DNA of 64,000 bases from Methanohalobium evestigatum Z-7303 (GTDB lineage Archaea > Halobacteriota > Methanosarcinia > Methanosarcinales > Methanosarcinaceae), in contig NC_014253.1 in assembly GCF_000196655.1 (NCBI RefSeq), positions 744,001 through 808,000 on the forward strand, given 5' to 3'. The notes under the pieces were generated by a model that was not told the origin of the DNA, searched no databases, and saw only the letters and a list, made by a program, of their open reading frames with translations. Each line of letters starts with the position of its first letter. Positions within the stretch are counted from its first letter, which is position 1. Below, piece after piece: positions 1-64,000 of this stretch. Both the position numbers and the translations under genes were made by a program.

Positions 1-1443
1 CATGTGGTGCAGTTTTTGATACAGAATAACACCTGAAAAAGTATCAGCCTGTATTTTCTTACCTGTTACTCCATCTGTAAAGACTTCCTTTCCCGTATGT
101 GAAAAACCATAATCTCTTAGACCGTTTCTTAATTCCTCTTCGGATTCACCAGAAAACGCTGTAGCATCAACACGTCTACCTTCCATAGAACCTACTTTAC
201 CACCAATCATTTCCAGAACATGACCAACAGTCATACGAGATGGTATAGCGTGTGGATTTACAATAAGGTCAGGAACCAATCCATCTTCAGTAAACGGCAT
301 ATCCTGATAGGGAACAATTAATCCAATGACACCTTTCTGACCGTGTCTTGATGCAAATTTATCCCCGATTTCAGGCACTCTCTGGTCTCTTACTTTCACT
401 TTTGCAAGGCGAGTACCGTTTATGGATTCTGTTAATATTACATTATCAACGATACCCTTTTCATTAGAACGCATGGTTATCGCACTTTCACGGCGCTGTT
501 CCACAGCAAGACCGAAATCGGATTGTTCTTCAAGAAAACGCGGCGGACTGGTCTTACCGATAAGAACGTCATTTGGTGCCGCTACTGTTTCAGGGTTTAC
601 AAGTCCATCTTCATCAAGATTTGCATAAGCTTCAGCGCCTCTTGCTCCTCTGTAATCCGAATCAGGAATTTCAAATTTGTCTTCCTGTCCACCAGCATAC
701 CGTCTTTCTTCTCCTTCAAATGTCCTCAAGAAATGACTTCTTGCAAGTCCTCTTTCAATAGAACCTTTATTAAAAACAAGTGCATCTTCGATATTGTAAC
801 CTTCATATGACATTACAGCAACAACAAAATTTTGACCTGCTGGTCTTTCGTCAAAATGAATAGAATCTGCTGGCTGTGTCTTTGTAAGTGCTTTTTGTGG
901 ATAATGGAGCACATGCGCTCTGGTATCAGGCCTTAATTTCTGATTGGAAGTTGACATGCCGACACACTGCTTTACCATCGCAGCCCCCATTGTATTACGT
1001 GGCGCTGCATTGTGTTCTGGGTAAGGTACCATTCCAGTACATATACCCAGAATCATTGAAGGGTCTATTTCAAGGTGGGTGTGTTCGGGTGTCAGGTCTG
1101 ATGCATACAGTGCTATGTAAGCATTCTCTTCTTCTTCTGCATCAAGATATTCCACAAATCCCTGTTTTACCAAATCTTCAGATGTGATTTCATTGTTTTT
1201 CAGCTGCTCGATTTGTTCATCAGTTACAAGAGGCTTACCATCTTTGACAATAATTAGTGGTCTTCTTGCCCTACCTATATCAGAATTTATTATAATTTCA
1301 TTGATATCTTCATATAACGCTACATTTACCTGTTGCGATATCAAACCATTTCTTCTCTGCTCTCGTATATCCTCTACCAGTTCAACAGGATTATTATGAG
1401 TACCCACCAGTTCACCATTTAGGAAAATTTTTGCTTCTGTCAT
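1..1443 (-). CDS. rpoB1: DNA-directed RNA polymerase subunit B' (partial, runs off left edge)
   Basis: This is the C-terminal half of the split archaeal beta-type subunit, which forms part of the catalytic centre of RNA polymerase. The frame is open from an ATG at 1443 to base 1, giving 481 residues with no stop, so the 3' end lies outside the window. Recognisable core motifs are the stretch around [12 protein letters not shown], which includes the conserved lysine and arginine near the active site, and [14 protein letters not shown] near the visible end. It lies 12 bases after the rpoB2 stop. A GAGGAGA ribosome site overlaps the end of rpoB2, so the two are surely cotranscribed. Start and family are secure; the length is unknown. 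Confidence 0.95.
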
Positions 1444-1455
1444 TTAAATCTCCTC

Positions 1456-3072
1456 TCACAATGTATCCGAATCTAAAACTTCGCTGGAGCTTGTGTGTTC
1501 AGGTCCTTGTGCTTCAGGGAATGTTTTTTCCAGCTCATCCACGTAATTATCAACTTCCTCTTCATATTCAGGTTCTTCACTTGTCGGTGTATGTATCACC
1601 ATAGGTTTAACTCCCAAATCATAGAGGCTGTTTTTGATTGAATCCATATCATCGGTACCCGTGGATAGCTCCACCATCTGGGCAAAATTCTTAACCAGCC
1701 CACAGTTTGGACCTTCTGGTGTTTCCGATGGACACAAACGTCCCCACTGGGTAGGATGAAGGTCACGAGCTTCAAAATGCGGCTGTGCTCTTGAGAGAGG
1801 AGAAATAACCCGCCTTAAATGAGATAGTGTAGAAATATAATCGGTACGGTCTAAAAGTTGTGATACTCCGGTTCTCCCGCCTACCCAGTTACCTGTTGCC
1901 AATGGATGTTGAAGACGGTCTGTTAATACATCTGCTCTTACAAGGGTAACTACATTCAATTCTCTGTTTCTCATACTTGCCCGTTCAAGCTGATATTTAA
2001 TATCCCTTGCAAGTCTGTTGAAAGCCACCCTGAATAAGTCTTCCATAAGGTCTCCGGTGAGTTTCAAACGTTTGTTGGAATAATGGTCTTTGTCATTGGG
2101 ATTGCGTCTTCCAAGAGCCAGCTCAAAACAGGACTCTGCCATTCTGCCCAGAAAATGTGCTTTTGTAAGCCGGTCTTCAGGATCATTTCCAAGATGAGGA
2201 AGAAGATATCTATCAATTACATAATTTGCCCGTTTAATCTGGTAATCTTTCGCCTGTCCTGATGCCACACGGGAACCAAGTTTTTCAACAGCTTCTTCTG
2301 TGGTTTCAACTTCGGATTCTTCAAGGTTTTCAAACATGTATTTTAATATTTCCTGGTCGGTTGAAACCATTTTTACAATATCTTCATCGGTTTCAACACC
2401 AAGTGCCCTCATAAGAGTAATGAAATTTACACGTCCGGATATTGAAGGGAATGATACTTCAAGAAGTGATTTTCTGCCTCTTTCTACAACAACCAGTGCC
2501 CGATATCCTCTTCTTTGTGAAAATACCTTGGAAACCTGAATTGGATCACCATAGCGTTCAGAAAATTCAGTCATTACCTTGTTGGGTGCAAGGTCTTCAA
2601 GGGTCATAACAACCCGTTCAGTACCATTTATTATGAAGTATCCTCCCGGGTCAAGAGGGTCTTCTCCATATTGTACCATTTCCTGGTCGTTGATTCCTAC
2701 AAGATTACAATAATTGGACTTTACCATTATAGGTAATTGACCTATCTTTGCTTCCATAGGTTCGGTTTCTTTATCACCGTTTACAACACTCATCTGGAGA
2801 TATAATGGTGCAGTATAGGATATATTACGCAGCCTTGCTTCGTTGGGATAAAGATTTTCAATAGCCCCATCAGCCTCTTTTACAATCGGTTTTTCAACTC
2901 TGATATTTCCAAGTTTGATATAAATGTCTTCAAGGTCTGTTTCGATAATGCCCTGTTCATCAATGACTTTCTGGAGACCTGATTCCAAAAATTTATTGAA
3001 AGAGTCTATGTGATGCTGTACTATTTTGCCTTTTGTAAAATACTCTCTTGATAATTCAGCGGTATTTGCCAC
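1456..3072 (-). CDS. rpoB2: DNA-directed RNA polymerase subunit B''
   Basis: This is the N-terminal half of the beta-type subunit (538 aa), covering the protrusion, lobe and first fork region. Typical features are the N-terminal REYF..KGKIVQHHIDSFN segment, the stretch ERVVMTLEDLAPNK, and near the C-terminus the fork motif with LHPTQWGRLCPSETPEGPN. The protein ends in an acidic tail rich in Glu and Asp. B'' and B' as separate genes is the usual state in methanogens. It ends with TGA just before rpoB1 and lies downstream of rpoH. Confidence 0.96.
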   Translation of the reverse strand: MANTAELSREYFTKGKIVQHHIDSFNKFLESGLQKVIDEQGIIETDLEDIYIKLGNIRVEKPIVKEADGAIENLYPNEARLRNISYTAPLYLQMSVVNGDKETEPMEAKIGQLPIMVKSNYCNLVGINDQEMVQYGEDPLDPGGYFIINGTERVVMTLEDLAPNKVMTEFSERYGDPIQVSKVFSQRRGYRALVVVERGRKSLLEVSFPSISGRVNFITLMRALGVETDEDIVKMVSTDQEILKYMFENLEESEVETTEEAVEKLGSRVASGQAKDYQIKRANYVIDRYLLPHLGNDPEDRLTKAHFLGRMAESCFELALGRRNPNDKDHYSNKRLKLTGDLMEDLFRVAFNRLARDIKYQLERASMRNRELNVVTLVRADVLTDRLQHPLATGNWVGGRTGVSQLLDRTDYISTLSHLRRVISPLSRAQPHFEARDLHPTQWGRLCPSETPEGPNCGLVKNFAQMVELSTGTDDMDSIKNSLYDLGVKPMVIHTPTSEEPEYEEEVDNYVDELEKTFPEAQGPEHTSSSEVLDSDTL

Positions 3073-3237
3073 TATGGTAGCACCCTCTATTGGTTTTTTA
3101 ATATATATGAGTTAACTCAGTAATAACGATTAATTGGCTGTAAGACGATGAAATGGTCTTGGGTTTGTTTTTAAATTTAAAGGATAGCATGAGTATAAAC
3201 AGAGAATTTTTAATGGTTAGAAAGTTTTAAGAATTTA

Positions 3238-3474
3238 TCATTTTATTACTAATCTGTAATATAAACCTTCTTCAGCAGTCTGACTTTTTCGACTTATTTT
3301 TACAACATCCCCTTCTAATGCCCCGATTTCTTGTATAATAGGGTCAGTGGATTTTATTTTTGGCAATTGCTCTTTATCAATTTGATAGTGGTTTAAAACA
3401 GTTTGTAACTCATCCGTTGCCAGAATTTCATGTTTTGGGATTAACTCGTGGTCGAGCAGGCTGATATTTCTCAA
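3238..3474 (-). CDS. rpoH: DNA-directed RNA polymerase subunit H (Rpb5 C-terminal domain homolog)
   Basis: This 78-residue protein matches archaeal RpoH, the small jaw subunit equivalent to the C-terminal domain of eukaryotic Rpb5. The start LLDHELIPKHEIL, the middle ...LPKIKSTDPIIQEIGALEGDVVKI and the end GLYYRLV(I)K are family hallmarks. A TAGGGAGGAA ribosome site precedes the ATG at 3474. It heads the usual archaeal order rpoH-rpoB2-rpoB1. A 165-base gap to rpoB2 contains a GAGTTAACTC palindrome, so rpoB2 may also have its own transcription start. Confidence 0.95.
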   Translation of the reverse strand: MRNISLLDHELIPKHEILATDELQTVLNHYQIDKEQLPKIKSTDPIIQEIGALEGDVVKISRKSQTAEEGLYYRLVIK

Positions 3475-3541
3475 ATTTATTCCTCCCTAAAAAATATCCA
3501 TACAAGGAAGATACACCAGTACAGTAAATAATGGGTTGTGA

Positions 3542-3615
<74 letters not shown>

Positions 3616-3971
3616 TTTCTGATTGTATGGTATTATAGACATATACAATGTCATACATCCGCGCGAAAGTCACCCTTAACATCCAAGGCGACGTGGACAA
3701 AAAGACATTATCATATATAAATTTTAGCCTTGAAAAATACCGGTTTATTATATTTAAAGATTATTACAGTCCAATATTACAGATAGTTTTTCATTTGCAG
3801 GATATTTCATAATATAATTAACAATCTATATATAAGAAGATTGTGGATATAATTTATTTTCACCATATTGGAATATATAAAACACAATACATCTACTACC
3901 CACTTGTTGTTGTAGAGCATGATAATACACAGAAAGGTAATATCTCACAGATATATTTAAAAATTATAATA
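3616..3971. other. AT-rich intergenic region
   Basis: These 356 bases hold no supported gene. The right-hand part of tRNA-Lys's promoter lies at the left end. The rest is the 3' side of the first SAH hydrolase gene. A weak inverted repeat (CAATCT...AGATTG, around 3821-3843) is visible. The short open frames here lack ribosome sites and resemble no family I know. Confidence 0.5.
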
Positions 3972-5207
3972 TCATGTACCGTGTTCCCATTCACGCATAT
4001 ATTTTTCCTGCTCTGTAGTCAATTCATCTATTTCAATCCCGAGTACCTTTAACTTTAGTTCGGCGATATAGGTATCGATTTCCGGTGGTACTGCATGCAC
4101 ATCGATATCAAGGTCATTATCAACAAGATGACGAACACAAAGCGCCTGATTTGAAAAACTCATATCCATTACTTCTGCAGGATGACCATCTCCTGCTGCC
4201 AGATTTACTGTTTGCTGGTCTGCAATAACATTAATTCGATGAGTTTTGAGGTTATACTCTTTGATGTTACTTTTTACTTTGCGAATCGAGTGTGCCATTG
4301 ATTCAAGTTCTTCCAGATTCATTTCCACATTAAAATGACCGGAATTAGCAAGAATTACTCCATCCTTCATTAATTTAAAATGGTCTCTGGTAAGGACTGA
4401 AACATTACCGGTGGTTGTTACAAATATGTCACCAAGTTCTGCAGCTTCATCCATTGTCATCACGCGATACCCATCCATACGCGCCTCGAGTGCCCTTACA
4501 GGATTGACCTCGGTTACTATCACATTGGCTCCAAGACCTGCTGCATACATGGCTACTCCTTTACCACACCAACCATAACCAGCAACAACGACATCTTTGC
4601 CCGCAACTAACAGATTGGTGGTTCTATTTATAGCATCCCATGTTGACTGACCTGTACCGTAGCGATTGTCAAACAGGAATTTGGTAAGTGCATCATTAAC
4701 CGCAATAGTGGGTATTTTTAAGGCATTGTTTTCAGACATTGACATCAAACGGTGCACACCTGTAGTAGTTTCTTCACATCCTCCGATTACATTCGGTAGC
4801 AGATTCTGGCGTTCTGTATGTATTTTATGAATGATATCAGCACCATCATCCACTATAATATTGGGTTCTATATCCAGCACTCTGTCGATTGCCTCATAAT
4901 ATTCATCTTTACTAACATCATTTTTTGCATAACATGAAACATTGTCCCTTGTATCCAATGCTGCAGCAACATCGTCCTGCGTACTCAAGGGATTGCAACC
5001 GGTTATAGCGATTTCAGCACCTCCTGATGCAAGTGTCTCCACAAGAACGGCGGTTTTGGCTTCCACATGCAGTGCCATGGCTATCCTGCAACCTTTAAGT
5101 GGTTTTTCAGATGCGAAACCATCCCTTATTATCGACAGTACAGGCATGTGGTTCCTTGCCCACTCTATTTTCTGGTTACCGGACTCGAGTAATGTATCAT
5201 CCACCAT
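3972..5207 (-). CDS. ahcY: S-adenosyl/S-inosyl-L-homocysteine hydrolase, copy 1
   Basis: This 411-residue enzyme of the NAD-dependent SAH hydrolase family splits the nucleosyl thioether to homocysteine and a nucleoside, removing the product of SAM-dependent methylation. The NAD motif VVAGYGWCGKG is near residue 210, and the substrate motifs EETTTG and NSGHFNVE are present. It has the short archaeal/Thermotoga-type C-terminus without the KPDHYRY end of the long form. The next gene upstream is a deaminase (22-base gap). By analogy with the Methanocaldococcus pathway, SAH is probably deaminated first and S-inosylhomocysteine is the real substrate. A second copy at 22534-23769 is identical over residues 1-92 but patchily divergent later. 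Confidence 0.9.
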   Translation of the reverse strand: MVDDTLLESGNQKIEWARNHMPVLSIIRDGFASEKPLKGCRIAMALHVEAKTAVLVETLASGGAEIAITGCNPLSTQDDVAAALDTRDNVSCYAKNDVSKDEYYEAIDRVLDIEPNIIVDDGADIIHKIHTERQNLLPNVIGGCEETTTGVHRLMSMSENNALKIPTIAVNDALTKFLFDNRYGTGQSTWDAINRTTNLLVAGKDVVVAGYGWCGKGVAMYAAGLGANVIVTEVNPVRALEARMDGYRVMTMDEAAELGDIFVTTTGNVSVLTRDHFKLMKDGVILANSGHFNVEMNLEELESMAHSIRKVKSNIKEYNLKTHRINVIADQQTVNLAAGDGHPAEVMDMSFSNQALCVRHLVDNDLDIDVHAVPPEIDTYIAELKLKVLGIEIDELTTEQEKYMREWEHGT

Positions 5208-6025
5208 TTTTAAAAACTCCTTTATACATCAGAATTTAGCTCGCTCTACAAGACCGGCTGCGGCAGTTCTGGCTCTGTCCAGTACATCCTGCTCATCCAT
5301 ACAAACTACTTCATAATCCTGCATAAGTATCCGACCGTCAACTATGGTTGTACTAACATCACTACCTGATGCGGAATATACAAGGTGTGAATGTATATCA
5401 TACACTGGTGTGAGATGAGGTTTGTTCATATCTACTATGATTACATCTGCATTATAACCCTCTCTCAATACACCACTTTTTATACCAAGTGCCCTCGCTC
5501 CGCTGGTTGTTGCCATCTCAAGCACCTGACGAGCCGGTAGTACTGTCGGGTCAAGGCTCTCCACCTTATGAAGAAGTGCCGCCGTTTTCATCTCTTCAAA
5601 CATATCCAGGTTATTGTTAGATGCGCAGCCGTCTGTTCCCAGCGAGACATTTACGCCCCTGTCCAACATCCCGGGTACTGGTGCTACCCCGGATGCAAGT
5701 TTCATGTTGCTTACTGGATTATGGGATACATGAACTCCTCGTCCTCGGAGTATTTCTATGTCATCATCCGACAACCAGACACAATGTGCTGCAAGTACGT
5801 CCGGACCTAAAAATCCAAGTCTGTCCAAAAGGTTGATTGAACACATCCCATAATGCTGTTTCATTTGATTTAATTCACTCTCGGTCTCAAGTACATGGAT
5901 ATGGATGCCGACTCTGTCGTGATTTGCCTCTTTTTTTACTTTTGACAAAAAACCTTCAGAACAGGTATAAGGAGCATGTGGTCCATACATTGTTATTATC
6001 CGACCTTCTGCCTCTCCTTTCCAGT
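4932..6025. repeat. Near-identical duplicated tract, copy 1 (pairs with 23494-24590)
   Basis: This tract covers the first 92 codons of ahcY copy 1, the intergenic spacer and the C-terminal 60% of dadD copy 1. By eye it differs from 23494-24590 at about ten bases plus one 3-base insertion of an extra AAT codon in dadD copy 2. Both edges are abrupt: the next bases on each side are clearly divergent. That is the pattern left by recent gene conversion. Confidence 0.85.
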
Positions 6026-6521
6026 TATTTATAAATCTTTTATTCGTATCAAGTTCAGATTTACCTTTTTCTTCATTCCCTGCTTCTATCATCCGATATG
6101 AAAGAGCAGCCCTCATGCCAGAATCCTTTACTGCTTGGGCTACTTTATCTATATGGATGAACATATCAGCAAACGAGGTCGTACCTGATTTTATCATTTC
6201 CAGACATGCAAGTTTTGTTCCTATATATGCATCTTCATCTGTTAACCGGTCTTCAACAGGCCAGATGTAATTCTTTAGCCATTCATCAAGCGGAAAGTCA
6301 TCTGCATATCCTCTAAGCAATGTCATACCTGTATGAGTATGGGTATTGACAAAACCCGGCATCACAACTGAGCCTTTTGCATCGATGATTTGGTCTGCAT
6401 CCTGTTCAGTGGATTCTGCTACCTCTGTTATGGTACCGTTTTCTATTACAACTACTCCCTGTGTTAACTCATAAGAATCCATTGTCAAAATGTAGCCGTT
6501 TTTGATTATTATATCTGCCAT
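5229..6521 (-). CDS. dadD: 5'-deoxyadenosine / MTA / SAH deaminase, copy 1 (amidohydrolase)
   Basis: This metal-dependent amidohydrolase deaminates adenosine-type by-products of SAM (5'-deoxyadenosine, methylthioadenosine, SAH). Visible motifs are the N-terminal NTHTH metal ligands, HIHVLETESE, AAHCVWLSDDDI, VSHNPVSNMKLASG and SLGTDGCASNN with the catalytic aspartate. I start at the ATG at 6521 (430 aa): a GAGGG site lies just upstream and the second copy begins at the same residue. An upstream in-frame start at 6551 would add ten unconserved residues. It is transcribed directly ahead of ahcY copy 1. Substrate choice within the family is not decided by sequence. Confidence 0.88.
   Translation of the reverse strand: MADIIIKNGYILTMDSYELTQGVVVIENGTITEVAESTEQDADQIIDAKGSVVMPGFVNTHTHTGMTLLRGYADDFPLDEWLKNYIWPVEDRLTDEDAYIGTKLACLEMIKSGTTSFADMFIHIDKVAQAVKDSGMRAALSYRMIEAGNEEKGKSELDTNKRFINNWKGEAEGRIITMYGPHAPYTCSEGFLSKVKKEANHDRVGIHIHVLETESELNQMKQHYGMCSINLLDRLGFLGPDVLAAHCVWLSDDDIEILRGRGVHVSHNPVSNMKLASGVAPVPGMLDRGVNVSLGTDGCASNNNLDMFEEMKTAALLHKVESLDPTVLPARQVLEMATTSGARALGIKSGVLREGYNADVIIVDMNKPHLTPVYDIHSHLVYSASGSDVSTTIVDGRILMQDYEVVCMDEQDVLDRARTAAAGLVERAKF
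6337..6487. repeat. Second near-identical tract, copy 1 (pairs with 24902-25052)
   Basis: 151 bases coding the N-terminal part of dadD (roughly residues 12-62) match 24902-25052 with no difference I could find. The flanking codons on both sides are divergent. This is separate from the 1.1-kb tract and so marks a second conversion patch in the same gene pair. Confidence 0.8.
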
Positions 6522-6557
6522 ATTTACCCTCAAAAAAAACGCACTGGACAACTTAAA

Positions 6558-8234
6558 TTATAGATATGCTTCTGTTACATATCTGCGCATCATTCGATGT
6601 GTGTTAAAATAGTATGCAATCATGCTGATTGAATTGCTCATCATTTTTATCCAGTCATTTCTTCTTTCATAATAGGTCGGTATTATGATATATTCCAGTT
6701 TATTGTAAAAATCATCAATTTCTTGTTTTGCAATTTTATCTTCTGAACTGTATTCATAACTTTTTGGACCTATACTCCAGCCTGTCACACCTTCTATCCA
6801 ACCTTCTATCCACCATCCATCAAGCACACTGAAATTAATCACACCGTTATGAGCCGCTTTCATTCCGCTTGTACCTGAAGCTTCATATGGTCTCATGGGT
6901 GTATTAAGCCATATGTCCACTCCTGACACCATTTTAGATGCAAGTTCCATGTCATAATCTTCCAGATACGCTATTTTGATTTGTCCTTCCAGCTCTTTTA
7001 TATATCCAAATATATTTTGTATAATCTTTTTACCTGCTTCATCCCTTGGATGAGCTTTCCCCGCAAAAATAAACTGTAAATTTCCTTTATAATTTACCTT
7101 TTTAAGCCTTTCAAGGTCTGTAAAAATAAATGAATGTCTTTTATATTCAGCAGCACGTCTGGAAAAACCTATTGTCAATGTTTCATAATCCATATCTTTA
7201 CCTGTTTTTTCATTGACATAGTCTATTAAATCCTTCTTGGCTTTATTGTGTGCTTCCCATACCCGACCATAGGGTATATTACTGGCTCTTACCAGTAATT
7301 CAGGCTCAGCTGCCCATCCCGGTACAAATTCATCATAAAGTTGTTTAAAATGTGAACATGTCCAGTTATATGTATGAACCCCATTTGTAATTGTATTTAT
7401 TTCATATCCCGGAAACATTTGCTTTGATATTTCTCTGTGCCTTTTGGCAACTCCATTTACATAATCAGATAAGTTAAGGGCAAGACGGGTCATATCAAGT
7501 TTATCAGAATCACTGTATTTTTTTAGCAGTTCTATATCCTCATTATCTCCAAACAACTCTTCTACAAGAGTATAAGGGAATGTATCGTGCCCTGCTTTAA
7601 CCGGTGTATGTGTGGTAAAAACACATAAATTTCTTACTTTTTCACCATCCATATTATAATTATGCAGTAACTCAAGAGTGAGAAGACTTGAATGACCCTC
7701 GTTCATGTGGTATTTCCTGATATCCAGTTCCAGTGCATCAATCATTCTGGCTCCACCCATACCAAGAACAATCTCCTGCTTTAACCGGTACTTTTCATCT
7801 CCTCCGTAAAGATAATGTGTTATCTCTCTGTCTTTAGGTTCATTCTCTTCAAAATCAGTATCAAGGAATAGTATAGGTATCATTTCTTTTGTAAAGCTGT
7901 AATACTTATAAAGCCATGCTTTAACTTTCACGTTCCTGTTTTCAATTTTTAAATTAATTTCAGGTTCCAGTAACTCAGCATATTTTGAAGGGTCCCACTC
8001 TTCATATGACTCGATTTGCCAGCCGTTTTCATCAAAATGCTGATTAAAGAAACCCTTTTTGCTGACAAGTGTTAAGGCAATTATAGGAAGGTTTAAATCT
8101 GCACTTGATCTTATAGTATCGCCTGCCAGCACACCGAGCCCGCCTGCATAGGTGGGTATATCATTGGAAAGACCTATTTCCATGGAAAAATAAGCAATTT
8201 TATGCTCGTTAAAAACTCCTTTCAAATCATCCAT
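6558..8234 (-). CDS. glgP: Alpha-glucan phosphorylase (glycogen phosphorylase family, GT35)
   Basis: This protein releases glucose 1-phosphate from glycogen or other alpha-1,4-glucans. It has 558 aa, the short archaeal/bacterial form, against over 800 in the classic enzyme. The N-terminus IAYFSMEIGL...PTYAGGLGVLAGD, the middle NEGHSSLL and THTPVKAGHDTFP, and the pyridoxal-phosphate region RPYEASGTSGMKAAHNG, which contains the cofactor lysine, are diagnostic. The ATG at 8234 has an AGAGGT ribosome site. With the ADP-dependent sugar kinases at 36869-39696 it suggests that stored glycogen feeds a modified glycolysis. It ends 36 bases before dadD copy 1. Confidence 0.92.
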   Translation of the reverse strand: MDDLKGVFNEHKIAYFSMEIGLSNDIPTYAGGLGVLAGDTIRSSADLNLPIIALTLVSKKGFFNQHFDENGWQIESYEEWDPSKYAELLEPEINLKIENRNVKVKAWLYKYYSFTKEMIPILFLDTDFEENEPKDREITHYLYGGDEKYRLKQEIVLGMGGARMIDALELDIRKYHMNEGHSSLLTLELLHNYNMDGEKVRNLCVFTTHTPVKAGHDTFPYTLVEELFGDNEDIELLKKYSDSDKLDMTRLALNLSDYVNGVAKRHREISKQMFPGYEINTITNGVHTYNWTCSHFKQLYDEFVPGWAAEPELLVRASNIPYGRVWEAHNKAKKDLIDYVNEKTGKDMDYETLTIGFSRRAAEYKRHSFIFTDLERLKKVNYKGNLQFIFAGKAHPRDEAGKKIIQNIFGYIKELEGQIKIAYLEDYDMELASKMVSGVDIWLNTPMRPYEASGTSGMKAAHNGVINFSVLDGWWIEGWIEGVTGWSIGPKSYEYSSEDKIAKQEIDDFYNKLEYIIIPTYYERRNDWIKMMSNSISMIAYYFNTHRMMRRYVTEAYL

Positions 8235-8322
8235 TACAGAATACCTCTGATTACAAATCTTTAATCATATGTATATTATAATTGACCACTATTAAATCAT
8301 GTTGTATCAGTAAAAATAATTT

Positions 8323-8721
8323 TTATTCTTCTGGATAAAGATGTTCTTTTAAAGATTCCCGTATAGAATCAGGGATTTGTATAGATTTTTTTAGACCAAA
8401 ATCATAATGAACCATTATTGCTTTCCCTTTTGCTCTCAACTTCCCATATTGCCAAGCTTCATGACCCACTGTAAATGATGTATTACCGATATTTAACACA
8501 TAAGTCTTTATCTCTACATCTATCCCATAGAAAAGCTCATCTACAAAATCAAATTCTGTTCTAACCATTATCAGTTTCCATTTAGCAGGATTTAAATCCG
8601 GTGTAAATATACGAAAAATCGGGTTCCTTGACTGCTCAAACCAGACTGGAAGTACCGTATTATTTATATGCCCCAACCCATCCATATCACCAAATCTTGG
8701 AGTTACAGTAGTCTTAAACAT
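8323..8721 (-). CDS. Acyl-CoA thioesterase-like protein (4HBT hotdog fold)
   Basis: The 132-residue protein matches the 4-hydroxybenzoyl-CoA thioesterase/YbgC-like hotdog family. The N-terminus TTVTPRFGDMDGLGHINNTVLPVWFEQSR carries the conserved D-x-D-x-x-G-H-I-N-N motif, in which the aspartate is the usual catalytic residue. The substrate is unknown; such proteins hydrolyse acyl-CoA thioesters in the cytoplasm. A GTGATG site lies just ahead of the ATG at 8721. It stands alone between glgP and tRNA-Arg. Confidence 0.82.
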   Translation of the reverse strand: MFKTTVTPRFGDMDGLGHINNTVLPVWFEQSRNPIFRIFTPDLNPAKWKLIMVRTEFDFVDELFYGIDVEIKTYVLNIGNTSFTVGHEAWQYGKLRAKGKAIMVHYDFGLKKSIQIPDSIRESLKEHLYPEE

Positions 8722-8820
8722 TTAACATCACGAATATAATTTAATAAATTCAGTATCTGATAACATATACAAATGCATTAAATTTATAACTTTCTTGGTA
8801 ATATTAATAATACTTCTAAA

Positions 8821-8892
8821 GGGCCTGTAGTGTAGCGGATAGCACATAAGCCTCCGGAGCTTATATCCTGGGTTCGAGTCCCAGCAGGCCCG
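8821..8892 (+). tRNA. tRNA-Arg (anticodon CCG)
   Basis: A 72-base cloverleaf: acceptor GGGCCTG/CAGGCCC with discriminator G, anticodon stem TAAGC/GCTTA around loop CTCCGGA (anticodon CCG), and T arm GGGTTCGAGTCCC. No CCA is encoded. An AT-rich box (TAATATTAATAAT, near 8799-8811) precedes it. Confidence 0.95.
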
Positions 8893-8973
8893 TACAATTT
8901 CCTACTCCAACTCATAACTGCTTTTTAAATACTTTAAAAAATCTATTATACTATAGCAACCATTACTTTATAC

Positions 8974-9432
8974 ATGATTGAGGAGTACAGCAAAAAAAGA
9001 GATTTTGAAAAAACTCCAGAACCTTCACCAAGTAGCAGAAAACCGGACCCAGAAAATCCTGTATATGTAATCCAGAAACATAATGCAAGTAAATTACACT
9101 ATGACCTTCGCCTTGAAATGAACGGAGTATTAAAAAGCTGGGCGATTCCAAAAGAACCATCGAAAAACCCTGACGTAAAACGTCTTGCTATACAGACTGA
9201 AGACCATCCGCTTGAATATGCAGATTTTGAAGGCGAAATTCCCGAAGGACAATACGGTGCAGGAACAGTTGAAATTTGGGATAAAGGAACTTTTGAACCT
9301 GTTAAAACCGAGGATGAAGAAATTATATTCAGGTTAAAAGGCAATAAACTGGAAGGTGATTATGTGCTCATAAAAACAAAATACGGAAAGGATAAAAACA
9401 GCTGGTTATTTTTCAAAAAGAAAAATGATTAA
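8974..9432 (+). CDS. Stand-alone LigD-type 3'-phosphoesterase
   Basis: This 152-residue protein matches the phosphoesterase domain of bacterial ligase D, which trims 3'-phosphates or ribonucleotides from DNA ends before ligation. The catalytic and metal-binding set is visible as His36, His42, Asp44, Arg46 (in [14 protein letters not shown]) and His78 (in [12 protein letters not shown]). These have the same spacing as the known Pseudomonas LigD residues, shifted by six. The [14 protein letters not shown] motif and the C-terminal SWLFFKK are also typical. Neither ligase nor polymerase domain is attached and no Ku gene is nearby, so its partner must be elsewhere or absent. Confidence 0.9.
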
Positions 9433-9544
9433 TGCCACATAAATTAAATAATAATCAACGAATAAAAAAATAACAATTAAATATATATGTTTAACTGACA
9501 ATATTAGAAATGATACATTAGATAACTCGGGGGAGGTGAGTTAA

Positions 9545-9667
9545 ATGGTAAAATGCGGAGTTTGTGGTGGCGATGCACCAAGACAGCCAAGTGTTACAGA
9601 GGATGGAAACTGTGACCTTTGCGGCAAAAAATTCGTTCTTGCAGAAGAACAGGAAAAATCCAAATAA
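9545..9667 (+). CDS. Small zinc-ribbon-like protein with two CxxC motifs (40 aa)
   Basis: A 40-codon frame starts at an ATG behind a very strong GGGGGAGGTGA ribosome site. It contains CGVCGG near the N-terminus and CDLCGK 19 residues later. The four cysteines could bind one zinc. A TATA-like box (TTAAATATATATG, about 9477-9489) lies at a fitting distance upstream and poly-T runs follow the stop, so it is probably a monocistronic transcript. Function is unknown. The ribosome site and cysteine spacing make it a better candidate than most tiny frames. Confidence 0.7.
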   Translation: MVKCGVCGGDAPRQPSVTEDGNCDLCGKKFVLAEEQEKSK

Positions 9668-9818
9668 ATGGTTTCCTGAATATTTTTCTTCTTTTAATTT
9701 TTTCTTTTGCAGAGGTTTAATTAATACTTTTTAATCAAATTCAAAGCCTATTTATTTTAAATAAACTTTCACCATTGTTAGATTTATTCTATACAAAATA
9801 TAATAGGTGAATATTAGA

Positions 9819-11156
9819 ATGGCAATCCATCCAATTGAATACCGCTATGGAACAGAAGAGATGAAATACGTTTGGAGTGAAGAAAACCGCCTCTACAAAA
9901 TCATGAATGTAGAAGTCGCCCTTGCCAGAGCCGAGGCTGATGTAGGGCTCATACCACAAGATGCTGCAGATAAAATAGCAAAAAGCATTGATTCTGTTAA
10001 ACTTGAACGTGTCAAGGAAATCGAAGATGAAATTAATCATGATATGATGGCAGTTGTGCTTGGTATTTCAGAACAATGTCCAGATGATTCCGGTAAATGG
10101 GTTCATTTTGGAGCAACATCCAATGACATGCTGGATACTGCAACAGGTTTGCAGATAAAAGATGCAGTGGAAATACTTGAGAGTAAACTTAACAATTTGA
10201 TGCAAGCTCTTGTAAATCAGGCAGAAAAACATAAAGATAAAGTTTGTGCAGGTCGCACCCACGGACAGATAGGAGTTCCCACAACTTATGGATTAAGATT
10301 TGCAATCTGGGCTTCTGAAATTTCACGCCATCTTGAGCGTCTGACACAGATGAAACCCCGGGTACTTGTAGGACAGATGACCGGCGCCGTCGGTACTCAG
10401 GCTGCTTTTGGTAAAAAAGGCATTGAATTACAGAAAAAAGCAATGGAATATCTTGGTCTAAGGTCAGTAGATGTCTCAAACCAGATTATCCAGAGAGACA
10501 GACACGCAGAATTTGTTATGTGGATGGCTAATGTTGCTACAACTCTGGATAAAATCGGTATAGAAATACGTACCCTTCAAAGGAGTGAAATAGCAGAAGT
10601 AGAGGAAAGTTTTGGTAAAAAACAGGTTGGTTCATCAACCATGCCGCATAAACGAAACCCCATAAAATCCGAACAGATATGCGGACTTGCCCGTATCATA
10701 AGATCTATGATAGAGCCAGAACTCAGAAACAACACCCTTTGGGATGAAAGAGACCTTACCAATTCATCATCTGAAAGGATTGTATTTCCTGAATCCTGCG
10801 TGCTTACAGACCATATAATAAAACTTGGTACTGGTATTGTTGAAAACCTCAGATTTTATCCAGAAAACATCCACCACAACCTTGAACTACTTAAAGGTCT
10901 CAATATGGGAGAAGCAGTAATGATAGAACTTGCCAAAAAGGGTGCCGGCAGACAAAACGCCCACGAAATTGTGCGAAGAAATGCAATGGAAGCACATGAA
11001 AGCGGCAGACATTTAAAAGACGTTCTGCTGGAAGATTCAGAAGTTTCACAATATCTTGACGACGAAGAAATTGTACAGCTTGTAGACCCTTACAAGTATA
11101 TAGGTACTGCTGTAGAACAGGTAGATGCTGTTGTAGAAAAACTGAAAAAAGAATAA
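9819..11156 (+). CDS. purB: Adenylosuccinate lyase
   Basis: This lyase makes AICAR from SAICAR and AMP from adenylosuccinate in purine synthesis. The 445 residues carry GATSNDMLDTA, AGRTHGQIGVPTTYG with the catalytic histidine, and the fumarase/aspartase-superfamily signature GSSTMPHKRNPIKSE with the catalytic serine. I start at ATG 9819, eight bases behind AGGTGA. A GTG 12 bases upstream is also open but sits inside that ribosome site. It is followed by an 77-base gap and an unrelated gene. Confidence 0.96.
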   Translation: MAIHPIEYRYGTEEMKYVWSEENRLYKIMNVEVALARAEADVGLIPQDAADKIAKSIDSVKLERVKEIEDEINHDMMAVVLGISEQCPDDSGKWVHFGATSNDMLDTATGLQIKDAVEILESKLNNLMQALVNQAEKHKDKVCAGRTHGQIGVPTTYGLRFAIWASEISRHLERLTQMKPRVLVGQMTGAVGTQAAFGKKGIELQKKAMEYLGLRSVDVSNQIIQRDRHAEFVMWMANVATTLDKIGIEIRTLQRSEIAEVEESFGKKQVGSSTMPHKRNPIKSEQICGLARIIRSMIEPELRNNTLWDERDLTNSSSERIVFPESCVLTDHIIKLGTGIVENLRFYPENIHHNLELLKGLNMGEAVMIELAKKGAGRQNAHEIVRRNAMEAHESGRHLKDVLLEDSEVSQYLDDEEIVQLVDPYKYIGTAVEQVDAVVEKLKKE

Positions 11157-11233
11157 TCCAAATTTAACATTCCCCAATCATTTTTTGGGTTGCATAAACC
11201 CTAAATTCTGTTAAACCTGTATTAATATTTAAG

Positions 11234-11887
11234 ATGATATCAGATAAAAATTACAAACTCCTGGAAGAAAAGGCAAAAGAACAGGGAGCAAAAAGTGTCA
11301 GATTAATTCCTGCAGAAAATATTATTGTTGAGAACCGTACCACTTTGAAATGTATATTCGGATGTAACGGGTACGGCAGTCACGTCTGTCCCCCTTTTAT
11401 ACCAACAGTCGATGAATTCAGAAAAATGCTGGATGAATATGACTGGACACTCCTTGTGGACTGGATATCTGAAAATAGGTTTTCAAGAGAAATCAGTGAA
11501 AACTTTGTAAAATACAGTGTATCTCCTCCTGACAACGAGGACATAAAAAAACAACATCATCAAAACCTTAAAACCGTTATGAAAGAAAGGAAAGAAAGGA
11601 TACAGCCAGGAAGCCTTGAACTTGAAAAACTTGCATGGAATCTCGGATATAACACCGCCCTTGCTACGTTCCCTGGAATGTGTACATGGTGCGCCAATAG
11701 TGACTACTCAAATGTCTGCTGCGCAGGATTTGAAGGAAATTGCCATCACCCTACAGTCCGCAGACCCTGTCTTATGGGACTTGGAGTAAGACTGGATAAA
11801 ACTCTTGAACAACTGGGTACTCCACTTCAAAAATTCCCTATGGAAAATGACATTCCATCACAGTATACACTGATACTGCTTGATTGA
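11234..11887 (+). CDS. Cysteine-rich predicted metal-binding protein (DUF2284-like)
   Basis: The 217-residue protein resembles DUF2284, a cysteine-rich family common in methanogens and anaerobes. Conserved clusters are CIFGCNGYGSHVCPPF near residue 40 and MCTWCANSDYSNVCCAGFEGNC near residue 150, with RRPCLMGLG after it. The spacing suggests an iron-sulfur or zinc site. No clear ribosome site precedes the ATG, so it may be translated from a leaderless message. No specific role is known. Confidence 0.75.
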   Translation: MISDKNYKLLEEKAKEQGAKSVRLIPAENIIVENRTTLKCIFGCNGYGSHVCPPFIPTVDEFRKMLDEYDWTLLVDWISENRFSREISENFVKYSVSPPDNEDIKKQHHQNLKTVMKERKERIQPGSLELEKLAWNLGYNTALATFPGMCTWCANSDYSNVCCAGFEGNCHHPTVRRPCLMGLGVRLDKTLEQLGTPLQKFPMENDIPSQYTLILLD

Positions 11888-11895
11888 AAGGAGGT

Positions 11896-12063
11896 TTATT
11901 TAATAATCCCCTGTTCTTTAAGCTGTTTTCTAAACAGCACTTGCCTTTTCCATCTTGCAACATCAGAAGATGGTTTTTTCCTTTTTGATTTCTGTTTTTT
12001 GATTATGTTATCAAGATAACGCAAGTCATTTTCCATAGCATCATCATTTATTTTTTTCTGCAT
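11896..12063 (-). CDS. Small basic hypothetical protein (55 aa)
   Basis: A 55-residue frame tail-to-tail with the preceding gene (8-base gap). It is rich in lysine and arginine (KKQKSKRKKPSSDVARWKRQ) with the pattern of an amphipathic helix, and could bind nucleic acid. The ribosome site is weak. The compact placement between neighbours and the lack of other content supports it, but I recognise no family. Confidence 0.42.
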   Translation of the reverse strand: MQKKINDDAMENDLRYLDNIIKKQKSKRKKPSSDVARWKRQVLFRKQLKEQGIIK

Positions 12064-12284
12064 AATTAAACCACTAAATCATGAATATATTAGCCATATA
12101 CACTTAATGATATGTTCGTAGAGGTATTTAAAAGGATTGTCTAGATATATACATACATATATAAATATTAAAACAAAACTTTTAAAGGTTTAAAGTCGCC
12201 AAAAATTTCAACGCTTTTATAATATTTAAGGCAGAAAAATCAACAGCATCATTTATTATATATATCTATAATTCATAATAATGT

Positions 12285-12460
12285 GATTGACAGCAGACGT
12301 AGAGGATAAGGAATAATTCTACATCTGCTTAAAAGTAGAGACGAGCGGATTTTATGGTTGAGTGGGGGTTCAACCATCAGGGAGATGTGGTTTGATGTAG
12401 TTCTGGCTACCCTGCCTGTATGATGGGGGTTATCACAGGCTGGGTAGCAAACTTCTTCTA
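12285..12460 (+). ncRNA. Candidate structured small RNA with three hairpins
   Basis: The 400-base gap before the URO-D-family gene contains three consecutive hairpins. The first pairs 12293-12303 with 12318-12328 (10 of 11 bases). The second pairs 12354-12361 with 12370-12377 perfectly around loop GTGGGGGT. The third pairs 12406-12419 with 12435-12448 (13 pairs, one mismatch) and shows GGGGG in its apical loop. A TATA-like box (TTTATTATATATAT, about 12252-12265) lies about 30 bases before the first hairpin on the plus strand. No convincing frame is present. The minus strand would be the 3' end of the methyltransferase message, and there hairpin 1 pairs slightly better (a wobble pair replaces the mismatch), so the strand is not certain. 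Confidence 0.5.
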
Positions 12461-12464
12461 AAAT

Positions 12465-13541
12465 TTAGCTGTATTTTCCATACATCTCTGCTGCATCAAC
12501 CATTGCCATTACTTTAATCGGGGCAGCGTTTGGTGGGAATTCACAACCAGCTGACAATATATAACCGTTTGGAGCATTCATACCCTCTTCGATGTTTTCG
12601 CGGCAAATTTCCAGAGTTTCTTCGTAGGTGCTACTTTGAAATAGCGGTGGATTTATGTTGCCACAGATTATATCGTGGTCACCGAATGCATCTATTTGTG
12701 TTTTTATAGATGTTTCTGGTCCAAATAACCAGACATATTTACTTGACCAATCATTTTCTTCCCTCATTTTGACATAATAGGGAATGTTGGCGTTCTGGTC
12801 TGCACATGGATGCATCAGAACCGCTGGAATCCCACGTTCATTTACATGGTCATGTATTTTTTTCACGTAGGGGTAGGCAAATTCTTCAAACATTTTTGAT
12901 GATATCATGGTATTTGATTCAGATGGACCCCCGTCAAATGGTAGTAGAGTTTTTGGACCATATTTATCTGCAAAATAATCAATAGCATTGATAAACATAT
13001 CACTTACCTTATCGAGAATCTGGTGCACAACATCGGGTTTTGTCACTATCCAATTAAAAAATTTAGATGTTTCAGCAACCACCGATGCAGCAGTAAATAC
13101 ACTACCTATCTGTACTGTTACAGGCATTCCGCGTTCTGCACATTTGGATGCAACTTTATCAGCTTCTTTATAAGCGCCAGGTAATTCATTTCTAAAATCA
13201 GGCACTTTTAGGTTTTCTACATCTTCAACTGTATTTACTGGATGTTCCTCTACATAGGGAGCCCCCTGACCCTTTCGATATGGAAAACCAATTTTACCAC
13301 CTAATTCCCATGCTCCACATGAAGCATACCCATACATTGGTGTCTGTTCATAACCATGAAGGCGCATGGATGCAAACTGTGCATCAAAACACTTGTCTCC
13401 GTCTGCATAGAAATCTCCAAGTGAGATTCCTGTTATATTTGCCGCATACCCAAGAATAAAAGGAACCACAGGTACACGGTCAGGTTTTTGCCCGGACATG
13501 ACGGCTGCCATGCGTTCGGGCGGAGTCATTCTTGTACTCAT
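12465..13541 (-). CDS. URO-D-family methylcobamide:thiol methyltransferase (MtaA/MtbA-like)
   Basis: The 358-residue protein belongs to the uroporphyrinogen decarboxylase superfamily but carries the zinc site of corrinoid-dependent methyltransferases: His244-x-Cys246 (MHPCAD) and Cys333 (SAGCEFPPNAAP). Those residues bind the thiol acceptor in MtaA/MtbA, which methylate coenzyme M. The N-terminus TPPERMAAVMSGQKPDRVPVVP is typical. No corrinoid protein or substrate methyltransferase lies nearby, so the methyl donor is unknown. It is not a haem-pathway decarboxylase by these residues. Confidence 0.78.
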   Translation of the reverse strand: MSTRMTPPERMAAVMSGQKPDRVPVVPFILGYAANITGISLGDFYADGDKCFDAQFASMRLHGYEQTPMYGYASCGAWELGGKIGFPYRKGQGAPYVEEHPVNTVEDVENLKVPDFRNELPGAYKEADKVASKCAERGMPVTVQIGSVFTAASVVAETSKFFNWIVTKPDVVHQILDKVSDMFINAIDYFADKYGPKTLLPFDGGPSESNTMISSKMFEEFAYPYVKKIHDHVNERGIPAVLMHPCADQNANIPYYVKMREENDWSSKYVWLFGPETSIKTQIDAFGDHDIICGNINPPLFQSSTYEETLEICRENIEEGMNAPNGYILSAGCEFPPNAAPIKVMAMVDAAEMYGKYS

Positions 13542-13622
13542 TTATAATCCCCCGAATAATACTGCAATTATATATTTGTGTAATAACACATAAAAAGATT
13601 TTCATTTTTATAAGGGAGTACA

Positions 13623-16445
13623 TTATTCAAGCATGCGGTTTAAAAATTCACCTGTATATGACCCATTGGTCTTTGCCACTGTTTCAGGTGTCCCCTCTGC
13701 AATTACTCTACCTCCATGTTCACCGCCTTCCGGACCAAGATCAATTAACCAGTCTGCTGTTTTGATTACATCCAAGTTATGTTCAATTACAATAACCGTG
13801 TTTCCTGCATCAACCAGTCTCTGGAGGACTGAAAGCAATCTTTTTACATCCTCAAAATGCAGACCAGTAGTTGGTTCATCAAGAATATATAAGGTATTCC
13901 CTGTTGAACGTCTGCTAAGTTCAGATGCAAGTTTAACCCTTTGGGCTTCTCCACCTGAGAGTGTAGTTGATGACTGACCAAGTTTGATATAACCAAGACC
14001 TACATCATAAAGGGTCTGCAATCGTTTTTTAATCTTGGGTATATTTTCAAAAAATTCCAGTGCCTCTTCAACGGTCATTTCAAGGACATCTGATATTGTT
14101 TTACCCTTGTATAATATATCCAGTGTTTCTCTGTTGTACCGTTTACCATTACACACCTCACACTGTACATGGACATCAGGCAGGAAATGCATTTCAATAG
14201 TTATTATACCGTCACCTGAACAGGTTTCACATCTTCCACCACGAATATTAAAACTAAACCTTCCCGGTTTATAACCTCTTGCACGGGCAAGTGGTGTTTG
14301 TGCAAACAATTCTCTTATTGGTGTGAATACATTGGTATATGTTGCAGGATTAGACCTTGGAGTGCGTCCAATGGGCGACTGATCGATGGTTATAACTTTA
14401 TCTACATTTTCCAGACCCTTTATATCTTTATATGTTCCGGGTTTTTCTTTTGCACGATGGAGTTTCTGGGCAAGTACCTTATGAAGAGTATCGTTTATAA
14501 GTGTGCTCTTTCCTGAGCCCGATACACCGGTCACACACAACATGACCCCCAGTGGTATATCTACATCTACATTTTTTAGATTGTTTTCTCCTGCTCCAAC
14601 AAGTGATAAGCTGTACATGGATTCTCGTCTTTTTTCTGGTACTTCTATATCCTTCTTTTTGCTCAAGTACTGTCCTGTAAGTGAGGTTTCATCTTCTCTG
14701 ATTTCTTCAGGTGTTCCTTCAGATATTACATTACCACCATGTATCCCCGCACCGGGACCCATATCAACAACATGGTCAGAATTTAGAATTGTTTCTTCAT
14801 CATGTTCTACAACCAATACCGTATTTCCAAGATCCCTGAGGTGTTTAAGTGTATTAATAAGGCGTATATTGTCCCTTTGATGCAGACCTATACTTGGTTC
14901 ATCAAGGATATAGAGCACACCCATAAGACTTGAACCAATCTGGGTAGCAAGCCTTATCCTCTGGGCTTCTCCCCCTGAAAGGGTAGATGCAGATCTGCTA
15001 AGTGTCAGATAATCCAAACCTACATCCATGAGGAAACCAAGTCTGGATGTTATTTCTTTTAATATCATGCGAGCTATGGCATATTCACGCGAATCCAGTT
15101 TTGTTTCAAGTTTTTCAAAAAAGTGGTGTGAATTCTCAACAGATTTTTCAGTTATATCTATTATATTGTTATCATCAATGGTTACTGCAAGAACTTCAGG
15201 CTTTAAACGTTTACCATTACATTCAGGGCATGGCTTATTGCTTATATACTTGTTTAGTTTATCCTTTGTATTTTCAGATTCTGTTTTATTATAAACACGG
15301 GACAGATAAGAAACAACTCCGCGAAAACGTCCTCTCCGTTTCCATACACCACCACGTTTTCCGACATGCTCAAGAGGTATTTTTTCATTTGTACCATACA
15401 TGATTATTTTTTTGATATTGGAATCCAAGTCTTTGTACGGCACATCCATAGAAAATCCATAATGGTCTGCAAGTGACTCAAGAGACTGCATATGGTATCC
15501 GTCTCGTTTGCTCCAGGGTTCAACCGCTCCCTGATGTAGAGTGAGATTCGGATTTGGAACTATAAGTTCAGGGTCGAATTCCATTGTTGTACCCAGTCCA
15601 TGACATTCGGGACATGCTCCCTGAGGGCTATTAAATGAAAACGCCGGAGGCTCCAGTTCTTCAAATCCGATTCCGCATTCAGAACAGGCAAGTTTTTCAC
15701 TAAATATCTGCTCTTCGCCATCTACAACATTTATCATCACTGTGCCGCCACTTTTCTCAATTGCTGTTTCTACAGCTTCAGAAAGACGGTCTTCAATTCC
15801 CTCTTTTATAACCAATCTGTCAACCACTATTTCTATATTGTGTTTCTGGTAACGCCCAAGCTCCAGTTCATCGGTTTCATCCAGTGATACAACATCCCCA
15901 TCAACTCTTACTCTGGAATATCCTTCTGACTGCAAATCAGTAAACAACTTTTTGTATTCACCCTTTCGTTCTCTAATGATGGGACTTAATATGTATATCT
16001 TGCTTTTATGAGGGAGATTCATTATGTTGTCCACTATCTGGTCTATACTCTGTGGCTCGATTCTTCTGCCGCAATAAGGACAGTGTCTTTTACCGATTCT
16101 GGCAAACAACAGTCTGAAATAATCATATATTTCTGTGACAGTTCCTACTGTTGACCGCGGGTTTTTGTTTGTGGTATTTTGTTCAATTGAAATGGCAGGA
16201 GAGAGCCCCTCAATATATTCTACATCAGGTTTTTCCATCAATCCAAGAAACTGGCGAGCGTAGGCTGACAGTGATTCAACATAGCGCCTCTGACCTTCCG
16301 CATATATAGTATCAAATGCAAGAGACGACTTGCCAGAACCGCTAAGACCTGTTATAACAATGAATTTGTCTCTTGGAAGTGTGACATCGATGTTGTTCAG
16401 GTTGTGTTCTTTTGCTCCCCTGATAATTATACTGTTTAATGACAT
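13623..16445 (-). CDS. uvrA: UvrABC excision repair system ATPase UvrA
   Basis: This 940-residue protein is the damage-recognition ATPase of bacterial-type nucleotide excision repair, found in mesophilic methanogens by ancient transfer. Two ABC halves are visible, each with Walker A ([14 protein letters not shown] near residue 32; [13 protein letters not shown] near 640) and signature ([30 protein letters not shown]). Zinc motifs [15 protein letters not shown]...CPECHG and CETCSGDG...CEVCNGKRY are complete. The length matches the family. No uvrB or uvrC is in this window. An upstream ribosome site is weak. Confidence 0.97.
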
Positions 16446-16508
16446 GGTTATAATCCGTTATTTTTAATTTTGTTTTCAAAAATGTGTAAAACCGGTCGGT
16501 CAAACATC

Positions 16509-16748
16509 TTATATTTCATCTATTGTTACTGTACGAAAGTGAAACTTTTTAATTGTACAAAATTTTTGTATCCTGTAATCGTTACCATCTCTGATGCATG
16601 TCTTTATTGCATCCCTGATATTTTCCAGTGCTTTATCAAGAGTTTCTGCTCTTACTTCACAATCTTTAAAAAAGGGGCATTTTACAAGGTATCCATTGTT
16701 CTCTTCATGCACGGTAACAGGTAACTGTATTTTTGAATTCGTCTGCAT
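16509..16748 (-). CDS. HicB-like antitoxin-fold protein, orphan
   Basis: The 79-residue protein has the HicB-type partial RNase-H fold pattern: a strand PVTVHEENNGYLVKCP, followed by the helix AETLDKALENIRDAIKTCI. HicB proteins usually neutralise a HicA RNase toxin encoded next door. No HicA-like frame is seen on either side and no DNA-binding C-terminal domain is attached. It may be a stand-alone member with another role. It lies between uvrA and a TatD-like gene. Confidence 0.62.
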   Translation of the reverse strand: MQTNSKIQLPVTVHEENNGYLVKCPFFKDCEVRAETLDKALENIRDAIKTCIRDGNDYRIQKFCTIKKFHFRTVTIDEI

Positions 16749-16793
16749 GGAGTTGAAGTTTTAAATGAGGATTGCTAAATTAAAGGTTTCGGG

Positions 16794-17648
16794 TTAAATT
16801 TTAATTTCAACATCATAAACTTTTTCAGGGTTTTCTTTATGAACTTTCCAAAATACATCTTCATCATATTTTTCTGCCATTTTCAAGGTACGTTTGGGAA
16901 CTGTTTTTGGACCCATTACTGCACCGGGTCGCTGTGGGTCATCGATATAATCAGTCTCCATCATGAACCTGCTACCTTCTTTAAATGCAGTTTCAACCGA
17001 TTCTTTACCTGAAAGGACTCCGGGAAAAATTCCCAGATTTTCACATATATTTACCATCGGTGGAGAATAATGCTTAACAACACGGTGCAGGTTGATACCA
17101 CTGCGCTTTGCTTTTTTTGTAATGTCATTGAGTTCGGGTTCTCCGACGCTTTCGGTATGAAGCTGTACTGCACAGTCAATTTCTGCACCCAGTGAAAAAC
17201 CATGTTCCATGACTTCGTTGGATGCCCTCCATACTTCATCTGATACGGGATAATGAGGTCTACCCGTCTTTATTCCTACAGCATATCCATCTCTGACATA
17301 TTGAGCCGCAAGGTCAAGTCCGCCTTTCATCACCTCTACAGCATCATCCAGTTTCATGCCGAGATTATCGGTAAGGTTGTTGATTTCTGCCGGATGAACA
17401 CCCAGAACTGGAAACGATTTGACACCTATATCTTCTGTCTGTCGTGTAATATCAATGGTTTCATCAAAAACAGCAGTATAATCCTGAGGTTTTGAAATCT
17501 TGACACCCAGTGTCCAGCTCGGTTTTGTAACAAGGAATATATGAGTTCCACCTGCATTTTTAAAATCCTTTACTGCAGACAATCCCCGTCCTCTCGGGTC
17601 GATATGCATATGATTATCGGTTATTGGAAAAATGGATTTTACAGACAT
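16794..17648 (-). CDS. TatD-like metal-dependent hydrolase
   Basis: The 284-residue protein belongs to the archaeal TatD-related branch of the amidohydrolase superfamily. Metal ligands are suggested by DNHMHID at the N-terminus, VLGVHPAEIN, the HTES stretch, HRVVKHYSPP and the late ETDYIDDP. Substrate is unknown; TatD relatives are DNA/RNA exonucleases or small-molecule hydrolases. I favour the third ATG in MMNMSV, because GTGATG lies four bases upstream; starts at 17657 or 17654 are possible. Confidence 0.75.
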   Translation of the reverse strand: MSVKSIFPITDNHMHIDPRGRGLSAVKDFKNAGGTHIFLVTKPSWTLGVKISKPQDYTAVFDETIDITRQTEDIGVKSFPVLGVHPAEINNLTDNLGMKLDDAVEVMKGGLDLAAQYVRDGYAVGIKTGRPHYPVSDEVWRASNEVMEHGFSLGAEIDCAVQLHTESVGEPELNDITKKAKRSGINLHRVVKHYSPPMVNICENLGIFPGVLSGKESVETAFKEGSRFMMETDYIDDPQRPGAVMGPKTVPKRTLKMAEKYDEDVFWKVHKENPEKVYDVEIKI

Positions 17649-17811
17649 GTTCATCACATCTTATTATCCAAGAATGGGTTTATCTGAAATAAAATATTTG
17701 GATGGAAAATATTTGTATTCATATTATTCCACCACATTATAATTTAAAACTGTATAATTAGTAAATAACTTGAACCCTTATAATTGTTTAAACACAGATT
17801 ACAATTAGTTA

Positions 17812-17892
17812 TTATTTACTATTATTTTTCCACCAGTACCAAATAATCACAGCAATCAACAAAATAATTAATATTAATACATTGTATTCCAT
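17812..17892 (-). CDS. Putative 26-residue single-span membrane microprotein
   Basis: In the 412-base gap before the isocitrate dehydrogenase gene, a 27-codon frame starts with ATG behind TAGGATTGA. The peptide is a short N-terminus, about 17 hydrophobic residues (VLILIILLIAVIIWYW) and a polar KNNSK tail, which is one membrane segment. Such tiny membrane proteins are often missed. AT-rich DNA readily makes such codons by chance, so this stays tentative. The rest of the gap (17658-17811 and 17893-18069) shows nothing but the dehydrogenase promoter. Confidence 0.35.
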   Translation of the reverse strand: MEYNVLILIILLIAVIIWYWWKNNSK

Positions 17893-18069
17893 CTTATCAA
17901 TCCTATATTACTTACATTATATTTGACATTAGTTTACTAAAATTTTTCAAACCTATAATAACTGAACCATAATCCATGATAAATTTAAGTAACGTTTTCA
18001 AATATCAATGATTAAATAGAGCGGGATTTTATACTAAAACACGTATTAAGAGGACTCGGTGATTAAAAA

Positions 18070-19104
18070 ATGAGTAAAAAAGCAGCAGTAATAAAAGGTG
18101 ATGGAGTAGGTCCTGAACTTGTAGAAGCGATGATGAAAGTAGTAAACGCAGCAAAAACCAATGTAGAATTTGTACCCTGTGAAGCAGGAGCAAGATGGTG
18201 GGAAGAAAATGGCGGCAACACGCTGATTCCTGATGAAACATGGAATGTTCTTGAGAACGCTGATGCCTGTTTCAAAGGTCCAACCACAACACCCGGTGGT
18301 ATAGGAACTCCTAAAAGTGTAGCTGTGTCCATTAGACAAAGATACAACCTCTATGCAAATGTACGCCCGACCAAGACATTTCCAAACACCAATGCACCTC
18401 TTGGAGATGTGGATTTTGTCTGTGTAAGAGAAGCCACAGAAGGTCTTTATTTTGGTGAAGAAGCAAAAATTACCGAAGATGCGCACATAGCAATAAGAAA
18501 AGTCACAAGGACTGCATGCAGAAAAATTGCAGAATACTCTTTTGAAGAAGCAAAAAGACGTAACTACGATACAGTCGTAGCTATTCATAAAAGCAACATC
18601 CTGAAACAAACAGATGGTGTATTCTTAGAGGAAGTCCACAAAGTAGGTGAAAATTATCCAGACATTGATATATGGGAATATCACATCGACAACATCGCCC
18701 AGCAGTTGATAAAGAACCCCCAGAACTTCAACAACAAGATACTGCTTTCCACCAACCTGTTTATGGACGTAATAAGTGAGGAATGTTCAGCCCTTATAGG
18801 AAGTATAGGTCTTATTTATTCTGCCAATATCGGAGACAATTTCGCCATGTTTGAACCCGCTCATGGGTCATCTCCAAAATACAAGGGACAGGATAAAGTC
18901 GACCCTGTAGCAACCATACTTGCAGGAGCATGGATGCTTGATTATCTCGACGAGAAAAAACAGGCACAAGCAATTTTCAATGCTGTTGAAAATGTAATTG
19001 AAGAAGGAAAATATATAACCTACGACCTTGGAGGCAGTGCAAAACTCAGTGAAATGGCAAACAGAATCGCTGAATTTACAGAAAAAGAGCTGGAAAAACT
19101 TTAA
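18070..19104 (+). CDS. Isocitrate dehydrogenase / isopropylmalate dehydrogenase family protein (probable Icd)
   Basis: The 344-residue protein is an NAD(P)-dependent beta-decarboxylating dehydrogenase. It shows the N-terminal KGDGVGPELV, the substrate arginines in VRPTKTF and REATEGLYFG, and the metal-binding and nucleotide end GLIYSANIGDNFAMFEPAHGS. The substrate could be isocitrate, isopropylmalate or homoisocitrate. The convergent neighbour resembles a Re-type citrate synthase, so I favour isocitrate and the oxidative route to 2-oxoglutarate. A GAGGACTCGGTGATT stretch precedes the ATG. Confidence 0.8.
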   Translation: MSKKAAVIKGDGVGPELVEAMMKVVNAAKTNVEFVPCEAGARWWEENGGNTLIPDETWNVLENADACFKGPTTTPGGIGTPKSVAVSIRQRYNLYANVRPTKTFPNTNAPLGDVDFVCVREATEGLYFGEEAKITEDAHIAIRKVTRTACRKIAEYSFEEAKRRNYDTVVAIHKSNILKQTDGVFLEEVHKVGENYPDIDIWEYHIDNIAQQLIKNPQNFNNKILLSTNLFMDVISEECSALIGSIGLIYSANIGDNFAMFEPAHGSSPKYKGQDKVDPVATILAGAWMLDYLDEKKQAQAIFNAVENVIEEGKYITYDLGGSAKLSEMANRIAEFTEKELEKL

Positions 19105-19117
19105 AATCAAATATAGT

Positions 19118-19150
19118 GGGTATAAGCCAGACTATACTTATACCCTTTTT
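19118..19150. terminator. Shared hairpin between convergent genes
   Basis: GGGTATAAG (19118-19126) pairs perfectly with CTTATACCC (19137-19145), and TTTTTG follows on the plus strand. It lies between the two convergent stop codons and could end transcription of the dehydrogenase gene and limit read-through from the other side. Confidence 0.6.
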
Positions 19151-19152
19151 GT

Positions 19153-20499
19153 TTAATAACCGCGATTTTCATCGTTTTCCTTATAATATTCTTTTTTAGA
19201 GGGCTTGTTTTTCACCAGTGGTTCGTACAGAAAATACTTCTGGACATAAGACCGTATTTCTTCATCTGAAATACACGACTGTCTCTGTTCATTATCATAA
19301 AGTGACTGGATTTCAGATTGAATCTTTTTCAAACGTGGGTCATTTTTATCAATCTCAGTATTAACATCCATCAGTTCGTTCAAAACTTCCTGCACCTTGT
19401 GCCTGAGAACACCGACACCTGACGACTCACCTACAAGGATTTCCCTCTCCCTGCCTACAGTTTCAGGTTTAAAGGGCTCATAGGTAAACGGGTTTTTGAT
19501 TACACCTGAAGAATGAATTCCTGATTCATGAGCAAATATATTTTTACCAACAACCGCCTTGTTCTTGGGGATTCTTATATCCAACTCTTTTTCTATGAAG
19601 TTGGCGATATCTGCTATAGGTTCAAGATTGTATTTTTCAAAACCTTCTACACGCTGGGATAGGAACAAAAGTAGTTTTTCCATTTCAGCATTACCTGCAC
19701 GTTCTCCTACACCCAGAAATGTAAGACTGGACCAGTTAGCTCCATACCAATATCCTGCCAGTGAATTGGCAAGTGAAAGCCCAAAATCATCATGTATATG
19801 TGTCTCTATATTAATTGCACCCAGTTCATTTTTCAGATGGTTTATCATAGAAGGTAGTCCGTACGGCTCATCCACATCAGGAAACGGTACTCCATAACCA
19901 AGTGTATCACATACTCTTACAGTAGTTTCAGGGTCTATTTCCAGAATCTTTTCTATCATGGGGTAGACAAAATTATAATTATCAGCACGCGTCATATCTT
20001 CAATATGGACCCTTGTACGTAATCCATGATCAACTGCATACTGGATTGCATTAAGATATTTTTCTTCTGCAGCTTCTCTGCTGGGCAACCCCATTTTATC
20101 AAATATGTGAGAATCTGAAACAGACATCAACAAACCAGTTTCTTCAATACCGTCAACATCCAGAACCATATCTATATCTTTTTCTGATGACCTTGCCCAC
20201 CCTGTGATTTCGGGTTTTTCATATCCCCTGTCAAACATTTCATATACAGCTTTACGGTCTCTTTCATTGAAAACAAAGGTTTCCAGCTTTTCAATTCCAA
20301 TTTCATGAAGGTATTCATAAATCTGTAGTTTATGGCTTGGTTTCATTACAATTCCAGGCATCTGAGAACCATCACGGATGGTACTGTCACTGATAAAAAC
20401 TTCCTGATTATGTGGAAGCTTTATTTTGGGCAAGTCATCATAATCACTGTAGACTTTCACTAAATTCCTCCTCGGAACGTTATGAGCAATTATTGTCAT
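19153..20499 (-). CDS. Re-citrate-synthase-like / homocitrate synthase family (DRE-TIM) enzyme
   Basis: The 448-residue protein belongs to the DRE-TIM metallolyases that condense acetyl-CoA with 2-oxoacids. The signature is DSTIRDGSQMPGIVMKP near residue 38, with the metal ligands HIHDDFG and the FLGVGERAGNAEMEKLL motif. It lacks a leucine-binding regulatory domain of LeuA length. The overall pattern recalls the Re-citrate synthase of clostridia and some methanogens rather than LeuA. Together with the facing isocitrate dehydrogenase it could begin 2-oxoglutarate synthesis. Homocitrate or isopropylmalate synthase activity is not excluded. GGAGGAAT precedes the start. Confidence 0.75.
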   Translation of the reverse strand: MTIIAHNVPRRNLVKVYSDYDDLPKIKLPHNQEVFISDSTIRDGSQMPGIVMKPSHKLQIYEYLHEIGIEKLETFVFNERDRKAVYEMFDRGYEKPEITGWARSSEKDIDMVLDVDGIEETGLLMSVSDSHIFDKMGLPSREAAEEKYLNAIQYAVDHGLRTRVHIEDMTRADNYNFVYPMIEKILEIDPETTVRVCDTLGYGVPFPDVDEPYGLPSMINHLKNELGAINIETHIHDDFGLSLANSLAGYWYGANWSSLTFLGVGERAGNAEMEKLLLFLSQRVEGFEKYNLEPIADIANFIEKELDIRIPKNKAVVGKNIFAHESGIHSSGVIKNPFTYEPFKPETVGREREILVGESSGVGVLRHKVQEVLNELMDVNTEIDKNDPRLKKIQSEIQSLYDNEQRQSCISDEEIRSYVQKYFLYEPLVKNKPSKKEYYKENDENRGY

Positions 20500-20779
20500 C
20501 TTTAATTAATATTAATGACATTTATTCATGTAGGTGTTATTATCGGTTTTGCTATTATATGAACACTACGATATGTAATCTCTGTTTTAAGGTCAATCTC
20601 ATTTAAACCTGTGGTTTATAATTAAACTAATACTACGTTATAACCAATTCATTAATAAAAGATTGTTGCAAACCAGTTTTACACTGATTTTAAAATATAT
20701 AAAACATCTGCAACACGACAATATTTTAATTTATAACAGTGTTTATAGGCAACATACAACCCAAAATAGATGTGATTCC

Positions 20780-21283
20780 ATGTGGAGACCCATAATTGAA
20801 AAATTCAAAAATCATCCTGCACAAGAAAAAGTTTTAAGAATTCTTTTTGAAAGGGGATTCCAGGTAGATAATGAGAAAAAGGTCAAATCCGGAAAAATAG
20901 AAATACCTCATACCCAGCTTGCAAGAGAAGCCAATGTTGACAGACGGGTAATCGATGCTACAACTGATACAATATTAAAAGACGAAATGCTTAAAGAGAT
21001 TTTTCAAAATATTACATCTATTCCATTTTTAAGGGACGTTGCTCCTTCACTGGAACTGGGCGTAATCATAATCACACCCGAGGACGCTGCAAGTACCGGT
21101 ATACTTGCTGAAGTTGCTACTGTGATTGCAAACCATGATATAAGTATAAGGCAAGCAGTTTCAGATGACCCTTATTTTAAGGATGAGCCAAAACTTACCA
21201 TTATAACAGATTCAAAAGTACCGGGATACCTTGTTGATGAAATTTTGAAACTGTGTACAGTTAAAGGAGTAAGTATATATTAA
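20780..21283 (+). CDS. HTH and ACT domain regulator of amino acid metabolism
   Basis: The 167-residue protein joins an N-terminal helix-turn-helix-like part (PHTQLAREANVDRRVIDATTDTIL) to a C-terminal ACT domain (GVIIITPEDAASTGILAEVATVIANHDISIRQAV...), the layout of a predicted archaeal regulator of amino-acid metabolism that senses a ligand at the ACT interface. I start at ATG 20780, where GTGATT precedes it; the longer frame from 20663 adds 39 low-complexity residues. The gene is divergent from the Re-citrate-synthase-like gene, so it might control it. Its stop abuts the stop of the next, convergent gene. Confidence 0.8.
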   Translation: MWRPIIEKFKNHPAQEKVLRILFERGFQVDNEKKVKSGKIEIPHTQLAREANVDRRVIDATTDTILKDEMLKEIFQNITSIPFLRDVAPSLELGVIIITPEDAASTGILAEVATVIANHDISIRQAVSDDPYFKDEPKLTIITDSKVPGYLVDEILKLCTVKGVSIY

Positions 21284-22474
21284 TTAAATAACAGTTTTTG
21301 CAAGTGACCAGCATATTTTAAGACCAGGTTTCAAATTAGATGGGTGCATCATCTTTTTTACCAATATCGATGGGTGGTCCATATCTCCGTATTTTGTTAT
21401 TGTGTCCAGTATTTTGGGATTGTTCATAGAATGTAGAAGGTCATTGAGTTGTTCATCCTTCAGGTTAGTAATAAACTCATGGATTTTCATACCTGTATCA
21501 AGTTCTTTTCCTATATTTGACTTCCATCGTTTTTCATATTCTACCAGACTGTTTTTTGATGGGTCTGCTTTTAAAGCTGATTTTGCTGCAACTTCACCAG
21601 CAATTTTTGCACACACCGCTCCAGGATATATCCCTCCTCCTGAAGTAGGTTTAACTTGTCCTGCTGCATCACCTACAACGATAACACCATCTGTAAAGGT
21701 TTTATCCAATGTACCAAGAGGTATAGCACCCACAACAAAATCCATCATACTGCCCTGATATCTTTCGGATATTTCTGGATTTGATTTTATTAAATGGTTC
21801 AAGTATTTAACAGCATCTGGTTCGGTTGTTCCAAGACCTATCCTGGATATACTTTTTGAAAGAGGCACTGTCCATGCAAAAAAACCCGGTGCGTATGAAC
21901 CAGGAAAGAGTTCTACAAATTCACTATTTTTGGATTCATATACTCCGTCAACCTGTATACCTGAAACAATTTTTTCTACATTTCCAAGACCTACCATCTT
22001 TGAAATGTTACTACGAATCCCGTCAGCACCAATTACAACATGTGCTTTAATTGTTTGCTTTACACCTTCTTTTAAAACATGAAGTTTCTGGATGCTTGAA
22101 CTGTTCTCAATTCCTACAGCTTTTGTCCTTAAAAGTATATCCACACCTGACTCCACTGCCGTTTGTGCAAGTTTTCTATCGAATGTCTTTCTGGAAACCA
22201 CATACGCTTTGGTCTGTCCGCCATCGATTTGAAGGGGGATTCCATCAGTTGAGTATATAAATGCACCTTTCACATTATTTAATACAAAATCATCTGAAGG
22301 TTCAAGGTCACATTCAGAAACCGCTCTGGTGCTGAGTAGTCCAGTACATCCTACAGGAGAACCAATGGATTGATGTTCTTCAATCAGCAACACACTTGCA
22401 CCATTGAGCGCAGCGTAACGAGATGCTATTGAACCTGCAGGACCTGCTCCTACAACAACTACATCGTATTTCAT
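21284..22474 (-). CDS. Geranylgeranyl reductase family FAD-dependent oxidoreductase
   Basis: The 396-residue flavoprotein starts with the FAD-binding VVVGAGPAGSIASRYAA and carries PVGCTGLL near residue 41, VIGADGIRSN and the second flavin motif GVIVVGDAAGQVKPTSGGGIYPG. These mark the archaeal geranylgeranyl reductase family, whose members saturate isoprenoid chains of archaeal lipids or respiratory quinone-like compounds. The exact substrate cannot be told. It lies upstream of ahcY copy 2 on the same strand. Confidence 0.88.
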   Translation of the reverse strand: MKYDVVVVGAGPAGSIASRYAALNGASVLLIEEHQSIGSPVGCTGLLSTRAVSECDLEPSDDFVLNNVKGAFIYSTDGIPLQIDGGQTKAYVVSRKTFDRKLAQTAVESGVDILLRTKAVGIENSSSIQKLHVLKEGVKQTIKAHVVIGADGIRSNISKMVGLGNVEKIVSGIQVDGVYESKNSEFVELFPGSYAPGFFAWTVPLSKSISRIGLGTTEPDAVKYLNHLIKSNPEISERYQGSMMDFVVGAIPLGTLDKTFTDGVIVVGDAAGQVKPTSGGGIYPGAVCAKIAGEVAAKSALKADPSKNSLVEYEKRWKSNIGKELDTGMKIHEFITNLKDEQLNDLLHSMNNPKILDTITKYGDMDHPSILVKKMMHPSNLKPGLKICWSLAKTVI

Positions 22475-22533
22475 AACTTTGTCAAGTAGTTATACTGGAT
22501 ATAAAAGAATTGGGATTAAATGTTTTAATTAGA

Positions 22534-23769
22534 TTATGTTCCGTGTTCCCATTCACGCATATATTTTTCCTGCTCTGTGGTCAATTCATCTATTTCAATT
22601 CCGAGTGCCTTTAGTTTCAGTTCAGCGATATAGGTATCGATTTCTGGTGGTACTGCATGCACATCAATATCAAGGTCATTATCTACAAGATGGCGAATAC
22701 AAAGCGCCTGATTTGAAAAACTCATATCCATTACTTCTGCAGGATGACCATCCCCTGCTGCCAGATTTACAAGACGGCCATCTGCAAGTAAATATATTCT
22801 GCGGTCACCAAGATGGTATTCCTTGATGTTTTCGCGTACTGTACGCACTGTTTTTGACATTGATTCAAGTTCTTCCAGATTCATTTCCACATTAAAATGA
22901 CCGGAATTAGCAAGAATTACTCCATCCTTCATTAATTTAAAATGGTCTCTGGTAAGGACTGAAACATTACCGGTGGTTGTTATAAAAATCTCACCTATTT
23001 TTGCAGCTTCATCCATTGTCATCACGCGATATCCATCCATACGCGCCTCGAGTGCTCTTACAGGATTTACTTCTGTTACTATGACATTGGCGCCAAGACC
23101 CTTTGCACGCATGGAACAGCCGCGACCACACCAACCATAACCAGCAACAACGACGTCTTTGCCCGCAACCAACAGATTGGTGGTTCTATTTATAGCATCC
23201 CATGTTGACTGACCTGTACCATACCGGTTATCAAAAAGGTATTTGGTAAATGCGTTGTTTACAGCTATCACTGGCATTTTTAAAGCATTGTCTTTACTCA
23301 TGGAATCGAGCCTGTAAACACCAGTGGTGGTTTCTTCTGTGCCTCCTTTAATACCAGAGAGTAATTCCTGACGGGTTTTATGGAGTGTAAATATAAGGTC
23401 TCCACCGTCATCTACGGTTATATCCGGATTAATATCCAGTACTTTATTAATGGATTCATAATACTCACTTCTGGAAGCATTATACTTTGCGTAACATGAA
23501 ACATTGTCCCTTGTATCCAATGCTGCAGCAACATCGTCCTGCGTACTCAAGGGATTACAACCGGTTATAGCGATTTCAGCACCTCCTGACGCAAGTGTCT
23601 CCACAAGAACGGCGGTTTTGGCTTCCACATGCAGTGCCATGGCTATCCTGCAGCCTTTAAGTGGTTTTTCAGATGCGAAACCATCCCTTATTATCGACAG
23701 TACAGGCATGTGGTTCCTTGCCCACTCTATTTTCTGGTTACCGGACTCGAGTAATGTATCATCCACCAT
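22534..23769 (-). CDS. ahcY: S-adenosyl/S-inosyl-L-homocysteine hydrolase, copy 2
   Basis: This is a paralog of the enzyme at 3972-5207, also 411 residues and complete (NAD motif VVAGYGWCGRG, EETTTG, NSGHFNVE). Residues 1-92 are identical between copies. Residues 93-150 differ strongly, then identical and divergent blocks alternate, for example GWCGKGVAMYAAGLGA in copy 1 against GWCGRGCSMRAKGLGA here. It ends in TAA, copy 1 in TGA. Both copies keep catalytic motifs, so neither looks dead. Copy 2 sits at the end of the CoA gene cluster, 21 bases after dadD copy 2. Confidence 0.9.
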   Translation of the reverse strand: MVDDTLLESGNQKIEWARNHMPVLSIIRDGFASEKPLKGCRIAMALHVEAKTAVLVETLASGGAEIAITGCNPLSTQDDVAAALDTRDNVSCYAKYNASRSEYYESINKVLDINPDITVDDGGDLIFTLHKTRQELLSGIKGGTEETTTGVYRLDSMSKDNALKMPVIAVNNAFTKYLFDNRYGTGQSTWDAINRTTNLLVAGKDVVVAGYGWCGRGCSMRAKGLGANVIVTEVNPVRALEARMDGYRVMTMDEAAKIGEIFITTTGNVSVLTRDHFKLMKDGVILANSGHFNVEMNLEELESMSKTVRTVRENIKEYHLGDRRIYLLADGRLVNLAAGDGHPAEVMDMSFSNQALCIRHLVDNDLDIDVHAVPPEIDTYIAELKLKALGIEIDELTTEQEKYMREWEHGT

Positions 23770-24590
23770 TTTTAAAAACTCCTTTATACATCAGAATTTA
23801 GCTCGCTCTACAAGACCGGATGCGGCAGTTCTGGCTCTGTCCAGTACATCCTGCTCATCCATACAAACTACTTCATAATCCTGCATAAGTATCCGACCGT
23901 CAACTATGGTCGTACTAACATCACTACCTGATGCGGAATATACAAGGTGTGAATGTATATCATACACTGGTGTGAGATGAGGTTTGTTCATATCTACTAT
24001 GATTACATCTGCATTATAACCCTCTCTCAATACACCACTTTTTATACCAAGTGCCCTCGCTCCGCTGGTTGTTGCCATCTCAAGCACCTGACGAGCCGGT
24101 AGTACTGTCGGGTCAAGGCTCTCCACCTTATGAAGTAGTGCCGCCGTTTTCATCTCTTCAAACATATCCAGGTTATTATTGTTAGATGCGCAGCCGTCTG
24201 TTCCCAGCGAGACATTTACGCCCCTGTCCAACATCCTGGGTACTGGTGCTACCCCGGATGCAAGTTTCATGTTGCTTACTGGATTATGGGATACATGAAC
24301 TCCTCGTCCTCGGAGTATTTCTATGTCATCATCCGACAACCAGACACAATGTGCTGCAAGTACGTCCGGACCTAAAAATCCAAGCCTGTCCAAAAGGTTG
24401 ATTGAACACATCCCGTACTGCTGTTTCATTTGATTTAATTCACTCTCGGTCTCAAGTACATGGATATGGATGCCGACTCTGTCGTGATTTGCCTCTTTTT
24501 TTACTTTTGACAAAAAACCTTCAGAACAGGTATAAGGAGCATGTGGTCCATACATTGTTATTATCCGACCTTCTGCCTCTCCTTTCCAGT
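23494..24590. repeat. Near-identical duplicated tract, copy 2 (pairs with 4932-6025)
   Basis: This is the partner of the tract at 4932-6025. It is 1097 bases long, 3 more than copy 1, with about ten substitutions, and includes the shared intergenic spacer and ribosome site of ahcY. The edges fall inside both genes rather than at gene ends, which argues for conversion and against a simple recent whole-pair duplication. Confidence 0.85.
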
Positions 24591-25086
24591 CAAGGACAAA
24601 CTGTTTTCCCTTGGATAACTCTACATCAGCAGACCTATTTTCACCCAAATCAATTAATCCATAGGAAAGAGCAGCCCTCATGCCAGAATCTTTAACAGCC
24701 TGTGCAACATCATTCATATGGATGTACATATCAGCAAATGAAGTTGTGCCTGATTTTATCATCTCCAGACATGCAAGTTTTGTTCCTATATACGCATCTT
24801 CATCTGTTAAATGCTCCTCAGCAGGCCAGATGTAATTCTTGAGCCATTCATCAAGAGGAATGTCATCTGCATAACCTCTGAATAACGTCATCGCTGCATG
24901 TGTATGGGTATTGACAAAACCCGGCATCACAACTGAGCCTTTTGCATCGATGATTTGGTCTGCATCCTGTTCAGTGGATTCTGCTACCTCTGTTATGGTA
25001 CCGTTTTCTATTACAACTACTCCCTGTGTTAACTCATAAGAATCCATTGTCAGGACGTAGACGTTTTTGATTATTATATCTGCCAT
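23791..25086 (-). CDS. dadD: 5'-deoxyadenosine / MTA / SAH deaminase, copy 2 (amidohydrolase)
   Basis: This paralog of 5229-6521 has 431 aa, one residue more because CASNNNNLDM has an extra asparagine codon. All metal motifs are intact (NTHTH, HIHVLE, AAHCVWL, LGTDGCASNN). The C-terminal 60% is almost identical at the DNA level to copy 1, residues 63-170 are divergent, and the N-terminus is again nearly identical. GGGGGAGT lies just ahead of the ATG at 25086 and decides the start of both copies. It follows the phosphopantoate ligase gene by 42 bases. Confidence 0.88.
   Translation of the reverse strand: MADIIIKNVYVLTMDSYELTQGVVVIENGTITEVAESTEQDADQIIDAKGSVVMPGFVNTHTHAAMTLFRGYADDIPLDEWLKNYIWPAEEHLTDEDAYIGTKLACLEMIKSGTTSFADMYIHMNDVAQAVKDSGMRAALSYGLIDLGENRSADVELSKGKQFVLDWKGEAEGRIITMYGPHAPYTCSEGFLSKVKKEANHDRVGIHIHVLETESELNQMKQQYGMCSINLLDRLGFLGPDVLAAHCVWLSDDDIEILRGRGVHVSHNPVSNMKLASGVAPVPRMLDRGVNVSLGTDGCASNNNNLDMFEEMKTAALLHKVESLDPTVLPARQVLEMATTSGARALGIKSGVLREGYNADVIIVDMNKPHLTPVYDIHSHLVYSASGSDVSTTIVDGRILMQDYEVVCMDEQDVLDRARTAASGLVERAKF
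24902..25052. repeat. Second near-identical tract, copy 2 (pairs with 6337-6487)
   Basis: These 151 bases match 6337-6487 exactly as far as I can see, between divergent codons on either side. They encode the early part of the deaminase, just after the first dozen residues. Confidence 0.8.
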
Positions 25087-25128
25087 ATTTACTCCCCCTA
25101 CTACAAATTGAAATAGAACTAATTTATT

Positions 25129-25899
25129 TTATAATCGTTTAGTGCCAGATTCTTTTGAAAACTTGCTAAGCCATGTTGTTATTTCATCAATCGCTAAAGT
25201 GATAATTCGATTGTTGTCATAACTATCTACAATTTCTCTTAATTTATCATAATTTAAATTTTTCATTTCATCGGCATATTGCAGCATATTTTCAAAAGCG
25301 CGGGTTATGTTATCCACTATCGTTACATCCGCGCATTGGGATGTACGGGATAAAGGATTCAAGTCAATCGCTATTACCACTTTATCCATTTCTGATAATT
25401 TTTCACATCTGTCTCCATCTTCCAGTGGTACCAATACTACATCTGCGCTGTATATGCCTTCATGGTCTACCATTCTTCTATCATGTGATAAATCAAGAAC
25501 TGAATCCCCTTTTCTCCCCAGTACATTTTCAGCACCGTGTGATTCCATATGTTCTATTATCCTGTCGATTCTGTCCCTGCTCCTGTGGAAAAGGTTTACC
25601 TCAAGTGATGCTTTGATAATATTGGACAATTCTACCATTTCATCAGGAACAAGTGCTGCAGTATTACCATTGATAGATATTACAGGTTTTTTAGCCAATA
25701 ATAAATGTGCTGTTGCTGCTCTTTCCGCTTCCTTTGCAGATTCAGTACTGTATTCTCCTATAAGGTAATCGAATGCTTCACCTCGACCCTGTGCAATTAA
25801 ACCCTGTGTGCTTGTTATGCCTTTTTTCACTCCCTCTACAGCCATTTCACGTGTTATGAGTGATTTATATCTTGGGTGGTCATGCGGAATTTGTGTCAT
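25129..25899 (-). CDS. 4-phosphopantoate--beta-alanine ligase
   Basis: The 256-residue protein is the archaeal phosphopantothenate synthetase, which joins 4-phosphopantoate to beta-alanine using ATP, replacing the bacterial PanC/CoaA order. Typical stretches are IPHDHPRYKSLITRE at the start, GRGEAFDYLIGE, PVISINGNTAALVP and IDLNPLSRTSQCADVTIVDNI. It follows the pantoate kinase gene by 26 bases, its partner in the same pathway, which makes the assignment strong. Confidence 0.93.
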   Translation of the reverse strand: MTQIPHDHPRYKSLITREMAVEGVKKGITSTQGLIAQGRGEAFDYLIGEYSTESAKEAERAATAHLLLAKKPVISINGNTAALVPDEMVELSNIIKASLEVNLFHRSRDRIDRIIEHMESHGAENVLGRKGDSVLDLSHDRRMVDHEGIYSADVVLVPLEDGDRCEKLSEMDKVVIAIDLNPLSRTSQCADVTIVDNITRAFENMLQYADEMKNLNYDKLREIVDSYDNNRIITLAIDEITTWLSKFSKESGTKRL

Positions 25900-25925
25900 A
25901 TATATTTACCTTTCAATTTAAACGA

Positions 25926-26801
25926 TTAAATTGTGTTACAACCTGTACCTGAATCTAATTCCAAAACTTCACCAAATTCTGACATAGAGTCGTACACTTC
26001 GTTTTTTGTCTTTTTATCAGTTATTGCAAATACAGTATCACCAATCATTGCCTGGGAAGCTTTGCCGCCAGACAATTCTATAGCTTCAATTAAATCCTTT
26101 GCTCTGTCCTTCAAGAGACCGGTTTCCATCGCGAAGTTTTTAGATTGCTCCATAAAATTATCGATTGTAGGGCGTTTCAGGATTAAAGAGTGAGCTTTTC
26201 CACCCGCTGAATTTATCCTATCAACCATTTCTCTGTTTTCAATAACCGATTTTGTAGATACATTACCCAATACTACAACATACACAGTAAATTTTTCTGA
26301 AGGTATAAAATCCACTTCTCCTTTTGATGGTTTACCGGGTTTTGTTCTGATAACTGCACCTCTATACAACTGTGCCGTAGCATCCCCCAGACCACTTCCC
26401 GTGTTTACTTCTGCCAGATGTACAATATCAGCGAGATGCTTGGATGTATAACTCAGAGAAAGTGCTTGGTTGAGCGCATAAGCTACGCTCAATGCTCCTG
26501 CACCTGATAATCCCAATCCACAACCTAATGGTATATTTGTCCTGATATTTACAGCAACAGGTAAATCTGTAAGCATATCTATTGCTGTGTTAATAGCATC
26601 CACCTGAACTGGTGAACCATTTAAAAGAACCCGAGTTCTTTTGAGCGTATCATCTGCACGTATTTCAGTTTTAACCCCCTGATCAAGCACCAGTCCGCAA
26701 CCAGTAGAACCTTTATATTGTAGGTCTTTATGGTTATGGATTTCAAAAAAACCTGTTATATGAGCAGGAGCGAAACCTGTTCCTGTATGTATTTCCGACA
26801 T
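25926..26801 (-). CDS. Pantoate kinase (GHMP family)
   Basis: The 291-residue GHMP kinase phosphorylates pantoate in archaeal CoA synthesis. The start GFAPAHITGFFEI, the ATP-binding loop PLGCGLGLSGAGALS near residue 100 and the C-terminal GGKASQAMIGDTVFA are visible. I start at ATG 26801, six bases behind AGGAG; an upstream GTG at 26816 lies inside that site. The gene begins 12 bases after, on the minus strand, the coaBC stop, and continues into the ligase gene, so three consecutive genes carry CoA synthesis. Confidence 0.92.
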   Translation of the reverse strand: MSEIHTGTGFAPAHITGFFEIHNHKDLQYKGSTGCGLVLDQGVKTEIRADDTLKRTRVLLNGSPVQVDAINTAIDMLTDLPVAVNIRTNIPLGCGLGLSGAGALSVAYALNQALSLSYTSKHLADIVHLAEVNTGSGLGDATAQLYRGAVIRTKPGKPSKGEVDFIPSEKFTVYVVVLGNVSTKSVIENREMVDRINSAGGKAHSLILKRPTIDNFMEQSKNFAMETGLLKDRAKDLIEAIELSGGKASQAMIGDTVFAITDKKTKNEVYDSMSEFGEVLELDSGTGCNTI

Positions 26802-26812
26802 CAAAAAGCTCC

Positions 26813-28048
26813 TCACTTTAATTTTTCAGCCAGGTTATCAAAAACTTTACTGGCAATAACCCGTTTAGAACCGCTTACATGGACAGGTTTTCCAGAATCC
26901 GAATCTATTATATATACTTCATTGGTATCGTCTCCCATACCCTTATATCCAACATTATTTGCAACTATAAGGTCAAGTCCATGTTCTTGCTGAAGTTTTT
27001 GAGACCTTGATATAAGCTCATCTTCTGTTATTCCGGTCTCTACCTTGAAACCAGTTATCACAAGTTCAGAATAAGCTTTCCTGACCTCATTTAACAATTT
27101 CCTTGTAGGTCTTAATACAAGAGACAATTGGTCATTACCAGATTTTATTTTATGAGACGAGTAATCCAATGTATAATCCGAGATTGCTGCAGAACTAATA
27201 AATGCATCGTATCCGTTTTCAAGTTCATCCATTACAGAATCAATCATCTGGTCAGCACTTTCTACATAGATTTCGTTTATCCCTTGAACATCAAGATAGT
27301 TTCTATGAACTATTGTAACATACGCTCCTCTTCTATAAGCTTCCAGAGCAAGTTCCATACCGGTTTTTCCTGATGAACGGTTAGTAAGAATTCGTATAGG
27401 GTCTATAGATTCTGCTGTGGCGCCACCTGTTATAAGAACCCTTTTACCTGTAAGATCACCATCTCTTGCTGCACGTTCTACATTTAATACCACTGTATCG
27501 TTTGGAGCGATTTTTGCTACTCCTTCCTCAAAATATGGCCCTACAAATGATACACCCCATGATTTTAATTTATCTATATTTTCTACTACTCCCGGGTGAT
27601 TATACATGGACTCATGCATTGCAGGTACTATTATAATAGGCATATTTGAACCAAGAGCAGTTGTTGCAAATGTTGTTACAGGAGTGTCATCAATACCTCC
27701 TGCTATTTTACCAATAGTATTGGCAGTTGCTGGAACTATAACCAGAAGGTCTGCACATCCATTAAGACCGCAGAATTTGACATGTTCCACATCGCCAGTG
27801 AGTTCTGTTATCACATTATTTCCTGTGGCATAATTAAGGGCACAGGGATTGATTATCCATTCCGATGCTTCTGTTGTTACTGCATAGACATCAGCACCAT
27901 TTCTTATTAAATCCCTTGCAACATCTACAACACGCACGGCTGCGATACTTCCAGTTACACCGAGTACAATCGTTTTACCTGCAAGTGACTCACTTTTCTG
28001 GTTCTTTATCCATTTTGTAGGATGTATCTGATGTGCTGTGTTCTTCAT
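26813..28048 (-). CDS. coaBC: Bifunctional phosphopantothenoylcysteine decarboxylase / phosphopantothenate--cysteine ligase
   Basis: The 411-residue fusion adds cysteine to phosphopantothenate (C-terminal CoaB part) and decarboxylates the product with FMN (N-terminal CoaC part). The CoaC half shows LGVTGSIAAVR, the FMN site PATANTIGKIAGGIDD and the PAMHESMY motif. The CoaB half shows VLITGGATAESIDPIRILTNRSSGKTG, SAAISDY and VANNVGYKGMGDDTNEVYII. It is first in a cluster with pantoate kinase, phosphopantoate ligase and the second dadD-ahcY pair. Confidence 0.95.
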   Translation of the reverse strand: MKNTAHQIHPTKWIKNQKSESLAGKTIVLGVTGSIAAVRVVDVARDLIRNGADVYAVTTEASEWIINPCALNYATGNNVITELTGDVEHVKFCGLNGCADLLVIVPATANTIGKIAGGIDDTPVTTFATTALGSNMPIIIVPAMHESMYNHPGVVENIDKLKSWGVSFVGPYFEEGVAKIAPNDTVVLNVERAARDGDLTGKRVLITGGATAESIDPIRILTNRSSGKTGMELALEAYRRGAYVTIVHRNYLDVQGINEIYVESADQMIDSVMDELENGYDAFISSAAISDYTLDYSSHKIKSGNDQLSLVLRPTRKLLNEVRKAYSELVITGFKVETGITEDELISRSQKLQQEHGLDLIVANNVGYKGMGDDTNEVYIIDSDSGKPVHVSGSKRVIASKVFDNLAEKLK

Positions 28049-28175
28049 ATACTAATCTCAGGTTTTATAATAATAAGTAGGTTGCCATATCAATCCTGAA
28101 CTGATTTATTAATATTTTTACCTAAATATAGTAGCCATAATTTTTATTTAAGAAAGAAAAAGAACTATACTATAT

Positions 28176-29201
28176 ATGGACAACCAGAAAAAAACCATCC
28201 ATCTAAACTCCTTATTTGGAAAATTATCGGGCAAACAAAAACTTGAAAAAAGGATTGATGAGTTGCAATCATATATAATGGAACTGGAGATTGAATCACA
28301 AAAACTTCAAAGAAGACTTGAGAAAAAAGAAAAAAATGCAAAACGTGCCATTTCCGAAAAACAGGAAGCAGAAGAAAAGCTCAACGCAGCCAATGTAAAG
28401 ATTGAAACTTTACAAAACGAGATAAAATCAATAAAAGAAGAAAGAGATGATTTGCAGGACATCAAATTTAGAAATATTGAAGTTCTCCACCCATCAAAAT
28501 TCCATGATTTGATTTCAAAAATACAGTCACTAAGGTCAAACACTGATACACTGATAACAGCTTATATAAAACCGGATGACACCTTATCCAACCTTAAAAA
28601 CCCAAACAAATTACTGGATTCCATTGATGATAATACAAAGAATTTGCTCTCAAAAATTGAATCATCCACAGGATGTATATTATTTTATGACACAAACCAT
28701 TTAATACGTGAAACAATAGTACCACCTCTACCGGTTACAGAATCCAGATGGGAAATAAAGAATGAATTCCAGACTGGACAATTAAATGCAATACTGGAAC
28801 AAAACTTCAAAATTTGCGTACTTCAAATCCATGCAGGAGAGTCTTTTGTAGGTATCGCAAATCCAGATGAATTTGAAAATTACAGTGTCATAAAAAGCAG
28901 TGTCAAAGCAAAACATAAAAAGGGAGGTTTCAGTCAAAAACGATTTGAAGAATTACGTAATGAAGACATAGACCACCATATAGAAAAAGTCCAATCAGAA
29001 TTTGACAGAATGATGGATGGCATAGAAAACGATATAGACTATATTATCACTGGCGGAGACAGGGGATTAACACAGCATGTCCTAAAAAATATAAACACAA
29101 ATTCACCAGTAATTGAAAAATCAATGGACAGCAAAATTGAAAAATATAATCTCAACAATATTCTGAAAAATGCATTGAGCTACCGAAGATACCAGATATA
29201 A
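28176..29201 (+). CDS. Vms1/VLRF1-like (aRF1-related) protein with N-terminal coiled coil
   Basis: The 341-residue protein begins with a charged coiled coil (about residues 20-95) and continues into a release-factor-1-like fold. The stretch SVKAKHKKGGFSQKRFEELR (residues 242-261) matches the catalytic loop region of the VLRF1/Vms1 family, in which a glutamine (here perhaps Gln254 in GGFSQ) replaces the GGQ of true release factors. The C-terminal IDYIITGGDRGLTQ is shared with aRF1. Family members free nascent chains from tRNA on stalled 60S/50S subunits. No ribosome site is visible before the ATG; it may be leaderless. Confidence 0.75.
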   Translation: MDNQKKTIHLNSLFGKLSGKQKLEKRIDELQSYIMELEIESQKLQRRLEKKEKNAKRAISEKQEAEEKLNAANVKIETLQNEIKSIKEERDDLQDIKFRNIEVLHPSKFHDLISKIQSLRSNTDTLITAYIKPDDTLSNLKNPNKLLDSIDDNTKNLLSKIESSTGCILFYDTNHLIRETIVPPLPVTESRWEIKNEFQTGQLNAILEQNFKICVLQIHAGESFVGIANPDEFENYSVIKSSVKAKHKKGGFSQKRFEELRNEDIDHHIEKVQSEFDRMMDGIENDIDYIITGGDRGLTQHVLKNINTNSPVIEKSMDSKIEKYNLNNILKNALSYRRYQI

Positions 29202-29278
29202 TTAAAAAAGCATCTGTTTGTTTTGTTCTTCGCAAATATTAAATACCTGACAGCCCTAAATTATAACGGGTGAGTTTT

Positions 29279-29473
29279 ATGGTATGGAGTTTTTCAAAGC
29301 TTGACGATGATAGTATTAAAGCTATCAACGACTTGGAAAAGAAATTGGGAGTAACCTTGCTTGCATTTTCTGACAATATAAAAGTAGCCGACCTCAGCGA
29401 AGACGATTTAAAAAAGGTTAAAGACCTGGAAGATAAACTTGGTATGTCACTTGTTGCTGTCACACCAAAATAA
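29279..29473 (+). CDS. Small protein with two tandem ~25-residue repeats (64 aa)
   Basis: The 64-residue acidic protein contains the same motif twice: LDDDSIKAINDLEKKLGVTL at residues 8-27 and LSEDDLKKVKDLEDKLGMSL about 30 residues later, each followed by a short hydrophobic strand. The repeats suggest a helix-strand unit duplicated in tandem or a pseudo-dimer. I use ATG 29279, with GGGTGA a few bases upstream; a GTG at 29270 overlaps that site. I do not know a function. Confidence 0.7.
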   Translation: MVWSFSKLDDDSIKAINDLEKKLGVTLLAFSDNIKVADLSEDDLKKVKDLEDKLGMSLVAVTPK

Positions 29474-29525
29474 GTATTCCAGTCAGGAAAATTTTTTATA
29501 AAATAATTTTAGTAGGATAAGTTCT

Positions 29526-29584
29526 GGCAATATACGCAATCTATTTTTTAGATTCCTATACCCCACTCTTGTGCGTATATTGCC
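29526..29584. repeat. Long perfect inverted repeat with inner hairpin
   Basis: GGCAATATACGCA (29526-29538) is repeated in inverse as TGCGTATATTGCC (29572-29584), a perfect 13-base match enclosing 33 bases. Inside, AATCTA and TAGATT form a second stem over a run of T. It lies between a small gene and the rRNA methyltransferase gene, without a T tract after the outer arm, so a plain terminator is not obvious. It could be a small RNA or a protein-binding cruciform. Confidence 0.55.
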
Positions 29585-29666
29585 TCATTGAAATATAAAC
29601 CAAAGCCTTATAAATTATAGTATTACCTAAATTAAAATAAATATTTTAAAACCCGTTGAGATTATC

Positions 29667-30434
29667 ATGGCTAAAAAAAAGGACTCATTCTACCGGCTTG
29701 CAAAAGATGAAGGATATAGGTCAAGAGCAGCATACAAGCTTTTACAGATTAATAATAGATTCAATGTGATTGAGAAAAACGATACCATTGTAGACCTCGG
29801 TGCAGCACCGGGCGGATGGCTTCAGGTTGCAAGAAAAATTTCAAATAATAAAGTTGTAGGTATCGATTTACAAAGAATTAAATCAATAGAAGGAGTAGAA
29901 ACAGTTAAAGGCGATATGACTTCTGACAGAACAGTTAGAAAAATATTAAAAACTATTGAGGACGAAGGTGTAGATGTTGTAATATCTGATGCCGCACCAA
30001 ACCTTTCCGGAAACTGGAACCTTGATCATGCCCGTTCAATAGACCTTGTAGAATCAGCACTTGAGTTTGCTAAACAGGTTCTAAAACCCAGTGGAAATTT
30101 TGTTGTAAAAGTCTTTCAGGGAGATATGTTTAACGACTTTCTTGAAAAAGTAAAAAATAATTTTGCATATGTCAAGGCTCATGAACCCAAAGCCTCAAGG
30201 TCTCAGAGCGCTGAAATCTATGTAATAGGTATGGATTTCCTAAATACACCTGTTAAAAAGAATGAGGAATATGACGTGGAAATTACCAGTATTGGTTCAG
30301 GTGGAGATGGAGCCGTTACAATCAACGGTTTTGTAATATTTGTTAAAGACGTTGACATTGGTGACAGGGTTAAAATAAAAATAGAGGATGTAAAACCCAG
30401 TTTTGCATTTGCAAATGTTGTTGAGTATCTTTAA
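29667..30434 (+). CDS. rlmE: 23S rRNA 2'-O-ribose methyltransferase (RlmE/FtsJ) with TRAM domain
   Basis: The 255-residue protein has an FtsJ-type SAM methyltransferase domain: SRAAYKLLQIN, the SAM motif VDLGAAPGGWLQVA and VVISDAAPNLSG carry the conserved Lys-Asp and NFVVKVFQGD the next lysine, with SAEIYVIG closing it. From about residue 195 a TRAM domain follows (KNEEYDVEITSIGSGGDGAV...GDRVKIKI), an RNA-binding beta barrel. This fusion is usual in Methanosarcinales. It presumably methylates the A-loop of 23S rRNA. Confidence 0.93.
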   Translation: MAKKKDSFYRLAKDEGYRSRAAYKLLQINNRFNVIEKNDTIVDLGAAPGGWLQVARKISNNKVVGIDLQRIKSIEGVETVKGDMTSDRTVRKILKTIEDEGVDVVISDAAPNLSGNWNLDHARSIDLVESALEFAKQVLKPSGNFVVKVFQGDMFNDFLEKVKNNFAYVKAHEPKASRSQSAEIYVIGMDFLNTPVKKNEEYDVEITSIGSGGDGAVTINGFVIFVKDVDIGDRVKIKIEDVKPSFAFANVVEYL

Positions 30435-30484
30435 CCTAATATTGATATAATATAATCCTAAAATAACAGTAAGGGGGTTAATTC

Positions 30485-30511
30485 ATGCCAAAGATTATTA
30501 AAGAAAGTCAA
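30485..30511 (+). pseudogene. Peroxiredoxin gene, 5' fragment (before IscB element)
   Basis: ATG plus eight codons (MPKIIKESQ) behind an AGGGGG ribosome site and a TATA-like stretch (ATATAATATAA). The codons join in frame to TTG GAT GAA at 32115 if the IscB element is removed, restoring a normal peroxiredoxin N-terminus. This is the intact start of an interrupted gene. Confidence 0.8.
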
Positions 30512-30838
30512 CTACCCCTCCCTAACTGAAGCAAATGCTTCAGTTGAGGAAGGAGCTTGTTTCCATAAAGCAAGTTCCTGGTTGACCAGACCACTGGATA
30601 CCGGTTGAACATGTCAAAGAAAAGTCCAGTAAACGATACCGGAGAATACAACAGTAGTCACCCTGGGATGCCGCCTCAGTCCCTTGCTCTGAGAGTGCAG
30701 TTTAAAGAGTTCCGGCGGGGTAGGAACAGTGACTGTACTTTTAAACCTCCGGTAATCCGGTCGAGAGGAAGTCGGAAGTCAGGACTGAACCCCGGCAAGT
30801 CCTGACCTACGCACAACTCCCTTGAGGAGGAATTACAA
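30512..30838 (+). ncRNA. Omega-RNA region of the IscB element
   Basis: The 327 bases between the element's left end and iscB hold no gene but are dense in GC-rich pairing segments, unlike the AT-rich surroundings: the left-end hairpin, GAAGGAGCTTG...CAAGTTCC, CAGTCCC..., and GTCAGGACTGAACCCCGGCAAGTCCTGAC near the 3' end. In IscB systems the guide RNA scaffold is coded exactly here, with its 5' guide reading from the host flank next to the left end. The guide would then be the first codons of the peroxiredoxin gene (about 30495-30511). Exact RNA ends are unknown. Confidence 0.75.
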
Positions 30839-32062
30839 ATGCGTGTATTTGTTTTAAGCAAAAATAAGAAACCGTTAATGCCTACGAGACCAGCTAAAGC
30901 CAGAAGATTGCTGGAATCCGGTAAAGCAAAGGTCGTCAGAAGGTCTCCGTTTACTATCAAATTGTTATACGATACAGCAGAGTACACCCAGCCTGTAATT
31001 GCCGGGATGGATTCCGGCTCAAAACACATCGGGTGTGCTGCTGTTGCTAACGACGAAGTACTGTATCAGTCTGAAGTCGAATTGAGAGATGACGTGTCAA
31101 AGAAAGTACAACAAAGAGCCAGTTACAGGAGAAACAGGAGGTCAAGAAAGACAAGGTACAGAAAACCGAGATTCAACAACAGGGGAAATTCCAAGAAAGA
31201 CGGAAGAATAGCTCCATCCATCAAGAGCAAAGTGCAGTCCCACGAAAGAGAAAGAAGATTCGTTGAATCCATCCTACCTGTTAAGAAATGGATAGTAGAA
31301 ACTACCTCATTTGATATACACAAAATCACAAATCCGAATGTATCAGGTACAGATTACTAGAACGGTGACCTGAAAGGATACTATAATATCCGAACCTACG
31401 TACTCCATAGAGACAACTATACATGTCAAAAATGCAAGAACAGGTCGAAAGACCCAAAACTTGAATGTCACCACATCGTGTTCAGAAGTAAAGGTGGGAC
31501 CAACAGACCTGACAATCTGATTACTCTCTGTGAAACCTGTCATGGCAAGTTACACAACGGTAAATTTACTATAAACAAAAAACCGTCTAACACGAAACAC
31601 CCAACAGAAATAGGTATAGTCAGGTCGCAGATAAGAAAACTGAACTGGAAGTTCCAGGAAACATTCGGATACATAACCAAATACAAGAGAGAACAGATCC
31701 TTGGTCTGGAAAAGACTCATTACAATGATGCTGTAGCAATCTGTTGTGATGAGAATAACCCAAATTTACAGTTATCCAACGTTGTATATTACAAGAAACA
31801 TGTAAGCAGTGGAGATTACCAACAGACTAAAGGTATCAGATCCGACAAGAAAATACCGACAGGAAAACTTCACGGATTGAGAAAATTCGACTTTATAAAA
31901 ACTCCAGATGTTTCCGGGTTCGTAAAAGGCAAAAGAACATCAGGAAATTTCAGCATCATGGATATATTCGGAAATACTTTTAAGAAAAACCCTAACGTTA
32001 AGGAGAACTGCAGGAGAATCTCGGCTAGATGTACAACTCTGACTCAACAAATACAAATCTAA
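30839..32062 (+). CDS. iscB: IscB RNA-guided nuclease with in-frame amber codon
   Basis: The frame spans 407 codons plus stop if TAG at 31358-31360 (codon 174) is read through; otherwise it makes a 173-residue stub. In order: a PLMP domain (residues 1-50, KPLMPTRPAKARRLLESGKA); RuvC-I with Asp58 (AGMDSGSKHIG); an arginine-rich bridge helix (92-112); RuvC-II with Glu154 (WIVETTSFD); the TAG; HNH with Cys196/Cys199, His211-His212, Cys231/Cys234; and RuvC-III with His294 and Asp297 (THYNDAVAIC). All catalytic residues are present. Relatives have glutamine where TAG stands (Y-Q-x-G-x-L), so CAG to TAG is the likely change. GAGGAGGAA precedes the ATG. It is either a fresh nonsense allele or a pyrrolysine codon. 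Confidence 0.88.
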
Positions 32063-32114
32063 AAGACAGGTCGCATTCCTCTTCCAGCTCGCGCAGGGAG
32101 TCTCCTGCGACCAA

Positions 32115-32399
32115 TTGGATGAATATGCTGCTGATTTTACTTTAAAAGACCAAAATGATGAAAAATATACTCTTTCTGATTTTAAAAATCAGAAAATACT
32201 GCTGTCATTCCATCCTCTTGCATGGACAGTTGTATGTGCCAAACACATGCAATTACTGGAAAACAACTACAAACAGTTTAAAGATTTAAATACCACACCT
32301 CTGGGTATAAGTGTAGACCCTGTACCCTCTAAGAATGCCTGAGCTATGGAACTGGGTATCGAATCCACAAGGCTACTTTCGGATTTCTGGCCACACGGT
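32115..32399 (+). pseudogene. Peroxiredoxin gene, middle fragment, with internal TGA
   Basis: The codons read (L)DEYAADFTLKDQNDEKYTLSDF, then the peroxidatic region SFHPLAWTVVCAKHM, then GISVDPVPSKNA, a TGA at 32340-32342, and AMELGIESTRLLSDFWPHG. Relatives have tryptophan where TGA stands, so a TGG to TGA change has added to the insertions. The fragment belongs to the AhpC/TSA (Prx/BCP-like) family of thiol peroxidases. It stops at the second element. Confidence 0.85.
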
Positions 32400-32520
32400 C
32401 AGCTACTAACCGCTAAAGCGGTTAACTTGTCCTTCCATCTCTTAACTAATAGATGCTAAGCGGAGGACATTAGGAAGGCTGACAGCTCCCCTGTGCGCAA
32501 TATTCTTTGAAGCATTGTAA
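32400..32520 (-). ncRNA. Probable omega/re-RNA scaffold at the tnpB 3' end
   Basis: In TnpB elements the guide RNA comes from the 3' end of tnpB and the right end, with the guide read from the flank beyond. Here that region includes the last tnpB codons, a GC-rich stretch and the terminal 7-base-pair hairpin. The guide would read minus-strand peroxiredoxin sequence just below 32400 (about 32380-32399). The 5' end of the RNA is a guess. Confidence 0.55.
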
Positions 32521-33527
32521 TCGGCGTTCTCTCTATGACCGCATCTCTTACACTTGAAGTTAGACTGTTTCTGACGGTTGTTTTTATCGATGTACCCGCA
32601 TTCAGAACACTGCTGCGAAGTATACATCGGGTTGATAATCACGACAGGTACACCTTCAAGTTTTGCTTTGTATAATATGAATCTGGTCAGTTCAGAGAAC
32701 GCCCATTTACCCAACCTGTCTCTCTGCGCTTTAGTAACCGTAGCCTCCGGACGGAAACCGTTAAGGTTCTCCAGTGCAATAGCCCGAAACGTGTCTTTAG
32801 CGCGTTCAACCAACTGTTTTGCAACCCGGTGGTTCAGATCACGTTTGAACCGGCGTTCCTTTTTGGATAATTTCCTGAGATGTTTCTTGGCAGACCATGT
32901 TCCAGCTGACTGCAATCTCGATTTTAGACTGGTATATCGCTCTCGTATCTCATCTGCTTTTGTGCCTTTGTAAACTTCATTATCAGAAGTGGTTGCTATA
33001 TTGACTACACCAAGGTCTACACCCAGAACATCATCGTTGTACCTAACTTCGTTTTCACCCACTTCCATCACAAGCATCAGGTAAAAGTTACCTTCTTCGT
33101 AAATCAGGTCTGTTTGACCTCGGATTCTGTTTTTATCCAGAGGTCGAAAATCACCATAAGATATTCCTATCTTCTCACGACCATCCAGTGTAAGTATAGA
33201 AACCATATCGTTTCCTTTGAACGACAGAACTCTCTGGTCGTAGACCACAGCTCCCCTTTTCTCGAATTTGTGCATGGTTTTTCTGTCGTTGCTGTAGCTT
33301 TCAGCTACTTTACCGATTGCCCTGACAGCCAATTGAGCAGACAGAGCGAATTTTTGCCTGATGTCATAATAAGTCAGTTTCTGAATCCCGGTTTTACCAA
33401 ATTTCTTGTTGTGCCATGCAATCTCAGAAGCATAGTTGCAGGCCTCATTGAACTTCTCCATAGTTGTCAATAGTTTATTGCGTTGTTCTCTATCGGGATT
33501 CAGTTTAACTTTCAGGGTCAAGAGCAT
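32442..33527 (-). CDS. tnpB: TnpB RNA-guided nuclease
   Basis: The 361-residue protein is complete: an N-terminal helix-turn-helix region, RuvC residues Asp171 (VLGVDLGVVN), Glu253 (AIALENLNGF) and Asp336 (NADYNASKN), and a zinc finger Cys307/Cys310 (CSECG) with Cys326/Cys329 (CKRCG). TnpB is a guided DNA nuclease that keeps an IS200/IS605-type element in place by cutting the emptied donor site. All catalytic residues are intact, unlike many decayed copies. It is unrelated in sequence to the IscB element next to it, though it shares the RuvC-based design. Confidence 0.93.
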   Translation of the reverse strand: MLLTLKVKLNPDREQRNKLLTTMEKFNEACNYASEIAWHNKKFGKTGIQKLTYYDIRQKFALSAQLAVRAIGKVAESYSNDRKTMHKFEKRGAVVYDQRVLSFKGNDMVSILTLDGREKIGISYGDFRPLDKNRIRGQTDLIYEEGNFYLMLVMEVGENEVRYNDDVLGVDLGVVNIATTSDNEVYKGTKADEIRERYTSLKSRLQSAGTWSAKKHLRKLSKKERRFKRDLNHRVAKQLVERAKDTFRAIALENLNGFRPEATVTKAQRDRLGKWAFSELTRFILYKAKLEGVPVVIINPMYTSQQCSECGYIDKNNRQKQSNFKCKRCGHRENADYNASKNIAHRGAVSLPNVLRLASIS

Positions 33528-33760
33528 GATATCCCCAATATGTCATACACATATAAACTAATTATGAAACAGAGATGCTACTGCTGGTCAATAATGGTTA
33601 ATTTTAATAATAGACGCATTCCTCACTCTTTTAACGAGATTTAAAGATATTGATAAATTTTCAATATACCAAGTTTAAGTTTAACTCTTAATTTTTAATT
33701 TAGATTGTTCTGATTTAAAGAGAACTGTTAAAACTGTTGGCTTCTTGATTCATTTCTTGT

Positions 33761-33916
33761 GAAGTTGCAAAAGCCTATGGTATATTTGATGAAGATTATG
33801 GCATATCAGAAAGAGCCAACATACTAATTGATGAAAACTGGAAAGTCAGTTTTGTAAAAGTTTATCCAATGGGTGAAGTCCCCGACATAAGCGAAATCCT
33901 TGATAAACTTGGTTGA
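33761..33916 (+). pseudogene. Peroxiredoxin gene, 3' fragment
   Basis: The codons read EVAKAYGIFDEDYGISERANILIDENWKVSFVK..., the usual peroxiredoxin C-terminus, and end with TGA. They continue the frame left at FWPHG (32399). Together the three pieces make a protein of about 156 residues. There is no ribosome site or start, so this piece is not an independent gene. Confidence 0.85.
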
Positions 33917-34123
33917 AATTAAATAACCTTTTTGACAAAGTCCATCTGTGTATATTACAACAGATAGGATTTATCTACTTTTTAAAAATGACCAGAAAAA
34001 TTAATACTGATAGTTTAATTCATAACCATAAGTATAATTAACGTATAATAATTTATATATAGCAGATCCAAATAAAAATTTTCAGTAAAAAATGATAGAT
34101 TATAAAGAGGAGATATAAACTCA

Positions 34124-35137
34124 ATGATAGATGTCGGAATTATTGGCAGTTCTGGTTACACTGGCGGAGAATTGATACGGTTGTTAGTCAACCATAAATA
34201 CACTAATATCGAAATCTGTACTTCAAGAAAATTTGCCGGTCAAAAGGTAAGCGATGTACATAAACATCTGAAAGGTTTTATAAATCTTGAATTTGAAGAT
34301 ATAAGCCCCAGAGACCTTAAAAACAGATGTGACGTTATATTCCTTGCCGTACCACACGGAACATCCATGAACATTGTTCCAGATTTACTGGATGAATATA
34401 CAAAAGTGATTGATTTAAGCGCCGATTACAGGATTAACAGCCAGACCTTTGAAAATTTGTATGGAATAGAGCATTCTGATAAAAGGAAAGTTGTATATGG
34501 ACTTCCTGAAATCCATCCGGAAGTCTCAGAAAAAAATCTGGTTGCAAATCCGGGTTGTTATTCTACAGGGGCTATACTTTCAGCCTCTCCGCTTGCTAAC
34601 TCCGGCTTAATAGATTCTATAATTTTTGATTCTAAGTCTGGCATCACAGGTGCAGGTGTTAACCCAACCCAAACATCACATTATCCAAATATGGCTGAAA
34701 ACGTCCAGCCCTATAAATTAACATCTCATAGGCATTATGCAGAAATGTTCCAGGAACTAAGCATGATGGATGAATCACTGATTAATATTAACTTTACACC
34801 GCATGTTATACCATCGATAAGGGGCATCCTCACAACTGCTCATATATTCACCAACAGACAGGTTTCAACCGAGGAAGTAAAGTCCATATATGCAGAATAT
34901 TATAAGGATAATCCGTTTGTACGTATAATTGACGGCATCCCTTCCCTGAGCACAGTTAGAGGGTCTAACTTCTGTGATATCGGGTTTGAAATCGATGTAA
35001 ACAATAACAGGGTTGTCGTTGTATCAGCAATAGATAATCTGGTCAAAGGTGCAGCAGGACAAGCGATTCAGAATATGAATCTTATGTGTGGATTTAATGA
35101 AACTGAAGGCATCTGGTTTTCAGGTATTACACCTTGA
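34124..35137 (+). CDS. argC: N-acetyl-gamma-glutamyl-phosphate reductase
   Basis: This NADPH-dependent reductase makes N-acetylglutamate semialdehyde in arginine synthesis. The 337 residues include the Rossmann start VGIIGSSGYTGGELIRLL, the catalytic cysteine in VANPGCYSTGAILS, the histidine region TSHRHYAEM and the NLVKGAAGQAIQNMN end. AGAGGAGAT precedes the ATG. It leads a plus-strand cluster with a CBS protein and argJ, an arginine-gene grouping. Confidence 0.96.
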   Translation: MIDVGIIGSSGYTGGELIRLLVNHKYTNIEICTSRKFAGQKVSDVHKHLKGFINLEFEDISPRDLKNRCDVIFLAVPHGTSMNIVPDLLDEYTKVIDLSADYRINSQTFENLYGIEHSDKRKVVYGLPEIHPEVSEKNLVANPGCYSTGAILSASPLANSGLIDSIIFDSKSGITGAGVNPTQTSHYPNMAENVQPYKLTSHRHYAEMFQELSMMDESLININFTPHVIPSIRGILTTAHIFTNRQVSTEEVKSIYAEYYKDNPFVRIIDGIPSLSTVRGSNFCDIGFEIDVNNNRVVVVSAIDNLVKGAAGQAIQNMNLMCGFNETEGIWFSGITP

Positions 35138-35186
35138 ATATAATCTTTTTAATAAGAATCTAACAATATAGAAACATGGTGAATGT

Positions 35187-35654
35187 ATGAAAGTAAAAGA
35201 TGTAATGAACTCTGATGTGATATATTCCAAATCCAGTGACAGCATAAGGAGTACTGCACAGATACTCAAGAAAAATGGTATAAGCGGTGTTCCTGTTGTA
35301 GATGATAAAAATAACATTGTAGGTGTTATATCCGAAGAAGACCTTTTGAGATTCCTTGAAATCCCTGACCATAGAGGTTTATGGCTCCCCAGCCCGTTTG
35401 AAGTGATTGAAATTCCTATAAGAGAATTCGTAAGCTGGGAAGAAACAAAACACATGCTCAGTGATTTTGGAGATAAAAAAGTTCAACAGGTAATGAAAAC
35501 CGATGTATTAACCATTACTCCAGAAGATACGATAGAATATGCATCCCAATTAATGACAAAACATAAAATTAACCGGTTACCAGTAATTGAAGATGGAAAA
35601 CTTATCGGTATCGTTACCAGAGGAGACATAATCGAGGGTCTTTCAAGGTCCTGA
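35187..35654 (+). CDS. Tandem CBS-domain protein
   Basis: The 155-residue protein is two CBS domains: residues 1-60 (MKVKDVMNSDVIYSKSSDSIRSTAQIL...GVPVVDDKNNIVGVISEEDLL) and 90-155 (QQVMKTDVLTITPEDTIEYASQLM...RLPVIEDGKLIGIVTRGDIIE). Such pairs bind adenine nucleotides or SAM and act as sensors. Its position between argC and argJ (49 and 13 bases away) suggests a regulatory role in arginine synthesis, but no target is known. Confidence 0.88.
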   Translation: MKVKDVMNSDVIYSKSSDSIRSTAQILKKNGISGVPVVDDKNNIVGVISEEDLLRFLEIPDHRGLWLPSPFEVIEIPIREFVSWEETKHMLSDFGDKKVQQVMKTDVLTITPEDTIEYASQLMTKHKINRLPVIEDGKLIGIVTRGDIIEGLSRS

Positions 35655-35667
35655 AGGAGTTTATAAA

Positions 35668-36852
35668 ATGAAACCCATTGACGGTGGAATCTGTGCGGTT
35701 AGGGGAGTGCATGCTGGTGGTATTAAACCCGGTAAAAATGGACTTGGTGTTATCACTGCCAGTGGCAACTCTGCAGGAGTTTTTACCCGTAATAAAGTGA
35801 TAGCCGCTCCTTTAATAGTCACCAGGGAAAGAATCACTGAAAAAGGTCATCTTTCTGCTGTAATCATGAATAGCGGCAATGCTAATGCATTCACAGGAGA
35901 AGAAGGGATTGATGATTCAGTATACATGGCAAAACTGCTTGCTGATAAATTAGATATTCCAGATAAGCAGGTAGGTGTTGCATCCACTGGAGTTATCGGG
36001 AAGAAACTCGATACTGACTGGTTAGATGAAAACATCGATGAGGTTTTAAATTCCCTATCCAACAGTCCTGATGGCAGCCAATCTGCTGCCCGCTCAATAA
36101 TGACCACCGATACATTTGCCAAAGAGTCTGCAATTGAACTTAATAACGGTATCCGTATTGGCGGAATTGCAAAAGGCTCTGGAATGATAGAACCGAACAT
36201 GGGTACTATGCTTGCCTTTATATATACTGATGCAGTACTTGATTCAAAATCATTAAATAAATCTTTAAAAGCAGGTGTTGATAAAAGCTTTAACATGATA
36301 GTGGTGGATGGAGACACCAGTACCAACGACATGGTGCTGCTAACAGCAACTGGTGAATCTGGAGTTGAAACTGATATTAATGATTTTCAAGAAGGTCTTG
36401 ATTTTGTTCTTACAGACCTTGCAAAAATGATTGCAAGAGATGGTGAAGGTGCTACCAAATTAATTGAAGTTAATGTAGATGGTGCTTTTACATATGACGA
36501 TGCCCGCCTTGTTGCAAAATCCATTGTACGTTCACCTCTTGTAAAAACCGCAATATTTGGACATGACCCTAACTGGGGCCGCATAATTGCAGCAATCGGT
36601 TATTCTGGTGCGAATATAAGGCAGGATAAAATATCGCTTGCTTTTTCCGACGGTAAGAACACTGTAGAACTTGTTAAAAACGGTCGTATAGTCACAAATG
36701 ATAGAAATTCACAGGACGCACTAAAAAACATAATGGAAAAAAAAGATATCAAAATACTGATAAATCTTGGAATGGACAATAAAAGCGCTACAGCGTGGGG
36801 TTGTGACCTGACATATGACTATATAAAAATCAATGCGGAATATACAACATGA
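35668..36852 (+). CDS. argJ: Bifunctional ornithine acetyltransferase / N-acetylglutamate synthase
   Basis: ArgJ moves the acetyl group from acetylornithine to glutamate, recycling it in arginine synthesis, and may also use acetyl-CoA. The 394-residue precursor is autocleaved ahead of the nucleophile Thr180 in EPNMGTMLAF. The beta-chain motifs DGDTSTNDM and GHDPNWGRIIAAIGYSG are intact. GAAGGAG precedes the ATG. It follows the CBS protein by 13 bases and the next gene's ribosome site overlaps its stop codon. Confidence 0.96.
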   Translation: MKPIDGGICAVRGVHAGGIKPGKNGLGVITASGNSAGVFTRNKVIAAPLIVTRERITEKGHLSAVIMNSGNANAFTGEEGIDDSVYMAKLLADKLDIPDKQVGVASTGVIGKKLDTDWLDENIDEVLNSLSNSPDGSQSAARSIMTTDTFAKESAIELNNGIRIGGIAKGSGMIEPNMGTMLAFIYTDAVLDSKSLNKSLKAGVDKSFNMIVVDGDTSTNDMVLLTATGESGVETDINDFQEGLDFVLTDLAKMIARDGEGATKLIEVNVDGAFTYDDARLVAKSIVRSPLVKTAIFGHDPNWGRIIAAIGYSGANIRQDKISLAFSDGKNTVELVKNGRIVTNDRNSQDALKNIMEKKDIKILINLGMDNKSATAWGCDLTYDYIKINAEYTT

Positions 36853-36868
36853 AGGTGAACATCTAATA

Positions 36869-38329
36869 ATGGAACTTGAACACTGGGAAAAAAATCATTC
36901 TGAAGCATACTCTGACATCAGCAAATCATTGGAAAACATTAAAGGCATTTTTGTTGCATATAACAGCAATATTGATGCAATAAAACACATTGAAAAAGAC
37001 GATTTTGACAAACTTTTAAAACATGTGAACCTGAAAAACGTTAAACACAGGTCGATGTCATTTCCGAGAGTGATTAAAGACCCTGATGATCTTATGGCAA
37101 GATTGGTAATTGCCATGCGCGATGGTAAAGCCGCAGAAGTTCCTACATATTCTACCGATGTTCATGAATGGCTAACAAACCATATTGATTTTGATAATGC
37201 TTATATGGGTGGACAGGCTGGTATTATATCTAATTTCCTGGCAAATATTGATATAAAAAATGTAGTAACCTACGTTCCCTGGCTTTCCAAGGAACAGGCT
37301 GAATACTTCACAAATTCTAAAAATCTTCTGTATCCGGTTGTAGAAAACAGTAAACTGAGTTTCAAACATCCAATAAACGCCTATAACCCGGAATATGAGC
37401 CAAAAGTTAACTGGATAATGGAATTTTCAAAAGGACTTGAAGTACAATGCGGAGAAGAAGAATTTGTAGTTCCAAGAGATAACCGACTTATACTTTCCTC
37501 AAGACCTACATGGCTTCGCATAGACATGAGTAAAGAGCTTTATGAGCAACTACCGGAACTTGGAAAAAATGTCGATGGTGCTATACTTTCAGGCTACCAG
37601 ATGATAAAAGAAAATTATGAGGATGGTTCTACATACCATAATTATGTTAAAAAATCAGTCGATGCTATAAAGAGATTAAAGAATGGAAATCCAGATATTC
37701 GCATTCATGTAGAATTTACATCTATACAGGATAAGTTTATCCGTGAAAGGATATTAAAAGATATTGTTAGCCAGCATGTCCATTCACTGGGACTTGATAC
37801 AATAGAAGTTGCAAACGCTCTTAACGTCCTTGATTATGAGGAACTTGCTTATGCAGTTATCAATAAAACTGAGAAAGGTATTTCTGCACTGTATGAAGGA
37901 GCAGTCCGTTTATTATATGAACTTGAACTTGAAAGAGTACATGTACATTCACTTGGGTATTTTATCTGTGTCGTTAAAAATACACATCCAGTAGACATAG
38001 AAGACCATAGGAATGCCCTCCTGTTCGCATCAACAGCTTCTGCCGCCAAAGCTAAAATAGGAAATATCAAATCAATTGATGATATCAAAAAAGGTCTTGG
38101 AACTCCTGTTTCAGAGAAGGGATATAACCACCTCCAAGAATTGGCAAAATACCTTGAAAAAGAAGGCATATGCCTTACAGAGGAGTTTGAAAAGGGATAC
38201 ATCCGCACCCCATACCATGATGTTATAATCATACCTACTAAAGTGGTGGAAAAACCAGTTGCTACGGTTGGAATAGGTGATATAATATCTGCATCAGCCT
38301 TTGCAGCCGTACTGGCTAAGATGAAATGA
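36869..38329 (+). CDS. pfkC: ADP-dependent glucokinase/phosphofructokinase family protein
   Basis: The 486-residue kinase uses ADP instead of ATP to phosphorylate fructose 6-phosphate and/or glucose in the modified archaeal glycolysis. The family motifs are the start VAYNSNIDAIKHI, GGQAGIISN, LSGYQMI, and the catalytic C-terminal GIGDIISASAF with the aspartate base. I start at ATG 36869, behind AAGGTGA that overlaps the argJ stop; a start 36 bases upstream would lie inside argJ. Cotranscription with argJ is likely. Sugar specificity is not clear from sequence. Confidence 0.9.
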   Translation: MELEHWEKNHSEAYSDISKSLENIKGIFVAYNSNIDAIKHIEKDDFDKLLKHVNLKNVKHRSMSFPRVIKDPDDLMARLVIAMRDGKAAEVPTYSTDVHEWLTNHIDFDNAYMGGQAGIISNFLANIDIKNVVTYVPWLSKEQAEYFTNSKNLLYPVVENSKLSFKHPINAYNPEYEPKVNWIMEFSKGLEVQCGEEEFVVPRDNRLILSSRPTWLRIDMSKELYEQLPELGKNVDGAILSGYQMIKENYEDGSTYHNYVKKSVDAIKRLKNGNPDIRIHVEFTSIQDKFIRERILKDIVSQHVHSLGLDTIEVANALNVLDYEELAYAVINKTEKGISALYEGAVRLLYELELERVHVHSLGYFICVVKNTHPVDIEDHRNALLFASTASAAKAKIGNIKSIDDIKKGLGTPVSEKGYNHLQELAKYLEKEGICLTEEFEKGYIRTPYHDVIIIPTKVVEKPVATVGIGDIISASAFAAVLAKMK

Positions 38330-38355
38330 GAGTCTAAAAAAACAGGAGCTTTTCG

Positions 38356-39696
38356 ATGAATATACTCTGTGGATACAACGCAAACATCGATTCAGTTTAC
38401 AGGATTACAGGGGATGAGATTAACCGGTTGCTTGAACATCAAAACCAAGATAACATCATAAAAAAAATAGAAAATCCACCCAACCGTATTGATTCTATTG
38501 ATGATTTTATTGCCGGTCTGATTATCTGTATACGTAATGGTTCAGGTGCAGAATGGCTTGTTCATGATGATTCGGTTTTTGAGTTTTTAAAAAACTATTT
38601 TTTTGACAATTCCATTATCCGTATGGGTGGGAATTGTGGCATAATGTCAAATGTGTTGTCACTAATGGGTGCTGGTGAAGTAGTACCAAATATTGCAAAA
38701 CCATCAAAAACCCAGCTTGATGCATTTACAGACAACGAATCTATCATTATTCCAGGTTACAATAATCAGAATGATATTAATGAAGACAAAGAATTAATAC
38801 ATTTTGTATTCGACTTTAAAAAAGGTGAAAAAGTTACCTTAAACGGTTATTCCATGGTGGCACCAAGAGAAAATCGTTTCATAGCTACATATGACTGTTT
38901 GAACATAGAACTTACAATTAACCCCGATTTTAAACACTATGCCGATGAACACATAGATGAAATGGATGGTGCACTGATATCAGGTTACCATATGCTTCAG
39001 GAATATTATCCAGATGGTTCCAGCTATGTTGACAAATTCCAGAAATCCCTTGACCAGATAAAAAACTGGAAACAGTTAAATAAACAACTGTTGCTTCATG
39101 CAGAACTTGGACATTTTTCCAATGTTGAAATTGCCCAATATGTATTCACTAGCCTTACAGACCACGTAGATGGAATGGGTATGAATGAGGATGAACTTGC
39201 AATGCTGCACGGGATACACAACATCCCTGTAAATGATATTTTACAGATGAATGCTATATCTATACTTGAAGCATCCTTACAATGTGTTTTAAAATCCGGA
39301 TTACAAAAGTTTATAATTCACACAAGGGAATTTACGCTTTGTGTCTGTAAACCAGACGTTTTTGATGCTGTCTGTGAACTCGAATCTATGAAATTCGGAG
39401 TGAAATGTGCAGCCGTATTTGCAGACACAGGGATACTTAAAAATAGAAACTATGTTGAAAAAACAGCATCAAAACTGGAAGAAAGTGATTTTGGATTAAA
39501 TGAAGTAGAAAAAATCAAGGAATTTATAAACGGTAAATCGTACAATAATGGAACTTATGGGAGTCGTTCAGGTTTAAGTGTGGGTATAATTCCGACCCTT
39601 ATTTCAAAAAACCCTATATCCACTGTAGGATTGGGAGATACCTTCTGTGCTGGAACATACTTGAAACAACTTGAATTGGTTAAAAATCCTGAATGA
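38356..39696 (+). CDS. ADP-dependent sugar kinase paralog
   Basis: The 446-residue protein is a second, divergent member of the ADP-dependent kinase family directly after the first (26-base gap). It keeps CGYNANIDSVYRI, MGGNCGIMSNVL, LISGYHMLQEYYPDGSSY and the catalytic GLGDTFCAGTY, so it is probably active. It lacks about 20 N-terminal residues of its neighbour and reads TVGLGDTF as in the ribokinase-type end. One of the pair may prefer glucose and the other fructose 6-phosphate, or this one may have another substrate. Its stop abuts that of the convergent cca gene. Confidence 0.85.
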   Translation: MNILCGYNANIDSVYRITGDEINRLLEHQNQDNIIKKIENPPNRIDSIDDFIAGLIICIRNGSGAEWLVHDDSVFEFLKNYFFDNSIIRMGGNCGIMSNVLSLMGAGEVVPNIAKPSKTQLDAFTDNESIIIPGYNNQNDINEDKELIHFVFDFKKGEKVTLNGYSMVAPRENRFIATYDCLNIELTINPDFKHYADEHIDEMDGALISGYHMLQEYYPDGSSYVDKFQKSLDQIKNWKQLNKQLLLHAELGHFSNVEIAQYVFTSLTDHVDGMGMNEDELAMLHGIHNIPVNDILQMNAISILEASLQCVLKSGLQKFIIHTREFTLCVCKPDVFDAVCELESMKFGVKCAAVFADTGILKNRNYVEKTASKLEESDFGLNEVEKIKEFINGKSYNNGTYGSRSGLSVGIIPTLISKNPISTVGLGDTFCAGTYLKQLELVKNPE

Positions 39697-41061
39697 TTAT
39701 AACCATCTTCTAAGATATTTGCGAAATTCTGGGTCTTTAATCCTACAGATTTCATCATTTTCCAGTATAAAAAACCCTTTTTCCACAGTTTTTTTAATAT
39801 GTTTCCCGAGAGAGCATGTTAACAGGTTTGATTCGATTAGTGTTTTAACATCTGTATATTTTCTAATTTTTTCAACCACATATGCTCCATTTTCAATATA
39901 CATGGAGAATATATAATCCGAATTTTTGTATTTAGATTTAAAATTGTCCGCATGTTTGTGTATCCATACCGGCGGACCCTGATGCTTTTTGACGTTGGGA
40001 AGTGTTGAAGTTAAAAGCTCCAGCAAAATTACTGAGTAATCACCTGCCCATGAACCAGTGCTGAACACTGTAAATTCATGGTTTTCAAGCAAGGTCGGAA
40101 CTGAACTTTCTAACTTATATAATTGAGGATAAAATACATCTTCCACAACATCGGGTGTTTTAAACACAATTGCAACCACTGAACTGTTTCTCAAATATAA
40201 CCGGTTATTTATTTCACTGTCATTTAAAGGAGTTATTGGTTCTGGGAAAAAGAAATCCAATGATGGTGATTCAAAAAAACTGCGGGATTTATCCACAAAT
40301 TCTGCCAGTTTATTAATTGATAAAGCTGCGGCTACATTTCTTCCCGGGTCGGTTGGGTCTATCATAACAAATGGTTCATCATGTTCTGACTGTCCGTGAT
40401 TCATCATATCAATGACCATACCGGGACTCCAGTTACATGCTGATTTTAATAGGTTGTCAAATGAACCAAAGTGTATAATCAGTAATTCCGCAAAGTATCC
40501 TGAAAAACCTCTTGTTTTAAGTTCAGACCCATATACACCGATTCCGTGCATGAACTGTTTTAGAATAAGAACCTCATCTTCAAGTCCTTTTATATTTTCT
40601 TTTACAAACTTATTATGAAAGGGTGTACGGTCAACTGCAGACCTGATGTTTGATGCTGATTGTACACGAAAACATGGAACAATATCTACATCATAGCCTC
40701 TAAATTTTAGGCTTATATAGGGATGTTCTGCATACTGCTCCTGCCAATTTTCAGCCTCTTCCGCCACTTTTCTGGCAATTTTTAAACCATAATACTCAAG
40801 ATATTTAACATCAGTATTTTCCGGAAATAGTATAAATATGTCCAGGTCATGTGTACCGGACAACCATGTTCCCCTTGCTGCTGACCCTACTAACTGGGCT
40901 GACACCCCCGACAAATCCATTTCAGAAACATTAGAATTGATTTTTTTTATCAGGTAATCAACAACATCAAACAAATGTTTTTGTTCATCAGATGTTGGTT
41001 TTACTCTTGTAAGTACATCTTTTTTAATATTTTTAGGTATATTTGACATATTTTCATTCAT
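39697..41061 (-). CDS. cca: CCA-adding enzyme, class I (archaeal tRNA nucleotidyltransferase)
   Basis: The 454-residue enzyme builds or repairs the 3' CCA of tRNAs without a template. The nucleotidyltransferase signature GSAARGTWLSGTHDLDIFILFPE carries the metal aspartates, and the archaeal tail domains follow (RGFSGYFAELLIIHFGSF; VDPTDPGRNVAAALS as IDPTDPGRNVAAALS). None of the tRNAs in this window encode CCA, which fits the need for it. The gene is tail-to-tail with the kinase paralog with no base between stops. Confidence 0.95.
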   Translation of the reverse strand: MNENMSNIPKNIKKDVLTRVKPTSDEQKHLFDVVDYLIKKINSNVSEMDLSGVSAQLVGSAARGTWLSGTHDLDIFILFPENTDVKYLEYYGLKIARKVAEEAENWQEQYAEHPYISLKFRGYDVDIVPCFRVQSASNIRSAVDRTPFHNKFVKENIKGLEDEVLILKQFMHGIGVYGSELKTRGFSGYFAELLIIHFGSFDNLLKSACNWSPGMVIDMMNHGQSEHDEPFVMIDPTDPGRNVAAALSINKLAEFVDKSRSFFESPSLDFFFPEPITPLNDSEINNRLYLRNSSVVAIVFKTPDVVEDVFYPQLYKLESSVPTLLENHEFTVFSTGSWAGDYSVILLELLTSTLPNVKKHQGPPVWIHKHADNFKSKYKNSDYIFSMYIENGAYVVEKIRKYTDVKTLIESNLLTCSLGKHIKKTVEKGFFILENDEICRIKDPEFRKYLRRWL

Positions 41062-41283
41062 TGTTAAACACTTGAAGTATTATTGGTTATAATTCTTATA
41101 TCGACAATGTTTATTAAAACGGTCATGATAAAGGGTTTGTAAATTTGATAAATGTCGTCTACTTATAAATATATTGAGTAAAAGAAAATTGGGAAAACTT
41201 ATATAGGGATTAATACATGATAAGATTGAACGACTTATTAGCTGTTTATTGCCACCAAAGTTGTTATAAAAGTATAGATGGGA

Positions 41284-41410
41284 GTTATATATCTAAAGGA
41301 CATATATAACAAAACCAAGTTTAGTTATTAAATAATGTCTGGTTAATGAAATAATAAAAGGAGTTATAGTAAATTTGCTATGCTAACACAACTAACTATA
41401 TATTGTGTTA
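41284..41410 (+). promoter_or_regulatory. Betaine transporter promoter with two inverted repeats
   Basis: The 379-base gap before the transporter holds no supported gene. GTTATATAT (41284-41292) and ATATATAAC (41302-41310) form a perfect inverted repeat. TAACACAA (41384-41391) and TTGTGTTA (41403-41410) form another, with a TATA-like CTATATAT between its arms. An operator surrounding the TATA box would let a repressor block transcription, in keeping with salt-controlled betaine uptake. Which protein binds is unknown. Confidence 0.5.
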
Positions 41411-41440
41411 CATATGTAAAAATATATCAATATAATTTTA

Positions 41441-42658
41441 ATGGAGTTTTTTAACTTGACAGAAGAAGAAGAAGTATTAATAGAGGTAAATAATCTTTCT
41501 AAGATATTTGGAGAAAATCCAGATCAAGCAATATCTCTATTAAATGAAGGATACACCAAGAACGAAATCCATGAAAAAACCGGTCAAACGGTAGGTCTTC
41601 ACGACATTAATTTTAAAGTCCAAAAAGGTGAAATATTCGTTTTGATGGGGCTTTCAGGTTCTGGAAAATCCACATTATTAAGATGTATAAACCGCCTTAT
41701 CCCCCCTACATATGGTGAAGTATACATTGAAGGCGAAGACATAGCAAAAATGGACATGGAACAACTCAGAAAAATACGCAGAGAAAAACTGAGTATGGTA
41801 TTCCAGAACTTTGCTTTACTGCCCCATAGGACAGTGCTTGACAATGTAGCCTATGGTCTGGAAGTATATGGAGTGGAAAAGGAAGAACGTTATAAAGCAT
41901 CCAGAGAAGCTATTGAAACTGTGGGTCTAAAAGGTTATGAAGAAAGTAGAATAACACAACTTAGTGGTGGTATGCAGCAACGAGTCGGACTCGCCAGAGC
42001 TCTGGCTACTGACCCACATTTCCTGCTGATGGATGAAGCGTTTAGTGCCCTTGACCCACTGATACGCAGTGAAATGCAGGATGAATTGCTTGCACTACAG
42101 GAACAGGTTCACAAGACAATTATTTTCGTCACCCATGACCTTGATGAAGCGCTAAAAATTGGTGACAGAATCGCGCTCATGAAAGACGGACAGATTGTTC
42201 AGGTGGGTACGGCAGAAGAAATCCTTACAAAGCCTGCAAACCAGTATGTATCCCAGTTTATTGCAGGTGTAGATAAATCAAAGGTTCTTACAGCAGAATC
42301 AGTAATGATGGACCCTGAGCCTGTTGTATCCATAAATTCAGGTCCAAGTGTAGCACTGCAGTTAATGAGAGAACACGGAATTTCTTCAATATTTGTTGTT
42401 AACAAACATAAAGGTCTTGAAGGTGTTGTTACTGTAGAAGATGCTGCTGAAGCCAGACGAAACAAGAAGAATCTTGAAGATGTTATTATAAGAGAGTATC
42501 CAACAACAACAAAAGATACACAACTAAAAGACATCATACCGATGATAGCGGAAAGTTCCTATCCTGTTGCTGTAGTAGATGATAACAACAAACTTCATGG
42601 TGTTCTTGTCCGTGGCGGTATCCTTGGAGCAATTGCAATGGAGGAAGAAGAACAATGA
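41441..42658 (+). CDS. proV: Glycine betaine/proline ABC transporter, ATP-binding protein with CBS domains
   Basis: The 405-residue ATPase drives uptake of a compatible solute. Walker A is GLSGSGKS at residues 70-77, the signature LSGGMQQRVGLARALA is near 178, and Walker B FLLMDEAFSALDP near 200. Two CBS domains follow at the C-terminus (from about 285), which in the OpuA/ProV group sense ionic strength or regulate activity. The N-terminal extension ahead of the ABC core (NPDQAISLLNEGYTKNEIHEKTG) is also typical. Its stop overlaps the permease start (ATGA). The ATG has little ribosome-site match; a TTG six codons later is possible. Confidence 0.93.
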   Translation: MEFFNLTEEEEVLIEVNNLSKIFGENPDQAISLLNEGYTKNEIHEKTGQTVGLHDINFKVQKGEIFVLMGLSGSGKSTLLRCINRLIPPTYGEVYIEGEDIAKMDMEQLRKIRREKLSMVFQNFALLPHRTVLDNVAYGLEVYGVEKEERYKASREAIETVGLKGYEESRITQLSGGMQQRVGLARALATDPHFLLMDEAFSALDPLIRSEMQDELLALQEQVHKTIIFVTHDLDEALKIGDRIALMKDGQIVQVGTAEEILTKPANQYVSQFIAGVDKSKVLTAESVMMDPEPVVSINSGPSVALQLMREHGISSIFVVNKHKGLEGVVTVEDAAEARRNKKNLEDVIIREYPTTTKDTQLKDIIPMIAESSYPVAVVDDNNKLHGVLVRGGILGAIAMEEEEQ

Positions 42659-43491
42659 GCCCATTACTTCCAAAAGTACCATTAGGTAATTATGTAGAAG
42701 ATGCAGTAAACTGGATTGATGCTACTTTCGGATTCATACTCGATGGAATCAGTGCGATATTAAGTTTTCTCCTGGATTTATTCCTCGATATTCTATTATT
42801 CCTTCCTCACTGGCTGTTTATTGTATTGTTTATTGTTGCAGCTTATTTCCTGACCGGACGCAACTGGCATATTGCAGCTATTGGAGGTATAGGATTTTTT
42901 GTGCTTGATAATCTTCAGTTATGGTCTCTTGGCATGCAGACTATAGCCCTTGTTATATCATCTGCAGTTATTGCACTGATTATAGGAATCCCTGTTGGTA
43001 TATTAAGTTCCAAAAACGATAATTTCAAAGCTGCCATTAAGCCGCTACTTGACCTTATGCAGACAATGCCGCCATTTGTATATCTGATTCCAGCGGTTAT
43101 TTTCTTTGGTCTTGGTAACGTACCGGGTCTAATTGCTACCATTGTATTTGCAATGCCACCAGGCATCCGCCTTACAGACCTTGGTATTCGTCAGGTACCT
43201 ACTGAACTTGTAGAAGTTGCAGATGCTTTTGGTTCAACTCCGATGCAGAAATTGGTTAAAGTTCAATTACCAGTTGCACTGCAGACGATTATGACAGGTA
43301 TTAATCAGGTTATTATGCTGTCACTGTCAATGGTTGTTATCGCAGCAATGATTGGTGCCCGTGGACTTGGATATCAGGTTCTAATAGGCATCCAGAGAGT
43401 TGACATCGGACTCGGGTTCGAAGCTGGACTTGGTATTGTCATAATTGCCATAATTCTTGACAGACTTACTCAGGGACTTACACCTGAGTAA
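42655..43491 (+). CDS. proW: Glycine betaine/proline ABC transporter, permease
   Basis: The 278-residue inner-membrane protein has five or more hydrophobic spans (for example ILSFLLDLFLDILLFL and TIALVISSAVIALIIGIPVG) and the ABC-permease loop EVADAFGSTPMQKLVKVQLPVALQTIM, which contacts the ATPase. It pairs with the ATPase upstream by a 4-base overlap. It is cotranscribed with it; the binding-protein gene follows after 149 bases. Confidence 0.92.
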   Translation: MSPLLPKVPLGNYVEDAVNWIDATFGFILDGISAILSFLLDLFLDILLFLPHWLFIVLFIVAAYFLTGRNWHIAAIGGIGFFVLDNLQLWSLGMQTIALVISSAVIALIIGIPVGILSSKNDNFKAAIKPLLDLMQTMPPFVYLIPAVIFFGLGNVPGLIATIVFAMPPGIRLTDLGIRQVPTELVEVADAFGSTPMQKLVKVQLPVALQTIMTGINQVIMLSLSMVVIAAMIGARGLGYQVLIGIQRVDIGLGFEAGLGIVIIAIILDRLTQGLTPE

Positions 43492-43640
43492 AAATATTTT
43501 TTCTATGTTACGGAAAAGTATTTAAGATTAGCCCTTATAAACATAAGTTGAAAATCTACAAATATCTATTTTCCAATGGATATATGAGAGAAATATAAAT
43601 CTTTAAATTAATTAACAAATCTTGAGAGAGGTTGCATAAT

Positions 43641-44555
43641 ATGCTAAACGGTAAAAAATCCAAATCAATATTAATGATTGGTCTGGTACTCATGTTAGCT
43701 ATTGCTGGTGCAGGATGTGCATCACAGGATGGCGATACAGAGAACGGTGCCGATAACGGCAACCAGACACCAAGCGAAGAAAAAAGCGTAACAATAGCCT
43801 ATGTACAGTGGGCAAGCGCTGAAGCTACTACCAATGTAGTAAAAGAAGTATATGAACAGGCAGGGTATGAAGTAAACCTCCAGAATACCGCTGCCGGTAT
43901 AATGTATCAGGGAATCGCAAACGGTGACGCTGATTTCTCAGTATGTTCATGGCTACCTGACACACAGGCAAACTACTGGGACCAGTATGGTGACCAGATA
44001 GACAGGGTTAGAGTAAACACACCAGAAGTAAAAACTGGTCTTGTAGTACCTGAATATGTTGATGTTGATACAATTCCAGAACTTAAAGGAAATGAATCAC
44101 AATTTGATGGAACAATTACCGGTATCGACCCTGGTGCAGGTATAATGTCACAGACTGAAACCGCACTTGAAGAGTATGAACTTGATGGATACGAACTGGA
44201 ATCCAGTAGTGGTCCCGCAATGACATCAGCACTCAGAAGTGTTATATCTAATGAAGATTCTATTGTTGTGACACTCTGGAACCCACACTGGGCATTCGCA
44301 CGCTGGGATCTGAAATATCTGGACGACCCACAGGACGTCTATGGTTCAGATGACATTGTAACTATAGCAAGACAGGGTCTTGAGGAAGACAAACCCAATG
44401 CCTATACTATTCTTGAAAATTTAAACTGGACCGTCGCCGACAATGAACAGGTCATGGCATATATTGACCAGGGTATGAGCGGCGAAGAAGCTGCCGAGAA
44501 ATGGGTTGAAGAGAATCCTGAAAAAGTCAATGCCTGGCTTGGAGAAGGGGAATAA
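43641..44555 (+). CDS. proX: Glycine betaine ABC transporter substrate-binding lipoprotein 1
   Basis: The 304-residue protein has a signal sequence (KSILMIGLVLMLAIAGAGC) with lipobox IAGAGC, so it is anchored outside the membrane by a lipidated cysteine. The mature part is an OpuAC/ProX-type domain; VTIAYVQWASAEATTNVVKEVYE at the start and the late TLWNPHWAFARWDLKYLDDP carry aromatic residues typical of quaternary-ammonium pockets. ATG 43641 follows GAGAGGT. It is close in sequence to the next gene. The 149-base gap after proW may hold its own promoter. Confidence 0.92.
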   Translation: MLNGKKSKSILMIGLVLMLAIAGAGCASQDGDTENGADNGNQTPSEEKSVTIAYVQWASAEATTNVVKEVYEQAGYEVNLQNTAAGIMYQGIANGDADFSVCSWLPDTQANYWDQYGDQIDRVRVNTPEVKTGLVVPEYVDVDTIPELKGNESQFDGTITGIDPGAGIMSQTETALEEYELDGYELESSSGPAMTSALRSVISNEDSIVVTLWNPHWAFARWDLKYLDDPQDVYGSDDIVTIARQGLEEDKPNAYTILENLNWTVADNEQVMAYIDQGMSGEEAAEKWVEENPEKVNAWLGEGE

Positions 44556-44578
44556 TTACCCCTTGACTTCTTTTTTTA
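44545..44578 (+). terminator. Terminator after first binding-protein gene
   Basis: AAGGGG (44545-44550) and CCCCTT (44559-44564) form a hairpin that overlaps the stop codon, followed by a run of seven T. It probably ends most transcripts before the second binding-protein gene. Confidence 0.65.
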
Positions 44579-44684
44579 TTTATTCTAATTATTTTTACTA
44601 ATTATCATCCAAATTCAGCGGTTCATACCGTTATATCATAGAAAAAATATTTACCAAAAAATAAAATATATAAGGAGGACTTAT

Positions 44685-45611
44685 TTGTTGAAAACAAATA
44701 GTAAAATAAAACCACTATTGGTAATTGGTATGGTATTAATCCTTGCCATCGCTGGTGCAGGTTGTGCAACAGACCAGAGTGAAGGTAAACAGGATAATAC
44801 CGATGACAACAATAGCGGTACAGAAACCACTGATAATACAAAAGAAGTTTCCATTGCATATGTCCAGTGGGACGATGCAATTGCTACTACAAATGTAGTT
44901 AAACAGGTATATGAAAAAGCCGGATATGATGTGAAAATGAACTCTGTGGCTGCTGGAGCCATGTACCAAGCTATTGCCAGTGGAGATGTTGATTTCTCAG
45001 CCTGTGGCTGGTTACCTAACACCCAAGCAAATTACTGGGAAGAATATGGAGACCAGATTGACAAGGTAGGACCAAACCTTGAAGGAGCATCCACTGGTCT
45101 TGTAGTTCCAACATACATGGACATTGATTCCATCGAAGAACTCAATGAGAACAAAGAAAAACTTGATGGAAAAATTACCGGTATAGACCCCGGAGCAGGC
45201 ATCATGTCACAGACAGATACTGCTATTCAAGAATACAACCTTGACTATGAACTGATGTCAAGCAGTAGCGCTGGAATGGCATCAGCTCTTAAGGCTGCTT
45301 ATGATAAAAAAGAACCAATTGTTGTAACACTCTGGAACCCGCACTGGGCATTCGCACGCTGGGATTTGAAATATCTGGACGATCCAAAAGGTGTTTACGG
45401 TGAAGACCAGATTGTTAATCTTGCCCGTCAGGGTATGAGTGAGGACAAACCAGAAGCCTATGAAATCCTTAACAGATTCGAATGGTCTATGGAAGATGTG
45501 GAATCTGTAATGGCTGATATTCAGAGCGGAACACCTGCTGAAGAAGCAGCTTCCAAATGGATTGAAAACAATCCAGAAAAAGTTGATTACTGGGTAAATG
45601 GCGAACAATAA
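44685..45611 (+). CDS. proX: Glycine betaine ABC transporter substrate-binding lipoprotein 2
   Basis: The 308-residue paralog of the preceding protein has the same layout: signal LLVIGMVLILAIAGAGC with a lipobox, an acidic linker rich in Asp, Asn and Thr, then VSIAYVQWDDAIATTNVVKQVYE and TLWNPHWAFARWDLKYLDDP. No ATG is available: the start is TTG at 44685 (or the TTG at 44688), behind a strong TAAGGAGGA. The two proteins presumably serve the same transporter with different ligands or affinities. Acidic linkers fit a saline environment. Confidence 0.91.
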   Translation: MLKTNSKIKPLLVIGMVLILAIAGAGCATDQSEGKQDNTDDNNSGTETTDNTKEVSIAYVQWDDAIATTNVVKQVYEKAGYDVKMNSVAAGAMYQAIASGDVDFSACGWLPNTQANYWEEYGDQIDKVGPNLEGASTGLVVPTYMDIDSIEELNENKEKLDGKITGIDPGAGIMSQTDTAIQEYNLDYELMSSSSAGMASALKAAYDKKEPIVVTLWNPHWAFARWDLKYLDDPKGVYGEDQIVNLARQGMSEDKPEAYEILNRFEWSMEDVESVMADIQSGTPAEEAASKWIENNPEKVDYWVNGEQ

Positions 45612-45645
45612 ATGGAGTTTTAACTCCATTTTTCTTTTTTTATTC
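45612..45645 (+). terminator. Terminator after second binding-protein gene
   Basis: ATGGAGTT (45612-45619) pairs with AACTCCAT (45622-45629), followed by TTTTTCTTTTTTTA. It closes the betaine transporter cluster. Confidence 0.7.
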
Positions 45646-45788
45646 AATATAGATTGACTAACAAGACCGTTACAATTTCTGCACAGGTTACATCTTTTTA
45701 TTGTCTATTTCTATGAATCTTTTATAACCAATAATATACTAATGAATGTCAAACTATATATAAATCTGATAAATACATTAAAACCAGT

Positions 45789-46841
45789 ATGAAAAATATA
45801 ATATCAGGAGATGCAGACTCCTTTTATAACTATATATCTGAAGGGTGCCGAATTTGTCAAATGGGAGCCAAGATGGTTCTTTTTGTCACTGGTGTATGTG
45901 GAAGAAATTGTTATTATTGCCCTCTTTCAGAAGAACGCAAAGAAGATACTGTCTATGCAAACGAAACAATAGTGTATTCCGACATGGACGTTATCAATGA
46001 AGTTTTACAGATGAATGCACTTGGTACAGGCATCACAGGTGGTGAACCTTTTTATAAACCCGAACGTACGATATACTACATATCTCTTTTAAAATCCGAG
46101 TTCGGAGAAAGTCACCATATTCATCTATACACCTCTATCGCTTTGGACAAGGATACATTGACGATACTCAAAAATGTCGGACTTGATGAAATCAGATTCC
46201 ATCCTCCACAGGAGATATGGGATACATTGGATAGTTCACAGTTTCCAGATTCTTTCAAGACTGCTATAAATATAGGGCTGGATGCAGGAATTGAAATACC
46301 TGCAATAGAAAATGCTGAATACATAGCGGAGTTCATCCAGAATACAGATGGATTCCTTAACCTTAACGAGCTTGAATTTACAGACACCAATTCAAATGAA
46401 TTGAAAAAACAATCATATAGCCTTCGTAATGATACATCAAACGCCGCATCCAACTCCAGAGAACTGGCTGAAAATCTGGCTGAAAATTATCAGAATGCCA
46501 GTATCCATTTTTGTTCATCCAGCTACAAAGATGCTGTGCAGTTTAAAAGACGGTTAATTCGTACTGCTGAAAAAACAGCACGTCCATTTGATGAAATAAC
46601 AGAAGATGGTACTGTTGTATATGGTTTAATTGAAACCACTAAATTGGAAAATACCATAAATATGTTGAAAGAATTTGAAGTCCCTGAAGATATGTATGAA
46701 ATAAATAACACAAATATCGAGATTGCATGGTGGATTCTTGAAGATACTGCAGATGAATTGAAAAATACAGGATGCAACACAACAATAATTGAGAGGTATC
46801 CATTAAAAAATGGATTTATTGTTGAAACCATACCAATTTAA
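45789..46841 (+). CDS. Radical SAM protein (archaeal PflA-like)
   Basis: The 350-residue protein carries the cluster-binding cysteines Cys37, Cys41 and Cys44 in GVCGRNCYYCPLSEER, which hold the [4Fe-4S] that splits SAM. A further pair CRIC lies at residues 20-23. The GTGITGGEPF motif for SAM binding and the HLYTS strand follow. It resembles an archaeal family of uncharacterised radical SAM enzymes related to pyruvate-formate-lyase activating enzyme. The substrate is unknown. There is no clear ribosome site. Confidence 0.85.
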   Translation: MKNIISGDADSFYNYISEGCRICQMGAKMVLFVTGVCGRNCYYCPLSEERKEDTVYANETIVYSDMDVINEVLQMNALGTGITGGEPFYKPERTIYYISLLKSEFGESHHIHLYTSIALDKDTLTILKNVGLDEIRFHPPQEIWDTLDSSQFPDSFKTAINIGLDAGIEIPAIENAEYIAEFIQNTDGFLNLNELEFTDTNSNELKKQSYSLRNDTSNAASNSRELAENLAENYQNASIHFCSSSYKDAVQFKRRLIRTAEKTARPFDEITEDGTVVYGLIETTKLENTINMLKEFEVPEDMYEINNTNIEIAWWILEDTADELKNTGCNTTIIERYPLKNGFIVETIPI

Positions 46842-46959
46842 ATACCAAAATTTATAAATAAAGATGATGTTAGACTGTTCGCATTCCTAATGGTTTCAAT
46901 AGTCTCAGGTTGAGTTACCATAGTTTTATAAGGTAAAAAAATCTATAATTGGTTCAGAG

Positions 46960-47271
46960 GTGTTTGTACTGGAAACGATAGAAGAGCGAGTAAGATCAAG
47001 ATTAACCAAGTATCTTAGTCGCGATAGTACCGGAATACGTAAAGCAGTACTTAAACTATTTTTAGAAGATGATGCATACACCACAAGTGACGTATATGAA
47101 TACCTCCGCAACCATAATTTTGATGTGAGTTATCGAGGAGTTTCCGCCATGGTTGGACTCATGAATACAAGACTTGGTATTCTAAGTATTGACGTTACCG
47201 GTGACCATAACGTATACATGCTCAAAGAAGACTACAGACAAATTGTCAGGTCGGTTATTGAAAATTATTGA
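46960..47271 (+). CDS. Methanogen-specific DUF2551-like protein with winged-helix pattern
   Basis: The 103-residue protein (VRSRLTKYLSRDSTGIRKAVLKLFLEDDAYTTSDVYEYLRNHNFDVSYRGVSAMVGLMNTRLGILSIDV...) resembles DUF2551, a family restricted to methanogens, with a probable winged-helix DNA-binding fold. The start is a GTG at 46960 whose GAGG site is very close; exact start is uncertain. It stands alone and its target is unknown. Confidence 0.7.
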   Translation: MFVLETIEERVRSRLTKYLSRDSTGIRKAVLKLFLEDDAYTTSDVYEYLRNHNFDVSYRGVSAMVGLMNTRLGILSIDVTGDHNVYMLKEDYRQIVRSVIENY

Positions 47272-47361
47272 ATTCACCATACACGTTCATCTTTACGTTT
47301 ACCTCGTTATATCCTGCTCAAATATAATTTGTAACCCAAAAAAGACGTCACACCTGATAAT

Positions 47362-48210
47362 ATGCTGGATTATATTTACAAAAGTTATGAAAAGCTTCTC
47401 ACACAGGAAATAAAAAACCTTCCTGTACCTGAACACATAGCTATTATAATGGATGGAAACAGAAGATTTGCCCAGCATATAGGAAAACACAGCTATTACG
47501 GGCATAGGAAAGGTTCAGATATTACAGAAAAGGTTATTGAATGGTCATGTGAAATCGGTGTAAAAGAATTAACAATCTATGCCTTTTCTACTGAAAATTT
47601 CAACAGACCAAAGCATGAAACTGAAAAACTGTTTGAATTGATAAGTCTCAAATTCAACGAAATCACAGATGATGAACGAACTCATGAGCGCAGAATGAAA
47701 ATAAGAGCAATAGGCGATATTGAACGGTTACCCATACACCTTCAAGAATCTATAGAAAAAGCTGAAACCGCTACATGCAATTACGAGAATTTTAAATTAA
47801 ATGTTGCTCTTACCTATGGAGGGAGACAGGATATTGTTCAGGCTGTCCAGGAAATGGCAAGAAAAATATCAAACGGCTACCTTGAGTTGGATGACATAAA
47901 CGAATCAACCATTTCTGAATATCTGTATCCAGCCTGCGGCCCCTCAGTTTCAAATGTTGATTTGATAATAAGAACCGGCGGTAATGAAAGAATATCCAAT
48001 TTCTTACCTTGGCAAACTAACGGGAATGAATGCGCCACATACTTCTGTGCTCCATTCTGGCCCTCATTTAGAAAAATTGATTTTTTACGTTCCATTAGAC
48101 TTTACCAGTCAAGGCTTACGAAAAAAAATCAGCACAGGTTTATACATAAAACCATGCATTTTTTAAGGTTTTTAATTACCAATACAAAATCTAAAATCCA
48201 ATACCCTTAA
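47362..48210 (+). CDS. uppS: Cis-prenyltransferase (tritrans,polycis-polyprenyl diphosphate synthase)
   Basis: The 282-residue enzyme makes long-chain cis polyprenyl diphosphate, the lipid carrier (as dolichol-type phosphate) for glycan assembly and N-glycosylation. The catalytic Asp31 is in AIIMDGNRRFA. The stretches ELTIYAFSTENFNRP and LIIRTGGNERISNFLPWQ, and the end of the family CAPFWPSF, are all present. Start ATG 47362 lies close to a TATA-like region without a strong ribosome site. Confidence 0.94.
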   Translation: MLDYIYKSYEKLLTQEIKNLPVPEHIAIIMDGNRRFAQHIGKHSYYGHRKGSDITEKVIEWSCEIGVKELTIYAFSTENFNRPKHETEKLFELISLKFNEITDDERTHERRMKIRAIGDIERLPIHLQESIEKAETATCNYENFKLNVALTYGGRQDIVQAVQEMARKISNGYLELDDINESTISEYLYPACGPSVSNVDLIIRTGGNERISNFLPWQTNGNECATYFCAPFWPSFRKIDFLRSIRLYQSRLTKKNQHRFIHKTMHFLRFLITNTKSKIQYP

Positions 48211-48245
48211 TATCACTGATACCATTAAATAATCCAGAATAAAAC

Positions 48246-49145
48246 ATGGATTTGATTGAAAAATATAGGGGCTCTTTACTGGGACTTGCGGTTGGAGATG
48301 CACTCGGAGCACCATTGGAATCTAAACCTCCTCACAGTTTTGAACCCATCAACGATATGGTAGAACCTGGTGAATGGACTGATGATACATCACAGGCTTT
48401 GTGCCTTGCAGAAAGTCTTATAATGAGGAAAAGGTTTGACCCTACAGACCAACTTGAACGCTATCTTAAATGGTTTAAAACAGGATACTTAAGTAGTAGA
48501 AATCAGAGTTTTAACATCGGTCCTACTACAACAAAAAGCCTACAAGAATTTGAAATCTCGCTTGAGCCTATAAGAGAAAGAAATGAAAATTCTGTCACCA
48601 ACGGTTCATTGATGAGAATTGCTCCCGTACCTCTTGCATTTGCTGACAAGCCAGAAACCGCGATTGATTGGTCAGGTGAAAGCTCCAAAACCACCCATAA
48701 TTCAACAATTGCAGTAGATGCTTGTAGATATATGGGTGCATTGATTGTGGGCGCTGTAAATAATTTTCCAAAAGAGGATTTACTTTCTAATTTATTTACA
48801 CCAATTAGAGGTTACTGGGACAAAAAACCGCTCTGTGATCCCATTAAAGAAATTGCAAAAGAGTCGTTCAAAAATAAAGAGCCCCCTGAAATCAAATCTG
48901 AATTATACACTCCAAAAACTCTGGAAGCCGCACTCTGGGCATTTTATAAGAGTTCATCATTCAAAGAAGGATGCCTTAAAGCTGTAAACCTTGGAGATGA
49001 TGCTGATACAGTTGGAGCGGTATATGGACAGATTGCAGGTGCATATTATGGTAAAAAGGATATACCAGCATCATGGCTCGATAAACTTGTCCAAAAAGAG
49101 TTAATAGAATCCTATGCAGATAAACTCATGCATATTGATTGTTAA
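48246..49145 (+). CDS. ADP-ribosylglycohydrolase family protein
   Basis: The 299-residue protein belongs to the DraG/ARH family that removes ADP-ribose from proteins or other molecules using two metal ions. YRGSLLGLAVGDALGAPLE at the start, EWTDDTSQALC and LGDDADTVGAVYGQIAGAYYG near the end contain the metal-binding aspartates and threonine. No DraT-like transferase lies nearby. It could act on nitrogenase reductase or other targets. Confidence 0.88.
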   Translation: MDLIEKYRGSLLGLAVGDALGAPLESKPPHSFEPINDMVEPGEWTDDTSQALCLAESLIMRKRFDPTDQLERYLKWFKTGYLSSRNQSFNIGPTTTKSLQEFEISLEPIRERNENSVTNGSLMRIAPVPLAFADKPETAIDWSGESSKTTHNSTIAVDACRYMGALIVGAVNNFPKEDLLSNLFTPIRGYWDKKPLCDPIKEIAKESFKNKEPPEIKSELYTPKTLEAALWAFYKSSSFKEGCLKAVNLGDDADTVGAVYGQIAGAYYGKKDIPASWLDKLVQKELIESYADKLMHIDC

Positions 49146-49158
49146 AATTAAGAGTTGG

Positions 49159-49243
49159 TGCGGGGGACGAGATTCGAACTCGCGTATCCCTACGGAACTA
49201 GGCCCTCAACCTAGCGCCTTTGGCCGGGCTCGGCAACCCCCGC
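49159..49243 (-). tRNA. tRNA-Leu (anticodon GAG)
   Basis: The minus strand folds as an 85-base class II tRNA: acceptor GCGGGGG/CCCCCGC with discriminator A, anticodon stem CTAGG/CCTAG around loop TTGAGGG (anticodon GAG), a long variable arm (TTCCGTAGGGATACG region) and T arm GAGTTCGAATCTC. CCA is not encoded. Confidence 0.95.
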
Positions 49244-49296
49244 ACATGGGATGTATGGTATAGGAGAATGACATTCTCCTATTTATATTTAAATGT

Positions 49297-50094
49297 TTAT
49301 AAATTATTCAATATCTCTTGCATTTCAGTAGCTTTTGCCTTGATTGTATTCCCTGCATTTATAATTAACTGCTGTGAAGAGTATGAACCATCTGATTCAA
49401 CTGTGAATAAAAAGGATGATTCATCCTCTTTTACTGAAATCGCATCTATTTCACAGGCTTCTTCACACAATTTACACAGAATACAATCCATCAGGTTTTC
49501 ATCAGCTACTTTTGCACCTTCTTCATCGAGATAAATTATTCCTTTAGGACATTCACTTACACATAATCCGCATTTGTCACAATTATTGACCCGGATTAAT
49601 GGCAGGTTCTTATAGCCACATGCTACACCTGCTTGCCATTTTGCATTGTCCTTACCCAGTCCTTTATGAGCAAGTGCTTCAAGTACTACTCTCTGGTCTT
49701 CCTTTAGCTCTATAATGGGTATGTTAGTATCCGCTGGCTGTATACCCGGGTCTGATGAAATGAGGTCCCCAGAATAAACCATTTTTGGACCTTCTGCACT
49801 CAACGTTATGGATACTTCACAGGAGGGACAGCCCTCTTCACAGGTACATTCATCCTGGGTTGTATAATCATCTATATTTTCAGTTGCAAGCGGTATTAAC
49901 GCCAAGCGAAGACCAAGTTGTTCATCATAAAGAACTGATGTGTTGTTATAGATGTTTAAGTCATCTATTGCAAAAGTAGGTACATCCGCCAACATCGCTC
50001 GACGGATACTGTTTGCAAAGGCAGGTGTTGTATTGGAAAGTACAAACCTTGCTGACCTCTCGGATAATTCAAGCATGTCCACTTTCATAGTCAT
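49297..50094 (-). CDS. rpoD: DNA-directed RNA polymerase subunit D with iron-sulfur motifs
   Basis: The 265-residue alpha-like subunit forms the assembly platform of the polymerase with RpoL. In addition to the dimerisation core (SNTTPAFANSIRRAMLADVPTFAID), it has a ferredoxin-like insert with two cysteine sets, CDKCGLCVSECP near residue 172 and CILCKLCEEACEID near 205. These are typical of methanogen RpoD binding one or two [4Fe-4S] clusters. It is the last gene of the S13-S4-S11-rpoD set, as in most euryarchaea. Confidence 0.95.
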   Translation of the reverse strand: MTMKVDMLELSERSARFVLSNTTPAFANSIRRAMLADVPTFAIDDLNIYNNTSVLYDEQLGLRLALIPLATENIDDYTTQDECTCEEGCPSCEVSITLSAEGPKMVYSGDLISSDPGIQPADTNIPIIELKEDQRVVLEALAHKGLGKDNAKWQAGVACGYKNLPLIRVNNCDKCGLCVSECPKGIIYLDEEGAKVADENLMDCILCKLCEEACEIDAISVKEDESSFLFTVESDGSYSSQQLIINAGNTIKAKATEMQEILNNL

Positions 50095-50128
50095 AAGTTG
50101 ATATCCCTTTTTTCAATTAAGTATTACT

Positions 50129-50509
50129 TTATACCCTTCTACCGCCTTCCGGACGTGTTCCATCATGCGGCACTGGTGTGACATCCTCAATCCTACCAAT
50201 TCTTATACCTGCTCTTGCAAACGCTCTGATTGCAGCCTGTGCTCCTGGTCCAGGGCTTCGGTGTTTATTACCACCCGGTGCTCTTACTTTTATATGAACA
50301 CCCTGTACACCTTTGTCTTTTAACATATCTGCTACCTGACGTGCCATCTGCATGGCGGTGTAGGGTGAACTTTCATCTCTTGCTGCTTTTGTAACCATCC
50401 CACCAGAAGACTTGGCAAGTGTTTCTGCACCAGTAAGGTCAGTTACAGTTATAATGGTATTATTGAAAGATGATTTTATGTGTGCAACACCCCATATCTC
50501 TTGTGCCAT
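50129..50509 (-). CDS. rps11: 30S ribosomal protein S11 (uS11)
   Basis: The 126-residue protein shapes the platform of the small subunit near the mRNA exit. [25 protein letters not shown] and the C-terminal [25 protein letters not shown] are universal for uS11. It sits 34 bases ahead of rpoD in transcription and 12 bases after rps4. GGAGGATAAG precedes the start. Confidence 0.97.
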
Positions 50510-50521
50510 ATCTTATCCTCC

Positions 50522-51076
50522 TTATTCTTCTGCAATAGATGATGCAATTTGGTCAGGCCTTTCAGGATGAGATTCTGTTGATATTGGAGACCCACCATAA
50601 TAATCTATTGTCATTTCCTCATCTTTTGTAATCATTTTACTGGGTACTGTTACTTTTCTTCCATTTACCGCAATATGGCCATGAGTTATAAATTGTCGTG
50701 CCTGTAGAAGTGTTCTCGCAAGCCCAAGTTTGTGAACCTGTGTCTGTAGTCTTCTTTCCAAAATTGCATCTGTTGAAAGGGCAAGAATATCATCAATGTC
50801 AGCATCTTCTTTAAGTATTCCATATCTTTTAAGTTTCCCAAGAATCTGGTCTGCTTCTTTTCTTAAATGACCTGTTAGTTCAGATTCTGCTGATTCTGCA
50901 AGAAGTTCCTGAGCTTCTTCTCTGTATTTTCTCAGAGTGCTTTGTGCTTTCCAGACTTCTTTCTTATTCCTAAGCCCGTATTTTTTGATTAATTCAACTT
51001 CACTCACCATTCTGGCTGACTGCCATGGATGCTTGGGAGTGTCGAAACTTTTCCGCTTTTTACCAGGATATGCCAT
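50522..51076 (-). CDS. rps4: 30S ribosomal protein S4 (uS4)
   Basis: The 184-residue protein nucleates small-subunit assembly. It has [15 protein letters not shown] at the start and an S4 RNA-binding domain from about residue 103 ([35 protein letters not shown]). Shorter than bacterial S4, as usual in archaea. An acidic tail, ...[15 protein letters not shown], ends it. It lies between rps13 and rps11. Confidence 0.97.
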
Positions 51077-51109
51077 AAATAATCACCTTCAGTCATATTG
51101 ATTTAAAAA

Positions 51110-51559
51110 TCAGCTCTTCTTTTTGCTAACACCGATTGTTGAACCGCCTCTTCCTGTTGATTTGGTTCTCTGACCTCTTACCTTCAATCCTCTTTCGTGC
51201 CTTACACCTCGATATGCACGGGTCTTTTTGAGTGTGTTAACATCTTCTCTGAGTGACATGAAGATGTCCTGGCCTAATAGATGTTTATTTTCTCCAGAAT
51301 ATGGATCATTCTGCCTGTTAAGCATCCATGACGGTAGGTGGGATTCAAAATTGTTGATTGTAGAATTAAGTGTATCAATTTCTTCATCAGAAAGATAACC
51401 TATTTTTGTATCAGGGTCAATACCTGATCCTTCAACAACAATGTTTGCTGTTCGCCTACCTATACCCTTTATTCCGGTCAATGCCAATCTAACTGGCTGA
51501 TCACCAGGTAAATCAGTATTCATTACACGGACAAGATGTTTCATTTCTTCATTTGCCAT
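51110..51559 (-). CDS. rps13: 30S ribosomal protein S13 (uS13)
   Basis: The 149-residue protein contacts the large subunit and the P-site t[34 protein letters not shown] and the C-terminal [24 protein letters not shown] identify it. AAGGAGGAT precedes the ATG. It is the first gene of its unit, behind a leader and a TATA-like box. Confidence 0.97.
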
Positions 51560-51710
51560 TTAATATCCTCCTTAAGGATGCAAAATCAATAATACATCCC
51601 GTAGCCCCGAAACTTTTAAAAAAGTTTCGACACAGCCAATAAGGCTTTTCTATCAAGTATAGTTTGAAACTGCACTATAGCAGCGTAAGATAGAATTATT
51701 AGTATATAAA
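51560..51710 (-). promoter_or_regulatory. Promoter and structured leader of the rps13 unit
   Basis: A TATA-like box TTTATATA lies at 51703-51710 (minus strand), which puts transcription start near 51678 and gives a leader of roughly 118 bases. The leader contains a perfect hairpin (CGAAACTT/AAGTTTCG, 51608-51629 region) and another short one (TATAGT...ACTATA). Ribosomal operons are often self-regulated through such leaders; here this is inference. Confidence 0.45.
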
Positions 51711-51734
51711 ATTAATTCCCGTTGGAAATTAAAG

Positions 51735-51818
51735 CGCCGAGGGGGAGATTCGAACTCCCGAGGGGCTAACGCCCCACGAGCTTTCCAGGCTCGCGCCTTT
51801 CCACTAGACTACCTCGGC
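51735..51818 (-). tRNA. tRNA-Ser (anticodon GGA)
   Basis: The minus strand folds as an 84-base class II tRNA: acceptor GCCGAGG/CCTCGGC with discriminator G, anticodon stem CGAGC/GCTCG around loop CTGGAAA (anticodon GGA), variable arm TGGGGCGTTAGCCCCT and T arm GGAGTTCGAATCTCC. A TATA-like CATTATATATGG lies about 30 bases upstream (near 51849-51860). Confidence 0.95.
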
Positions 51819-51868
51819 ATTTTCGGGTTAAATGTGATTTGTATTACCATATATAATGTTTTTGTTTT

Positions 51869-52891
51869 TTAACTTGTTCCAGAATTCCAAGCCTTGGGAT
51901 AAGTACCTGCATTCATTATTACATTTTCGGTAATAGCTGCTAACCCATTTTCAGTTTCCAGAATTTCATCAGCATCCATACTGGCTTTACAAAGAGCCAC
52001 AATTTCACCTTTTTGTGTAAACAGGCATACAGTGTTCCCATTAAATATATTCGCATTCAGACTCACAATACCCGGTATTGCGAGTGAAGCTCCTCTACAA
52101 ATTGCATCCACTGCACTATCTCTTATAACGATACTTGGAAGATGAGTAAGAGCTAATTCCACAGGCTGTACAAATTTTCTTAATTCTGACTCGGTACCAT
52201 ATTCTTTCCAGAAGACATAGGCATCTTTTAAATCGTGCAAAGTGGTCATATTATCTTCACAGAAAGGACCTGTCTTTGTTCTTTTAAGTTCCTGCATATG
52301 AGCACCGCAACCAATTGCTTCACCTATATCTGTACATAATTTACGAAGATAAGTTCCTGCTTCACATCCAACTTTTAATAACACAGAAGAACCTTTTATT
52401 TCCAGTATATTCAGATAATCTATAGTTCGTATCCGTAATTTACGTTTGACTGCAGACTTTATTGGAGGCTTTTGAAATATTGGACCTTCAAATTCCTTAC
52501 ATACCCGAATGATTTCATCTGCTGTTACAGTATCATGTAATTGCATCAAACATACATATTCCTTATTTGAAAGCCTGAGAGAACCTATTGCTTTTGTTGC
52601 TTTCTGCAACATTATAGGCAATACTCCAGTTACTTTAGGGTCAAGTGAACCGGAATGACCGGCCTTGTTTATATTTAAAATATCCTTGACCCAAGAAGTA
52701 ATTTCATGGCTTGTTGGACCCTTGGGTTTGTCAAGGTTTACAACCCCCATGTTGATGTGATCATATATAGGACGGTTTTCAGGCGGACAACCATAGTTTG
52801 GATTTGTAAATGGTTTGAATTTGGATTTTTGAACATGCCCGCGTTCAATTTCATACCTAATTTCAGGTTTTGTATCTATATGCAAATCCAT
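51869..52891 (-). CDS. truB: tRNA/rRNA pseudouridine synthase Cbf5/TruB (archaeal dyskerin)
   Basis: The protein turns uridine to pseudouridine at tRNA position 55 and, as the catalytic subunit of H/ACA RNPs, in rRNA. The catalytic aspartate lies in GHSGSLDPKVTGVLPI. VVNLDKPKGPTSHEITSWV and KVGCEAGTYLRKLCTDIGEAIGCGAHM are conserved, and a PUA domain follows (about residue 250 to the end). I prefer ATG 52891 (340 aa); the longer frame from 52960 overlaps cmk and adds 23 unlike residues. The N-terminus is some 30 residues longer than in Methanocaldococcus. Confidence 0.93.
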   Translation of the reverse strand: MDLHIDTKPEIRYEIERGHVQKSKFKPFTNPNYGCPPENRPIYDHINMGVVNLDKPKGPTSHEITSWVKDILNINKAGHSGSLDPKVTGVLPIMLQKATKAIGSLRLSNKEYVCLMQLHDTVTADEIIRVCKEFEGPIFQKPPIKSAVKRKLRIRTIDYLNILEIKGSSVLLKVGCEAGTYLRKLCTDIGEAIGCGAHMQELKRTKTGPFCEDNMTTLHDLKDAYVFWKEYGTESELRKFVQPVELALTHLPSIVIRDSAVDAICRGASLAIPGIVSLNANIFNGNTVCLFTQKGEIVALCKASMDADEILETENGLAAITENVIMNAGTYPKAWNSGTS

Positions 52892-52934
52892 GTTAAATCT
52901 GACAACTGTTTGGAGTGATTTAATAAGAAACTTT

Positions 52935-53471
52935 TTAGGAAAAACCGCCGAGAGTATCAATCGAGAGCCTGAGTATATCCTTTATCTGGATTTGATTCCA
53001 TCTACTGGTGTCAATCACTAAATCGTAAATGGACATGTCTGTAAGGTCAATACCATGTATATCCCAGTATCTGGCATTTTCTGATGTTTCACGCTTTTTG
53101 GTTGATTCAAAAACTTCGTCAAAACTTCCGCCTTCACGTTCTATCAACCTTTCAACACGTACATCAAGTGGAGCTTTTAACCAGATTTTAAGTACATTAT
53201 CAGTTTCAGCCATATATCCTGCAAGTCTGCCTTCAAGTATGCAATTGTTTTTCTCACTGGCTATCTCTTGTTGGCGTCGGTCTATTTCGAGATCAATTGA
53301 GGGCTCGGATTCTGCAAAATTACCGAACTCCTCAAGCGTCATCCCATATTCATCTGCCAGTTTTCGAAATACTTCACCTGCAGAAATTAAATCAACATTA
53401 TAATGTTTTGACAGTAGATTTGACACAGTAGTTGTTCCGCTACCAGGCAAACCACTGATTGTCAGCAACAT
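52935..53471 (-). CDS. cmk: Cytidylate kinase (archaeal type)
   Basis: The 178-residue kinase phosphorylates CMP and dCMP. P-loop GLPGSGTTTVSN is at residues 7-18, DLISAGEVFRKLA and CILEGRLAGYM contain the nucleotide-binding residues. It shares the ribosomal superoperon between the EMC3-like gene and truB, a common archaeal order. Its start is one base after the preceding stop. Confidence 0.94.
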   Translation of the reverse strand: MLLTISGLPGSGTTTVSNLLSKHYNVDLISAGEVFRKLADEYGMTLEEFGNFAESEPSIDLEIDRRQQEIASEKNNCILEGRLAGYMAETDNVLKIWLKAPLDVRVERLIEREGGSFDEVFESTKKRETSENARYWDIHGIDLTDMSIYDLVIDTSRWNQIQIKDILRLSIDTLGGFS

Positions 53472-54098
53472 TTAAGCTCCACCAATGTTTAAAGCTTTTC
53501 TTATTAACTGACTGATTGCAAGGGATGTAATGAAATACCACAATATCCAGAACTGAATCGGACCTATTATAGTACTTACAAGTTCCATTTCACCTATAAA
53601 AGGGAATACCATTGAAGCACCTGTATGGCCACTAATATAGTAATAAGCCCACATAAACAGCGGAAGAGAAATGATACTAATGTAAGCCATTGGTTTGAAC
53701 TGTTGCTTTGACATCTCCATCTGGTCGCCCATCATTTCAGAACGCTGTTCTTCGAGCTGTTTAATCTTATAGTTGTTCTGGGACAACTGTGCTTCTCTAA
53801 ACTCCTTTTGGAAAGCTTTCATACGCTCCTGAGTTTTCCTCATCAGTTCCCAGTCAATAGTATATTTCTGTATAAGTGAAGCGTAGAGTGCGGTTATTGC
53901 AGCCATCACAAACAGCACTATATGGAAATTTTCCTGCCCCACAAGCATTACTAAGGGGTTCATCAAAATACCCACTATTTCACCCAATGTCTGTCTAAAG
54001 TCACTGCCTATAGCAATGACTCCTACCATAAGTGAAATACCTATAGCCAGCAGGAAATAATCAAGGTTCTTTTTTAAATTAGACGACTCCTGTGCCAA
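53472..54098 (-). CDS. EMC3/TMCO1-family membrane protein (DUF106)
   Basis: The 208-residue protein is the archaeal relative of EMC3, TMCO1 and YidC-type insertases. It has three hydrophobic segments (FLLAIGISLMVGVIAIG near the start, IVLFVMAAITALYASL, and a C-terminal pair) separated by a charged coiled coil (MRKTQERMKAFQKEFREAQ...). It probably helps insert membrane proteins and lies next to secY-adk, which supports this. The start is uncertain: AGGTGAGG is six bases ahead of TTG 54098, whereas the GTG at 54110 lies within that site. Confidence 0.86.
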   Translation of the reverse strand: MAQESSNLKKNLDYFLLAIGISLMVGVIAIGSDFRQTLGEIVGILMNPLVMLVGQENFHIVLFVMAAITALYASLIQKYTIDWELMRKTQERMKAFQKEFREAQLSQNNYKIKQLEEQRSEMMGDQMEMSKQQFKPMAYISIISLPLFMWAYYYISGHTGASMVFPFIGEMELVSTIIGPIQFWILWYFITSLAISQLIRKALNIGGA

Positions 54099-54133
54099 AG
54101 CAATCCTCACCTAAAATTTTGTTTATAGAATAT

Positions 54134-54781
54134 TTACAGGTTGTCAAGTACACCACGTATTTCTTCAAAAACATCTTCAACATTACCAGTACCATCAATA
54201 TTTACCAATATATCTTTCCTTTTATAGTAGTCGATTAAAGGTGCTGTCTGATTATTATAGGTATCAAGTCTTTGTTTTATGACCTCTTCTTTGTCATCAT
54301 CACGCTGGTAAAGCTTACCACCACATACATCACAGATTCCATCTTTTTCAGGTGGACTGAACTTAAGGTGATAATTAGCACCACAATTACTGCAAATCCG
54401 GCGTCCACTAAGCCGGGTTATCAGCTCTTCTTCTGGCACCTCTATATTTAAAACAACTTCCAGGGGTTTTTCCAGTTTATTGAGTATGTCTTCAAGTGCA
54501 TCTGCCTGATTAACAGTTCGTGGATAACCATCAAGAATATATCCGTTTTCACAATCAGGTTCTACCAGACGATTCTTGATAATACCTATCAAAACTTCAT
54601 CAGGAACCAGTTCACCTTTATCCATGTATTCCTTTGCTTTACTACCAAGCTCTGTTTCATTTTTAACGTTTTCCCTTAATATATCACCGGTTGATATATG
54701 GGGTATAGTATAAAATTCAGAAAGTTCTTTAGCCTGGGTGCCTTTACCGGCACCAGGCGGTCCAAAGAGTACTATATTCAT
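54134..54781 (-). CDS. adk: Adenylate kinase
   Basis: The 215-residue kinase interconverts ATP, AMP and ADP. P-loop GPPGAGKGTQAKEL is at residues 7-20, DGYPRTVNQADAL is the AMP-site region, and the LID carries a four-cysteine zinc site (CSNCGANYH...CDVCGGKLY). This long LID with zinc is unlike the short archaeal AdkA and resembles the bacterial type. It follows secY by 23 bases. Confidence 0.95.
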   Translation of the reverse strand: MNIVLFGPPGAGKGTQAKELSEFYTIPHISTGDILRENVKNETELGSKAKEYMDKGELVPDEVLIGIIKNRLVEPDCENGYILDGYPRTVNQADALEDILNKLEKPLEVVLNIEVPEEELITRLSGRRICSNCGANYHLKFSPPEKDGICDVCGGKLYQRDDDKEEVIKQRLDTYNNQTAPLIDYYKRKDILVNIDGTGNVEDVFEEIRGVLDNL

Positions 54782-54804
54782 AAACCAATCACCCCTTTAT
54801 TTTA

Positions 54805-56277
54805 TCATTCTTTACCAAAGAACGATCTCATCATCGGATGCATCTCCATCATCTGTTCAGATGCAATATCTTCATACAATCTATAAACAATACTTACAGC
54901 TAGCAACAGTCCTGTACCTGATGCTCCACCGATTGTCCCAAGAAGACTTGCAACCAGTGTAAGGAAACCAATAAATGCACCACCAATAACCGTAACTTTT
55001 GGTATATACCGCTCCATTACTTTTTCAATACTTCCGATGTTTCTTCTGAAACCAGGTATCTGCATACCTGAATTGAATATCTTTTTAGCAGTTGGTTTTG
55101 GACCCATACCTGTTGTTTCAATCCAGAATATTGCAAAGATAATTCCTCCACCAATCAGCATAATAGCATCCACAAGGACATGCAGCCCTATCTGCCAAGT
55201 TGCAGGTGGAGCTACTGGATATTGTGTATAGGCTTCTCTTACAAGCGATGGTATCCAATCCTGTGGACTTCTTATGGGGGACAGATAATACATGAAACCA
55301 CTTATTGGAGTAGAACCACTGTATTCACCCAGAAATCCAAGCCCACTTCTGTGTAACACCAGACCTATCAGTTGAAGGTTTGCCTGTAATGCTCTAACAA
55401 GAATCATTGGAAGGACTGATGCGTAAATAAGTTTTACAGGGTAACGTCCTCTGGCTCCTCTTACTGAACTGTGAGCCAGTGGAATTTCAATTCGGGTACT
55501 TTCCACATACACTACAAGCAGGAAGATTATAACAGTGGTTATAAGTGCCAGTATACCTGCATTCAGTAATAGAAACATCGGGTCTGTAGATATTGCTTCC
55601 GAACCAAAATTCTGAATAATGTAAATCCATTTTGGAATTATTCCTACAGGTAATCCATCTTCACCAGGAACCCAATTAACAATTCCTGTAACTATCTGCT
55701 GTGACACACCTGCAACAATAAATAATCCGACACCTGAACCTATACCCCATTTGGATATGATTTCATCCATGAAAAGAATCAATATACCGCCGATAAATAT
55801 CTGAACAAACAGGATTGCACTCATTACTCCTGTACTTACTCCAAGTGCGGCAGCTACTGAACCACTTGGCTGAATGAATCCCCCAAACATTTGAGGCAAT
55901 GTTTGAAGAATTATCATTATAATTACCAGGAACTTCTGTGCACCCTGAAAAAGTGCCTGATCATTTGGATCGGAAAGATCAAGTTTGACTACATCCGCAC
56001 CCACAAGTAATTGAAGTACAATAGATGCTGTTACAATAGGTCCTATTCCAAGCATCATTAACGAACCAGATGCACCGGCAAAGAACGCTCTATATGATTC
56101 GAACAGATCAATTGATTCTGCTGACAGACCAAACAAGGGCACATTTGTCAAAATGAAATATAGCATCAATATACCCAATGTCCACATTAATTTAGTTTTA
56201 AAGTGGACGTGCCCTTCTGGACTTGATACCGCCGGTAACCTGCTGAAAATTGGCTCCAAACTCTCCCTGAGACTCAT
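54805..56277 (-). CDS. secY: Preprotein translocase subunit SecY (Sec61 alpha)
   Basis: The 490-residue membrane channel has ten hydrophobic segments. The N-terminal SPEGHVHFKTKLMWTLGILMLYF, the pore/plug stretch LFAGASGSLMMLGIGPIVTASIVLQLLVGADVV and the cytosolic loop IPLAHSSVRGARGRYPVKLIYASVLP are diagnostic. It lies directly after rpl15, the standard place. The start follows the GGGTGT region upstream of ATG 56277. Confidence 0.96.
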   Translation of the reverse strand: MSLRESLEPIFSRLPAVSSPEGHVHFKTKLMWTLGILMLYFILTNVPLFGLSAESIDLFESYRAFFAGASGSLMMLGIGPIVTASIVLQLLVGADVVKLDLSDPNDQALFQGAQKFLVIIMIILQTLPQMFGGFIQPSGSVAAALGVSTGVMSAILFVQIFIGGILILFMDEIISKWGIGSGVGLFIVAGVSQQIVTGIVNWVPGEDGLPVGIIPKWIYIIQNFGSEAISTDPMFLLLNAGILALITTVIIFLLVVYVESTRIEIPLAHSSVRGARGRYPVKLIYASVLPMILVRALQANLQLIGLVLHRSGLGFLGEYSGSTPISGFMYYLSPIRSPQDWIPSLVREAYTQYPVAPPATWQIGLHVLVDAIMLIGGGIIFAIFWIETTGMGPKPTAKKIFNSGMQIPGFRRNIGSIEKVMERYIPKVTVIGGAFIGFLTLVASLLGTIGGASGTGLLLAVSIVYRLYEDIASEQMMEMHPMMRSFFGKE

Positions 56278-56338
56278 TTAATTACACCCTTTAAAATTAT
56301 TGGTAAGTTATACAACTTAGTTTGTTCCACTTATATGG

Positions 56339-56770
56339 TTATTCAGATTCTATACAGGTACCATTGGATTTTTCAATTTTATCTTTTGCAGCGTTGGAAA
56401 AGTTACGTGCAGTCACTACCAGACTTTTTGTAACTTTTCCTGCACCAAGCACTTTGTTAATGTCAAGACTATTAAGGTCTATATGGTATGCACCATCTTT
56501 TTCTTCTGCAATCCCATCATCAACAAGTTGCTCTATTAATTCATCCAGTTCCCCAACATTTACAATTGATTCTTTGTAAATATTCTTTTTAGGTACTTCA
56601 AACCCATATTTACCAAATGTCTGACCACGTTTCATTGACCTTGTGACATTATGTTTACGTGTACCTGAATTACCGCGTCCACCGCGATTTCCAGCACCAC
56701 GTCGGTTTTTACTGGTGCCTCCTCCACAGGTACGTGTACCCCTGTACTTTTTTGTTTTTGTTTTGACCAT
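56339..56770 (-). CDS. rpl15: 50S ribosomal protein L15 (uL15)
   Basis: The 143-residue protein begins with [33 protein letters not shown], a glycine- and arginine-rich extension that threads into 23S rRNA. The C-terminal part has [22 protein letters not shown]. It follows rpl30 by 8 bases. Confidence 0.97.
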
Positions 56771-56778
56771 AGTATCAC

Positions 56779-57240
56779 TTACCTCATTTTATGCAATAAT
56801 GCATTGATATTTTCTCCATGGTTTCCAAGTTCGCCTCTTTGCTGTACGGTCTTTTTGATACCACTATGTCCTTTTCTTGGTGGATGCAACCTAAGTACAG
56901 GTTTAAGCTTGGGTACATCATTTAATGTTGCCTCATTGTTGCATACTGCTTCTGCAAAAGAGGAAATTGAATCATACTCTGTATTTTCTGCAATATACTC
57001 ATCAGTAAGCTGTGCTCCACCTTCAAGTGTTCCGCGTTTTTCCAGCAATTCTGTTAGTGTATCTGAATTAATGGTTCCATAAGCAACATAGTCTTTAACT
57101 TTCTGAACCATTCCAAGATTACTCGGATTCTCATCCAGAACTACACAATGGTTTACTTTGTTTAAACGAAGCATTTTCAGGGTATCTTCGATGGTGTACA
57201 TTACATTCACATTACCCCTCAATCTGACCACTGCGTACAT
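56779..57240 (-). CDS. rpl30: 50S ribosomal protein L30 (uL30)
   Basis: The 153-residue archaeal/eukaryotic-length protein starts [34 protein letters not shown], as in other archaea. The end [30 protein letters not shown] is typical. The start overlaps the rps5 reading frame by 29 bases; GGAGGTTTTAG, inside rps5, serves as its ribosome site, so translation is probably coupled. Confidence 0.96.
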
Positions 57241-57874
57241 CTAAAACCTCCGATTCTTCATAATTTAAGGGATACTTAATAGTACTCGTCCGGGTAAGTG
57301 CATTGTATGTTGCTTTTGCAAAATTTAAAGTTGTACGGGTCTTACCCTCTGTTCTGGTCCAAACATCTTTAATGCCTGCCTTTTCCAGTACTTTTACAGC
57401 AGTGTCTCCTGCAGCCAATCCAAGTCCTCTTGGAGCTGGTTTGAGAACAACTTTTACACTGCCTGCTTTTCCTTCTACTTCTGTGGGTACTGTATGTGAA
57501 AGTCCACAACCACATTCCCATGAACCGCAACCACGGTTTATACGGGTGACATTGATTTTTGCAGTATCAATGGCTTTTCTGATAGCTGGACCTACCTGAC
57601 CATCTTTAGCCTGACCAAATCCAACATAACCATTACCATTACCAACTATAACAGTGGCTCTGAATTTCACACGACGACCTGAGTCGGTCATCCTTTGTAC
57701 CATATTAATGTCCAGAACTTCATCATCAAGGTCAGTCAAAAGGGTATCTACAATTTTTGCTTCCCTAATGGGCAAACCTGAATCAATTGCTTCATCCATG
57801 GTTGATATCTGCCCGTCCTGGACCATTTTTCCAAGTTTAGTCTGTGGAACCCACTCATCATTTTCATTATCCAT
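57212..57874 (-). CDS. rps5: 30S ribosomal protein S5 (uS5)
   Basis: The 220-residue protein helps decode accurately and sits at the mRNA entry. The central [38 protein letters not shown] and the later [31 protein letters not shown] identify it. It follows rpl18 by 9 bases and overlaps rpl30. Confidence 0.97.
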
Positions 57875-57883
57875 TTAATCACC

Positions 57884-58405
57884 TTAACTGAATTCAGAAT
57901 AAATTTTTTCTTGTGTTGCATCGAACTGTTCAGGGAGACTGGATTTATCCATGTATTCTGCCACATGTTCTCCTCTTATACGTTCTTCAGACGGGAATAT
58001 AGAGGGGTTATGCGGTACATCCATTCCTGCATCAACAATTCCATTCAAACTCGCATATATACGAGATCCTGCAGATGATGAATGAAGTCCTATATCCAGT
58101 ACACCTGTTTCATACCCTTCATCAAGGGCTTTAAGACCAAACAATAGCCCTGTCAGGTATGCTGCTGTAATATTACCAGTTGATTCTTCGTAACCGTATT
58201 TTTTCAATTCGGTAGAAGTTGCGGATAATAGTACATCATCGCCATCAGATTCAGGTGTTATAAGCTGTATCTGTATGTTGTTTAAACTTTTTCGGACAAC
58301 AACTCGGTCTTCATCGGATAAAAGTAACCTTAGTCGTTGATGATAATCTGTGCGTCCTTCTCTTCTTCTTCTGAATGGGACATTATATCGGGGTCCTGTT
58401 GCCAT
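57884..58405 (-). CDS. rpl18: 50S ribosomal protein L18 (uL18)
   Basis: The 173-residue protein binds 5S r[30 protein letters not shown] is the archaeal start and [14 protein letters not shown]...[30 protein letters not shown] the core. A GGAGGTATATA stretch precedes ATG 58405. Confidence 0.97.
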
Positions 58406-58446
58406 TATATACCTCCTTTACTAATAATTTACAGATGATTTAACAA

Positions 58447-58893
58447 TTAACGAGTTCTTTCGACCCCTAAATGAGCTTCAAGATGTGCAGTACTACGGAA
58501 TTGTCCACCCTTTGCCTGACGATACAGTTTGCAGTATGTAGGCCTATCCAAAGTTCCATCATCACGTAATTCTTTGAGGCGTTTTCGAAGTGCCCTGATC
58601 TTTTTCATCCATTGTTCCTTTTCAGGGTTTCGTGCTCCCTTCTTACCTTTTCTTGAACCGTGGCCTTTACGATGCCCGTATTTTCGTTTAGCATCTCTTT
58701 CTCTTGCACGGCTCCTGCTTACACCTTTGATAGGTTGTGCCTTAATATTACCGTTTTCTATTTGCTCCCTGATATCTTCTCTTGTGATAGCAGCTGCTAC
58801 ATCATCGGAAGCTTCAGGGTTTACCCATACCCTGTTAACACCACAACCCAGAATCTTGGCAGCAAGTTTTTTCTGGTTGGATACATCACTCAT
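58447..58893 (-). CDS. rpl19e: 50S ribosomal protein L19e (eL19)
   Basis: The 148-residue protein is found only in archaea and eukaryotes. [22 protein letters not shown] at the start, the basic [22 protein letters not shown] and [23 protein letters not shown] near the end identify it. Its ATG shares one base with the rpl32e stop (TAATG), a sign of coupled translation. Confidence 0.97.
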
Positions 58894-59327
58894 TATTCTT
58901 CACCTCTTGATGGGTTAAGAACTTTGATACCAAGTTCTGCTGCTTTTTCTTCAATCATGGTTCTCTTTTTAGCGCCCACTGTTCTTCCAATCCTTATAGC
59001 TTCAGAAGACGGATTAGATATGTTTTCTACATCTTTAACATTGTATACAAGAATTTCAGTATAACCTGATGGATGAAGTCCCTTTACTGCTTCTGGACTT
59101 CCATATCCCACTTTTACAAGAGAACCTTTTGCTTTTATTCCTTTACGGAGTTTACTGTTAACTCCTTTAGGCCTTCTCCAACTGGATGGTACCCGTTTAA
59201 GCCGATGGGAATCCACCCGGTTAAAAGAGGGTTTTTTGTTTTTTTGTACCTTCCTAATATTAAACAATCGTTTGGATTCTTCATCCATTTCAAGTTCAGA
59301 TACATTAGATTTGTTATCTTTTGCCAT
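58893..59327 (-). CDS. rpl32e: 50S ribosomal protein L32e (eL32)
   Basis: The 144-residue protein is archaeal/eukaryotic. The core [37 protein letters not shown] and [21 protein letters not shown] identifies it. An N-terminal extension of about 30 charged residues precedes the core. Fourteen bases separate it from rpl6. Confidence 0.97.
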
Positions 59328-59341
59328 TCAGACCACCAACG

Positions 59342-59872
59342 TTATGCCTTCTCCACAATGTAGATTCCATCTTGGAATATACGCGGGTCAAACCTGTTGA
59401 TTTTGGTTGTCTGTTCAATATTTGCTGCAGTTTGACCTACATCTTCCTTGTTAATACCGGTAATTATTATCTCATCACCATTTATCTCAACAGAAGTATC
59501 TCCAATAATATCTGCTACACGTGGCTTTTTCTCACCCAAGAAATTGGAAATCATAAACTTATTTCCATCAACTTTAAGCTGCATTGGAAAGTGAGAATAA
59601 ACTACTTTCATTTTATATTCAAAACCTTCAGTTACTCCTGTCATCATATTGCGTAGATGAGCAGCGAAAGTACCAATTATTGCTTTTTTGTCCCTTCTTG
59701 TAGACAATGCTTCAATGGTTACTTCAGAATCTGTAGGAGTTATAGCCACACCCGGATACCACATAAATTTTTTATTCGTGCCCTTTGGACCTGTTACAGT
59801 TAGATATTTCCCATCTAATGATACTGTGATATCTTCAGGTATTGATACCGTCGTCCTGAGTTCTTTTGCCAT
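59342..59872 (-). CDS. rpl6: 50S ribosomal protein L6 (uL6)
   Basis: The 176-residue two-domain protein lies near the factor-binding site of the large subunit. [27 protein letters not shown] and [20 protein letters not shown] are typical. I start at ATG 59872 (MAKELRTT), five bases behind GGAGTGA; a GTG at 59881 lies inside that site. Confidence 0.96.
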
Positions 59873-59895
59873 ATTCATCACTCCATGTCATCAAA

Positions 59896-60288
59896 TTAAT
59901 ATACATAAGCAAGGAGCTGGCCACCAACATTTTCATCACGTGCTTCATATTGGGACTTAACACCCATTGAAGTTGTAAGAATCAATGTTCCAAAATTTTT
60001 ACCGGGTAAAAACTGTTTTTCCCAACCTTCAAAATTAGCTGTACTTACAGAATAACGTGGTTTAATAGCCCCGCAATTATTGATTCTTCCTGCTAATTTT
60101 ACGTTATATATTCCAGCTTTACCATCTTCGACCAGTTCAAATTCACCTATGTATCCATAATCTTTCATTACACTCAAAACATTACCTATCAATTTAGACG
60201 CAGGTTGAATTGTACAGGATTCTTTACCTACATTTTCTGCGTTTTTTATGGTTGATAATGCATTAGCAAGTGGATCCAATAATACCAT
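59896..60288 (-). CDS. rps8: 30S ribosomal protein S8 (uS8)
   Basis: The 130-residue protein binds the central domain of 16S r[41 protein letters not shown] is the archaeal start and [24 protein letters not shown](D)[12 protein letters not shown] the end. GAGGAGGAGAA precedes the ATG and overlaps the rps14 3' end region. Confidence 0.97.
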
Positions 60289-60299
60289 ATTTCTCCTCC

Positions 60300-60455
60300 T
60301 CAGGTATATTTTTCAAATCCCATTTCATGTGCCATTTCTCTGAAACAATGCCTGCACATGTATATTCCATATTTACGTACCAGAGACTGTTTTCTGCCAC
60401 ATCTTTTACACTGGCTGGCTCCTCTTCCAAAACTTTTCGTAGTCTTGACCGTTAT
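60300..60455 (-). CDS. rps14: 30S ribosomal protein S14 (uS14), zinc form, unusual start
   Basis: The 51-residue protein is clear: [44 protein letters not shown], with four zinc cysteines (CKRC, CRHC). No ATG, GTG or TTG exists in frame between the strong GGAGGTGG site and this sequence: the codons there are ATA (60455), ACG (60452) and GTC (60449). The rpl5 stop TAA overlaps them. I report from ATA because archaeal S14 often begins M-T-; spacing from the ribosome site would suit ACG better. Either a rare initiation codon is used or a sequence error hides the start. Confidence 0.85.
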
Positions 60456-60970
60456 ACCACCTCCACCGAGTATTTATCTTTAAAGAATTCTATTGAATCT
60501 TCTTTTACTATTTTATGTGAACCCGGAATTTTTCGACTCTCGACTTTTCTGTCTTTTATCCTGTAACCGGGACGTGTCACAACGACCATTATATCCATGC
60601 CAAAGATACCTATGTTTGGATCATACTTCATACCCGGAAAATCAGTGTGCTCGTCAATTCCGAACGCAACATTTCCTGATTCATCAAATTGTGATTCATC
60701 TAATCTATTTTCAACGATGCTGAGGGATGTTTCCAAAAATTCCTGTGCACGTTTTCCACGGAGAGTTACCTTGCATCCGATTGGCTCACGTTTTCTTATA
60801 CCAAACGCTGGTTGAGTTCTTTTTGCGTATGTCCTTACACCGCTTTGACCAGTAATTGTTTGTAAAATTTGCTCGGCGTTTACCAGTGTCTGGCCACTTT
60901 CTCCAACACCCATATGAACAACTACTTTATCAATTTTAGGAGTCCTCATCGGATTGTCAGAATCACTCAT
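60452..60970 (-). CDS. rpl5: 50S ribosomal protein L5 (uL5)
   Basis: The 172-residue protein contacts 5S rRNA and P-site t[32 protein letters not shown] and [25 protein letters not shown] identify it. I start at ATG 60970, which overlaps the rps4e end (ATGAGTGA) behind AGGTGGTGA; the GTG at 60982 lies in that site. Confidence 0.96.
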
Positions 60971-61685
60971 TTGTTTCACCACCTAATTCGCCCAGATTTA
61001 TCTCGGGCTTGTCTTCACCAATAACCACTACGTAATCTTCAATAGTCTCAAAATCATAATTTTGTCCTGATATTTCAACTGTATTAGCTTCAGAACCCCT
61101 TGTCTTTGTAATGGTTTTGATGGTACCTATTTCTCCGGTATGTTTACCACCGACAATCATCGCAAGGTTTCCTTCTTTGTATTCCAGATGATTTACAATG
61201 TTTTTATCAGGTACTGTTATAATGATTGAATCCTTAGCTTTATAATCATTTGAGCCTATCAAGTTTGTACCATCACTAAGGTTAAGCTGTATAGCTCCAG
61301 ATTTTACCGTCGTTTTATCATTAATTTTACACAGCTTATTTGTGTCGCTTTCTTCCAGTTTTTGAAGGATTAATTTACTTTTCTGATTAATTAACAACCG
61401 ATATGATTCATTCATTTCAGGGATGGTAATAATATCGAAAAGCCCTACAGGGAATTTTAAATCCTTTCTTGGTTTTCCATCTACCAAAACCTTACCCTGT
61501 GATAGTACTCTCTTTGCTTCTGAGCGATTATCTACAAGACCCAGCATGTCCCTGAGTATTACCGAAATTGGCATGCTCTGTTCTTTATGGTGGGGTCCAG
61601 GGCTTGTAGTTGTTACCCATTTGTTAGATTTCTTTGCTACCCGCCAACTATTCGGGATAGAAATCCTTTTTTGATGTTTTCCCAC
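60963..61685 (-). CDS. rps4e: 30S ribosomal protein S4e (eS4)
   Basis: The 240-residue archaeal/eukaryotic protein starts [32 protein letters not shown]. It combines an S4-like RNA-binding segment ([34 protein letters not shown]) with a KOW-type domain near residue 175 ([21 protein letters not shown]). It follows rpl24. Confidence 0.97.
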
Positions 61686-61699
61686 ATAACCACCTTATT

Positions 61700-62053
61700 T
61701 TATTTTTTACTGATAACTGTCTTTCTATGTTCGTCTTCCATGTTAAGAGATGTAATCATAACATTTGAAGGGTCTACAGGTCTTGCCATTTCTGTTCCAT
61801 CTGCTTTTGGAACTGTAACACCTTCAATATAAATTACTCCATCTTTTAACGAGACATTTTCCACTTTACCTGTAGTAGTAGCGTGGTCACCTCTAAGGAC
61901 CTTTACAGTATCTCCTACAATCACACTTACACTTCTGGTTCCATATTTTTCACGCAATTCTTTTGAAAGCGGTGCTGCCATGAATTTTTGCTTCTTATGC
62001 AAGGGTGCATTATAGCGAGATTTTATTTGTTTCCTTGGTTGTTTTGATGACAT
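61700..62053 (-). CDS. rpl24: 50S ribosomal protein L24 (uL24)
   Basis: The 117-residue assembly initiator has [34 protein letters not shown] and a KOW motif [24 protein letters not shown]. It sits between rpl14 and rps4e with 10 and 14-base gaps. Confidence 0.97.
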
Positions 62054-62063
62054 TGATTACACC

Positions 62064-62462
62064 TCAGACTATCATAGATGCAGTTGTTCCAACTTTTGGG
62101 AATCGTTCTGCCGCTTCTCTTGCAATCGGTCCTTTAATATCGGTTCCTTTTGGAAATCCTGATATATCTGTGATTACTACTGCATTGTCCTCAAAAGATA
62201 CATGAAGACCATCTGGCCGTTTATATTCCTTCTTTTGTCGAACAATTACTGCATACAATATCTGCTTTCTCATTTCAGGAGTACCCTTTTTTACAGATAC
62301 TACACACATATCTCCGATTCCTGCTTTAGGATGTCTGCTTTTTACACCTCTGTAATTTTTCACAGAAATGATTTCCACTACTTTCGCACCAGTATTATCC
62401 ACACAATTTAAGTTTGCACCAGTATTCAAAGATCTTGGAATTTTTGATCTTCTGGCTCTCAT
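62064..62462 (-). CDS. rpl14: 50S ribosomal protein L14 (uL14)
   Basis: The 132-residue protein lies at the subunit interface. [28 protein letters not shown] and [23 protein letters not shown] are conserved. Its ATG overlaps the rps17 stop by four bases (ATGA). Confidence 0.97.
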
Positions 62463-62788
62463 TGTTGTTCACCCGCTTCAACTACTACAAAAGATTTGGT
62501 TTTACTCAGTGGACGACATTCCGCGATTTTTACTACATCACCCTCCTTTGCATCAATGCAGGGTGGATTATGTGCAGAAATCTTTGAGTGTCGTTTTTCA
62601 TATCTTTGGTATTTTTTAATCAGCCTTTCATAGTTTCGCTGAATAGTGACTGTTTTATCTCTGTCATCACTTATCACAGTTCCTACAAGGACCTGTCCTC
62701 GTACGGATAAATTACCATGAAAAGGACAGTTCGTATCATCACATTCTTTAGATGGTGATTGTACATCCAATCCAATATCCTTGGTCAT
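62459..62788 (-). CDS. rps17: 30S ribosomal protein S17 (uS17)
   Basis: The 109-residue protein carries the archaeal N-terminal extension with [34 protein letters not shown] and the core [39 protein letters not shown]. It follows rnp1 by ten bases. Confidence 0.97.
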
Positions 62789-62798
62789 GAATATTACC

Positions 62799-63101
62799 TC
62801 AATGTATTTTTTTTATGTTCTTGGTTCTACTTTCAGGCTGTGAGAGTAATAATTTCCCATTAACTTTCACATGTTTTACCAAATATTTGTCTCCAAATTC
62901 CACCGGAACTTTGAAGACAAAATTTGCGTTTGCCTTTGGAACCATTTTATTGTTATTATCTGTTACTATTATCAACGTGTTTTTTGTTTCATCCCGAACT
63001 ACACCGTTTATGTTATCCAGTAATGGATTTGTAGATTCCACCACATCAACGGGCAGTCCTATCAATTCATGGTATATCAAATTTGAAGGGGTTCTCTCCA
63101 A
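62799..63101 (-). CDS. rnp1: RNase P protein component 1 (Rnp1/Pop4 homolog)
   Basis: The 100-residue protein is the archaeal homolog of human Rpp29, a subunit of the tRNA 5'-processing enzyme. [40 protein letters not shown] is characteristic. The start is probably TTG 63101, one base after the rpl29 stop, with AAGGAG (the last codons of rpl29) six bases ahead. The longer frame to 63167 lies inside rpl29 and has no support. It is the standard non-ribosomal passenger between rpl29 and rps17. Confidence 0.9.
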
Positions 63102-63102
63102 T

Positions 63103-63306
63103 TTAGATCTCCTTGAATTCACGCTGAATTGTTTTAATCCGTGCAACGGTTCTTTTAAGTTCACCAATTCTTCCAGGGTTTTCTGGCGATCCTCCTGCAG
63201 ATGTTAGAGCTTTTTCATTGGAAAGTTCAGTCTGAAATTTTTCTATTTCATCTTTCCTTTCCTGAGGGCTCATATTCCTGATTTCATTATTACGAAGAAT
63301 TGCCAT
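63103..63306 (-). CDS. rpl29: 50S ribosomal protein L29 (uL29)
   Basis: The 67-residue protein surrounds the tunnel exit. [60 protein letters not shown] is typical of archaea. The ATG shares one base with the rps3 stop (TAATG). The last codons double as the ribosome site for rnp1. Confidence 0.96.
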
Positions 63307-64000
63307 TATTTGTCCTCCCTGTGAATTCTTGCCATTGGATGCCAGTAATTGTGACCCTCGTGTTTATGTTGCCAGACACCATTGACTTCTCTTCGTTCTT
63401 CCCATTCATACTGAGAATTTTCTACTTCTGATACTTCTGATTCTGATATTTCTTCTGTTTCAGCCCCTGGTTCTGATTCAACACTTGTTTCTTCTGAGGG
63501 TTCTGCAACTTCTTCTGTTTCAGACTCGGCTTCAGCAACTTCACCAGTTGATTCTTCTTCAACCAGTTCTTGGATACCTGATTCTTCACTTTCTTCCTCT
63601 ACAACTTCAAATTCTTCTTCCATTTCTTCTGGTTCAACTTCTTCCAGTTTGAATGTATCAGGTAACACTGCATCAGGATGTATAATCCTTACCTTACATC
63701 CGATAGTACCAAGCTTTTTAACAGCAGTCGCAAAACCTTCATCCACAATATCATCTACAGGTTTGCCTGCATGTTTGATGTAACCTCTGACCAGCTTTTC
63801 AACTCTGGCTCTTGGACCTGTTAGTTTACCAGACATTATAATTTCACAGCCAAGAGCACCAGCACCCATTATAGCTCTGATTGCGTTATGTCCAGCTTTT
63901 CTAAAGTACCATCCGCGTTCAATTGATGCTGCGAGCCGGGTTGCCATCATCTGAGCGTTTAATTCAGGTGTTTTTACTTCCTGAGCATCAATCTGCGGAT
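63306..64000 (-). CDS. rps3: 30S ribosomal protein S3 (uS3), partial, acidic C-terminal tail
   Basis: The frame is open to the right edge, so the start is outside. The visible part has the S3 C-terminal domain [52 protein letters not shown]. After [12 protein letters not shown] comes a run of about 75 residues dominated by Glu, Ser and Val, then a compact end [30 protein letters not shown]. Acidic tails occur on S3 of related methanogens; the length here fits a salt-loving cytoplasm. Confidence 0.95.

Follow-up and report, generated by a model that had tools for sequence, protein, structure and literature searches.

The stretch of Methanohalobium evestigatum Z-7303 DNA analyzed here (the window, 64,000 nucleotides) carries at 12285-12460 what is, on its sequence, almost certainly a member of a multicopy family of structured RNA genes, which we call family A. 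We propose that family A may be a set of co-regulated, multicopy antisense or sponge RNAs directed against small RNAs that present a C-rich loop (C-loop RNAs), a tentative reading that we place only just short of an even chance. The copies themselves, their structure, a promoter block, a relation to the reverse strand of the C-loop genes D1 and D2, and complementarity to C-loop RNAs are the parts of this proposal that sequence supplies. The features discussed are collected in Table 1.

Table 1. Features of the window and related loci in the source genome (G000); positions are those of the window unless a genome position is given
Feature	Position	Strand	Remarks
Window	G000:C1:744001-808000		G000: 2,406,232 bases, two contigs
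55-aa ORF	11896-12063	-	Flanks the gene-free gap
Promoter block	12191-12284	+	AT-rich upstream element, then TATATATA; matched by model R2
TATA-like box TATATATA	12257-12264	+	Ends 20 nt 5' of 12285
Predicted small RNA (family A copy)	12285-12459	+	Putative start about 12285-12290, putative end inside T-rich 12452-12459
Hairpin P1	12292-12329	+	Both-side changes at 4 of 11 modeled pairs
Domain P2	12340-12393	+	Irregular lower helix; apex hairpin 12354-12377 with GAGUGGGGGUU; G5 at 12364-12368
Hairpin P3	12406-12448	+	G5 loop 12425-12429, then a T-rich stretch
URO-D family gene	12465-13541	-	PF01208, E 1.6e-58; convergent; stop codon 16 nt from P3
Weak candidate C-loop RNA	29527-29583	+	R3 14.7 bits, E 0.33; hairpin by eye; not counted as a member
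Locus B (L061)	G000 670050		R2 E 3.2e-16; 93% conserved in G001
Locus C (L062)	G000 2115100		R2 E 4.8e-4; 91% conserved in G001
D1	G000 661866		C-loop hairpin; pair with D2
D2	G000 1555430		Pair with D1
E1	G000 1384017		C-loop hairpin; pair with E2
E2	G000 1087674		Pair with E1

A three-hairpin locus in a gene-free gap

The initial annotation described three strong stems in a gene-free gap, two of them with GGGGG in the loop, and a TATA-like box at the right distance on the plus strand. Each of these elements was recovered: P1, the P2 apex, and P3 lie where they had been placed, the G5 runs sit in the P2 and P3 loops, the box stands at its expected spacing, and no ORF of at least 50 amino acids was found between 12064 and 12464. 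The region 12285-12460 gave a minimum free energy of -57.8 kcal/mol (z -2.85) on the plus strand and -53.8 (z -7.20) on the minus strand, and none of 200 shuffles folded equally well on either strand. The neighboring URO-D family gene, which we take to be methylcobamide:CoM methyltransferase-like, does adjoin the locus as annotated, but it is one among several genomic contexts in which family A copies occur.

Searching Rfam 15 over 12285-12460 returned no family at gathering score. With E values allowed up to 5, the single match was sub-threshold (RF02279, 26.2 bits against a gathering score of 70) and lay on the opposite strand at 12225-12297. Elsewhere in the same window, a HEARO RNA (RF02033) scored 93.4 bits at 30507-30776 on the plus strand.

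Family A is multicopy and found in one genus

A DNA search of 60 genomes found the sequence at 10 places in G000, at 8 in a second Methanohalobium genome (G001), and at none in the other 58. Using 10 of the first 18 copies, we built a covariance model (R1), which detected 11 loci in G000 at E ≤0.001, plus two weak overlapping matches (E 0.04 and 0.24), and 9 loci in G001. No match was obtained in 109 further genomes of the taxonomic family with Infernal under stricter filters, placing members in 2 of 111 genomes, both Methanohalobium. Thus, the RNA candidate of the initial annotation holds as a structured and probably plus-strand RNA but is not a single RNA, being one of 11 loci of a family seen only in its genus. 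The eleventh G000 copy, L039, is a distant one (35.4 bits) without the promoter block.

A dispersed, multicopy family could consist of repeats or small mobile elements that have no function themselves, and the sequence near L039 looks to us like an IS605-type end. However, five copy pairs match between G000 and G001 in both flanks, with RNA identities of 89 to 98% (for the window copy, 94% in each flank and 95% in the RNA). This implies that at least those five predate the species split and are not recent insertions. Together with the covariation in the hairpins described below, these pairs make the mobile-element explanation very improbable. Four more copies have a one-sided flank match, two of these to one G001 copy, and for two G000 copies no clear counterpart was found in G001, a draft genome for which ortholog pairing is incomplete. 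Two further sequences, L045 and L046, come from the ends of contigs and could be chimeras.

Upstream of three copies (L021, L022, and L028) we observed similar small proteins with a ...LLDS/MLDS...WIPK-like ending; the three that we submitted to Pfam gave no match.

Covariation and the transcribed strand

The initial annotation had named covariation in relatives as a check on the structure, and it was observed. In a 20-sequence model alignment, 15 of 42 pairs changed on both sides (36 cells), a value reached by none of 500 shuffles; P3 accounted for 7 of its 14 pairs. Pairing cells amounted to 93.8%, compared to 38 to 43% when the sequences were slid, although the alignment was fitted to the model structure, which flatters the former figure.

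We used wobble pairs to ask the strand of the RNA. Across P1, P2a, and P3 in 18 sequences, there were 55 G-U cells (allowed on the plus strand) and 23 A-C cells (G-U on the minus strand), counted with the distant rows L039 and L050 left out, two unfavorable pairs kept in, and a constant G-U pair left out. The difference was carried by P3 (26 to 4), with a weak strand signal in P1 (26 to 16) and P2a (3 to 3). Mean minimum free energy was also lower on the plus strand (-53.7 compared to -39.9), while the mean folding z favored the minus strand (-5.21 compared to -4.13), which we attribute to G- and U-rich strings folding well by chance. By eye, roughly 11 of the 20 aligned rows have a TATA-like block on the C side too, and transcription may therefore use both strands. 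Taken together, we hold with good confidence that the transcribed strand of family A is the plus, G-rich strand.

Three other ideas were set aside. A short ORF after GGGGAG (AUG UGG...) has its frame broken between copies and leaves no room for a ribosome site. A G-quadruplex across the loops would not be general, since L001, L002, L003, and others have no GGG in the P1 loop. A REP-type repeat, suggested by GTAG before several hairpins, was dropped once the opposite-strand promoter emerged.

A shared upstream block extends to two further loci

Upstream of the RNA, 16 copies can be aligned over about 90 bases. From these 16, the window copy among them, we built a sequence model (R2), which matched G000:C1:756191-756285 (window 12191-12285) at E 5.8e-22 as a training member. 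In G000, R2 identified the ten promoter-bearing family A copies, by construction, and two new places, loci B and C, with weaker matches beginning at E 0.02. Downstream of the block, B and C carry different hairpin sets with GGGG in the loops. The gene about 590 nt downstream of locus C is presumably ThiC-like.

Within the block lies the 19-mer GCGTTGAAAATTTTAACGC. With as many as 3 mismatches allowed, the genome has 9 distinct sites for it, all of them beside RNAs of this group (7 of the 10 promoter-bearing copies, locus B, and locus C). The reversed pattern had 0 sites in the whole genome. The window copy and two other copies differ from GCGTTGAAAATTTTAACGC at more than 3 positions and fall outside the nine. 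This 19-bp element looks like a dedicated control site, and the promoter that the family A copies share is perhaps co-regulated.

Repeated purine-rich loops under a common upstream control element are also features of the Csr/Rsm decoy RNAs, and family A might in the same manner be a decoy for a protein that reads G runs in loops. G-rich loops recurring in the otherwise different stems of B and C would fit, as would an upstream element found only beside these RNAs. A possible reader is the DUF1699 protein (PF08004), which is encoded within about 170 bp of 4 of 11 copies (635700, 926691 [a fragment], 1588694, and 1760221), but 5 of the 9 DUF1699 places in the genome have no nearby copy. Csr RNAs present GGA in their loops as the binding site for CsrA; the family A P2 loop, GUGGGG(G)U, has no GGA in 18 of 18 aligned copies, and GGA is present in the P1 loop and linker of many copies. 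With no known protein to read the loops, and with a C-loop partner as the simpler account of the motif, we regard a protein decoy as quite improbable.

Putative C-loop RNA genes in Methanohalobium

The octamer GAGTGGGG, which is part of the family A central domain, outnumbered its reversal 43 to 6 in G000 and 47 to 10 in G001. Summed over the other 38 genomes, the counts were 1,321 and 1,369, with single ratios from 0.24 to 6.0 and two of 38 above 2; one genome (G023) also had a high ratio, at small counts (12 to 2). The GAGTGGGG sites comprised coding matches, family A, locus B, and further intergenic hairpins including singletons and pairs, two of the sites being on the plasmid. On that plasmid (L171; G000:C2:24244 and 26387), two similar stretches hold GGGGGUUUGAGUGGGG inside apparent hairpins, as judged by eye. 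Also by eye, we noted at L082 (G000:C1, about 163032) in the gap that follows a gene, a hairpin with GGGGG in its loop and a run of seven T behind it.

From these sequences we recognize at least four putative C-loop small RNA genes in G000: D1, D2, E1, and E2. A model (R3) of the order-wide C-loop RNA described below finds these four, at 49 to 60 bits, among 27 sources. R3 gave no match to family A or locus B on either strand. In the window it produced the weak candidate of Table 1, the reverse strand of which contains GAGUGGGG at 29561-29568.

A predicted order-wide C-loop RNA in Methanosarcinales

Loci B, D, and E have in common a 17-mer, GCGGGTTGRGGAGTGGG. Searching for it in the GTDB 220 species genomes gave at least 118 stretches, of which the 80 listed were used. 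Among these 80 listed matches, 50 belonged to Methanosarcinales, Methanoperedens, or ANME-2. The closing arm of the hairpin paired at 9 of 9 positions in 43 of 52 listed sites in those groups, compared to 3 of 32 in other organisms; when 8 of 9 pairs sufficed, the contrast was smaller (49 of 52 compared to 17 of 32). An alignment (A6) of 31 of 47 eligible sequences had compensated changes in 4 of 10 stem pairs, with a core that is invariant because it is the search pattern; the innermost stem pair does not hold in 10 of 30 distinct rows.

Among the listed matches, 35 of 45 sites had a TATA-like 8-mer (at least 7 of 8) before the hairpin on the C-rich strand, compared to 7 of 45 on the G-rich strand. 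In 37 of these 45 sites, the best-matching 8-mer of the C-rich strand stood 22 to 30 nt away from the hairpin. For this count, 11 of the 50 listed Methanosarcinales rows were left out by eye (L197, L202, L206, L220, L221, L228, L229, L232, L242, L245, and L258) because the flank was short, the closing arm was not clean, or the hairpin was of another kind, and four Methanohalobium loci were added; L148 is the counterpart of L210, and related species are not independent. The placement of the box implies that the order-wide RNA is probably read from the C-rich strand, in the probable order stem, U-rich part, AACCCCCACUCCCCAA, and stem.

Probable C-strand transcription of D, E, and the order-wide RNA raises the question of whether family A is also read this way. 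If the opposite strand were the functional one, the copies would be C-loop small RNAs whose several C-rich sites mask G-rich ribosome-binding sites, in the manner of Listeria LhrC. The minus-strand folding z and the C-side TATA-like blocks would agree with this. However, the wobble counts, above all in P3, point to the other strand, the upstream block is on the G side at ten copies and at B and C, and the C side of the window copy is coding sequence with no TATA-like block. We therefore consider it unlikely that the opposite strand is the functional one.

Searching Rfam with ten C-loop RNA loci gave no match on the C-loop RNA, and none of the papers listed in a text search with its core sequence was related, as judged by title. 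E1 is flanked by what we take, from sequence, to be rfcL-like and top6B-like genes. On seven contigs, the C-loop RNA follows a presumed rfcL-like gene, and two of these have a presumed top6B-like gene on its far side.

By analogy, the loop of the C-loop RNA could mask G-rich ribosome-binding regions. Masking of ribosome-binding sites has been reported in Methanosarcina mazei for sRNA41 and for loop 2 of sRNA154 (PMC5867862); the likeness to sRNA41 is one of description only. The suggestion in the initial annotation that C-rich loops would mask ribosome sites thus fits the partner C-loop RNA better than it fits family A. GAGTGGGG begins 13, 16, and 22 nt before the start codon in L160, L156, and L143, respectively, a hint that these are candidate mRNA targets, from a count made with no control for G-rich ribosome sites. 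In L141, GAGTGGGG lies 34 nt away from the closest start on the list (TTG).

We also considered viral spread and rejected it. The family A apex pattern was found in 0 IMG/VR contigs and the 17-mer in 6, where R3 gave two weak matches (17.8 and 13.8 bits) that we took as chance.

Family A is related and complementary to C-loop RNAs

We aligned the central domain of 8 family A copies to the reverse complement of the C-loop genes. Against D1 and D2, z was 4.0 to 10.3; against E1 and E2, the same alignment was weaker (-0.5 to 4.8). AAGTAG, GGACGAGCG, GAGTGGGG, and GGGGAG-TGTGGTT are common to the family A center and the reverse complement of D, while the stem around the loop differs. By this alignment, the central hairpin of family A descends from the reverse strand of a D-type C-loop RNA, and domain P2 of the window copy is related to the reverse strand of D1 and D2.

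The central hairpin sequence GAGUGGGG(G)UU is the perfect complement of the C-loop RNA loop, AACCCC(C)ACUC. All 10 promoter-bearing copies have perfect complementarity of 10 to 11 nt to D1, D2, or E1. The partner follows the loop: copies with four G match D1, and copies with five G, the window copy included, match D2 and E1. In 9 copies the match scored is that of the P2 loop; in L036 it is one of equal length (10 nt) in GGACGAGCGG, although this copy has the same loop, GAGTGGGGTT. In the control, which shuffled letters rather than dinucleotides and counted single RNA pairs, 18 of 880 RNA pairs reached at least 10 nt. The RNAduplex energies ignore internal folding. Complementarity to D is, given the alignment above, partly due to descent. 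The P3 G loop is without an identified partner, which counts against the sponge reading.

The initial annotation had suggested that the exposed G loops pair with target messages. The loops are indeed suited to base pairing, but the best partner found for the P2 loop is a C-loop small RNA rather than mRNAs directly. Pairing straight to C-rich stretches of mRNA, with no C-loop partner, would also explain why exposed G loops are conserved, and AACCCCACT occurs at 12 sites outside family A, compared to 5 for the reversed control. However, at least 3 of those 12 sites belong to other G-rich RNA loci, and in no case does an ORF of at least 90 amino acids start within the next 100 nt (one site is 147 nt before such a start), making direct pairing to mRNA distinctly unlikely.

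At locus B, the C strand carries a TATA box at the usual distance from the hairpin (23 nt), and the other end of the locus bears the G-strand block. By this arrangement, it resembles what would be an intermediate between a C-loop gene and family A.

Discussion

Our model is that the family A genes would be transcribed on the G-rich strand from the shared promoter, giving an RNA that folds into three hairpins. The P2 loop would pair with the loop of the C-loop RNA, and family A would titrate or antagonize the C-loop RNAs as an anti-sRNA or sponge. Titration would free G-rich ribosome-binding regions that C-loop RNAs otherwise mask. Expression, the strand used in vivo, the pairing, and any effect on targets are the steps that we infer. 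In the simplest history, a promoter came to read a C-loop gene backwards, and the antisense RNA so produced would have gained hairpins and multiplied.

Known systems share parts of this model. RosA of Bacillus subtilis is a dedicated small RNA that pairs with the small RNA RoxS and affects RoxS level and activity (PMC8216469). Like RosA, family A is proposed to be aimed at another small RNA. However, RosA is described in that report as a single RNA of a bacterium, whereas family A has ten or more copies in an archaeon, is related to the reverse strand of its proposed partner, and is known from sequence alone. Listeria LhrC, as described, comprises five small RNA copies under one control, with redundant, CU-rich sites that bind mRNA (PMC4132741). 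Family A is similar in having several copies under one control and putatively redundant binding sites; its loops are G-rich, it would expose CU-rich sites of the LhrC type only if the minus strand were transcribed, and the wobble counts favor the plus strand. In motif, LhrC resembles the order-wide C-loop RNA more than it does family A.

In Methanosarcina mazei, sRNA162 is a 191-nt RNA with three stem-loops that is linked to the control of methylamine methyltransferase; it and sRNA171 are two copies duplicated together with their promoter, a linker acts on the mRNA, and homologs are reported only in Methanosarcina (PMC3510493). The three stem-loops, the promoter duplicated along with the RNA, and the methyltransferase link recall family A. 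By description the two are set apart, since sRNA162 has two copies and a single-stranded linker, while the R1 members are in Methanohalobium.

If the model is correct, these loci would form the first archaeal sRNA/anti-sRNA network: an old Methanosarcinales C-loop small RNA and a one-genus sponge family, derived from a backwards-read small RNA gene (locus B keeps both promoters) and amplified to ten or more copies under its own control element. We hold this broader claim tentatively, somewhat short of an even chance.

Few archaeal small RNAs have an understood mechanism. We know of no archaeal small RNA sponge, and among the matches listed in an open-access text search for "sponge RNA" there was none by title. 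Genetics exist in Methanosarcina, where the conserved C-loop small RNA would, if the model is true, be testable. Methanohalobium would then show a counter-regulator evolving by antisense transcription and amplification.
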